This document shows positions 1-43,395 of a DNA stretch of 43,395 nt, in pieces; the first letter of the stretch is position 1; the number at the start of each line of letters is the position of its first letter. The notes below the pieces were generated by a model that saw nothing but the letters and a program-made list of their open reading frames with translations, ran no database searches and was not told the origin of the DNA. The position numbers and the translations under genes were made by a program. The stretch is from Bdellovibrio sp. (GTDB lineage Bacteria > UBA10199 > 2-02-FULL-44-16 > DYJF01), in contig DYJF01000010.1 of assembly GCA_020723205.1 (NCBI GenBank), positions 1 to 43,395 on the forward strand, read 5' to 3'.

Positions 1-2
1 GG

Positions 3-1889
3 CTCACCGGCAGGCCCGTGCTCGCCGCCGATGAGATGGCGACTTCCAACCGCGACATGAACATGGCGACGATCCTTGCCATCGTTGCAGTCGCCGTCAT
101 CTTCATAGTTTCTTTCAAGAGCGCGGCGAGGCCGCTGCTCGCGATGTCCGCGCTGGTGATGGGCATCGCGTGGACATACGGTTTCGTAACGCTCGTCTTC
201 GGAACGCTCAATCTTCTCTCAATCGTCTTCGCCATCATACTGGTCGGCTCTTCGATAGAATACGGGATACACGTCGTGGCGAGATATCAGGAGGAGCTTG
301 CTAAGCACCGCCACATAGACGAGGCGGTGAAAAAAATGCTTTTGGCCGTCGGCAAGGCGGACCTGACGAGCGCGGCTACCACCGCCGGCGCGTTCGCGGC
401 GCTCCTGTTCACGAACTTCAAGGCGCTTCAGCAGCTGGGCGCGATAGCCGGGATGGGGATCGTGTTCTGCCTGACCTCGATGCTGGTGGTTTTGCCCGCA
501 ATGCTCGTGCTGCGCGACCACAAGCTCTACGGGAACAGGGCCGTGCCGGCATGGGCTACGCCCAAACCGGCGCTCAAGATCACGTTCATAACGAAGTGTT
601 ACAATCGTCCGGGCGCGCTTCTCGTCGGCGCCATCGTCCTGACGCTTGCGATCGCGCCCTTCGCAAGGAAGGTCACCTTCGACTTCAATCTCCTGAACTT
701 GCAGGCGAAGGGGATGGAGTCGGTCGAATACGAGAAAAAGCTCATAACGGAGTCGGACGAATCCACATGGTTCGCAAATTCAGTGGCCGGTACGCCGCAG
801 GGATCGGCGGAGATGAGCGCGAAGTTCAGGGCGCTGCCTGTCGTGAAAAAAGTGGACGACATCACGACCATCGTGCCGCTTGATCAGAAGGCGAGGATGT
901 TCCTCATCAGAAGGATGGCGCCCGCATTTTCGGGGATAGCGGCGCAAAGGCCGCGTGTTGATGCGGCGGTGGATGCGAAAGGGCTAGTGGAGAGCATGCT
1001 TCGATTCGACGGATCGCTCGAGCGCCTTGAGGAAGAGGCCTTTTCCGCAGGACGCATTGACGCGGTCGAAGAGCTCGAGGGCCTTCGCGAGCGCCTCACG
1101 GGGCTGGCTCGGAACATTGAAGAAACGCCTGAAGCGGCGGCGCGCATCGAGGGTTACCAGAAGGAACTGTTCGCGGACCTTCACGATAAGCTCTCACTTC
1201 TTGCGTCGGGAATGGACCCCAAGCAACTCAAGATGAAGGACCTGCCCGAATCCATCGTCAGGAGGTTTGTCAGTCCGAACGGAAAATACGCGATCTATGT
1301 GACGCCGAAAGAGGATATCTGGAACCCGCAAAATCTGGAGCAATTCGTGCGCGAGATAAGGGCGGTCGATCCGGAGGTCCTAGGAACTCCGGTCGAGGTC
1401 TATGAATCGGGAAGGATAATGATACGCGCGTTCCTCATATCGGGACTTCTCGCCTTCGTGCTCATCTTCGTGCTGGCGTTCCTCGATTTCAGATCGGTCA
1501 GGGCCGCGATGATGGCGGCTTTGCCGCTCCTGCTGGGCGGTCTCTGGCTCGTTTCCTTCATGGGACTTTTCAGGGTACCTTTCAACCTCGCCAATTTTTT
1601 CGCGATACCCATCATCATAGGCGTCGGCGTGGACAGCGGCGTGCATATAATACACCGTCTGAAACAGGAACGGGAGCTGACGGCCCTCGCCCGGGCGACC
1701 GGAACTTCGGTCATGCTCACGGCCTTAACGAACGCCATCGGTTTCGGGATGATGATGATCGCCTCGCACAGGGGGATAGCCGGTCTGGGAGAGATCATGG
1801 CGATAGGAACTATATGTTGCGCTGTGGCGGCTCTTCTTGTTATGCCTCCTATCGCATGGAGATTTTTGGGGTTCTACAGGGGGAGGTGA
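3..1889 (+). CDS. RND/MMPL-family exporter permease, 5'-truncated by window start
   Basis: Two blocks of TM segments around a soluble domain. The motif GSSIEYGIHVVARYQEE...AVGKADLTSAATTAGAFAALLF recurs as GVGVDSGVHIIHRLKQE...LTALTNAIGFGMM, typical of RND/SSD permeases. The frame stays open upstream of the GTG at 18 (LTGRPVLAADEMA). Confidence 0.9.
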   Translation, partial: LTGRPVLAADEMATSNRDMNMATILAIVAVAVIFIVSFKSAARPLLAMSALVMGIAWTYGFVTLVFGTLNLLSIVFAIILVGSSIEYGIHVVARYQEELAKHRHIDEAVKKMLLAVGKADLTSAATTAGAFAALLFTNFKALQQLGAIAGMGIVFCLTSMLVVLPAMLVLRDHKLYGNRAVPAWATPKPALKITFITKCYNRPGALLVGAIVLTLAIAPFARKVTFDFNLLNLQAKGMESVEYEKKLITESDESTWFANSVAGTPQGSAEMSAKFRALPVVKKVDDITTIVPLDQKARMFLIRRMAPAFSGIAAQRPRVDAAVDAKGLVESMLRFDGSLERLEEEAFSAGRIDAVEELEGLRERLTGLARNIEETPEAAARIEGYQKELFADLHDKLSLLASGMDPKQLKMKDLPESIVRRFVSPNGKYAIYVTPKEDIWNPQNLEQFVREIRAVDPEVLGTPVEVYESGRIMIRAFLISGLLAFVLIFVLAFLDFRSVRAAMMAALPLLLGGLWLVSFMGLFRVPFNLANFFAIPIIIGVGVDSGVHIIHRLKQERELTALARATGTSVMLTALTNAIGFGMMMIASHRGIAGLGEIMAIGTICCAVAALLVMPPIAWRFLGFYRGR

Positions 1890-1890
1890 T

Positions 1891-2577
1891 ATGCGCCTGA
1901 AGTTCTTCGTTGCGGCATTCGTTCTGACGTCGCTTCTGGCGGGCAACGCTGCCGCAGCGGACGACGCCCTACATGAGTCTGTCGATAAGGAGTACAGGCA
2001 TCAGCGCAGGTGGCAGAGCGAGATCAATATCTACGGCGGAGATTTCTTGGGCGACGAGTGGCACAACTCGTGGGACGCCGGCGCCAAATATTATATGCAC
2101 ATCAACAACACCTTCGCCGTAGGCGCGTCATATCTGTACACGCCCATCTACGCCGACAGCGATTCCACGTTCGCGAGGAGTCTCACGACGAAGAACACGC
2201 ACATCATCAACGCAGAGTTGACGATATCGAATGACGCGGCGTTCAGGGCGGGCTCGTCCGTGATCGAGTGCGATTTCTTCCTGACGCTCGGCGCCGGAAC
2301 GTTCTGGATCAACGGTTTTTATGAGCCGATGGGGATGATAGGGGGAGGGGTTCGCGTTTACACCCCCGTGCCGTGGTTCGCCCTGCGCGCCGACGTCAAC
2401 AATTACATTCACCCGACGCCCATCCCGGTCGGCGATACTATAAACGCCGACATCGCGTTCAATCTCGGCGTGTCGTTCATGATCCCGCCGAGGAAGTCTG
2501 TAGCCGACATCAAAGAAGAGAAGATGAGGAAGGAGAAAGAGGAAGCCGCGGCGGCAGAGGCGGCGGTCAAAAATTAA
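1891..2577 (+). CDS. Outer membrane beta-barrel domain protein
   Basis: ATG at 1891 after a GGGGGAGG Shine-Dalgarno. Signal peptide MRLKFFVAAFVLTSLLAGNAAAA, then alternating beta-strand-like sequence. Confidence 0.75.
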   Translation: MRLKFFVAAFVLTSLLAGNAAAADDALHESVDKEYRHQRRWQSEINIYGGDFLGDEWHNSWDAGAKYYMHINNTFAVGASYLYTPIYADSDSTFARSLTTKNTHIINAELTISNDAAFRAGSSVIECDFFLTLGAGTFWINGFYEPMGMIGGGVRVYTPVPWFALRADVNNYIHPTPIPVGDTINADIAFNLGVSFMIPPRKSVADIKEEKMRKEKEEAAAAEAAVKN

Positions 2578-2989
2578 GGACGACCGAGACGGTGTCTCCG
2601 TCGCTGTCCGGCACTTCAATGCCCGCGTCCGTTTCTATGCCTGTGTTTCCGTTCCCGAATATAAGCTTTCCATAGACGGTCAGTTTTGCGCCCTTTCCGT
2701 AGCGGATATCTGAAAAACTGAAAGAACCGAGCCCGTCGAAGACGTCCATGGTGAGGGACTTTGTGGGGTCGTCCGCCGGAACAACTTCGACCTGCAGCGC
2801 GGTTATGTCCTTCCCCCTGCAGGAATTACATGCGGCGGTTCCGAAAATGGAGAAAGTCGAAAGTTCCGCCTCGGGATAGCGCGTGAATGCGTCGCTGGTG
2901 TTGTAGTAAGGCGTCTTTCCGCTGCACGATACGGTCGCCAAAAGAAGCATTGCGGTCAACGCGGCGGCCTTGAGCATTCTGTTCATCAT
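2567..2989 (-). CDS. Putative exported/lipoprotein, unknown function
   Basis: MMNRMLKAAALTAMLLLATVSCSGK resembles a lipoprotein signal peptide (imperfect lipobox). Convergently overlaps the upstream gene by 11 bp. Confidence 0.6.
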   Translation of the reverse strand: MMNRMLKAAALTAMLLLATVSCSGKTPYYNTSDAFTRYPEAELSTFSIFGTAACNSCRGKDITALQVEVVPADDPTKSLTMDVFDGLGSFSFSDIRYGKGAKLTVYGKLIFGNGNTGIETDAGIEVPDSDGDTVSVVLNF

Positions 2990-3097
2990 GCATTTATGAT
3001 AAGCCCATATTTCAGAAAAAAGCAAGGCGGCTTAGGACGTTCGAAAACAGCCGGAATTCATTGACAATACATCGTCTTATCGGCTAGTTAGAAAAAA

Positions 3098-3328
3098 GTG
3101 CAAAAGGCCCGCTTGGAAAGATGTTGGGACGAAATGGTCCCCAAAATCGCCGACAAATGGGACCGGCTGACGAACCGCGATCTGGCCGGCGTAGGCGGGG
3201 ATTTCGACCGCATGGTCGAGCTCATAAGGCAGAGATATTCACCGTCGAGATCGAAGCTCTCCATCGAAGCGGAGATCAGGGATTGGGTCGTGGACCGTAT
3301 CGATGAGCTTGAGAAGGGCGCCGAATAA
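3098..3328 (+). CDS. CsbD-like small protein
   Basis: W...KIADKWDRLTNRDLAGVGGDFDRMVELIRQRY resembles the CsbD pattern. Start uncertain (GTG 3098 or ATG 3133). Confidence 0.6.
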   Translation: MQKARLERCWDEMVPKIADKWDRLTNRDLAGVGGDFDRMVELIRQRYSPSRSKLSIEAEIRDWVVDRIDELEKGAE

Positions 3329-3340
3329 AAGGGAGGACGT

Positions 3341-4468
3341 ATGAAGGAGAAGAAAGAGTTTTCAGTGCTCGACAGGCCGTCCGGTTATAATTTTCCGGAG
3401 CTTTCGAAGGCGGATGCGGCGCGCAAGCGCGAGATACTCTCCGGCACCGTTGAGTCCGTCGATCTCGAGAAGATTAAGGACGTTGGCGATCTTGTGAACG
3501 CATACGGCAAGGCCTCCGTGCAGGCGAGGAACATAGGCACCTGTGCGAAGGTCTACGACAGCATGCTTTCCGATCAGGAACGCCCGACGATCATGCTGGG
3601 TCTGGCCGGTCCGCTGATAGCCGCGGGCCTTCGCAAGGTCATACGCGACATGGTAGCGCACAACCTGGTGGACGTCATCGTCTCCACGGGAGCGATACTC
3701 TATCAGGACCTCTATCAGTCGCAGAACTTCAAGCACTATACTGGCACGCCCAACGCGGACGACACGGTGCTGCGGGATCTGTATATAGACCGCATCTACG
3801 ACACCTATGTCGACGAGTCGCAGTTCTGGCGGCTCGACTGTTCCGTCGGGAGCTTTGCGGACAAGTTGCCGGCAGGAAGATATTCCAGCAGGCATTTCCT
3901 GCAGGAGCTGGGCGGCGCGATAAACGACGATCAGTCGATCCTCGCGACGGCTGCGCGGCACGGCGTTCCGGTCTTTTCGCCGGCGATAAACGATTCATCG
4001 ATCGGTATAGGGCTCACGGAGCATTATCACCGCTGTGTGAAGGAGAACCGCCGCGGCGTCACGATAGATTCCATACAGGACAACTACGAACTGACGCAGA
4101 TCGTGGTCAAGTCGAAGGCCACGGCCGCGGTATATATCGCCGGCGGTGTTCCCAAGAACTTCATCAACGACTCCGTAGTGATGGCCTATATCTTCAACAT
4201 GGACACCGGCGGGCACCGTTACGCCATCCAGCTCACGACGGACGTGCCGCACTGGGGCGGGCTCTCCGGCTCGACGCTTTCGGAGGCAACGAGTTGGGGA
4301 AAAGTCTCCAAACAGGCGACGCACTGCATGGCGTTCGTCGAACCGTCGGTCTCGCTGCCGCTCGTTGTCGGCTCCGTAATGAAGAAGTGGGCGGGCGCGA
4401 AGAGGCCGCGGCTCTCCTTCGAGTGGGATCCGCCGATACTTAAGAACCTCACTGTGTCGCCAAGGTAA
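3341..4468 (+). CDS. Deoxyhypusine synthase-like / homospermidine synthase-like protein
   Basis: TIMLGLAGPLIAAGLRKVIRDMVAHNLVDVIVSTGA near the N-terminus and LSEATSWGKV, with the family lysine, near the C-terminus. Confidence 0.85.
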   Translation: MKEKKEFSVLDRPSGYNFPELSKADAARKREILSGTVESVDLEKIKDVGDLVNAYGKASVQARNIGTCAKVYDSMLSDQERPTIMLGLAGPLIAAGLRKVIRDMVAHNLVDVIVSTGAILYQDLYQSQNFKHYTGTPNADDTVLRDLYIDRIYDTYVDESQFWRLDCSVGSFADKLPAGRYSSRHFLQELGGAINDDQSILATAARHGVPVFSPAINDSSIGIGLTEHYHRCVKENRRGVTIDSIQDNYELTQIVVKSKATAAVYIAGGVPKNFINDSVVMAYIFNMDTGGHRYAIQLTTDVPHWGGLSGSTLSEATSWGKVSKQATHCMAFVEPSVSLPLVVGSVMKKWAGAKRPRLSFEWDPPILKNLTVSPR

Positions 4469-4487
4469 TAAGCCAAGCGGTCCCCAT

Positions 4488-5219
4488 ATGGATATTTCCG
4501 ATCTCGATCGCCTCACCTTAGGTGCAAATATGGACGAAAGGTCCGCGACCGAGGTCGTCAATTGGGCGTGGGACACCTTCAAAGAGGATCTTGTTCTTGC
4601 CTGCGGCTTCGTTGCCGACGACATGGTCCTTCTCGATATGCTCTCGCGGGTTGCCCCTTCGCTTAAGATCGCCGTTGTCGACTCCGGCCGTCTCTTTCCC
4701 GAAACATATGAGTTCATGGACAAGGTGTATGACCGGTACCGCTGCAAGGTCTCATTTTTCACTCCGGATACGGGATCTCTTCAGCGCTATTTATGTGCGA
4801 ACGGCCCCAACGAATTTCGCCACGACCATAAGTTGCGGCTCGACTGCTGCGAATTGAGAAGACATGAGCCGTTAAGGCGGGCCCTTGACGGTTGCAAGGC
4901 GTGGATGGCGGGCTTAAGACGTTCCCAGAGGGGAAAAAGGGCGTCAGTAGAAAAGGTCGCATTGGACGCAGTGCACGCGGGACTTGTCAAGATATGCCCG
5001 CTCGCGGACTGGAGCTGGGAACAGGTCTGGGCGTATGTGAAAGAACACAGCGTGCCCACTCATCCGTTCTATGAAAAGGGCTACATGAGCATCGGCTGCG
5101 CACCCTGCACTAGGCCTTCACGGTCGGGCGACGAGCGCGGGGGCAGATGGTGGTGGGAGGACCCCAAAGAGCGCGAGGACGGGATACATTTCACCTTCGA
5201 AGATGAACCATCAAAATAG
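4488..5219 (+). CDS. cysH: Assimilatory APS/PAPS reductase
   Basis: RLDCCELRR...IGCAPCT gives the CC...CxxC 4Fe-4S motif of APS-type CysH. PP-loop-family fold sequence [16 protein letters not shown]. Confidence 0.9.
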
Positions 5220-6894
5220 ATATGGCAGCGGGCGTGACGCCCGGCATCCTCGATGCCTGCGCAAGCGTCACCGGCTTGATCTGCGTCAGCTTCTCGCGGA
5301 CCTCGTTCGACAGTCCGTTAACGGCGTCGTATGAGAAGTCTTTGGGAATCCGGAAATTTTCAAGCTCCTCGAACTTTGCGATGAGCCGCTCCTGCGACCT
5401 GATGTATCCGCCGTATTTTAAGCGGATGGCGGCCGCCTCGGTCACTTCAGCATCGAAGTTTCCATGGGGGGATCTGATCGCCTCGTCTATCGCATCTTTT
5501 TTTCTTTCAAAATGTTCCCACTCGTCGTCGCCGACGAGGCCGACCCGCCGGCCGGTTGGACGCAAACGTGCGTCGGCATTGTCCTCGCGCAGGGCCAGGC
5601 GGTGTTCGGCGCGCGATGTGAACATCCTGTAGGGTTCGTTCGTTCCCTTCGTGACGAGGTCGTCTATGAGGACGCCGATATATGCCTCGCTTCTCTTAAG
5701 AATAAGCGGTTCCTTTTCATGAAGCGAAATGGCCGCGTTGATCCCAGCGATCAATCCCTGCGCCGCCGCTTCTTCATAACCGGACGTGCCGTTTATCTGT
5801 CCGGCAAGATAGAGGCCTTTCACGGACTTCGTTTCAAGTGTGGGATAAAGCTGTGTGGGAAACACGAAATCATATTCAACCGCGTATCCCGGCTGGACGA
5901 CCTTCGCATTTTCGAGCCCCGGAACGGTCTTCAGTATTTTATACTGGATATCGAGGGGCAGCGAAGTTGAAAGTCCGTTGACGTATATCCAGTTCGTTCG
6001 GAGCCCTTCCGGCTCCAAAAAGAGCTGGTGACGTTCCTTATCGGAAAAGCGCACCACCTTGTCCTCGATGGACGGGCAATAGCGCGGTCCTACACCGGTG
6101 ATTTTTCCGGAATACAGAGGGGACCTTGCAAGATTGTCCGTGATCGCCCTGTGAGTTCTGTCGTTCGTGTAAGTTATAAAACACGATACCTGCGGAATAG
6201 GCGCGAATTTGTGAAAAAAGGAAAATCGCGGCGGCGGCTCGTCACCCTTTTGCTCCTGACATGCGCCGAAATCTATCGTCTCCTTTGCGAGCCGAGGGCA
6301 CGTGCCGGTCTTTAGACGGCCCATTTCAAGGCCCAGATTTTTCAGCGCAGCCGGAAGTCCGTGCGAAGCAATATCCCCGATCCGTCCGCCTTCCTTGTGT
6401 TCCATTCCGAAATGAAGGAGGCCGTTTAAGAACGTGCCGGTCGTGATGACGATCTTCTTTCCCGCAATGACGTCGTCACTAACCTTCACTCCGACAACGG
6501 CGTTATCTTGAACGATCAGCTCTTCGACCATCCCCTCAACGGTCGCGAGGCCCGGCTGACGCATGAGCGCCGCCTTCATGTATCCATGATACAGTGCCCT
6601 GTCCGACTGGCAGCGCGTGGAACGGACCGCGGGACCCTTGCTCATATTGAGGCGCCGGAACTGGATGCCTGTCGCGTCGGCGGCTCGTCCCATCTCGCCG
6701 CCCAGCGCGTCTATCTCGCGGACGATGTGCCCCTTCGCAAGGCCGCCTATCGCCGGATTGCAGCTCATCTCCGCGATGGTGTCCATGCGTCCGGTGACGA
6801 TAAGAACCTTTGCGCCCGTGCGGGCGGCCGCTAAAGCGGCCTCGCACCCAGCGTGTCCGGCCCCGACAACTATGATGTCATAGTTTGTGCTCAT
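5191..6894 (-). CDS. mnmG: tRNA uridine-5-carboxymethylaminomethyl(34) synthesis enzyme MnmG
   Basis: [61 protein letters not shown]-terminal [10 protein letters not shown]...[14 protein letters not shown]. Confidence 0.97.
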
Positions 6895-6935
6895 GGTTAA
6901 CGAGCGGGCTTAAAGCATAAAAGGGGCGGCAATGG

Positions 6936-6964
6936 AAATAAAAAAGGCGGCCGGAAGGCCGCCT
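6936..6964 (-). terminator. Rho-independent terminator for the 6983-7744 gene
   Basis: AGGCGGCC-GGAA-GGCCGCCT (6945-6964) perfect 8-bp stem, with a T-run on the minus strand. Confidence 0.85.
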
Positions 6965-6982
6965 GAATTATTGCCATTGAAT

Positions 6983-7744
6983 TTACTGTTTCTTCCGCAC
7001 CAATACGAGTGGAAGGGTGCAGACGGCCAAGATGATCGCCGAAACGATTCCGGTCGACGGGTTCGTGTTCATGATGCCGCAGCCCGCGCTGCCGTTCCAC
7101 TCTTGGACGATGGAGTCGAGGGGGATCTCGGCATAACTGACGTTCGGTCCTTCAAAGGACGGACCGCTTCCGGCGCATGGAGCCGAAGTCGTGCATGGAC
7201 AGGTGGGGCAGGAGGGCGAGGGCGCGGCGACGTCTATGCTCGGGATTTCCGGATGCGTGTCGTCACGGAAGACGGGCGGCCGTTCGATATCGCTTCCTTC
7301 CTCGTCCGGAACGTCTCCGACGTCAAGCGGAGGTCTGTCGGTTAGCGTCCCACCGAACCGCGAGCCCGGAACGTCAATTTCAGCGGGATCGTCCGGGACT
7401 GTTTCGGGCATGTCCGAAGGGATATCGAGATCGCGGCAGCGCAAAGGATCGCGCAGACAGTCTTCCACCGCGTGCCTAGGGTCGAAATGCGAAATGACAT
7501 CGTCTTCGGCATCCGAGGTTCCGGAAGGAGTAAAGGGTGTCGCTTCAACATTTGCGGGTTTCAATTCGATATCGGTATCGCTGTCGTTTGTGACAAAGGC
7601 CTCATACGCCGGCTTGACCGCTTCAATGTCGGGAGCGTCATCTTTCACGAAGGCCTGATATTCCGTATAAAGGACGAAATCTCCGGCGAACGCGGCCGGA
7701 GATATGAAGATCATTGTTATCGCGGCAAGTAATATTTTTTTCAT
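6983..7744 (-). CDS. Exported protein with C-terminal MYXO-CTERM-like sorting signal
   Basis: Signal peptide MKKILLAAITMIFISPAAFAG. Acidic low-complexity body. C-terminus GSAGCGIMNTNPSTGIVSAIILAVCTLPLVLVRKKQ. Confidence 0.8.
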   Translation of the reverse strand: MKKILLAAITMIFISPAAFAGDFVLYTEYQAFVKDDAPDIEAVKPAYEAFVTNDSDTDIELKPANVEATPFTPSGTSDAEDDVISHFDPRHAVEDCLRDPLRCRDLDIPSDMPETVPDDPAEIDVPGSRFGGTLTDRPPLDVGDVPDEEGSDIERPPVFRDDTHPEIPSIDVAAPSPSCPTCPCTTSAPCAGSGPSFEGPNVSYAEIPLDSIVQEWNGSAGCGIMNTNPSTGIVSAIILAVCTLPLVLVRKKQ

Positions 7745-7766
7745 CTTTATCTCGCAGTTCTCCCTT

Positions 7767-8357
7767 TTACTTTCTGCGCCTGATCGTCATCGGAACAAGC
7801 GACAGTGCAAGGACCACCACCGAGAGGATGTTCGCATGTGAGACGTTTCCCGCCATACTGCAACCTCCGCCCCACGCCTCGCCCGACGCCTCGGGGCCGG
7901 TCGTTTCGTCGCCTGTGGCCTCGTCATCCACAATGCGGTCGCCTGTGATAATGGGATCGAGCGGCGCTACCGGACAACCGTCGGACGTATCCGCGGCTTC
8001 ATCGATGCAAGCATCGGCATCGTCATAGATCCCGTCCAGGTCCGTATCGGGACAGCCGTTTTCGTTAACTGTCGCGTCGGCCGCAGTTTCTGCGCAGAGG
8101 TCCGCCGAATCCTTGACACCGTCGGCGTCCGCATCGGGGCAGCCGTTCGTTTCGACAGGCCCCGCTTCAGACACACATTCATCAGCGCTCTCCACCACTC
8201 CGTCGCCGTCAGAATCGATAGAATCAAGAAAGGAGCTTGTGGGGGAGCAGACTTCCGGGTTCAGTTCGCAGAATGTGGGGAAGTGCCACGCACTGGCATT
8301 CGCCCCGATAAGCAGGCCGATCGAGAGCACCGCTGCAAAAACAAAAAATTTCTTCAT
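7767..8357 (-). CDS. Thrombospondin type 3 repeat-containing exported protein with C-terminal sorting signal
   Basis: Signal peptide, DSDGDGVVESADEC..DADADGVKDSADLC..DTDLDGIYDDADAC calcium-binding repeats, C-terminus GGGCSMAGNVSHANILSVVVLALSLVPMTIRRRK. Confidence 0.85.
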   Translation of the reverse strand: MKKFFVFAAVLSIGLLIGANASAWHFPTFCELNPEVCSPTSSFLDSIDSDGDGVVESADECVSEAGPVETNGCPDADADGVKDSADLCAETAADATVNENGCPDTDLDGIYDDADACIDEAADTSDGCPVAPLDPIITGDRIVDDEATGDETTGPEASGEAWGGGCSMAGNVSHANILSVVVLALSLVPMTIRRRK

Positions 8358-8412
8358 AGCACCTCCAAATGGTTATTCACCCTTAGGAGTAGCAAGAAGG
8401 GTGCCAAAAAAC

Positions 8413-8440
8413 AGACGAGAGACACAAGACACAAGACAAG
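8413..8440. repeat. GAGACACAAGACACAAGACA simple dispersed repeat
   Basis: Short-period RAGACAC-type repeat; a relative occurs at 41917-41947. Confidence 0.7.
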
Positions 8441-8594
8441 TGTTTTATTAGTAATATCGAATAGTTAAGCTGGTGCCAGGTTGAAGGTGGCTTGAGGGTC
8501 CTACATTATATATGGGGAAATGGAAGGCGGGCGGGGTGAAAAGTCTCCAATTTTACCTTGTTTCTTAAAGACACCTCCCGTAGCATCTCCTGCC

Positions 8595-9317
8595 ATGAAG
8601 AACGACAAGGTATTCATAACGGGCGCTACAGGTTCCATCGGTCAGGCGGTGGCGGCAGAATTTTCCTGCCGCGGTTATGAGTTGGTCCTTCATTATAATA
8701 AGAACGAGCAAGCGGCGTTGAAAATATCCGGCGAGATAAAAAAGGCGGGCGGCAAAGCCGTCCTTGTCGGAGCGGACATTTCCCGTGTCGAAGGGATAAA
8801 GAAGATGTTCGAAGAGGCGTCGAAGGAATTGAGCGGGTTTAACGTGCTTGTGCACTGCGCTGCCGGTTTCATGCGGACCGCCTTCGATGAAGTTGACGAG
8901 AAAATCTTCGACGACGTTATCGCCGTGGACCTCAAGGCGGCGTTTTTCGTTGCGCAGGTTGCGGCAAGATCGATGAAGGACGGTGGAAGGATGATCTTTT
9001 TGAGCGACATCGCTGCTCAACGGCCGTACGCGGGATATCTTCCGTATTGCATGGCGAAGGCGGGCGTTGATTCGCTGGTCAGAGGGCTCGCTAAAAAACT
9101 CGCGCCGAAGATATCCGTGAACGCGATCGCCCCGTACATCGTTACGCGGCCTGCCGGTATGAGCGATGCCGGCTGGAACGACCTCATAGATAAAGCGCCG
9201 ATGCGCCGTGAGAGTCCGCCGCGGGAGATAGCGCGGCTTGTCGGCTTTCTTGCGGAGGCGTCGCCGTCGCTCACGGGGCAGGTGATCGCCGTTGACGGCG
9301 GGAGGACGCTGGGGTGA
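8595..9317 (+). CDS. SDR-family oxidoreductase (FabG/FolM-like)
   Basis: VFITGATGSIGQAVAAEF Rossmann motif; YLPYCMAKAGVDSL (YxxxK). ATG 8595. Confidence 0.9.
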   Translation: MKNDKVFITGATGSIGQAVAAEFSCRGYELVLHYNKNEQAALKISGEIKKAGGKAVLVGADISRVEGIKKMFEEASKELSGFNVLVHCAAGFMRTAFDEVDEKIFDDVIAVDLKAAFFVAQVAARSMKDGGRMIFLSDIAAQRPYAGYLPYCMAKAGVDSLVRGLAKKLAPKISVNAIAPYIVTRPAGMSDAGWNDLIDKAPMRRESPPREIARLVGFLAEASPSLTGQVIAVDGGRTLG

Positions 9318-9721
9318 ACATGTATTCCATCAGCAAATCCTTTTCGTTCTGTTACGGCCACCGCCTTTTGGGCGATAAGGGCAAGTGCCGAAACCTTCAC
9401 GGCCACACGGCGAAAGCGGTTATCTATTTGAGGGCGGATTCGCTGAACGGAAACGGGATGGTCTGCCACTTCGATGACCTTAAAGGAACAATCGGCAGAT
9501 GGATAGAAGAGAACCTCGATCATTCCATGATACTCTCAAAGGGCGACCCCGCGGTTGAGGCGCTTAGAGGAATAGGTGAGCGCGTGTTCACGATGAACAC
9601 CAATCCCACCGCGGAGAACATAGCCAAGCTCGTGCATGACGAGGCGAGATCGCAAGGACTTCCGGTCGCGCGCGTCGAAATGTGGGAATCTGATTCGGCG
9701 CGGGCCGTCTACGGCTCCTAG
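9314..9721 (+). CDS. 6-carboxytetrahydropterin synthase / PTPS family (QueD-like)
   Basis: FSFCYGHRL...CRNLHGH (CxxxHGH) and LDHSMIL...NPTAENIAKL motifs. Overlaps the SDR stop. Confidence 0.85.
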   Translation: MNMYSISKSFSFCYGHRLLGDKGKCRNLHGHTAKAVIYLRADSLNGNGMVCHFDDLKGTIGRWIEENLDHSMILSKGDPAVEALRGIGERVFTMNTNPTAENIAKLVHDEARSQGLPVARVEMWESDSARAVYGS

Positions 9722-9945
9722 ACCGATATAACCTCTTTGAGTTCCGGGAACGAATCGCGCAATGTCTGCTCGACGCCCGCCTTTAATGTCATGAGCGAGA
9801 ACGGGCAGCAACCGCACGCGCCGGTCAGTTTCACGACGACGGTGTTGTCGTTCTTTATCTCCACAAGCTCCACTCCGCCGCCGTCGGCCGCGAGCCGAGG
9901 TCTGATCTTATCATTCAATATCTTTTCCACATCTTCGCGTTTCAT
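9718..9945 (-). CDS. NifU C-terminal (Nfu-type) Fe-S scaffold domain protein
   Basis: IRPRLAADGGGVELVEI...LTGACGCCPFSLMTLKAGVE with CxxC. ATG 9945 preceded by AAAGGAGG. Confidence 0.93.
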   Translation of the reverse strand: MKREDVEKILNDKIRPRLAADGGGVELVEIKNDNTVVVKLTGACGCCPFSLMTLKAGVEQTLRDSFPELKEVISV

Positions 9946-10093
9946 CCATCCTCCTTTGGTCATAATGCATCTCTTTCCAGAGTCCTGTTTATAGCGATAG
10001 CAGGGGAAAAGTAAAGGGGCGTTCCCATATTTTTTATAAAAGGACCCTGACGGCTTGACATTGTCCCGACACCTCGTGCATGTAATACTGTCT

Positions 10094-10741
10094 ATGCTGT
10101 CGGTTGAACAAAAAAGGGAGAAACGCAACTGGTTCCTGTTCCTGATCGGATACTTCGCTTTTGGATATCTCTTCATTAATTGGATCAATCAGTTCCGGAC
10201 GCGGTATTTCGATGTCTCGTTCACTTTTGAGGACTCCATCCCCTTTGTCCCTATCTTCATATTGGGCTACACACTGGTCTATTTCAGCATGTTCCTTCTC
10301 TATATGATCATAGATGACATGGAAGACATGCACAGAGCGGTCATGGCCTGCCTCTTGATGACATCGGTTCACTATCTTTTTTTTCTGGCGCTTCCGGTGA
10401 GGTTCGAGGAAAGGCCGGTCCTGCAGGGAGTTGAGGGGTTCGGAGCCGGCCTCACGCGTTTTTATTATTTCATAGACAAGCCCCAGAACTGTTTTCCGTC
10501 GCTTCACATCGCCTATCCGACGATGGCGTCGCTGATATCGTGGCGCAACCATCGGCGCTGGAGCTTTGCCTTCGTATTTATGACGATCATTATCGCCGTT
10601 TCGGTTGTGCTCGTGAAACAACACTACATCATGGACGTCGTCGGAGGCGCTCTGACTGCCACATTGTCGTATGTTATTGTGGTCCGTGCCGAACCGAGAT
10701 GGAAGCGTTTCTTCAGACCTTCGAATATCCGACGCGCGTGA
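10094..10741 (+). CDS. PAP2-superfamily membrane phosphatase / phosphotransferase
   Basis: NCFPSLHIAYP...KQHYIMDVVGG PAP2 signature and multiple TM segments. ATG 10094 preferred over TTG 10055. Confidence 0.85.
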   Translation: MLSVEQKREKRNWFLFLIGYFAFGYLFINWINQFRTRYFDVSFTFEDSIPFVPIFILGYTLVYFSMFLLYMIIDDMEDMHRAVMACLLMTSVHYLFFLALPVRFEERPVLQGVEGFGAGLTRFYYFIDKPQNCFPSLHIAYPTMASLISWRNHRRWSFAFVFMTIIIAVSVVLVKQHYIMDVVGGALTATLSYVIVVRAEPRWKRFFRPSNIRRA

Positions 10742-11504
10742 TTTCTATGCCGCCCTCCGAGACGATTTCGATGTCGCCGAATATGTTGGGAGACTCCTCT
10801 TTCAGCACCTTCGCTATTGTTACCGCAAGGTTCCTTATTTCGGCGTCGGCGTGAGCCGAGCCCCTCATTTCCACGAAGTGGCGCCACGCGCGCGCGTTCG
10901 CAGTGACGAAGAGCTTTGTTTCGCAGGCGTTGGGAAGGACGGAGCGCGCCGATTGACGGACCATCTTCCTCCTGTCCGTTCCGGCGAGCTCCGGATATTT
11001 TTTCGCCACGAACTTGTCGGTTTCTTCAACGAGGCCCAGATAGCTCCTGTGCGCTTCTTCCATCGCGCGTTCCCATGTGGCGCGAAGCTCCGGGTTCTCC
11101 TGATAGAGCGGCGGCAGGACGTAGCGTGTGTCCGACTCGTCCACGTAACGCTGACTTTCCTGACTATACGCGAAGCCGGCTCTGTGGCGGATGAGCTCGT
11201 GCGTCAGCGAGCGGCTGATCCCCGTGACGAGGAAGCTCCATGTGACGTGCTCCAGAACGGAGCCGTGGTGCGAAGAGATAATGTTGTTGAGGTAGTCCGC
11301 ATTGGATTTTCTTCCCTTGCCGAAGGAAAGATAGCAGACGCGCCCGGCCGCCTCGGCAAGTATCTCTGCGTCCACCTTCGTGTCGGTCTCGAAGACCATG
11401 CCCTCGTCGTCCAAAAAGGCCTTCAGCATATCGGCCTCAAAATGCGATTTGCCGACGAGATAAACGCGCGGTTCAACGATTATGCGATCCTTATCCATAT
11501 TCAT
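10713..11504 (-). CDS. thyX: Flavin-dependent thymidylate synthase
   Basis: HGSVLEHVTWSF...ELIRHRAGFAYSQESQRYVD ThyX motif. Confidence 0.96.
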   Translation of the reverse strand: MNMDKDRIIVEPRVYLVGKSHFEADMLKAFLDDEGMVFETDTKVDAEILAEAAGRVCYLSFGKGRKSNADYLNNIISSHHGSVLEHVTWSFLVTGISRSLTHELIRHRAGFAYSQESQRYVDESDTRYVLPPLYQENPELRATWERAMEEAHRSYLGLVEETDKFVAKKYPELAGTDRRKMVRQSARSVLPNACETKLFVTANARAWRHFVEMRGSAHADAEIRNLAVTIAKVLKEESPNIFGDIEIVSEGGIEITRVGYSKV

Positions 11505-11510
11505 CTGTTT

Positions 11511-14500
11511 TTAAGAACATCCCATTGAATTGCCGCAATTCAGGCATTTATAGCACGCGCCGTTTCTGACCGTGACGTGTCCGCACTGGTCGCAGAAGGG
11601 CGCGTCGCCCATCATGGCGGAAAGATGCGCGTCCGTCACGGAGGCAGCTGTTCCCTGGGCGCGTTTTGCGTCCGTAATAGATACCACAACGCCTGAAGAT
11701 GCGGCGACGGTCTGCAGGGAACCGGCGGACGAGGTTGTCGCTTCCATGCGCATGGGGACCGCCATGTCGGGCAGCGTCTCGTCCTTCCGCGGCCGTTCCG
11801 ACGTGCGCGAGATGAGCCGGTCCGATGTGACCTGACGTGACGCCGTTACGACGGACACCTTTTTCGGATCCTCTTCAGGTTTCTTCTGCTCGTTCTTTTC
11901 GATCTCCAGCTTTACGTCCTCGTCCTTGGTTGGTTTGACCTGAACGAAATCCGTCCGGCCCATATATTCCATTCCGAGAACACGGAATATGAAATCGATC
12001 ACGGACGTGGACATCTTGATGTTGGGATGGTCGACGACTCCCTGCGGCTCGAACCTTGTGAAGGTGAAACAGTCGACGAACTCTTCCAGCGGCACGCCGT
12101 ATTGAAGACCCAGGGATACGGCGATCGCGAAGCAGTTCATCACGCTCCTGAAGGCGGCGCCCTCCTTGTGCATGTCTATGAAAAGCTCGCCCAGCGCGCC
12201 ATCCTCGTATTCGCCGGTTCTAAGATATACCTTGTGTCCGCCGACCCTTGCCTCTTGCGTGAAACCGCGGCGCTTTTTAGGAAGGCGGCGCCTTCTAAGA
12301 ACCGCACCCTGATGATCCGTCGAACTCTGTTGGGCAGCGATCCCCTGTTGATGCGGGCTCGTATCCAGTTTTTTTTTGACGTCATCCGCGGTTGCGTTGA
12401 GCGGCTGGGCCAGTTTCGAACCGTCGCGATACAAGGCAACGGCCTTGAGCCCCATCCTCCACGCCTCCACGTAAAGACGTTCGATCTCCTCCGGCGTGAT
12501 CCTATTGGTCAGGTTGATGGTCTTTGAGATCCCGCCGGACAGGAACTTCTGCGCGGCGCCCATCATCTTGAGATGGGCCATAGGTGCGAGATAGCGTTCG
12601 CCGTACTTGCCGCACCTGTTGGCGCAGTCGAAGACAGCCAGATGCTCCGGCCTCAAATGCGGCGCCCCCTCGATCGTCATCTTTCCGCAGATGTGAATGT
12701 TCGCCTCTTCGATCTGCTCGGCGGAGAAACCGAGCTCGCAAAGCAGATTGAAACCGGGTCTTGAATATTGCTCCTCGGTGAAACCGAAACGGGCCATTGC
12801 CTCCGGTCCCAGAGTCCCCGAATTGAACGCGAACGAAATGTCAAAGACGCGCGGCAGCGCTTTTGAGATCTTTTCGAGGTCGGAATCGTTACAACCCTTG
12901 TCGCGCAGACTGTGTTCGTTGATGTGAGGGCTTCCTACAAGGGAGGACGTGCCCTGCGCGTAGCGCACGATGTCGTCGATCTCGGACGGCGTGTATCCCA
13001 GGCGCTTCAAAGCGAGCGGGACCGACTGGTTCACGATCTTGAAATAGCCGCCGCCGGCGAGCTTCTTGAATTTCACCAGCGTGAAGTCGGGCTCGATGCC
13101 GGTCGTGTCGCAGTCCATCAGGAGGCCTATGGTGCCGGTGGGGGCGAGCACGGTCACTTGCGCGTTCCTGTATCCCCAGCGAGAGCCGTCGGAGAGGCAG
13201 CGGTCCCATTCCTGCCTTGCCGAGTGGGTCAAATATTCGGGGCAATGATGCTCCGGTATCTCGTAGGCGGCGTCGCGGTGCATGCGAATGACCTCGAGCA
13301 TCGACTCGCGGTTCTTCGCGTATTCTGCGAAAGCGCCTTTTTGCGAGGCGATCTCCGCCGACGTCCTGTATGCCGCGGCGTGCATGATGGCGGTGATCGC
13401 TGCGGCGACCGCGCGGCCCTCGTCGCTGTCGTAAGGAAGGCCCATTACCATGAGGAGGGTCCCCATGTTGGCGTAGCCCAAGCCGAGCGGCCTGAAGAGA
13501 TGACTGTTCTTAGCGATGGCGGCAGTCGGATATGAGGAGAAGTCGACCAGTATCTCCTGCGCCGTGACGAATATGCGGCACGCGTGCGTGAAAGATTCCA
13601 CGTCGAACTGGCCGGTCACCTCGTCGTAGAACTTCATGAGGTTCAAAGAGGCCAAGTTGCATGCGCTATTGTCAAGGAACAGATATTCACTGCAGGGATT
13701 GGAGGCGTTGATCCTGCCTGACGCCTTGCAGGTATTCCACTTATTGATTGTCGTGTCGAACTGGACGCCGGGGTCCGCGCAGTTCCATGTCGCATCGGAG
13801 ATGATCCGCATGATATCGCGGGCGCGGTGCGTTTCGAACGGCTCATTCGTCGTGCGAAGCACCGTCTTCCACGGTTCGTCGTTCAGATAGGAGTACATGA
13901 AGGTGTCGGGGATGCGCACGGAATTATTGGAGTTCTGGCCCGAGACCGTTTTGTATGCTTCTCCGTTGAAATCGGAGGAGTAGCCGGCGGAGATCATCGC
14001 GGCGACCTTCTTCTCCTCGTTGACCTTCCAGTTGATGAAATCAATTATCTCCGGATGGTCTATGTCGAGGCATACCATCTTGGCGGCCCTGCGCGTAGTG
14101 CCGCCGGATTTTGTCGCACCGGCGCCCCTGTCCAAGACCTCGAGAAAGGACATGAGGCCGGAGGATGTTCCTCCGCCCGAAAGTTTTTCATATTTGCTGC
14201 GCAGCCGGCTGAAATTCGTGCCGGTGCCGGAGCCGTACTTGAAGAGCTTGGCCTCGTTCTTCGCCAGCTCAAAGATGGACATAAGATCGTCGTCGACGGA
14301 CTGGATGAAGCAGGCGGAGGCCTGCGGGTGTTCGTAGGAGTTCTTCGTTTGTTCCGCTTCTCCCGTCTTATTGTTCCAGTGCCAGTTCCCGCCGCTGCCC
14401 TCGATGTGGTACGAATGGTAGAGTCCGCAGTTGAACCATACCGGGGAATTGAAGGCCCCCTTCTGGTTCAAAAGCATATGCGTTAGCTCCATCTCGAAGG

Positions 14501-14882
14501 ATTCGGCGTCCTCTGCGGTCGCAAAATATCCTTCGTTCTCGCCTCCATAACGGATAGTGTTGGCGAGACGCGAGACGACCTGACGCACCGAGGTCTCATG
14601 GCCCGTCCCCGGCACGCCGCGCTTTCTGAAATATTTGGAGACGAGTATGTCCGTGGCAAGCTGCGACCAGCCCTCCGGCACCTCAACGTTGTCCATCCGG
14701 AAGACGATCGAACCGTCAGGATTTGTGATGAGGGAGGACCTTTTTTCATAGTTCACTTCATCGAAGGGGCTTACACCGCGCCTCGTAAAACGGCGGGTGA
14801 CGTTCAGCCCATTGTGAATTGTAACGACCTGCGCCCTCTTTTTCGGATGGCCCTTTACCCCTTTTGCCGCCTTCGTGACCAT
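11511..14882 (-). CDS. nrdJ: Adenosylcobalamin-dependent ribonucleoside-diphosphate reductase
   Basis: GTNFSRLRSKYEKLSGGGTSSG; NPCSEYLFLDNSACNLASLNL; C-terminal Cys-rich CDQCGHVTVRNGACYKCLNCGNSMGCS. Confidence 0.97.
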   Translation of the reverse strand: MVTKAAKGVKGHPKKRAQVVTIHNGLNVTRRFTRRGVSPFDEVNYEKRSSLITNPDGSIVFRMDNVEVPEGWSQLATDILVSKYFRKRGVPGTGHETSVRQVVSRLANTIRYGGENEGYFATAEDAESFEMELTHMLLNQKGAFNSPVWFNCGLYHSYHIEGSGGNWHWNNKTGEAEQTKNSYEHPQASACFIQSVDDDLMSIFELAKNEAKLFKYGSGTGTNFSRLRSKYEKLSGGGTSSGLMSFLEVLDRGAGATKSGGTTRRAAKMVCLDIDHPEIIDFINWKVNEEKKVAAMISAGYSSDFNGEAYKTVSGQNSNNSVRIPDTFMYSYLNDEPWKTVLRTTNEPFETHRARDIMRIISDATWNCADPGVQFDTTINKWNTCKASGRINASNPCSEYLFLDNSACNLASLNLMKFYDEVTGQFDVESFTHACRIFVTAQEILVDFSSYPTAAIAKNSHLFRPLGLGYANMGTLLMVMGLPYDSDEGRAVAAAITAIMHAAAYRTSAEIASQKGAFAEYAKNRESMLEVIRMHRDAAYEIPEHHCPEYLTHSARQEWDRCLSDGSRWGYRNAQVTVLAPTGTIGLLMDCDTTGIEPDFTLVKFKKLAGGGYFKIVNQSVPLALKRLGYTPSEIDDIVRYAQGTSSLVGSPHINEHSLRDKGCNDSDLEKISKALPRVFDISFAFNSGTLGPEAMARFGFTEEQYSRPGFNLLCELGFSAEQIEEANIHICGKMTIEGAPHLRPEHLAVFDCANRCGKYGERYLAPMAHLKMMGAAQKFLSGGISKTINLTNRITPEEIERLYVEAWRMGLKAVALYRDGSKLAQPLNATADDVKKKLDTSPHQQGIAAQQSSTDHQGAVLRRRRLPKKRRGFTQEARVGGHKVYLRTGEYEDGALGELFIDMHKEGAAFRSVMNCFAIAVSLGLQYGVPLEEFVDCFTFTRFEPQGVVDHPNIKMSTSVIDFIFRVLGMEYMGRTDFVQVKPTKDEDVKLEIEKNEQKKPEEDPKKVSVVTASRQVTSDRLISRTSERPRKDETLPDMAVPMRMEATTSSAGSLQTVAASSGVVVSITDAKRAQGTAASVTDAHLSAMMGDAPFCDQCGHVTVRNGACYKCLNCGNSMGCS

Positions 14883-14903
14883 TTCTCCCTCCGTTCACAG
14901 ACC

Positions 14904-14912
14904 TGTGAATAA
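14904..14912 (-). promoter_or_regulatory. DnaA box TTATTCACA
   Basis: TGTGAATAA on + strand; perfect TTATNCACA. Confidence 0.6.
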
Positions 14913-14971
14913 CCAAAAAAATGTGTAAATTCAATAGCTTGAGGTGTTTTAAGGGCTAAATTCGGAACCCG

Positions 14972-14980
14972 TTATCCACA
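14972..14980 (+). promoter_or_regulatory. DnaA box TTATCCACA, overlapping NrdR box 1
   Basis: Perfect consensus TTATCCACA. Confidence 0.65.
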
Positions 14981-14991
14981 ATATATTGTGT
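14976..14991. promoter_or_regulatory. NrdR box 1
   Basis: ccacaatatattgtgt compared with remembered consensus acaCwAtATaTwGtGt; perfect 14-bp palindrome CACAATATATTGTG at 14977-14990. Confidence 0.8.
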
Positions 14992-15001
14992 GGTGATGTG
15001 A

Positions 15002-15030
15002 TGTTTAGATACTACATATTGTGGTGTCAA
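15002..15030 (-). promoter_or_regulatory. Candidate nrdJ promoter
   Basis: Minus strand TTGACA (15025-15030), 17-bp spacer, TAAACA (15002-15007). NrdR box 2 occupies the spacer. Confidence 0.55.
15009..15024. promoter_or_regulatory. NrdR box 2
   Basis: tactacatattgtggt. Centre lies 33 bp from box 1, about three helical turns. Confidence 0.7.
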
Positions 15031-15096
15031 TCTAAAAATAAAAAAACAAAGATGGAAGGTCAAAAACTCGCTCTATTGTGTATATCTAATTGATAT

Positions 15097-15105
15097 TGTG
15101 GATAA
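15097..15105 (-). promoter_or_regulatory. DnaA box TTATCCACA
   Basis: TGTGGATAA on + strand; perfect consensus. Confidence 0.65.
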
Positions 15106-15176
15106 TTTTATCGATGCCAAAATATCCGCGCCTTTTAGCTTGCCAATGCAAAAAAAGACTGTATTAGGACGTTTCA

Positions 15177-16358
15177 ATGGAAACGAATCCACAGGATCTC
15201 CACAATTATTCCTCCTATATCGTGCATTACGGCGAAATAGCGCTCAAGAAGGGCAACCGTACGATCTTTGAGGACATGCTCGTAAGGAATATTCGCACAA
15301 GTGTAGGCAAGAAAAGGTCTTGCGAAATTCGACGGCTGCAAGGGCGCATATACATTGAATTAGCCGAACCGTGCAATGGTAATATGATGTTGGGAGAGCT
15401 TTCGCGGGTATTTGGTGTGGCAAATATATCTGCTGCTTTGCGTGCAGAGCCATCTCTGGATGCGATCCGTAATGCTGTCCAAAATCTCATTGATAAAAAA
15501 TCATTTAGCAGCTTCGCCGTGAGGACGCGTCGTGCGCAGAAAACTTTTCCGTTGTCATCACAGAAGGTGAATGAAGAGATCGGAGCGATGGTGCAGAAGA
15601 TCTCCCAAGCTAAGGTAGATCTTGAAGACCCGGAAATGACGGTCTCCATCGAGATACTTGACAGGCATGTCTTTGTTTTCACGGATAATAAAAAAGGTTT
15701 GGGCGGTCTTCCTGTCGGCATCAGCGGCAAGGTGTTGTGCCTGATATCGGGTGGTATCGATTCCCCGGTTGCCGCTTGGCGCGCGATGAAAAGGGGTTGT
15801 CTTCCTTTTTACGTCCATTTTCACTCCGCACCCTTTACCTCGGCCGCCTCGCAGGAAAAGGTCGTTGAGATCGTGGAGCATCTTATGAAAGGCCAGCCGG
15901 GGACGCGCCTTGTAACGGTGCCGTTCGGGCCGGTTCAGCAAAAGATAGTGGTGGCTGTTCCGTCGCAGTACCGCATCATAATATACAGGCGCTTCATGGT
16001 GAGGATAGCCGAAATGATAGCCAGACAGGAGAGAGCGCAGGCGCTTGTCACCGGCGAGGCCCTTTCACAGGTCGCTTCGCAGACGCTTTCGAACCTTGCG
16101 ACCATCGAAGCGGTCTCCGGTGTGCCGATACTGCGTCCGCTGGTGGGTATGGATAAACAGGAGATCGTGGACGAGGCAAAAAGGATAGGCACATATGATG
16201 TGGCGATAATCCCGCACGACGATTGCTGCAGCTTTTTGATGCCCAGGAATCCCGTGACGCGCACTACGCCGGAAGAGGTCGAAAAGGTCGAGAAAAACCT
16301 TGATGTTGAGGGACTGGTGCAAATGGGGCTTGAAGCGAAAGAAATTCGTGATATGTAG
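15177..16358 (+). CDS. thiI: tRNA 4-thiouridine synthase ThiI, no rhodanese domain
   Basis: HYGEIALKKGNR; LISGGIDSPVAAW PP-loop; DDCCSFLMPRNPVT. Confidence 0.95.
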   Translation: METNPQDLHNYSSYIVHYGEIALKKGNRTIFEDMLVRNIRTSVGKKRSCEIRRLQGRIYIELAEPCNGNMMLGELSRVFGVANISAALRAEPSLDAIRNAVQNLIDKKSFSSFAVRTRRAQKTFPLSSQKVNEEIGAMVQKISQAKVDLEDPEMTVSIEILDRHVFVFTDNKKGLGGLPVGISGKVLCLISGGIDSPVAAWRAMKRGCLPFYVHFHSAPFTSAASQEKVVEIVEHLMKGQPGTRLVTVPFGPVQQKIVVAVPSQYRIIIYRRFMVRIAEMIARQERAQALVTGEALSQVASQTLSNLATIEAVSGVPILRPLVGMDKQEIVDEAKRIGTYDVAIIPHDDCCSFLMPRNPVTRTTPEEVEKVEKNLDVEGLVQMGLEAKEIRDM

Positions 16359-16367
16359 GTTCGAAAG

Positions 16368-17207
16368 ATGAGCCATCTCAAAGAATATAAAAGCAACGCA
16401 AGATCGCCAGAAGACCGGAACCTGGGCGACGAGTGGATCGACTGGGACGGCCGCGATAACGGAGCGATAAACGAGGGCAAGGGGCTGTTCCTGTTCTTTA
16501 CGCTGGCCGTTGTCCTTCTTGCCGATTTTCTGATCGTTCTCCTCGTGTATCTCATAACCCCTCGTCTTGCATCGTTCATAGAAGAGCTTCCCGTGGCGGC
16601 GTGGACCCTTGCGGGTCTTTTCATTGCCGCTACGGCTTTCTGGTTTCTAGAGCTCGTTTTTACGGTCTATCACGAAAGGAACTATTTTCTGTTCCGCTCC
16701 CGTCCTCATTTCCTGTTCGAAATGGTCTTTTCGCGCGTCGTAAAGCTTAGCCGGCTCTTCGGTGTCTCGCGCGACCGCGTGGGCCATTCGTTCGTGAAGG
16801 TTTCGAACGCCGTATCACGAGCGTTAAAAAGGCAGGTCGCGGAAGAACGTCTCCTTGTTCTTTTGCCGCGCTGTCTTTCCAAGGACGAACTGAAAAAGGC
16901 GATGGAGCTCAAGGAACGCTATCCGCTGGATGTTTTTACGGTTTCAGGCGGAGAGCTTGCGCGTAAGAAAGTGAAGGAGCTTAAGCCCACGGCGGTGATA
17001 GGCGTCGCGTGTGAACGCGACCTTGTCTCGGGGATCCGCGACGTGGGCGGGCGCCTTTCGATCATAGGTATCCCGAACAGACGGCCGTACGGTCCCTGCA
17101 AGGATACGCACATCGACATGGATGCCCTTGAGGACGCGATTCGTTTCTACGTCGGCCCTCCACGCCACATTGAAAAGAAAGAGGAGCCACGGAACGGTGC
17201 GTCATGA
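16368..17207 (+). CDS. DUF116-family membrane protein
   Basis: N-terminal TM segments and VIGVACERDLVSGIRDVGGRLSIIGIPNRRPYGPCKDTHIDMDAL. Confidence 0.85.
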   Translation: MSHLKEYKSNARSPEDRNLGDEWIDWDGRDNGAINEGKGLFLFFTLAVVLLADFLIVLLVYLITPRLASFIEELPVAAWTLAGLFIAATAFWFLELVFTVYHERNYFLFRSRPHFLFEMVFSRVVKLSRLFGVSRDRVGHSFVKVSNAVSRALKRQVAEERLLVLLPRCLSKDELKKAMELKERYPLDVFTVSGGELARKKVKELKPTAVIGVACERDLVSGIRDVGGRLSIIGIPNRRPYGPCKDTHIDMDALEDAIRFYVGPPRHIEKKEEPRNGAS

Positions 17208-17239
17208 CATTCCCTGTTTTCGTTGGTTTTCTTCCGCAT

Positions 17240-18151
17240 ATGAAACGATTCGGGGTCTTGATAATTGTCGCAGCGGCCGCTCTTTTTTTTGTCCCCGGCT
17301 GCGGGCTCAAGAAGGTCACTACGGCGACGGTCGGCAGGATCGCGACCGACGGCGTGACGGTCCTTGAGTCCGAGCAGGATCTCGAACTTGCCAGAAATTC
17401 CACTCCAACTCTGATAATGACGCTCGAAGTTCTTTCAAAGGGAAAGCCCGACGATCGCGGGATGCTGACGCTTCTTGCGCGCGCCTACGGACAGTACGCG
17501 TTCGGTTTTCTTGAGGAGGACCTTCTCAAGTATAAGGACGGCGACCATGCGGCGTACAACCGGGCATATGAACGCGCCGATCGCTTCTATAAGAAGGGCA
17601 TGGACTACGGTCTGGCGGCCCTGTGGCCCGAAAAGAGCCGGAAAAAGGTCCTTTCGCTTTCACAGGATGCCTTTGAAAAGGAACTGCACAGATTTGGTAA
17701 GAGGCAGGCGTCTTCGTTATTCTGGGCGGCTTTTACGTGGGGTAATTGGATAAATCTTCACAGGGACGATATCGAAGCGGTCGCCGACGTTCCACGCGTC
17801 GAGGCAATGGTGAAAAGAGTGGTCAAGCTCGTTCCCGACTATTATTACGGCTCGGCGCACAGTTTTCTGGGTACGATCGCCTCCTCAAAGCCGGCCATGC
17901 TTGGCGGCGATAAGAAGCTTGCCGAGGATGAGTTCAATGCTGCGCTTGGCGTCTGCGAAAATTATCTCATGACGAAGGTCCTTTACGCGCAGTACTATGC
18001 GGTTCAATTTCAGGACAGGCCGCTTTATGGCCGCCTCCTCGAGGAGGTAAGGGGCGCCGATGCCAAGGCGTTCCCGGAGCAGCGGCTCGCCAACGAGCTG
18101 GCAAAGCGCCGCGCTGCTATTTTGATTGAAAGGGAGAAAAAATATTTTTAA
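17240..18151 (+). CDS. TRAP transporter TatT (T-component) family lipoprotein
   Basis: Lipoprotein signal MKRFGVLIIVAAAALFFVPGCG, alpha-helical repeat body with YGQYAFGFLEED and YYYGSAHSFLGT, directly upstream of dctPQM. Confidence 0.8.
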   Translation: MKRFGVLIIVAAAALFFVPGCGLKKVTTATVGRIATDGVTVLESEQDLELARNSTPTLIMTLEVLSKGKPDDRGMLTLLARAYGQYAFGFLEEDLLKYKDGDHAAYNRAYERADRFYKKGMDYGLAALWPEKSRKKVLSLSQDAFEKELHRFGKRQASSLFWAAFTWGNWINLHRDDIEAVADVPRVEAMVKRVVKLVPDYYYGSAHSFLGTIASSKPAMLGGDKKLAEDEFNAALGVCENYLMTKVLYAQYYAVQFQDRPLYGRLLEEVRGADAKAFPEQRLANELAKRRAAILIEREKKYF

Positions 18152-18152
18152 A

Positions 18153-18183
18153 TTCACCGCAGAGGTGCAGAGTACGCGGTGAA
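18153..18183. repeat. CCGCAGAG-type hairpin repeat between tatT and dctP
   Basis: TTCACCGC...GCGGTGAA 8-bp inverted repeat with core CGCAGAGGTGCAGAG; relative at 38113-38185. Confidence 0.7.
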
Positions 18184-18198
18184 ATATGGAGGTAGATT

Positions 18199-19188
18199 GT
18201 GAAAAGAATAGGACAATTGTTTGTTGCAGTAATAATTTTCTGTATTTCGTCTCATTCATTTGCGACGGAGTTGAAGCTCGCCCTTGTCGCTCCGGAGGGG
18301 TCGACGTGGTCGAAGGTCATGAACGAATGGAACCAAGAGTTGGTGCAGAGGACTGGCGGCAACGTGAAACTCAAGATCTATGCAGGCGGCGTGCTGGGCG
18401 ACGAGCGCGATGTTGTGAGAAAGATGCAAATCGGCCAGGTCCATATAGGCGGTTTTACCGGTCTGGGTCTGGGGATCGTCAATCCGTCGGTCCGCGTGCT
18501 TGAACTGCCCATGCTTTTCAATACCTATGAAGAGGCGGACATCGTTACGAAAAAGGTCCAGCCGAAGCTTTCGGCGGGATTCGAGCAGAAGGGTTTTGAA
18601 CTTCTTGGCTGGGCGGAGACCGGATTTGTGAACATCTTTTCCAACAAACCCATCGCGACGCGCGAAAACATGGACGGCATGAAGATGTGGATGTGGGAAG
18701 GGGATCCACTTGTTAAGGCGATGTATGACCGCTTTGGCATCGTCCCGATTCCGCTGGCGCTGCCCGACGTGCTGACGTCTCTGTCGACCAACCTCATTGA
18801 CGCGGTTTATGCGCCGCCGCTGGGCGCGATCGCGCTTCAGTGGCACACCAAGACCAAGTACATGACTGCCTTAAAGCTTGCCGATTCTACGGGCGGCATT
18901 CTCATTACGAAGCGGGCGCTGCTGTCCATACCTGCGGGCGACCGAAAGATCCTCGAAGAGACGGCGAAGAAATACGCGAAGATCCTTGTGGACCGCACAC
19001 GCGCTGACAATGAAAGGTCGTACGCGGTTCTTGCGAAGACCGGCATAAAGACCGTGGAGGTCCCGGCGGAAGAGGTGCAAAGGATCCGCGACACGAGCCA
19101 GCTGGTGTGGAAGGACCTTGCCGGCAAATTGTATTCGCAGGAGCTTTTGAACGAGACGATGGCTGCCGTAACAGAGCTGCGCAAATGA
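18199..19188 (+). CDS. dctP: TRAP transporter substrate-binding protein DctP
   Basis: Signal peptide; LKIYAGGVLGDERDVVRKMQIGQVHIGGFTG; KMWMWEGDPLVKAMYDRFG. Confidence 0.93.
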   Translation: MKRIGQLFVAVIIFCISSHSFATELKLALVAPEGSTWSKVMNEWNQELVQRTGGNVKLKIYAGGVLGDERDVVRKMQIGQVHIGGFTGLGLGIVNPSVRVLELPMLFNTYEEADIVTKKVQPKLSAGFEQKGFELLGWAETGFVNIFSNKPIATRENMDGMKMWMWEGDPLVKAMYDRFGIVPIPLALPDVLTSLSTNLIDAVYAPPLGAIALQWHTKTKYMTALKLADSTGGILITKRALLSIPAGDRKILEETAKKYAKILVDRTRADNERSYAVLAKTGIKTVEVPAEEVQRIRDTSQLVWKDLAGKLYSQELLNETMAAVTELRK

Positions 19189-19712
19189 TCATAGATCTCT
19201 TTCGTTTCATTGACCGTGCGTTCGCACGACTGGTGGAGGTCCTTCTCGTCGTGATACTCATCGCGATGGTGGGTGTTACGTTCTCGCAGGTCATATTAAG
19301 GAACTTCTTCGACAGCGGGATCGACTGGGCGGAGGTGGCGTCGCGCAATGCGGTCCTTTGGATCGCGTTCCTGGGTGCGATGCTGGCCACGCGCGCCCGC
19401 CAGCATCTCAACATCGATGCGGTAACGCGGCTATTGCCCCACAGGGCAAGGAACGCATTGCGCGTTTTTCTTGACGCGTTCGCGGCGGCCGTCTGCGTCG
19501 TGCTGGCAAAGGCCTCGCTCACGTTCGTGATGGATGAGCGAGCGATGGCGGCGGAGCTTTTTCTGGGGCTGCAGACGTGGATGGTCCAGACCATAATACC
19601 TTTCGGCTTCGCCATGATGGCCCTCGAATATTGCATAGGCGTCGTCCTTGATATCCTCCGCATCTTCTACCCCGACATACAGAGAAGGAAACCGCAGGCG
19701 GAGGCCGCATGA
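19185..19712 (+). CDS. dctQ: TRAP transporter small permease DctQ
   Basis: Four-TM pattern with SGIDWAEVASRNAVLWIAFLGAMLATRARQHLNID; ATGA overlap with dctP. Confidence 0.93.
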   Translation: MIIDLFRFIDRAFARLVEVLLVVILIAMVGVTFSQVILRNFFDSGIDWAEVASRNAVLWIAFLGAMLATRARQHLNIDAVTRLLPHRARNALRVFLDAFAAAVCVVLAKASLTFVMDERAMAAELFLGLQTWMVQTIIPFGFAMMALEYCIGVVLDILRIFYPDIQRRKPQAEAA

Positions 19713-20992
19713 CGTGGGCCGTGCTGATAGCACTCATCCTGTGCGCGGCGTGCGGCGCGCCGCTCTTCGTTTTTTTCGGCGGGCTGGCGCTGCTTCTCTT
19801 CGCCATCGTGGGCATCGACACTTCTGCCGTCATCATCGAGATGTACAGGATGGCGTCGGCGCCGACGCTCGTGGCCATACCGCTCTTCACGTTCGCCGGA
19901 TATCTGATGGCGGAATCGAGGACGCCGGAACGCCTCGTGAACCTTTCGCGGGCCCTTTTCGGGTGGCTGCCGGGGGGGCTGGCGATCGTCGCGCTCATAG
20001 CGTGCGCATTTTTTACGGCGTTCACCGGCGCGTCGGGCGTCACCATCATAGCGCTTGGCGGGCTCCTCTATCCCATTCTCCTTAAGGAAAAATATTCCGA
20101 AAAGTTCTCGCTGGGACTTCTTACAACGAGCGGAAGCTTGGGGCTCCTTTTCCCTCCCAGTTTACCGCTTATTCTTTATTGTCTCATCGCACGCGTGAAC
20201 GTTGACGACCTGTTCCTTGCGGGTATCGTCCCGGGCGTTCTTCTCATTCTGCTCCTTTCTTTCTACAGCATCTACAAAGGGGCCGCTTCGAAGGCGCAGC
20301 GCGAGCCGTTCAGTCTTTCGCGCGTGAAAAAAGCGCTCATTGAAGCGATATGGATCGTCCCTCTCCCGATTATCATATTGGGCGGTATCTATGGAGGCAT
20401 TTTCACGGCGTCGGAGGCCGCGGCGGTCACCGTCGTGTACGTTCTGTTCGTCGAACTTGTCATCTACCGCGATCTGAAGCTCACGAAGGACGTTCCCCGC
20501 ATCGCCTCGGATGCGATGATACTTGTCGGCGGGGTTCTGATAATACTCGGTTGTGCGCTGGGCCTTACCAATTATATCGTGGACGCCGAAGTGCCGGCGC
20601 ACATCGTAGAGTTCATGCGTCAACACATATCGAGCAAGTTCACGTTCCTTATCATTCTGAACGTTTGTCTCCTCGTAGTCGGCTGCCTGATGGACGTCTT
20701 CTCCGCGATCATTGTAGTGGTCCCTCTCATACTGCCTATCGCACGGGAATTCGGCGTTCACCCCTTACATTTGGGTATCATCTTCCTGACCAACTTGGAG
20801 ATCGGTTATTCGACGCCGCCGGTCGGCCTTAATCTTTTCATAGGCAGCTATCGTTTCAAAAAGCCGATACCGGAACTGTGCAGGGCGGCGCTTCCCTTCA
20901 TTGCCGTGCTCTTCATTTTCCTTGTCATCGTTACGTACGTCCCCGATATCTCGCTGGGACTCGTTAAGATGATGAGGGGGACAATCGATTAA
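19709..20992 (+). CDS. dctM: TRAP transporter large permease DctM
   Basis: Long multi-TM protein with APTLVAIPLFTFAGYLMAES, GASGVTIIALGGLLYP, PPSLPLILY; ATGA overlap. Confidence 0.95.
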   Translation: MTWAVLIALILCAACGAPLFVFFGGLALLLFAIVGIDTSAVIIEMYRMASAPTLVAIPLFTFAGYLMAESRTPERLVNLSRALFGWLPGGLAIVALIACAFFTAFTGASGVTIIALGGLLYPILLKEKYSEKFSLGLLTTSGSLGLLFPPSLPLILYCLIARVNVDDLFLAGIVPGVLLILLLSFYSIYKGAASKAQREPFSLSRVKKALIEAIWIVPLPIIILGGIYGGIFTASEAAAVTVVYVLFVELVIYRDLKLTKDVPRIASDAMILVGGVLIILGCALGLTNYIVDAEVPAHIVEFMRQHISSKFTFLIILNVCLLVVGCLMDVFSAIIVVVPLILPIAREFGVHPLHLGIIFLTNLEIGYSTPPVGLNLFIGSYRFKKPIPELCRAALPFIAVLFIFLVIVTYVPDISLGLVKMMRGTID

Positions 20993-21261
20993 TGAAGCAA
21001 AAGACTTGTAAAGAAGAATATCTTGGGGCTTAATGCCTTCAGCAGGAAATACATATAGCGGGCCAGTCCGAACGATGTCGCGATAGTTATCGGGTGGCTC
21101 AAGATGTCTCTCGTTGTTATCACGCCAACTATCATAACCGCCTCCACCATAGTAGGACTGCATACCCCGTGCCAGAGAAGGTCTTTATAAGGGTTCTAAT
21201 AGAGGTTTTATCTGCTATGGCGGGTGATCAAGACGCGAGAATGTGTCGTTTTTTGACGCAA

Positions 21262-21741
21262 CTAGCGGTATTCGATCGCGACAATTTCAAACTCTTTTTG
21301 TCCCTGGGGCGTGTTCACTTTTACTTCGTCGCCTTCCGTTTTTCCTATGAGGGCGCGGGCGATCGGCGACTCGATGGATATCTTTCTTAGCTTCAGGTCC
21401 GCCTCGTCCACGCCTACGATCGAGTACGTGACCTTGTCGTCGTTATCCATGGCCTTCAAGGTCACCGTAGCGCCGAAGACGATCTTTTCGGATCTGACGG
21501 CGCACGGGTCTATCACCTGCGCCAGAGAGAGCTTGTGCTCGATCTCCTGGATCTGCTTGGACAGCTGGAGCTGATGTTCCTTTGCGATATCGTATTCCGC
21601 GTTCTCCGAAAGATCGCCGTGGCCGCGCGCTTCTTCTATGGCTGCCACGACCTTCGGACGCTCCACGTTCTTGAGGTGCTTGAGGCGCTCCTCGAGCATC
21701 TTTTTACCGGAAGGCGTCATCGGGCATCTTGTCTGCGTCAT
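21262..21741 (-). CDS. greA: Transcription elongation factor GreA
   Basis: PMTPSGKKMLEERLKHLKNVERPKVVAAIEEARGHGDLSENAEYDIAKEHQ; C-terminal IGKTEGDEVKVNTPQGQKEFEIVAIEYR. Confidence 0.96.
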   Translation of the reverse strand: MTQTRCPMTPSGKKMLEERLKHLKNVERPKVVAAIEEARGHGDLSENAEYDIAKEHQLQLSKQIQEIEHKLSLAQVIDPCAVRSEKIVFGATVTLKAMDNDDKVTYSIVGVDEADLKLRKISIESPIARALIGKTEGDEVKVNTPQGQKEFEIVAIEYR

Positions 21742-21780
21742 AATAATTACGGCACCAGCTAACATGTCGCACCTTCGAAA

Positions 21781-24700
21781 TCAACGGATTTTAAACGCCG
21801 TCGCCATGAACAGGTTCGGTATCCTGAACGACTGAAGAAGGACGGGCGGCGTCATTCCGGCGGCCCTGTAGAAAGACGCGATCCCTTGCGGTGTCATCGT
21901 GATCTCTTCACCAGGTCTTAGTCGCGCCATCTTCGCTATGGCGTTGACGAGAGACTGCCTTTGCTCCTGCGAGAGGTTGTTCCAGCCGGCGATGTTCGCC
22001 GCAAGTTTGCTCTTTATCTCCTGATACGCCAGCTCGTTCGCCGGGTCCAAGGCCTCGCCGGACGGCAAGAGCGCCGTTACGTTCACAGGGCCGGCACTCA
22101 CGGAGGCCGGGGTTTCGTCATCCATGAGCCCGCTGACCTCCACGCTTCCCGAGGAGGCGGCGGTGGCCGGCTTTGCAAAATGGAAACGGAACACCTGCTC
22201 GACATCGCGCTCGAGTTCGATCAGCTTTGGCACCTTCGTTTCGGCGGTTTCGCCCTCGTTCACGTTGAACTTTTCGAATAGGGCCAGCAGCTGTCTGTAT
22301 GGAACGGCGTTGTGGTTGAATCTCCCCATAATGGAGGAGATCATGTAGCCCAACGCCAAAAGGCGCGGCTCCTTGAATATTTCGTACGTGAGGCGCGCGT
22401 AGGGATCGGATGGCGAATCATAGACGGTTATCGTTCCAAGATCGAGCGTGACCGTCACGAAACGGTTTTCCTTGAGGGAGAAGTGCGTGAAGGGAACGGT
22501 CTCTCTGCCGCCGCTTTTCTGGAGACCGAATATGCGCGCTGCTTCCTCGCGCGTGACAAGAAGACCGAAACGCGGCTGTCCGGTCGAACGCTCGGTGAGC
22601 CGCAGCGTGGTAAGTTCGGGATGTTCCAAGCGGCGAAGTATGGCAGCCGCATACATCTGATGTTTCGCGAAATCGTAGACGAGCCGGTCTCCTTCGTAGA
22701 GGATGTCGCCGAACCGAAGCTCGATCGTATATTCCATCAGAAGTTGCATGCCGATCTTCGTGATGTCGGTCATTTCGATGCCTTCGTCGGAACCCTCCAT
22801 GTCGTATTGTTCCTCGAGCATATCGGATACCGCCGACAGCAAAAGTTTCACGAGAAGTTCGCCGTTGTGCCCCCGCTTGATTATGGTCCAGAGCATGCCC
22901 ATCTCACGGGGGAGAGACGCCCTGTTCGCCTTCCACCATTCGAGCAGCGGCGTGCTAAGATACGGTTCCAGCGCGTTGTGAAACTCCTTTAAGCTCTGTT
23001 CGATGAGCTGCTGGCCGGCAGGATTGTTCAGGGAACGGACGCTCGCGGCGACGTTGTCCGCAGTCTTCGTGACGAGAGTTTGCATCTCGCTTTCGGAAAG
23101 ACGCACCTCGATGGGCCGTTGCCTTTTGACGAACCACTGGTTTTTGGCGAACGGTCTGATGGATTCGATTTCGTCCTTATTGGCCAGCGCGAAGCGCCTC
23201 GTGAAAAGACGGGCGTCGGCCGCGGACGCGAACCTCTCGTCCATGATGTCCGTCAGGTATGCCTGCCAGACGGAGCGCGCCTCGCCGTTCCATTGTGTGG
23301 CCTCGTAAAGCTTCAACATGAGATCGGCCTCAAGCCCCTTCTCGGCGAAGAGAAGCCCGATTTTGCGGGCCAGATCTGTGGACACGGAGTTCTCCGCGAT
23401 CCTCACTCCGCGGCTGTCCGCCGCGATCTTCACCGGCGTGCCGAAGATATCTTTTATTTCGATCGCCTGTTTTCGCCCCGAAGAGAGCCACGACGTGACC
23501 GCCGCCGCTTGCACCCCGTCTATCAGATAGGAGCTTTCCCCGACGCCCAGTACGCGCACGTTCGTCATCTCTTCGAGCAGCCGGTTCGCCTTGTTCTTGG
23601 GGATCGAGGCGAAACCGGAGACATTGAAGAAGATCACCGATCGCTCGTCGAACGAAAAACTGGAGTCGGCGGTGGAGGGCGTGTCGGGCACTTCTACGGA
23701 AGGCGATATCGGTATCGCCGCTTCCTCGTCGAATAGCGTCTTTTCGAGCGCGACCAGCGCCCCGCCCAACTTGGCGATCTGATCGTACGCCTGTTCGCCG
23801 GCAAGACGGTCCTCGGGAAGTCCTTTTACAAGCCGCTTTCTCGCCTTGGAAAGAGACGCCTTCATGTCGTCGGAGATGTTTGGTATGTCGCGCGAGAGCT
23901 CAAGCTCCTTTTGAAGCTTGGCTGCGTCAATGGATTCAAGCGCCTGTCGGACACGGTCGAGCTTCTCTTTGAGTTGGTCCGCCCTCGAGCGGTATGACAG
24001 ATACTGCGCCCAGTGCTGTTCATGTGCGGAGATCGTGGCGGCGTATCCGGCCGTGATGCCCTCTTCGAATATCTTTATCTCGCCCAGCAGCGGCTCGATC
24101 CGTCCGCTTATATTCGACGCCTGTTCGGAGAGTTCATGTGCCTGCGCCAAGGCGTTGTTTACGTCGTCAACGGCCGTCTGTGCCTCGCGGTCGGCGGCGA
24201 TACGCGCCTCCTCTTCGTTGAGCTCTTCGAGTCGGACGCGGAGCAGCATTCCCTGTCCATTAAGGTTGTTTTTTGCCTGCGCGATGCGTGTTTCTGCCTC
24301 ATGGAATATATCCATCACATCGTCGTCGTCGTGAAGCTCGCTTGCCAGATTCGCCGCGGTCGTCCATGCCTTGAGTATCGGGCCGTTGAGCTCCTCTTCA
24401 AGGTTGGTCACGAGGCGAAGACCCGTCTCGATGTTTTCAAGCGACCGCGCGATATCGTCCCGTCCCATGTCGTCGGCATCGTAGGTCCCAAGATAGATAT
24501 CGAGAGAGGAGAACACTCTGTCGCGGAACTTTCTTACCGGCACCTCTGCGAGGATGAGCTGGTTCTGGTTGTCCCTGACCCTCCGCCTCGCCTCCTGCTT
24601 CTTGACTGCCAGCGTGTCGGAGGCCTCTTGGAACCTTTCCAGAAGATGCTCTTCCACGCTTCCATGCGGGGCGGGAGCGCCAAGCGCTTCGGAGAGAAGC

Positions 24701-27700
24701 CGTATCCTGTGATCGAAATCCCTGATGTTCTCCAGCGACGGGTGGTACTGGGTGGAGACGCCCTCTCTGACAGGCGCCGCGTCCAGATCCATGCCGACGG
24801 CCGCGAACACTTTTCCCAGAAAATCTGACTCGCTGACGTTCTTGAACATGTTCCATGGATCGCTTTTGATCTGTTCGGCCTTGGCGTCTATCGTCCGGAA
24901 CATTGCCTCGCGCCGGCGCATCATGCCAGCGTGGAGGTCGTGCAGGTAGTCGCGTATCAGCATGTGATAGAAGGCGACGACCTCCGCCTTTACAGTGGGA
25001 TACGGATCGAAGCGGTCGCCGATCTCTGCCACGACCATGGCCTCGACGTCAACCGGCTGCGGCGTTGTCAGGCGCAGCGTCAGATATCTGTTGATCAGAA
25101 GCGCAGCGGACGCAGCGGAGACGAGCGGGGCTTCGAAATTCGACCGAAGGTGTTTTTCCACGTCTTCCTGCCTGCTCATCTGGTCGATCAGGTTCCTTTC
25201 GCCGTCAAGCTCGTAGCCCCATGCGAACAGCGCCCTGCTGTTTTCCTCCATGACGGAATCGTCTATGCCCACTCTTGACAGGGCGGGCTCTATAGTTTCG
25301 AAGAGGGTCTTTTCGTCCTTGATGAGATTGTAGGCGACAAGGAGCTTTTCCGGCCGGAGTTCCAGAAGCATCCCGTGTTCTCTGCCCCATGTGGACAGGA
25401 AGGCGTAAAACCGTTCGGGAAAGATGCCGTTTTCCGGAAGGGGGTAGAAATTCACGGCGATCTCTGCGATGGTCTTTTCCCTCTTCGCGTTGAACTGCCC
25501 GATCGCGGAGACGACGCCGCGCCTGATGATGCTCTTCCTCAACGGAACGTCGGGATGCTCCGCAATCTGCCTGTCCACGACCTCGGCGAGCAGGCGCTCG
25601 TTCAGCTCGATCTTGGCCCCTATCTCGTCCGCGCCGGGGAAGTTTTCGAGATAATCGCGGAACGCCCATTCGATCGCTTTCGCCTCCGCCGAGGTGTCCT
25701 CCGGGGAGATGGGATGGCGCGGCGCGACCTCCGTCCTTATGTTTATTTGCCTGAAGAAATCGGTTATGCGTTTTGTCGCTTCTTCTCTCTCGGTTTCGCT
25801 GCCGTAGACGGAGGCGATGGCGCCCTTGAGCTTTTCCGGATCGAACGTGTAGTGCGGGTGGCGGACCGCCTTGAAATAGCCCTCGATGACCTCCGAATCG
25901 AAGTACGCGATCTCATCCGTGTGTCCCCCCGCCGCATAGAATTCGCCCAGGCGCTCGCGCCACGACTGTGTAGCGTCGTACACGTAGTAGGCGCGCATCG
26001 AAGCGCCCTCGGAGGATCTTAACTTGGCGGCCCTATAGAGAGCGGGCTCGATGATGTCGCGGCTGCCGCCGGCGGCCGCTCGGTTCATCTCCGCGAGCTC
26101 TGCCGCGGCCCACTCGAGGAGGTCGTCCGCGATGCCGACATGAAATTCGCGAGCAAGCGCGGCGATCTTTTGGGCGTTCTCGAGCTCGGCAGGTTTCATT
26201 ATGCCGCCCGCAACGTGCCAGCTTGCGAGAAGACGGAGCGCAAAGACCGCCTGCACATTCTCGGGCGGCCATGACAGTTCTTTCGCCCTTGTGATGATGT
26301 CGTCGGTGAAGACCGATACGCGGCCCTCGACTATCGGGGATATCTGGATACCGCCGATATGCGGAACTATCTCGAAGTTTATGGGCAGGTCGCCGACCTT
26401 AGTTGAGCCGCGAAGGCGGGTAGTGAAGAGCATCTGCCTGAAGAAGCGGTCGAGGTCGCGGTAGAATGATTTCACCTCCGCCAGATATTCGAGGGTCCTC
26501 GTCGCCGGATCGCCGGCGGGGTTCATTATCCTGCCCTTGTGGGCGGCGTGCAGTCCCATGATCGTTTCGCATCTCTCCTTCAGGCGCAGGACGTTCTGGG
26601 GATCGAACTCGAGAGAGGCCGCGAATACGTCGAACGCGGCAAGACGTTTTTCTATTATCTCCAGCATGCGGTCGTAGGAGCCGCTCGCGATGCTGGAGAA
26701 GGGCCAGCGCTGGACGCTGAAGCGCGCGGTCTCCCCGAAGGAGAGATATTCCACGAGCTCGCTTTCGGGCACGACCCGGACCGTGTAACGCGTGCTGTAT
26801 CCCGGACCGGGAGAGGTGAGCGGCCTGTCGGCCATGTCCCTCGCGGGGGCCGTGTCCTTCAGCACCGGCAGCAGGCGCAGGAACACGAGGAAGTCGAAGA
26901 TCTGGCGCCTGTGAAGCGCGTCGCCGTCCGCCTGCGCGGAAATGCGTTCGGCGTAACGGTCGAGGGTCTCCCATCTCGGGCGTTCAACCTCCTGCCGCAC
27001 GTGGTGGCCCACCGTGCCTTCGGGGATGTCGCCGACGAGACCGCTCGTTTTGGCGGCCATTGCGAACGTTGCGTAGCTGAAGGTATCGAAGTTCGTCTCC
27101 TCCATGAATCTGGGGACGCGAACCACAATCTCTCTTCCCACCTGCGCGTTCTCAAGCATCTTTTCGACCGGCGGGTATATGGAGGCGAGATAGTCCCAGA
27201 TATCCACTCGCGTTCCGTGCAGGGACGCATGTTTGTCGAGCCACCTGAAGACCGCGACCACCTGTTCGGCGTCGCGCGGCTCCACGAACTCCCCTTCACC
27301 CCTCTTGCTCCCCCACAGTTTTGCGGAGCCGAACCTTATACCGGTTGTCTCCAGAAAATCCTCAACCAGCCGCCTTCTTTCTTCGCGCGTTACGTTTGCG
27401 CCGAGCCCGAACGCGTCCATGTTCTTTTCCAAGAATTCGCGGAGAGTGTCGCCTTCCTGTCTCGGCACATATCGCACCTGCATTTCGGAAGGGGCGGCCG
27501 CAGAGAAGAGCGACGCCGCCGACATGACACGTTCCAACGCCATCGTATGACGTTCGGGGAGGGGCAAAAAGTGTGAGCCGTCCGCGATTAAATCCTTAAG
27601 ATGATTGATTATCGCCAGATCCTCATCCTGCGGATGCTGTCTTGAATATTCCTCGATGGCCGTGATCGCCCCTTGCGGGTTCAGGAGAAAAGAATAGACC

Positions 27701-27714
27701 GGTGGTGTGCCCAT
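21781..27714 (-). CDS. 1977-aa protein of unknown function with central coiled coil
   Basis: Single uninterrupted ORF; no recognisable signal peptide, TM segment or known domain; coiled-coil-like stretch ELNEEEARIAADREAQTAVDDVNNALAQAHELSEQ. Confidence 0.9.
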   Translation of the reverse strand: MGTPPVYSFLLNPQGAITAIEEYSRQHPQDEDLAIINHLKDLIADGSHFLPLPERHTMALERVMSAASLFSAAAPSEMQVRYVPRQEGDTLREFLEKNMDAFGLGANVTREERRRLVEDFLETTGIRFGSAKLWGSKRGEGEFVEPRDAEQVVAVFRWLDKHASLHGTRVDIWDYLASIYPPVEKMLENAQVGREIVVRVPRFMEETNFDTFSYATFAMAAKTSGLVGDIPEGTVGHHVRQEVERPRWETLDRYAERISAQADGDALHRRQIFDFLVFLRLLPVLKDTAPARDMADRPLTSPGPGYSTRYTVRVVPESELVEYLSFGETARFSVQRWPFSSIASGSYDRMLEIIEKRLAAFDVFAASLEFDPQNVLRLKERCETIMGLHAAHKGRIMNPAGDPATRTLEYLAEVKSFYRDLDRFFRQMLFTTRLRGSTKVGDLPINFEIVPHIGGIQISPIVEGRVSVFTDDIITRAKELSWPPENVQAVFALRLLASWHVAGGIMKPAELENAQKIAALAREFHVGIADDLLEWAAAELAEMNRAAAGGSRDIIEPALYRAAKLRSSEGASMRAYYVYDATQSWRERLGEFYAAGGHTDEIAYFDSEVIEGYFKAVRHPHYTFDPEKLKGAIASVYGSETEREEATKRITDFFRQINIRTEVAPRHPISPEDTSAEAKAIEWAFRDYLENFPGADEIGAKIELNERLLAEVVDRQIAEHPDVPLRKSIIRRGVVSAIGQFNAKREKTIAEIAVNFYPLPENGIFPERFYAFLSTWGREHGMLLELRPEKLLVAYNLIKDEKTLFETIEPALSRVGIDDSVMEENSRALFAWGYELDGERNLIDQMSRQEDVEKHLRSNFEAPLVSAASAALLINRYLTLRLTTPQPVDVEAMVVAEIGDRFDPYPTVKAEVVAFYHMLIRDYLHDLHAGMMRRREAMFRTIDAKAEQIKSDPWNMFKNVSESDFLGKVFAAVGMDLDAAPVREGVSTQYHPSLENIRDFDHRIRLLSEALGAPAPHGSVEEHLLERFQEASDTLAVKKQEARRRVRDNQNQLILAEVPVRKFRDRVFSSLDIYLGTYDADDMGRDDIARSLENIETGLRLVTNLEEELNGPILKAWTTAANLASELHDDDDVMDIFHEAETRIAQAKNNLNGQGMLLRVRLEELNEEEARIAADREAQTAVDDVNNALAQAHELSEQASNISGRIEPLLGEIKIFEEGITAGYAATISAHEQHWAQYLSYRSRADQLKEKLDRVRQALESIDAAKLQKELELSRDIPNISDDMKASLSKARKRLVKGLPEDRLAGEQAYDQIAKLGGALVALEKTLFDEEAAIPISPSVEVPDTPSTADSSFSFDERSVIFFNVSGFASIPKNKANRLLEEMTNVRVLGVGESSYLIDGVQAAAVTSWLSSGRKQAIEIKDIFGTPVKIAADSRGVRIAENSVSTDLARKIGLLFAEKGLEADLMLKLYEATQWNGEARSVWQAYLTDIMDERFASAADARLFTRRFALANKDEIESIRPFAKNQWFVKRQRPIEVRLSESEMQTLVTKTADNVAASVRSLNNPAGQQLIEQSLKEFHNALEPYLSTPLLEWWKANRASLPREMGMLWTIIKRGHNGELLVKLLLSAVSDMLEEQYDMEGSDEGIEMTDITKIGMQLLMEYTIELRFGDILYEGDRLVYDFAKHQMYAAAILRRLEHPELTTLRLTERSTGQPRFGLLVTREEAARIFGLQKSGGRETVPFTHFSLKENRFVTVTLDLGTITVYDSPSDPYARLTYEIFKEPRLLALGYMISSIMGRFNHNAVPYRQLLALFEKFNVNEGETAETKVPKLIELERDVEQVFRFHFAKPATAASSGSVEVSGLMDDETPASVSAGPVNVTALLPSGEALDPANELAYQEIKSKLAANIAGWNNLSQEQRQSLVNAIAKMARLRPGEEITMTPQGIASFYRAAGMTPPVLLQSFRIPNLFMATAFKIR

Positions 27715-27812
27715 AGTGGTGGTTTTTCGCCAGATTCCAGAAAATGTTGCGTGATTTTTGAGGGGAGGAGGTCACCGCCGCCGCCACCGCCTAACCGCTT
27801 AGGATCATTAAA

Positions 27813-29570
27813 CTAATTGATCATGCTCTTGGCGCCTACGAGGAAAATATTGGTAACCGGCGTTATGCGGACGGCAGGCAGCATGGTGAAGGGTCGTGCC
27901 GCTGCTGCCACATCGGTGGCCGGATGCGAGACGGCAGGTGCGACCGGCAGAGGCGGCAGCTCTTCGTTTGTCCCCAAAAGGGCGCTTATTTTCGCTCCCT
28001 TCGCTTGAGGGATGGGAGGCAGGTCGGAGCCGGCCGGAGGTGTTCCGGGGTTTCCAACGGAACCTCTGCCGGCTGGAGAAGAGCCGCCCGCGGGTTTTTT
28101 CTCCACGGCTACGGTCCTCATGTTCCAGATGCGCTGTTCATTTTTAGCCCAGTAGTACTCGACGTGTTTCTCTTCCGAATCTATCGCCTCGTTTATCAGC
28201 TCCAGCGCCCTGTCGAACCAGTTCTCGAAGGGGGTCGTCGTGATGACCGCCGGCAGGATGCTCTTCATGAAGTTAAGTATGCCGTTCGTGCCCAGAACGT
28301 CTATGTAATGCTCCACTATGATCTTGATCGTTTCTCTCTTATTATAGTCCTCCATTGAGTCCATGAAGGCGGCATCGCGTGTGAAACGCGTATAGAGTTC
28401 AAAGTCCCGAAGCACCTGCTCCACGTAAGCTTTGACGTCGTTGTCTCCTTGAGAGACGCGCGCGCGGTGGGTCAGGATGCGCACGACCTCCGTCAACTGT
28501 CCTTCTGCCTTCCGAAGATCACTGCTGCCTGAGGCCAGTGCCGTCAGATTCTGAAAGAACGTTCTCGGTTCCTTTGCGTAGACCGCGGCCATGAACTTTT
28601 CGCTGTCGGCCATCGCGGTCTCGAGCAGAGTGGAGTTCAAAAGTATGGGCCTGTCTCCCTCGCCTAACGCCAACTCCCCCGTCCTCATATTCACCTGAAG
28701 GTGGTTCCAGCTCCTCATGGCGATGCCCGACTCTTTGAGCGCATAGACCATGAACTCGAGGTTTCTCAAGGCGGCGGCCGCAATATTGAGCGACAACGAC
28801 TGGTTCAGAACGCCCTGTCTTAAGGCCGTTCCTTCGAATGCCGGAGCGATGACAAAAAGCGGCATCCAAGCGTCCTTGGGGAGATGCCTTGCGGCGTATC
28901 CCTTGAAGACGGGCGTATTATCGGGGGCGTCCTGCGTGTAAGGGTTCAGGATGCGGATGTTCCTCGCGAGTATGGCCTCCGACCTGTAAAAACCGATCTC
29001 TTCAAGGAAAGAGCGCAGGAGGAGGTGCGTATCTTCGCCGGAGTCCGACGTCAGAATGCCGGTGCCCAAGAACTCCGCCGGAATGAACATGGCGGTGTCG
29101 GGTTCGTCCGCGCCGACCCGCATCTGCACGTCATTTGGTTCGTCGCTAATATCCTTCGACATGGTCCAGTCGAAGCCGTTGTACTCGATCGTCGTGAAAC
29201 CGTTCTCGGTGCCGGTCATAAGCGCCAGCTCCATATCGATATCCACACCGTGTTTCGAAACGTGCATTGTGCGCATGGCCGCAACCGGCATGCCGCGGAT
29301 GTCGGACGCGATGAAAGCGCGCCTCTCCGTGACAGGTTCGTAGTTGTGCCAAGGGTGCATGAAGAGCCGCGCCAGACCCAAGCGGATCGTGATGTTGGGG
29401 CCTTTCAGGAGATCAAAGAGACTGGGGGATTGCCTCGGATCTACGGGCTCATTGCGGGCAAGCTTTCCTCCAAGGATCTCCAGGGTCAGGTCCTGATCAG
29501 GGAGATCGTGGTCGAAGAAAAGCGAACGAACATGCTCTAAAACGTGGCGGACCGAATTATCGCTTCCCAT
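27813..29570 (-). CDS. 585-aa protein of unknown function, probable partner of the 1977-aa protein
   Basis: Long ORF, same strand, 98 bp upstream of the giant gene. Pro/Gly-rich linker near the C-terminus. Confidence 0.88.
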   Translation of the reverse strand: MGSDNSVRHVLEHVRSLFFDHDLPDQDLTLEILGGKLARNEPVDPRQSPSLFDLLKGPNITIRLGLARLFMHPWHNYEPVTERRAFIASDIRGMPVAAMRTMHVSKHGVDIDMELALMTGTENGFTTIEYNGFDWTMSKDISDEPNDVQMRVGADEPDTAMFIPAEFLGTGILTSDSGEDTHLLLRSFLEEIGFYRSEAILARNIRILNPYTQDAPDNTPVFKGYAARHLPKDAWMPLFVIAPAFEGTALRQGVLNQSLSLNIAAAALRNLEFMVYALKESGIAMRSWNHLQVNMRTGELALGEGDRPILLNSTLLETAMADSEKFMAAVYAKEPRTFFQNLTALASGSSDLRKAEGQLTEVVRILTHRARVSQGDNDVKAYVEQVLRDFELYTRFTRDAAFMDSMEDYNKRETIKIIVEHYIDVLGTNGILNFMKSILPAVITTTPFENWFDRALELINEAIDSEEKHVEYYWAKNEQRIWNMRTVAVEKKPAGGSSPAGRGSVGNPGTPPAGSDLPPIPQAKGAKISALLGTNEELPPLPVAPAVSHPATDVAAAARPFTMLPAVRITPVTNIFLVGAKSMIN

Positions 29571-29626
29571 GTCCTCACCTTTCGCCCCTTTTTCGTCGGC
29601 CCGGAATAAAAGTTGCGTCTTTTTTT

Positions 29627-29664
29627 AGTATAAGAATTGACAATTCATAGGCAAGGGGTAAATT
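29627..29664. promoter_or_regulatory. Divergent promoter region with central inverted repeat
   Basis: GAATTG-A-CAATTC (29634-29646). Minus TTGCCT-16-TATACT toward the 585-aa gene; plus TTGACA-16-TAAATT toward the DUF2203 gene. Confidence 0.4.
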
Positions 29665-29670
29665 AGCCGC

Positions 29671-30042
29671 ATGGCCGAAATAATCCCCATCCTTTCTGAG
29701 AGGAAGTTCACGGAAGAAGAGGCGGAAACGCTGCTTCCGACGGTCAAGAGGATAACCGTGCAGGCGGCCCTTGAGGCGGCAAAAATCGAGGAACAGCTCC
29801 GTTTTATACCGAGGGAAGAGCCCATTTTTGCCCGTCTTTCCGGCGAGATGGACCTTGTCGTCAGGCGCTGGGCCATAAAGATAAAGAAGCTGGGACTTAG
29901 GCCGACGGCCCTGTGGATCGTGGATTTCGACGCGGGTGAGGGCTGGTTCACGTGGCGGCTGGGCGACGAGCACGTGAGCCATTTTTCCGCCCCTTCCGGC
30001 GAACTTACCGCATCCGGCAGCGAAAAAGGGTTGCAAGAGTAG
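29671..30042 (+). CDS. DUF2203 domain protein
   Basis: RKFTEEEAETLLPTVKRIT...GLRPTALWIVDFDAGEGWFTWRLGDEHVSHFS. Confidence 0.85.
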   Translation: MAEIIPILSERKFTEEEAETLLPTVKRITVQAALEAAKIEEQLRFIPREEPIFARLSGEMDLVVRRWAIKIKKLGLRPTALWIVDFDAGEGWFTWRLGDEHVSHFSAPSGELTASGSEKGLQE

Positions 30043-30659
30043 TGCCTAATCTTTTCATCAAACAGATACCCATCGGCCCAATGATGAACTACGCCTATCT
30101 GGTCGGGGCGGAAGGTCACGACAGCGTAGTGGCGATAGACACGGCGTGGAGCGCGGACCAGATAATAGGCGAGGCGAAGAAGAGCGGGAAAAGGATCTCC
30201 GCCGTGCTCTTGACACATACCCATTTCGACCACTGCAACGTCGTGGAAGAGCTTGCGCGCAAGATATCCGTGCCGGTCTACGTGCATGAGGCGGAGGCGT
30301 CCACGATGCCCAAGGATATCGATATCAGAAGGACGAAGAAGGATCTGACGATAGAGGAGGCGGGAGTGACCATCCGCTGCATGCACACGCCCGGTCACAC
30401 GCCGGGATCCCAGTCTTTCCTCGTGGACAGCGCCGTCTTCACCGGAGATGCCCTGTTTGTGGACGGATGCGGGCGCGTGGATCTGCCGGGTTCCGATCCA
30501 AAGGACATGATGACCTCGCTTTCGGTCTTGAGATCGCTTCCCGATAACATCGTGGTCTATCCGGGCCACAATTACGGTCCCACGCCTATGTCAACCATCG
30601 GGGAGCAGAAGAAGACGAATCCGTATCTCTATGCGTCGAATGAAGAAAGCTTAATGTAG
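30042..30659 (+). CDS. MBL-fold metallo-hydrolase (glyoxalase II-like)
   Basis: LTHTHFDHCN; TPGHTPGSQSF; FTGDALFVDGCGRVDLPG; VYPGHNYGP. Confidence 0.95.
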   Translation: MPNLFIKQIPIGPMMNYAYLVGAEGHDSVVAIDTAWSADQIIGEAKKSGKRISAVLLTHTHFDHCNVVEELARKISVPVYVHEAEASTMPKDIDIRRTKKDLTIEEAGVTIRCMHTPGHTPGSQSFLVDSAVFTGDALFVDGCGRVDLPGSDPKDMMTSLSVLRSLPDNIVVYPGHNYGPTPMSTIGEQKKTNPYLYASNEESLM

Positions 30660-30663
30660 AAAT

Positions 30664-30725
30664 CCGTTCACTCTGAGCTTGTCGAAGGTGAACGGATGGT
30701 GCTTCGACAAAGCTCAGCACGAGCG
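30664..30725. repeat. CTTCGACAAGCTCAG-type palindromic repeat
   Basis: CCGTTCAC/GTGAACGG plus CTGAGCTTGTCGAAG versus CTTCGACAAAGCTCAG nested inverted repeats, followed by CACGAGCGG. Confidence 0.85.
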
Positions 30726-30736
30726 GGGAATTTATA

Positions 30737-32578
30737 ATGAAAAAGGATTTTTTAAAAGAGCTTACGGAGAACGGCATACTCGCGGACGGAGCGATGGGAA
30801 CGGAGCTCTACGCGCGCGGCATTTTCATAAACCGCTGTTATGACGAGCTGGTCCTGTCCAGTCCGTCGCTCATCAAAGAGGTCCATAAGACCTATCTCGA
30901 CGCGGGCGCGGGACTTCTTGAGACGAACACGTTCACCGCGAACCGGCCCGCGCTCGCCGCATTCGGCCTCGAGGACAAGGTCGCGGCGATAAACTTCGCC
31001 GGCGCGAAACTTGCCCGCGAAGCTGCGGGTGACAAGGCGTTCGTGGGAGGGGCGGTCGGGCCCGTCAGCTGGGCCTTCAAGAACGCCGATGTCATGGGGC
31101 CCGACGCCCTGCAGAAAATTTTCGAGGAGCAGATAAGGGCGCTCGCGGAGGGCGGCTGTCACGTGATCATGCTCGAGACTTTTTTGCATCTCGAGGAACT
31201 GCACATAGCATACAAGGCGGTACGCGCGGTATGCGACCTTCCTGTCGTGGCGCAGGTCTCTCTAAAATATATAGGCGAGGACGAATTCGCGGGCCTGGAT
31301 CCCGCGGAGGCGGCGATAACCATAGATTCATGGGGCGCCGACGTCGTTGGGGTGAACTGTTCCGACGGGCCGCAGGGCGTATTCGAGGCGATAAAAAAGA
31401 TAGCGCCGGTCACGTCGAAGCCGTTGTCCGCCATGCCGAACGCGGGGCTCCCGCAGATGGTGCAGGGGCGGCTCATGTATCTCGCCACGCCCGAATATTT
31501 TGCGGAGTACGCGAGAAGGTACGCGCAGATGGGAGTTTCCCTCATAGGCGGATGCTGCGGGACCACGCCAGCCCACATTCGCGAGGCGAAAAAATATCTC
31601 AAGACGATAAAGCCCGCGCGAAGGGGCGAGACGGCAAGGGCGGAGGTCGTCGTCGCCACGGGGATAAAAGTGGTGCCGACCGCGGAGAAGAGCGCGTTCG
31701 GTTCCGCCATCGGAAGCAAGTTCACCGTGAGCGTCGAGGTTGATCCTCCGCTGGGCATCAATCCGCAAAGCGCGATAGAGGGCGCGAAGTTGCTCAAGGA
31801 TATGGGCGTTGACGCCGTCAATATAGCCGATGGTCCGCGCGCGATGGCGCGCATGAGCCCCATGGCGCTCGCCGTTCTTATAAAGGAGCAGGTGGGGATC
31901 GAACCGATAGTTCACTACTGTTGCCGCGACAGGAACCTTCTGGGCATGCAGATGGATCTCATAGGCGCCGCGGCGCTGGGACTCAACAACGTGCTTCTGA
32001 TAACAGGCGATCCGCCGAAAATGGGAAATTATCCCGAGGCGACCGCGGTCTTCGACATCGATTCTATAGGGCCCATCCGTTTCGTTTCGAACCTGAACCG
32101 GGGGCTGGACTTTGCGGAACGTCCGCTCAAAGAGGCGACGAAGCTCTTGATCGGCTGCGGCGTCAATCCGGGCGCGGTCGATCTGGACATCGAGGTCGAA
32201 CGCTACAAGAAGAAGATTGAGGCGGGGGCCGAGTTCGTCTTTTCGCAGCCGGTCTTCGACATCGAACTCTTGAGAAGGTTCTTCGACCGCGTAAAGGGGA
32301 TGCCGAAAATACCGTTCCTCGTCGGCATTCTTCCTCTGGCCTCGCTTAGGAACGCGGAGTTCTTGCACAACGAGGTCCCCGGCATGCAGATACCCAAGAA
32401 GATCATGGAGCGCATGGAAAGGGCGGCCACGAAAGAGGCGCAGCAGGAAACGGGGCTGTCGGTCGCCAAGGAGTCGCTTGTTGCGGCCAAGGAACTGAAA
32501 CAGGTCACCGGCACATATATCTTCCCTCCTTTCGGCAACTACAAAATCGTCTCGAAGATACTGGAAGTCATTAAGTAA
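30737..32578 (+). CDS. Bifunctional homocysteine S-methyltransferase / methylenetetrahydrofolate reductase
   Basis: N-terminal LADGAMGTELYARG and IGGCCGTTPAHI; C-terminal MTHFR with VHYCCRDRNLLGMQMDLIGAAALGLNNVLLITGDPP. Confidence 0.96.
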   Translation: MKKDFLKELTENGILADGAMGTELYARGIFINRCYDELVLSSPSLIKEVHKTYLDAGAGLLETNTFTANRPALAAFGLEDKVAAINFAGAKLAREAAGDKAFVGGAVGPVSWAFKNADVMGPDALQKIFEEQIRALAEGGCHVIMLETFLHLEELHIAYKAVRAVCDLPVVAQVSLKYIGEDEFAGLDPAEAAITIDSWGADVVGVNCSDGPQGVFEAIKKIAPVTSKPLSAMPNAGLPQMVQGRLMYLATPEYFAEYARRYAQMGVSLIGGCCGTTPAHIREAKKYLKTIKPARRGETARAEVVVATGIKVVPTAEKSAFGSAIGSKFTVSVEVDPPLGINPQSAIEGAKLLKDMGVDAVNIADGPRAMARMSPMALAVLIKEQVGIEPIVHYCCRDRNLLGMQMDLIGAAALGLNNVLLITGDPPKMGNYPEATAVFDIDSIGPIRFVSNLNRGLDFAERPLKEATKLLIGCGVNPGAVDLDIEVERYKKKIEAGAEFVFSQPVFDIELLRRFFDRVKGMPKIPFLVGILPLASLRNAEFLHNEVPGMQIPKKIMERMERAATKEAQQETGLSVAKESLVAAKELKQVTGTYIFPPFGNYKIVSKILEVIK

Positions 32579-32637
32579 TTTAAAAACGTTGTCATTTAAG
32601 GATGCGCCGGCTTTAGGGACGCATGGGTTTGGGCCAA

Positions 32638-32697
32638 GCCGTTAAGATCGCCTCCGGGACGCTTTTCCAAGGTCGTCTTCGGAGGTTGTAATAAAAA
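32638..32697 (-). repeat. Left inverted copy of island-flanking element
   Basis: GCCGTTAAGATCGCCTCCGGGACGCTTTTC (30 bp) identical to the reverse complement of 36374-36403; further similarity through CGGAGGTTG and an A-run. Confidence 0.9.
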
Positions 32698-32943
32698 ATA
32701 CCTTGCCCCAAAGCCCCTTGAATTTGCACACAAAATTGTCTGCCGTAGAATTTTGGCCGTAGAATTCGAGCAACTTTTCTTATCCTCTCTCGAAAACTTA
32801 CGCGACAGCAGAAAGGACGGGTTAGGGGCATGGATATTCGATGCACATCCAGCGCGACGACCGTAATGGGTCGAGACCGACTGCTGAAAAACGCACAGCA
32901 ATGCCATATACCAACTAATCAATAACAATAAGGAGCAAATATT

Positions 32944-34644
32944 ATGCAGACGGGATCAAAAAATCGAAGCATTCTCCCATATCCGCAAGATTGGCTGACG
33001 ATGCAGGTGGCCTTCGGTGAGATAACGGTCTATTTTTCTAACCCCGCGAATCATCTCGACGACGACTTCTTGCACGTCTCCTCGGAGGAGATGGGGGCCG
33101 CCGCGGGCAAAGTCTCTGCTGATGCAGACCAACTGCTCGAGGCCATTGCCGCCAACTCGAGGTGCTATAGCTCTCTTCAGGATCTCCAAGGTGAGGGACT
33201 GTTCAACGACGATGAGGTGTCGCTGAGGGACCTGTATTCGATCGAGAGGGGAATGGGCTATCATGAGGAGAGCATCAAAGAACAACTCCAGCAAATTATA
33301 GACTCGTTTCGAATGAAGGATTGGGAGCCGATGCGGGGGGCCTTCGGCAAGATATCGGCCTATTTCTCCGATCCTGCCAACCACCTCGACGATGACCCCT
33401 TGCACGTCTCCTCGTGGGAGATGATGGCCGCTGCCGGCAAGTTGCCCGCCGAAGCAGACCAACTCCTTGCGGCAACGGCCTCCGACGAGAGGTGTTATAG
33501 CTCCCTTGACGGGCTTCAAGACGAGGGTCTGACCAACGACGATGAGGTGTCGCTGAGGGACCTGTATGCGGCGGAGAGGGGCACGGGCTATTATGGAGAG
33601 GGCATAGACGAGCAGGTCGAGCGGATGGCGGACTCGTTTCTGACAAGGGATGTCTTTCAGTTCTATATGTTCGGCTCTTTCGCGGCCGAGCGCTATGGCA
33701 TAATGCATATTGCCGCCTACTCCTTCAGGGGACTCGACGACCTCCATACGGGCGCGCTGAGCTTCGACGACGCCGATTCACTGACCAAGGCGATCTTGAC
33801 GGAAGCCGACGACGAAACCTTGGAGAGATTCAAGAGGCTCAGCTGGCTCGATAGGGACCCTAGCAATCGAAACATCAACGCGCTGGTGAAGGCAATTCTG
33901 GCGACGGCTGGCCCTCATGCCGTGGAGCGATTCGAGGCGCTAGGCGGGCTCTATACGAGCGCGCACGGTCGCGAAGCCGACGCGCTTGCGAAGGCGATTC
34001 TGGCGGCGGCCGACGCTGGTGCAGTGGAGCAATTCGTGGTGCTTGACGGGCTCGACACAGGCGCGCAGAGCCCCGACGCCGATACGCTAGTGAAGGCGAT
34101 GCTGGCGGCGGGCGGCCCTCTTGCCGTGGAGCGATTCATGGAGTTGGCCGAGTTCCATACGGGCGCGCACAGCCGCGATGGCGACGCGTTGGTGAAGGCG
34201 ATCTTGGCGGTGGACGGCCCCCGCGGCGTACATCATTTCGAGCTCTTGGCCGGGCTCGACACGAACACAGGCAGCCGCGACGGCGACGCGCTTGTAAAAG
34301 CGATGCTCGCTGCGGCCGATTCCCATGCAGCGGAGCGATTCAATGAGATTATCGAACTCGATACGGACGCATATAGCAGCGACGGTGACGCGCTGGCGAA
34401 GGCCACACTGGCAACCTGGGGGGCGGGTAATATGGCCGCGAGCGGCTATCTCCTGACGACCGGCCAGCTCTATGGATTGATCTCTGACGCGAAGGCCAAT
34501 GCCCAGCCGGCCATGCCGATTGAGGAGGAGATCGCCACACATGAACCCCGCGATGCCCGAGAAAATAGGGGTTCATCTTATTATCAGAACTCCACGAATT
34601 ACCTCATGTGGATGCAATCCTTATATACTACTACTATTCGGTGA
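32944..34644 (+). CDS. Repeat protein: two 110-aa tandem modules followed by 34-aa tandem repeats
   Basis: AAGGAG before ATG 32944. 110-aa units at 33001-33330 and 33331-33660. 34-aa (102 bp) units from 33775. Confidence 0.85.
   Translation: MQTGSKNRSILPYPQDWLTMQVAFGEITVYFSNPANHLDDDFLHVSSEEMGAAAGKVSADADQLLEAIAANSRCYSSLQDLQGEGLFNDDEVSLRDLYSIERGMGYHEESIKEQLQQIIDSFRMKDWEPMRGAFGKISAYFSDPANHLDDDPLHVSSWEMMAAAGKLPAEADQLLAATASDERCYSSLDGLQDEGLTNDDEVSLRDLYAAERGTGYYGEGIDEQVERMADSFLTRDVFQFYMFGSFAAERYGIMHIAAYSFRGLDDLHTGALSFDDADSLTKAILTEADDETLERFKRLSWLDRDPSNRNINALVKAILATAGPHAVERFEALGGLYTSAHGREADALAKAILAAADAGAVEQFVVLDGLDTGAQSPDADTLVKAMLAAGGPLAVERFMELAEFHTGAHSRDGDALVKAILAVDGPRGVHHFELLAGLDTNTGSRDGDALVKAMLAAADSHAAERFNEIIELDTDAYSSDGDALAKATLATWGAGNMAASGYLLTTGQLYGLISDAKANAQPAMPIEEEIATHEPRDARENRGSSYYQNSTNYLMWMQSLYTTTIR
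33001..33660 (+). repeat. Two 330-bp tandem coding repeats
   Basis: MQVAFGEITVYFSNPANHLDDDFLHVSSEEM versus MRGAFGKISAYFSDPANHLDDDPLHVSSWEM; both contain NDDEVSLRDLY. Confidence 0.92.
33775..34386 (+). repeat. Six exact 102-bp-period (34-aa) tandem coding repeats plus a partial seventh
   Basis: Units start at 33775, 33877, 33979, 34081, 34183 and 34285 with consensus DALVKAILAADGPHAVERFEELAGLDTGAHSRDG. Confidence 0.92.
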
Positions 34645-34675
34645 AAAATCTAATTTGATTCCGCTTCTGTCTCAT

Positions 34676-35827
34676 ATGCTCGATAAACAGGCCGAAGGAG
34701 CGCTCATGTGCGATAGCTGGTGCAGCGGGCTTCCAATTTTAAGTGATGATCATCTCCGTTATGATACGAACGGAAATTATCTTCTTGAAAGCGAAGAGAT
34801 AGCTCAAATACCGCCCTGCGAACAGTCGCTTAACCTGTTCACGGACCCGTACCGATCCATACCGCAGGAAGAATCGGATGTTGTCTGCGCTTTTTTATCT
34901 CTAGATCTCCTGTCTCAATTAAGAACCGTTCGAAACGGAAACTTTGAGCAGCTTTCATCTTTCTGTAATATCCTTAGGTCTTCTCATCAGGAAAAAGCGA
35001 TTGCCTTCGCAGATTTTATAAGCGCGAACGATGCTCTTTTCAGCGAAGGTGATCTTATTGATGTTTTACTTAGGTCCGCGGAGCTTGTTTTTGCCAGGGC
35101 TTCAAATGAACAAGAACTGCTTGATGCGATCCTTAAGGATCTTCCGCAAGTTCTGGCGGTTGGTGAAGCTCACCCTGACGCATCCGACCCGATAACCACG
35201 GCCCGGTTGTTCGCGGATAGGATATTGCCTTTATTAAAGGTCAGATATGGTTATGACGTGCTTGTCCTTGAATTAGTGACGGCGGACCTACCTTCCGCCG
35301 AATTGGACTATTACATGGAGTATGGGATCGTCGACGACGAGCGTACACCGTCATTGAGCGCGAGCGCGCGCATGTTAAAAGGGAAAAGCTCGGAAGATCT
35401 GTTATATATATTGAAGCGATGCGGTGAATTAGGGATCGATGTTCGGGGAGGCAGCCCTTCCCTCAATGATATCATGACAAGGAATGGGCCGGATTTTGCT
35501 TATGAAATAAGAGACCGGAGCGCTCAAGCAATTGAGGCGGCCTCGATGTCCGGGCATAAGGTCATATGGTATGGCGGTTTTATACATAATGATATCGACG
35601 GAGAGCATCATCTCTCCTTTGTTCCCTTTTTATCTCGAAGAGACGGTCTTGTTGAGTTGGACCTGATAGGAACCTACAATGGCGATGACGGTCTTTATGA
35701 TTATCTTGATCGTATCAGCCGGGAGGAGCTGCTTATTTGTCCAAACGAAGACGATCCGTTGATGATAACGGTGAGTCCGGGTGCCCACGTAATTGTTTAT
35801 TCGCCGGATATGATGTCTTCCTTCTAA
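34676..35827 (+). CDS. Putative TIKI/ChaN/EreA-like domain protein with EF-hand-like loop; start uncertain
   Basis: VLAVGEAHPDASDP (GExH) ... YDVLVLELV ... HKVIWYGGFIHND; DTNGNYLLESEE EF-hand-like loop. Frame open from 34499; ATG 34541 and ATG 34676 are candidates. Confidence 0.55.
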   Translation: MLDKQAEGALMCDSWCSGLPILSDDHLRYDTNGNYLLESEEIAQIPPCEQSLNLFTDPYRSIPQEESDVVCAFLSLDLLSQLRTVRNGNFEQLSSFCNILRSSHQEKAIAFADFISANDALFSEGDLIDVLLRSAELVFARASNEQELLDAILKDLPQVLAVGEAHPDASDPITTARLFADRILPLLKVRYGYDVLVLELVTADLPSAELDYYMEYGIVDDERTPSLSASARMLKGKSSEDLLYILKRCGELGIDVRGGSPSLNDIMTRNGPDFAYEIRDRSAQAIEAASMSGHKVIWYGGFIHNDIDGEHHLSFVPFLSRRDGLVELDLIGTYNGDDGLYDYLDRISREELLICPNEDDPLMITVSPGAHVIVYSPDMMSSF

Positions 35828-35969
35828 GACATTTTGGAGACGGTCCCGCATATTATAACTATTCAAAATCATTTCTTAATTGGACGCCTCGTGCCCATAC
35901 CTTTCATAAAAAAAGCAACATTTCAATATCACTGCCGATAATTGAAATAAGGGGATCGTGGAGGGCAAA

Positions 35970-36299
35970 ATGGCTGACTTTTGTTTGGACGGTTTAAATC
36001 CGTTATGCTGGATAGGCGTCATTCTTGGCGGCGGATGCGGTTCTTATCATTATTCGTCCTCTTCATCAGAGACGGAGATCAACGGCAGATCGTATGCGAT
36101 GGGAAGTTTCGATTATGTCGAAGACATCAATTACGGCTATGCCCAGCTCACCGACGCATGCAGCTCATCCGATTATACGAACGGAGATTTCGGGAATCTC
36201 TTCAGAATGATATGTTCCGGAAGCGGTTATAATGGTTATAGGATGACCAACGTATCCGACAACGAAACCGGATGTTTTCTGGAATTCGTGTGCGAATAG
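35970..36299 (+). CDS. Small Cys-rich hypothetical protein
   Basis: MADFCLDGLNPLCWIGVILGGGCG...; GGAGGG upstream of ATG 35970 and a terminator downstream. Confidence 0.55.
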   Translation: MADFCLDGLNPLCWIGVILGGGCGSYHYSSSSSETEINGRSYAMGSFDYVEDINYGYAQLTDACSSSDYTNGDFGNLFRMICSGSGYNGYRMTNVSDNETGCFLEFVCE

Positions 36300-36322
36300 G
36301 TACTTCGATGTTGCTAATTAAG

Positions 36323-36348
36323 GCCGCCTTGATCGAGGCGGCTTTTTT
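36323..36348 (+). terminator. Rho-independent terminator
   Basis: GCCGCCT-TGATCG-AGGCGGC followed by TTTTTT. Confidence 0.85.
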
Positions 36349-36501
36349 GTTCCAACCTCCGAAAGCGCCCTTTGAAAAGCGTCCCGGAGGCGATCTTAAC
36401 GGCCGGGATATGATAATCAAGATCGCCGAGGGTCGAGCGGACGTTTTGGGTGACCCAAAACGGACCGCGTCTTTTCAAAGGGCGCTTTCGGAGGTTGGAA
36501 C
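36343..36501 (+). repeat. Highly structured palindromic element with right island-flanking copy
   Basis: 31-bp perfect inverted arms (36349-36379 and 36471-36501), inner 9-bp stem GGCGATCTT/AAGATCGCC, and perfect palindrome CGTTTTGGGT-G-ACCCAAAACG (36442-36462). Confidence 0.9.
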
Positions 36502-36515
36502 GAGATAATATAATT

Positions 36516-37178
36516 CTATTCCAGTTCGAATTCAGAAAGCGAGGCGAGGACCCAGTCGGCTTCGGAGAGGGAATCGGGCGGGAATGAGTTGCTGATCGCA
36601 AGACACTTGATGCCGGCTGCGTGCGCGGCGGCGATTCCTTTGGGCGAATCCTCTATTGCGAGGCAATCGTCGGGGCTTATATCTTGGGACGGTGAACGCT
36701 GCGCAAGCCGCTTTACGACGAGATCGTAGCCCTCGGGGTCCGGCTTCCCCCTTTGCACGTCCTCCTGCGTGACGATCGGATCGAAGAGCTTTTCCCAGCC
36801 CAGTTTTTTCAGGACGAAGTGAACTTCGTTCTTGTTCGCGCCGCTGCAGATCGCGAACATGCATTTCTTCTGCAAGAGTTCGATGAAATCCTCAACGCCG
36901 GGCAGGACGGGTATGTTGCGGCCCAAGAGGGCCAAGCACTTTTCCAGTTTTTTCGGGATGAGAACTTCTTTTTCTCCCGCGGGAAACGGCCTTCCGTGGA
37001 GCCGGCCCACCGCGTCCAGAAAATCGCGGTCGTTGAGGCCCAGATAGTTGCGGTCGTATTCATCTTTATCGAATGAGATCCCCATGGGCTTGAACACCTC
37101 GAGCCATGCGCGCATATGTACGGGTTCGGTGTCGGTGATGATCCCGTCGAAATCGAATATGATTGCCTTAAAAGTCAT
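36516..37178 (-). CDS. HAD-superfamily phosphatase (beta-phosphoglucomutase-like)
   Basis: AIIFDFDGIITDTEPVHMRAW; GKPDPEGYDL; CLAIEDSPKGIAAAHAAG. Confidence 0.93.
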   Translation of the reverse strand: MTFKAIIFDFDGIITDTEPVHMRAWLEVFKPMGISFDKDEYDRNYLGLNDRDFLDAVGRLHGRPFPAGEKEVLIPKKLEKCLALLGRNIPVLPGVEDFIELLQKKCMFAICSGANKNEVHFVLKKLGWEKLFDPIVTQEDVQRGKPDPEGYDLVVKRLAQRSPSQDISPDDCLAIEDSPKGIAAAHAAGIKCLAISNSFPPDSLSEADWVLASLSEFELE

Positions 37179-37179
37179 T

Positions 37180-38100
37180 CTATTTTTTTGCGGTTAAATA
37201 TTGATCCGCGCTCATTCCGGCCAGCAGACCCTGCGCCACGGATATCGCAGGCAGTTGCGGTTTGGCGCAAAGCACGTCGCCGCAGGCAAAGACGCCTCCG
37301 ACGGAAGTTTCAAGCTGCTCGTTCACCATTACGCCGCCGTTGGGCGCCGTTTGGACGGCGTTCTTGATGAACGGGTTCATCGGCTGGTAGTCGTGCATAT
37401 ATGTGAAGACCGTCGATATCGCTATTTCCTTCTCCTGCCCGCCGGTGAATACGGTGATGGAATTGACACGCTCGTGCCCGTTGATGCTCTTGATGCTGGT
37501 GCTGAAATGCAGCTCGATCTTCTGGTCGTTCTCGATCTGTGCGAAGATGCGGTTGTCGATGTCCAGACGGTTGGATGGGATCACGAAGTGAACCTTTTGA
37601 GCGTATCTTGAAAGGATGATCGCCTCTTCCGCCGCAAATTTTGATTTCCCTATGACCGCTATTTCACTGCCTGCGTTCGCCGGTCCGTCCATCCTTGCGT
37701 CATGAAAGACACCGCTGCCGAACAGTTCCTTCTCGCCGCTCAAATATCCGGTTCGTGCTGCGGCGCCGGTGGCAAGAACGATCGCGCGCGCCTTGAGCGT
37801 GCCTTCGCCCGCCGTCACCGTGCACACGTTCTCGTCAGAGCTTATCTCCGTCGCTTCCGATTGTTTGAGCGCGCCGCCGGCCTGCTCCACTTGCCTGTGC
37901 ATGCGGTTCACGATCTCCGCGCCGCTCACTGCGTCTGGAAAGGCGGGGAACGAGCACGCATGGCCCATGCCGCCCAGGTATCCTTCCTGAACGCCCTTAT
38001 CAATAAGCAGCGTTTTCCATCCGTGTCTCGCCATATACGCAGCGGCGGAGGAACCCGCAGCCCCGCCCCCGATAACGATCACATCATATAGTTCGCTCAC
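37180..38100 (-). CDS. Thioredoxin reductase-like FAD/NAD(P) oxidoreductase lacking the CxxC
   Basis: DVIVIGGGAAGSSAAAYMAR; second GSEIAVIGKSKFAAEEA; C-terminal GVFACGDV; GVFHDARMDGPA where CATCDG is expected. Confidence 0.85.
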   Translation of the reverse strand: MSELYDVIVIGGGAAGSSAAAYMARHGWKTLLIDKGVQEGYLGGMGHACSFPAFPDAVSGAEIVNRMHRQVEQAGGALKQSEATEISSDENVCTVTAGEGTLKARAIVLATGAAARTGYLSGEKELFGSGVFHDARMDGPANAGSEIAVIGKSKFAAEEAIILSRYAQKVHFVIPSNRLDIDNRIFAQIENDQKIELHFSTSIKSINGHERVNSITVFTGGQEKEIAISTVFTYMHDYQPMNPFIKNAVQTAPNGGVMVNEQLETSVGGVFACGDVLCAKPQLPAISVAQGLLAGMSADQYLTAKK

Positions 38101-38117
38101 AAAATCCTCCTAATTCA

Positions 38118-38185
38118 CCGCAGAGGCGCGGACGCGCAGAGAAAAAACAAAATATTTATATTTTTTATTCTCTGTGTCTCTGCGG
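38118..38185. repeat. CCGCAGAG hairpin repeat
   Basis: CCGCAGAG (38118-38125) pairs with CTCTGCGG (38178-38185); inner CGCAGAGAA/TTCTCTGTG. Confidence 0.75.
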
Positions 38186-38193
38186 CTTATTAT

Positions 38194-38787
38194 TTAAAAT
38201 AAGCTTTGTTGTTTATCCGGCTCTTCTTTTTCATCGGGATTCGCGATCTTCCATCGCACCGGCGCGCGACCCTTTGTCGTTCCGAACTTGGGCGTATAAA
38301 AAAGCTCGCCATGCTTTGCGCCGTACTCGTATATCTCTTTGGTTATGCGCACGTCATCAAGGCAATATTTTTTCAACTTTTCGATTTCGCCGTTTTTCCA
38401 GAACCTTATCGCGTCCATTCCCGAACCGCTCTTTGACCGTCCGAGCGTCGCCTGCGCCACGCTGTCCAAGCTCACGCGGTGCCCCAGGACGTTGGTCAGC
38501 TCCTCCATTATGTCCAGCTGCGAAAGCGCCTTCAGATCGAATCGTATATAGGGCTGAAGGATGGGTACGTCGAAACGGCGGCTGTTGAAGCCGACGAGGA
38601 GCGGTTTTTTTTGCAGGATCTTTTCGAATTCCTTGAGCTCCTTTTCCTCGTATATGCGGTATTCGTTGATATCATAGATGAACGCGCCCAGAACGCTGAT
38701 CTGGAGCGCTTGCAGATTGTTCCTGCCGCCCACGTCGTCGAAAGCGTTCTTCGTTTCGATATCGAAGACCACGATATTCCTAGACAT
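38194..38787 (-). CDS. RNase H-like 3'-5' exonuclease-fold protein
   Basis: IVVFDIETKNAFDDVGG (DxE); LLVGFNSRRFDVPIL; KKYCLDDVRITKEIYEYG. Confidence 0.88.
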   Translation of the reverse strand: MSRNIVVFDIETKNAFDDVGGRNNLQALQISVLGAFIYDINEYRIYEEKELKEFEKILQKKPLLVGFNSRRFDVPILQPYIRFDLKALSQLDIMEELTNVLGHRVSLDSVAQATLGRSKSGSGMDAIRFWKNGEIEKLKKYCLDDVRITKEIYEYGAKHGELFYTPKFGTTKGRAPVRWKIANPDEKEEPDKQQSLF

Positions 38788-38828
38788 GGGAGGACCCCTA
38801 TCATAAAAACAGGGGAAAGCAAGCCATC

Positions 38829-41054
38829 ATGAAACAGGCAAGATCCCAATTGCTTTTTGCTCTGCTGGGTTTTGTAGCCGTCGTCGCGCAAATACTCCTG
38901 CAGCGCCGGTTCATGGTCGTGTTCGGCGGCAACGAGCTCGCCATCGGCATCGTCTTTGCGGGCTGGATGCTCTGGGCGGGGCTAGGCAACTTCGTTGCAG
39001 GCAGGTTCGCGGACCGCATAAAGAACGTGCCCGTCGCTTTGACGCTTATCTTTTCGGCGATCGCCTTCATCCTTCCGCTCACTATTGCAGCCGCGTCGCT
39101 TGCCAAGGCGGCGCTCGGCATCCCACCGTCGCAGATGATGGGCCCGCCCCTCATTCTACTTACGACGCTCATCATTTTGCTCCCGTTATGTTTTGCGATA
39201 GGCGCGGCACTTGTCGTCGCGGCGAAACTGCCGGGTACGCAGACGGCGGCCGACATTGGCACCGTCTATATCTTCGATTCGATGGGAAGCGCTGTCGGCG
39301 GCCTCGTATTCTCGTGGTTCGCCGTAATCTATTTCGATCCTTTTCAGGCGTCACTTTTCGCATCCGCGCTCCTTTTTGCCGGCGCGGGCCTGATACTTTT
39401 TGAGAAGGCGGCGGCTAAATTCATCGCGGTCTTCGCCGTTATCGCCTTTGCCGTCCTCTTTTTCCATTCTTCAAGTATCGAGACCGTGATAAACGCCGTT
39501 CAATGGAAGGGTTTCAATCCTATTGCCGATTTCGATTCCCGTTTCGGGAACATAATTGTTACGGAAAATCGTGGCGAGCACACGCTTTTCTTCGACGGCC
39601 AACCCCAGTTCTCGACGCCGCTTCCCGAGACCTATGAGACGACGGCGTATCTGCCCCTTCTCATGAAAAAGGACGCGAAGGACGTGCTTCTCATAGGCGG
39701 CGGTCTTTCGGGGATGATACAGCAGTGGCGCGATGCGGACCTTAATTCAATTACGTACGTCCAGATCGATCCGAAGATAACGGACGCCGAAGAGAGATTC
39801 ATGTCGTCGAAGGAGATGATGGCCGATCCGCGCCTGAAGATAGAATACGGCGACGGAAGGGCATTTCTTTCGCAAGCCGAGCCGGCGAAATTCGACGTCG
39901 TCGTGGTTCAGGCAGGCGAGCCCACGACCGCATCTTCCAATCGGTATTACACGAAGGAGTTTTTCGAGGAGGCAAGGCGCGCGCTCAAACCGGACGGGAT
40001 AATATTCTTTGCGATATTCGAGCCGACTAATTACTTAAGCTTCGAGGCGGGAAAGCTCTTGGGTTCTGTATACGACACGCTGGACAAGACGTTCGATCAC
40101 ATCGTTGTGCTGCCGCTCTATCGCTACTACTTCGTGGCGTCCGCCGCAAAGGGCGATCTCACAGACAGCACGGAAGTCCTGGCCCGGCGGCTTGAAAAAA
40201 GCGGCTACCATGCGCCGACGCTCCTGTCCCAGATCCTCTACGGGATATATCCGGAGCGTGTGAGCCGCATCAGGGATTCGATTATGAAGGCCGCCGACGA
40301 AACGGAATATATAAACACCGACCGCCATCCTGTTGCGTATTACGCTGGGCTGGTATTGTGGGCGGCAAAGGCGGGAGGCGGCGCCGCGGAGTTCCTCGAG
40401 TCGCTTGAAAAGGTAAGATGGTGGCATGTAGTTGCTTTCATTATCATTGCAGCATTTTTGACGACCTTCCCCCTCTCCCTGTGGGAGGGGGCGAGGGGGA
40501 AGGGTGTCGAGATCGCATCCGTGTGGGCGCTGTTCGCGGTCGGTTTTTCAAGCATCTTATATCAGATGGTCCTTCTCGTCTGGTATCAGGTCAAAGTGGG
40601 GCTTTTGTTCTATCGTCTGGGGATCATAGTTACGGCGTTCATGGTGGGCTTGGGCGTCGGCGCGTACGGAGCGATGAAACTGAATGAAAGAAGGCGGAAG
40701 GCGGGAGGCAGAGGGCAGAAGTTCGTCGCACTATGTCTGGTTGCGTTCGGCGTATACATGCCGCTTCTCTTCCTAGTCTCGGGCGTAAGTTTTACGCTCG
40801 CCAATTTTCTTTGCGGCGCGCTTGCCGGCCTTATCTATCAGATCGCGGCGGACCGGCTGGTGGGGGTTAAAAAACAGATAGGAAGATCGGCCGGGCTCGT
40901 TAATTTCTCCGACTATCTCGGCGCCTCCGTCGGCTCCGTACTCGCAGCCGTCATAATGATACCCCTTTTCGGCCTTTTTCCCGCACTGCTGATCGCCGCG
41001 CTGACGCTCGTAATTGCTGCATTATTATGTATTGTCATCACTTCTAAACCCTGA
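38829..41054 (+). CDS. Membrane-fused spermidine synthase-like protein
   Basis: N-terminal and C-terminal TM blocks around DVLLIGGGLSGMIQQW...YVQIDPKITDAEERF...YGDGRAFLSQ...YYTKEFFEEARRALKPDG. Confidence 0.88.
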   Translation: MKQARSQLLFALLGFVAVVAQILLQRRFMVVFGGNELAIGIVFAGWMLWAGLGNFVAGRFADRIKNVPVALTLIFSAIAFILPLTIAAASLAKAALGIPPSQMMGPPLILLTTLIILLPLCFAIGAALVVAAKLPGTQTAADIGTVYIFDSMGSAVGGLVFSWFAVIYFDPFQASLFASALLFAGAGLILFEKAAAKFIAVFAVIAFAVLFFHSSSIETVINAVQWKGFNPIADFDSRFGNIIVTENRGEHTLFFDGQPQFSTPLPETYETTAYLPLLMKKDAKDVLLIGGGLSGMIQQWRDADLNSITYVQIDPKITDAEERFMSSKEMMADPRLKIEYGDGRAFLSQAEPAKFDVVVVQAGEPTTASSNRYYTKEFFEEARRALKPDGIIFFAIFEPTNYLSFEAGKLLGSVYDTLDKTFDHIVVLPLYRYYFVASAAKGDLTDSTEVLARRLEKSGYHAPTLLSQILYGIYPERVSRIRDSIMKAADETEYINTDRHPVAYYAGLVLWAAKAGGGAAEFLESLEKVRWWHVVAFIIIAAFLTTFPLSLWEGARGKGVEIASVWALFAVGFSSILYQMVLLVWYQVKVGLLFYRLGIIVTAFMVGLGVGAYGAMKLNERRRKAGGRGQKFVALCLVAFGVYMPLLFLVSGVSFTLANFLCGALAGLIYQIAADRLVGVKKQIGRSAGLVNFSDYLGASVGSVLAAVIMIPLFGLFPALLIAALTLVIAALLCIVITSKP
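40468..40502. repeat. CCCCCTCTCCCTGTGGGAGGGGGCGAGGGGG palindromic repeat within CDS
   Basis: CCCTCTCCC/GGGAGGGGG dyad, translated in frame as PLSLWEGARG. Confidence 0.8.
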
Positions 41055-41086
41055 TAGTAAAATCGAAATTCCGTATTTTTGGGGCG

Positions 41087-41461
41087 ATGTCAATCAACGC
41101 AATATCAATACTGGTCCTGTTCGCCTTGGCGGCGGCCGTCGCCTTGGGCATCGTTCTGATCTCCGCGCTATTGGGGTCGGGACGCAAGAGCACCGAGAAA
41201 CTTCTGCCTTACGAATGCGGCCTCGACCCGATAGGAAGCCCACGGCGCCGTTTTTCCGTAAAATTTTTTCTTGTGGCGATACTTTTCATTGTGTTCGATG
41301 TCGAGGTCGTGTTCCTGTACCCGTGGGCCGTAGTGTTTCGTGAGTTCAAGGCGGCCGGCGAGGGCGCATTGGCCTTTACCGTGGCCGCGGTGTTCTTGGG
41401 GATACTGCTTTTGGGTTTGGTATACGCTTGGGGGAGGGGAGCCCTTGATTGGGAAGAATAA
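41087..41461 (+). CDS. nuoA: NADH-quinone oxidoreductase subunit A
   Basis: LLPYECGLDPIGSPRRRFSVKFFLVAILFIVFDVEVVFLYPWAV. Confidence 0.96.
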   Translation: MSINAISILVLFALAAAVALGIVLISALLGSGRKSTEKLLPYECGLDPIGSPRRRFSVKFFLVAILFIVFDVEVVFLYPWAVVFREFKAAGEGALAFTVAAVFLGILLLGLVYAWGRGALDWEE

Positions 41462-41916
41462 TGGCGCCCGGCAACTTCATAACTACGAAGATCGAGGACG
41501 TGCTCAACTGGGCGCGGAAGTACAGCTTGTGGCCGATGCCGTTCGGGACCGCCTGCTGCGCCATCGAGTTCATGGGTGCGGTCTCTTCGCGCTACGACAT
41601 ATCGCGATTCGGAGCGGAACTTGTCAGGTTCTCGCCGCGTCAGGCGGACCTTCTGCTCGTGATGGGAACGATCTCATACAAGCAGGCACCGATACTCAAA
41701 CGCATCTACGAACAGATGGGGGACCCGAAGTGGGTCGTCGCATACGGGGCATGCGCTACGTGCGGCGGCTTTTATGACAACTATCACACGATACAAGGGA
41801 TAGACGAGATAATCCCCGTGGATATTTACGTCCCCGGTTGCCCGCCGCGGCCGGAACAATTGTTCGATGCGATCGTCAAGATACAGAAGGGAATATTGGG
41901 AAGGGAGAAGATATGA
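41461..41916 (+). CDS. nuoB: NADH-quinone oxidoreductase subunit B
   Basis: SLWPMPFGTACCAIEFMG; YGACATCGGFYDNYHTIQGID; VDIYVPGCPPRPE. Confidence 0.97.
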   Translation: MAPGNFITTKIEDVLNWARKYSLWPMPFGTACCAIEFMGAVSSRYDISRFGAELVRFSPRQADLLLVMGTISYKQAPILKRIYEQMGDPKWVVAYGACATCGGFYDNYHTIQGIDEIIPVDIYVPGCPPRPEQLFDAIVKIQKGILGREKI

Positions 41917-42944
41917 GATACAAGACGCGAGACACGAGACGCAAGACCGGGTGCCTGTTCGTTCTCTGTTTTCTATTTCTTGCTCGAACGGCCGCCGCCT
42001 CCGATTTCGACAACGCCAAGAACATGATCATGTCCGGTCAGGTGGAGGCGGGCGCGCAGGCGCTTGCGCGCATCGTCAGGACCAACCCCTCGCCGGAGGC
42101 GCTGCTCCTTTTGGGAAGATCGCTTGACCGCCTGCAGGACCTCTTCAGCGAGCGCGCCGAGAAGACGTGCTATTGGGGCAAAAGTTCCAGCGCAAATTCC
42201 GGCTGCGCGCAGGCCGAGGCGGAGAAACTGAATTCCATCTACGGCGCCGGAGCGTTCAAATTCATCACGGACATCGCCTATGTGCCTTACACGGGCATTC
42301 ACTACAAGGAGATCTTAAGCAAATATAAAGGTTCCAAAGAGGCGGGAGAAGCGGAGTTTCAGCTCCTGCTCAAGGACCTGGTCGGCCACCCTTCGGTCGT
42401 GCTTCCTAAGGTGAAGTCGTTTATGGACAAGCATTCAAGCGGGGAGCTGGGCAGGAAGGCGATGCTCCTTTCGGCGAGGGTCAATCAGGACATCTGGTAC
42501 ATCCACCGCTCGTGGAGCTGGGTCCTTTATAACGAACAGTTCTCTCCTGACGAGCTCATCGTAAAGGCCGAGCCGTACAGGCAGGAGGCGCTCAAGACGT
42601 TCGAGAAGATAGCGGGCAAATATTCCGGTACGTTCGAAGGGAAGGCGGCGCAGAACGAACTAAGTCTCCTGAAGAACAATCAGGACGACGGCGAGACGTA
42701 CAGCATCCTGCAGGACTCGGTGGGCGGTTCGCCCGACAAATGGGGTTCGCCCATTCCCAAGCCGTCATTGACGGCAACGCAGAGGGGACTAGGCGAGCCG
42801 GGCTGGCAGCAGGCGCCTCCGGCGGAGGCGTCGCCGCAGGCCCCGGCAAAGAAGTCGAAGACGAAGGCGGAACCGCAAGCGGCGCCGGACGTTCAGTCCG
42901 AACCGGCAGGGGAAAAAAAGTCCGGTTCGCAGAGGTGGGAGTGA
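41913..42944 (+). CDS. Exported helical-repeat-like protein inserted between nuoB and nuoC
   Basis: Signal peptide MRYKTRDTRRKTGCLFVLCFLFLARTAAAS, helical body, Ala/Pro/Lys-rich C-terminus. Confidence 0.8.
   Translation: MRYKTRDTRRKTGCLFVLCFLFLARTAAASDFDNAKNMIMSGQVEAGAQALARIVRTNPSPEALLLLGRSLDRLQDLFSERAEKTCYWGKSSSANSGCAQAEAEKLNSIYGAGAFKFITDIAYVPYTGIHYKEILSKYKGSKEAGEAEFQLLLKDLVGHPSVVLPKVKSFMDKHSSGELGRKAMLLSARVNQDIWYIHRSWSWVLYNEQFSPDELIVKAEPYRQEALKTFEKIAGKYSGTFEGKAAQNELSLLKNNQDDGETYSILQDSVGGSPDKWGSPIPKPSLTATQRGLGEPGWQQAPPAEASPQAPAKKSKTKAEPQAAPDVQSEPAGEKKSGSQRWE
41917..41947. repeat. RAGACRCGAGACAC repeat within the CDS start
   Basis: agatacaagacgcgagacacgagacgcaagac; relative of 8413-8440. Confidence 0.7.
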
Positions 42945-42953
42945 AAACCCAAT

Positions 42954-43395
42954 ATGAAAGAGATATTAGACAAATTGATTGAGAAATTCGGGGATGCGAT
43001 CGCAGAGACGTCGGATTTTCGCGGCGATGAGACGTGCGTCGTCGGCCGCGGGGAACTCTTGCGCGTCTGCAAATATCTCTACGACGGGCTTGGCTTCGAC
43101 ATGCTGACTGACCTGTGCGGCGTGGACTATCCGGACCGCAAGGACCGCTTCGAAGTCGTCTATCATCTCTACTCGGTGGACAAGGCGAAGAGATTGCGCG
43201 TGAAGGTGCGTGTCCACGCGGATGACGCCGTCGTTCCGACCGTGACGGGGATATGGAAGGCGGCTGACTGGTTCGAACGCGAGGCGTTCGATCTTTTCGG
43301 GATCAAATTCGAGGGCCATCCGAACCTGAAACGGATACTTTGCTACAACGAGTTCGAGGGCCACGCCCTGCGCAAGGATTATCCGAAGAGCCGCA
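42954..43395 (+). CDS. nuoC: NADH-quinone oxidoreductase subunit C, truncated by window end (not in supplied ORF track)
   Basis: Own translation from ATG 42954: MKEILDKLIEKFGD...MLTDLCGVDYPDRKDRFEVVYHLYS...ADWFEREAFDLFGIKFEGHPNLKRILCYNEFEGHALRKDYPKSR. Confidence 0.95.
   Translation, partial: MKEILDKLIEKFGDAIAETSDFRGDETCVVGRGELLRVCKYLYDGLGFDMLTDLCGVDYPDRKDRFEVVYHLYSVDKAKRLRVKVRVHADDAVVPTVTGIWKAADWFEREAFDLFGIKFEGHPNLKRILCYNEFEGHALRKDYPKSR

Follow-up and report, generated by a model that had tools for sequence, protein, structure and literature searches.

In Escherichia coli, NrdR, which conveys the dNTP level, and DnaA, which conveys replication timing, act on the same ribonucleotide reductase (RNR) promoters from separate sites. 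Joint control of an RNR by these two proteins is thus known or strongly indicated in this bacterium. The nrdAB genes are repressed by DnaA-ATP at high levels, and DnaA-ADP or low DnaA-ATP can activate them (PMC8203912). At the nrdDG promoter, DnaA binding has been detected by ChIP-seq (PMC11317965).

The window analysed here, that is, the whole stretch of 43,395 nucleotides, carries the class II RNR gene nrdJ and, divergent from it, thiI (Table 1). Neither NrdD nor NrdB was found in 46 genomes of the class, several of which, the host genome included, are incomplete drafts; since no class genome has either protein, the organism, like the class as a whole, seems to have no RNR other than nrdJ. 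Elsewhere in the window, positions 3341-4468 encode a member of the deoxyhypusine synthase family (PF01916, E 2.7e-87), which is most familiar from archaea and eukaryotes, and a 1977-aa ORF on the minus strand (21781-27714) as well as the next frame (27813-29570, 585 aa) gave no Pfam match.

Table 1. Features of the nrdJ-thiI region, with positions in the window.
Feature	Positions	Strand	Basis and remarks
nrdJ, class II (B12-dependent) ribonucleotide reductase, 1123 aa	11511..14882	-	NCBIfam NF005122 and TIGR02504 above cut-off; Pfam PF02867, PF08471
DnaA box D, TTATTCACA, near-copy, in leader	14904..14912	-	orientation opposite that of box A; 63 bp beyond box 1
DnaA box A, TTATCCACA	14972..14980	+	exact match; shares 14976-14980 (5 bp) with NrdR box 1
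NrdR box 1, ACACAATATATTGTGG, just past predicted start	14976..14991	-	score 25/26; conserved in class
Predicted -10 element TAAACA, weak	15002..15007	-	sequence and aligned relatives
NrdR box 2, CCACAATATGTAGTAT, fills promoter spacer	15009..15024	-	score 23/26; conserved in class
-35 element TTGACA	15025..15030	-	sequence; abuts NrdR box 2
DnaA box U, exact TTATCCACA, upstream of promoter	15097..15105	-	72 bp before thiI
thiI (tRNA 4-thiouridylation), divergent neighbour	15177..16358	+	TIGR00342 above cut-off

On the minus strand the control region of nrdJ reads TTGACA-[CCACAATATGTAGTAT]-C-TAAACA-...-[ACACAATATATTGTGG]-ATAAC, with a gap of 17 bp between TTGACA and TAAACA and a linker of 17 bp between the two NrdR boxes, which lie 33 bp apart from centre to centre; all of these elements were located exactly where the original prediction had placed them. 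The transcription start is predicted near 14995, and in the aligned relatives TAnnAT occurs one base beyond the position of TAAACA. Based on a simple weighted consensus built for this analysis, with a maximum of 26 per box, the two boxes together reach 48/52, and no other pair in the window is credible. The reading of these palindromes as an NrdR-like pair is borne out by this score, far above the maximum of 38 reached by the best pair across 100 first-order Markov windows, and by the retention of the pair in the class. The strict pattern composed of TTGAC, box 2, 15-17 bp and box 1 has one occurrence in the host genome.

The pair was found in all 41 nrdJ upstream regions of the class (one genome per species) at 30-33 bp from centre to centre, the spacing being 32 bp in 22 promoters, 33 bp in nine, 31 bp in nine and 30 bp in one; as the best pair within 30-34 bp was taken in each promoter, the weakest ones may be due to chance. 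TTGAC adjoins box 2 in 31 of the 41 promoters. In the host's order the spacing is 33 bp in the seven readable promoters (7/7), that is, a 17-bp linker is the norm. Published NrdR linkers are mostly of 15-16 bp, and a reporter was repressed in vivo with linkers of 15-17 bp (PMC12051234); a linker of 17 bp is therefore acceptable, though uncommon.

The original prediction also placed a DnaA box over the outer edge of NrdR box 1, and box A is indeed an exact match with five shared base pairs; boxes D and U, which flank it, had not been mentioned. The host's draft genome of 1.746 Mb contains 14 copies of TTATCCACA, and two exact copies are found in the 294-bp nrdJ-thiI gap, compared with about 0.0024 expected at the genome rate. 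Box U has no counterpart at the same position in relatives, and a similar box in the orientation of box D is present at +68 to +80 in five relatives. Two further arrangements were observed beside these boxes. On the minus strand, TTATCCACAATATC (15070-15105) looks like one half, the outer, of a third NrdR box joined to a DnaA box; a good second half is missing, and the position is not conserved in relatives. Just ahead of the nrdJ ribosome-binding site, TTCACAGGTCTGTGAA (14905-14920) forms an inverted repeat with 7-bp arms that takes in part of the leader DnaA box.

The outer edge of NrdR box 1 itself gives CCACA, five of the nine letters of a DnaA box, so that the overlap in the host genome alone is weak evidence and the comparative data carry the case. 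If NrdR acted alone and the DnaA box were a by-product of an AT-rich flank beside the TTGTGG end of the NrdR box, this contribution of the box edge would be expected, and so would the fact that most other families of the class do without the overlap; this explanation is nevertheless improbable, as judged from the distribution of the motif. ATAA directly follows box 1, creating a TTATNCACA box that shares 5 bp with it, in 14 of the 41 class promoters, versus 0, 0 and 2 at the other three NrdR box edges of the same promoters. Furthermore, among nrdJ promoters outside the class, none of the 25 that have an NrdR pair shows ATAA after box 1. An extended NrdR box as the source of ATAA was likewise ruled out by the asymmetry in favour of one edge. 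Among 339 non-class genomes the strict pattern gave one match, without ATAA.

The overlap spans seven families; it reads mostly TTATCCACA in the host's order and in family f5, and TTATACACA in families f13, f18 and f9. Eight of the nine genomes of the host's order carry the overlap, which in one of them (G006) was seen with the strict pattern only, and the bases differ in the ninth (G008). Of the 41 promoters, 27 lack it, including those of families f12, f14, f15 and f17, with f15 grouping nearby on the nrdJ tree. A single clade for the overlap was rejected on this tree (AU p 6e-10, about seven changes), in a test in which the group was defined by the trait and gains are not distinguishable from losses.

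Exact copies of TTATCCACA upstream of nrdJ amounted to 24 in 42 genomes versus 0.16 expected from each genome's rate. As genome rates ignore intergenic composition, these promoters were also scanned with permuted motifs, and 15 exact DnaA boxes were found outside the NrdR boxes, where the permuted motifs averaged 0.115 and never exceeded 2 (400 permutations); related genomes are not independent in these counts, which take one genome per species, with widely different flanks. This excess away from the NrdR boxes argues further against a by-product of the box edge. Consensus DnaA boxes are thus above chance and conserved in orthologous nrdJ promoters, and the conservation anticipated for the NrdR boxes extends in the class to the DnaA overlap. 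Exact DnaA boxes were also seen near box 1 at +19, +36 and +7 in the nrdJ upstream regions L101, L105 and L095 (genomes G045, G025 and G016, respectively); they differ from box A in register or orientation, suggesting that other families gained or moved DnaA sites.

In relatives, DnaA boxes of the same orientation peak at -5, +7 and +17/18 from the end of box 1, in steps of 12 and 11 bp; that is, the overlapping box is the first of a phased tandem array, a feature absent from the original prediction. Double boxes 2-3 bp apart, equivalent to steps of 11-12 bp, are those preferred by E. coli DnaA (PMC11317965). In six of the 13 relatives with box A, a partner box at +6/+7 scores 6/8 or better, and shuffled sequences yield about 2% each. 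In the host genome the second and third tandem boxes are absent, the best partner of box A reaching 4/8 at +6. These missing partners are the main weakness for the window itself and are in line with the action of NrdR alone; in E. coli, lone DnaA boxes are mostly unbound in vivo.

The gene encoding NrdR, on whose presence the proposal had been made to depend, was found in the host genome, downstream of glyA at the end of contig C56, which truncates it to the N-terminal 46 residues with the CPYC motif. The gene occurs in 42 of the 46 class genomes, 40 of them over the curated cut-off and full-length. DnaA is also present in the host, with the motif GGKDHTTVMHA, and TTATCCACA is located directly upstream of the dnaA gene in the host genome and in many relatives. 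In five genomes (G003, G017, G019, G024 and G034) nrdJ and dnaA reside on one contig, 60-215 kb apart. Such proximity, together with the titration by origin-near boxes reported in E. coli (PMC12371093), would fit boxes that serve to titrate or inactivate DnaA close to the origin, in the manner of datA or DARS, and play no part in transcribing nrdJ. This possibility is very unlikely, considering that the boxes stay in register, to the base pair, with NrdR box 1, something titration would not require, and that just 1-3 exact copies are present per promoter. The hypothesis that the region is oriC itself was rejected, as nrdJ lies 60-215 kb from dnaA wherever a contig is common to both.

Other candidates for the target of these boxes were considered as well. 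DnaA boxes appear to track nrdJ, and thiI is unlikely to belong to the switch: no thiI was found flanking the box-A loci of families f2, f13, f18 and f9, and the thiI-neighbour loci L067, L072, L074, L075 and L084 have no exact TTATCCACA, so thiI was rejected as the target. In the nrdJ leader, no Rfam match to a cobalamin riboswitch or other known RNA was obtained with E values up to 1, and its predicted fold is not unusual (z -1.16).

Leaving aside the sign of the DnaA effect, we consider it likely, on the grounds of these sequence comparisons, that NrdR and DnaA both act at the nrdJ promoter. Joint input of the two regulators on a B12-dependent RNR, as originally proposed, is well supported by comparative genomics; binding itself and the sign of the DnaA effect are what we infer. 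The proposed composite operator sits on what is apparently the sole RNR gene. NrdR on both boxes would cover the promoter spacer and the start region, as established for NrdR elsewhere, and DnaA would bind the 9-mer that merges with box 1 at its outer edge; because of this fusion, binding of NrdR to box 1 and binding of DnaA should be mutually exclusive. DnaA-ATP would most likely act as a second repressor or roadblock, since the site is downstream of the predicted start and the array runs into the leader in relatives, and repression would be lifted after initiation, upon hydrolysis of DnaA-ATP; a repressing effect has been reported for E. coli nrdAB at high DnaA-ATP (PMC8203912). Of this repressing role we are about half convinced.

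The main alternative for the sign of the DnaA effect is that DnaA acts as an activator or anti-repressor, which takes the edge of box 1 and evicts the NrdR tetramer, turning nrdJ on around initiation. The fact that the five base pairs shared with box 1 fall in its outer half-site and the above-mentioned activation of E. coli nrdAB are consistent with this role, which is nonetheless regarded as rather unlikely: the site and the array of the relatives lie downstream of the predicted start, where a bound protein is more likely to block transcription, and the activating boxes of E. coli are upstream of the promoter region (-162/-150).

With DnaA-ATP as the repressor, nrdJ would respond to the replication cycle as well as to the dNTP pool. 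Considering that the arrangement recurs in many distant relatives, it probably represents a real tie between the start of replication and the supply of DNA building blocks. The fuller proposal, in which the replication initiator and the repressor that senses dNTPs contend for shared bases at the sole RNR gene, forming a direct two-input switch that was kept or has arisen in more than one lineage of this uncultured class, has in our judgement an even chance of being correct. If true, replication initiation and dNTP supply would be joined by one direct switch of this kind, and DnaA control would extend to a class II, B12-dependent RNR. As the sites share bases, a single short piece of DNA and the two proteins suffice to test the interplay between NrdR and DnaA, and altering four bases should separate the two inputs.

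Neither NrdR and DnaA sites with shared bases nor DnaA control of a class II RNR was found in the literature searched, outside of which lie most subscription papers, among them the original NrdR-box comparative study, and an earlier notice is possible. As in the NrdR operators of E. coli nrdAB, nrdDG and nrdHIEF, and those of Streptomyces and Listeria, the nrdJ locus displays paired 16-bp palindromes that overlap the promoter about three helical turns apart, along with an nrdR gene in the genome; it departs from them in the 17-bp linker (15-16 bp being usual) and in the DnaA box borne by box 1. Like E. coli nrdAB, it combines the sites of both regulators on one RNR promoter, and the DnaA double box of nrdAB has the same 12-bp step as that of the nrdJ relatives. 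However, nrdAB encodes a class Ia RNR, and the DnaA boxes of nrdA (-162/-150) are upstream of its NrdR boxes (-93 and -62), with no shared bases. In E. coli nrdDG, encoding a class III RNR, the DnaA boxes are downstream of the NrdR pair and oriented as box A, a similarity with the nrdJ locus; there, the NrdR boxes of nrdD are at -208 and -177 and the DnaA boxes at -112 and -35, so that the first DnaA box is separated from the pair by about 50 bp, without shared bases. Given that nrdAB and nrdDG combine both kinds of sites without overlap, the arrangement at nrdJ can be regarded as a variant of a known co-regulation in which the two sites overlap.
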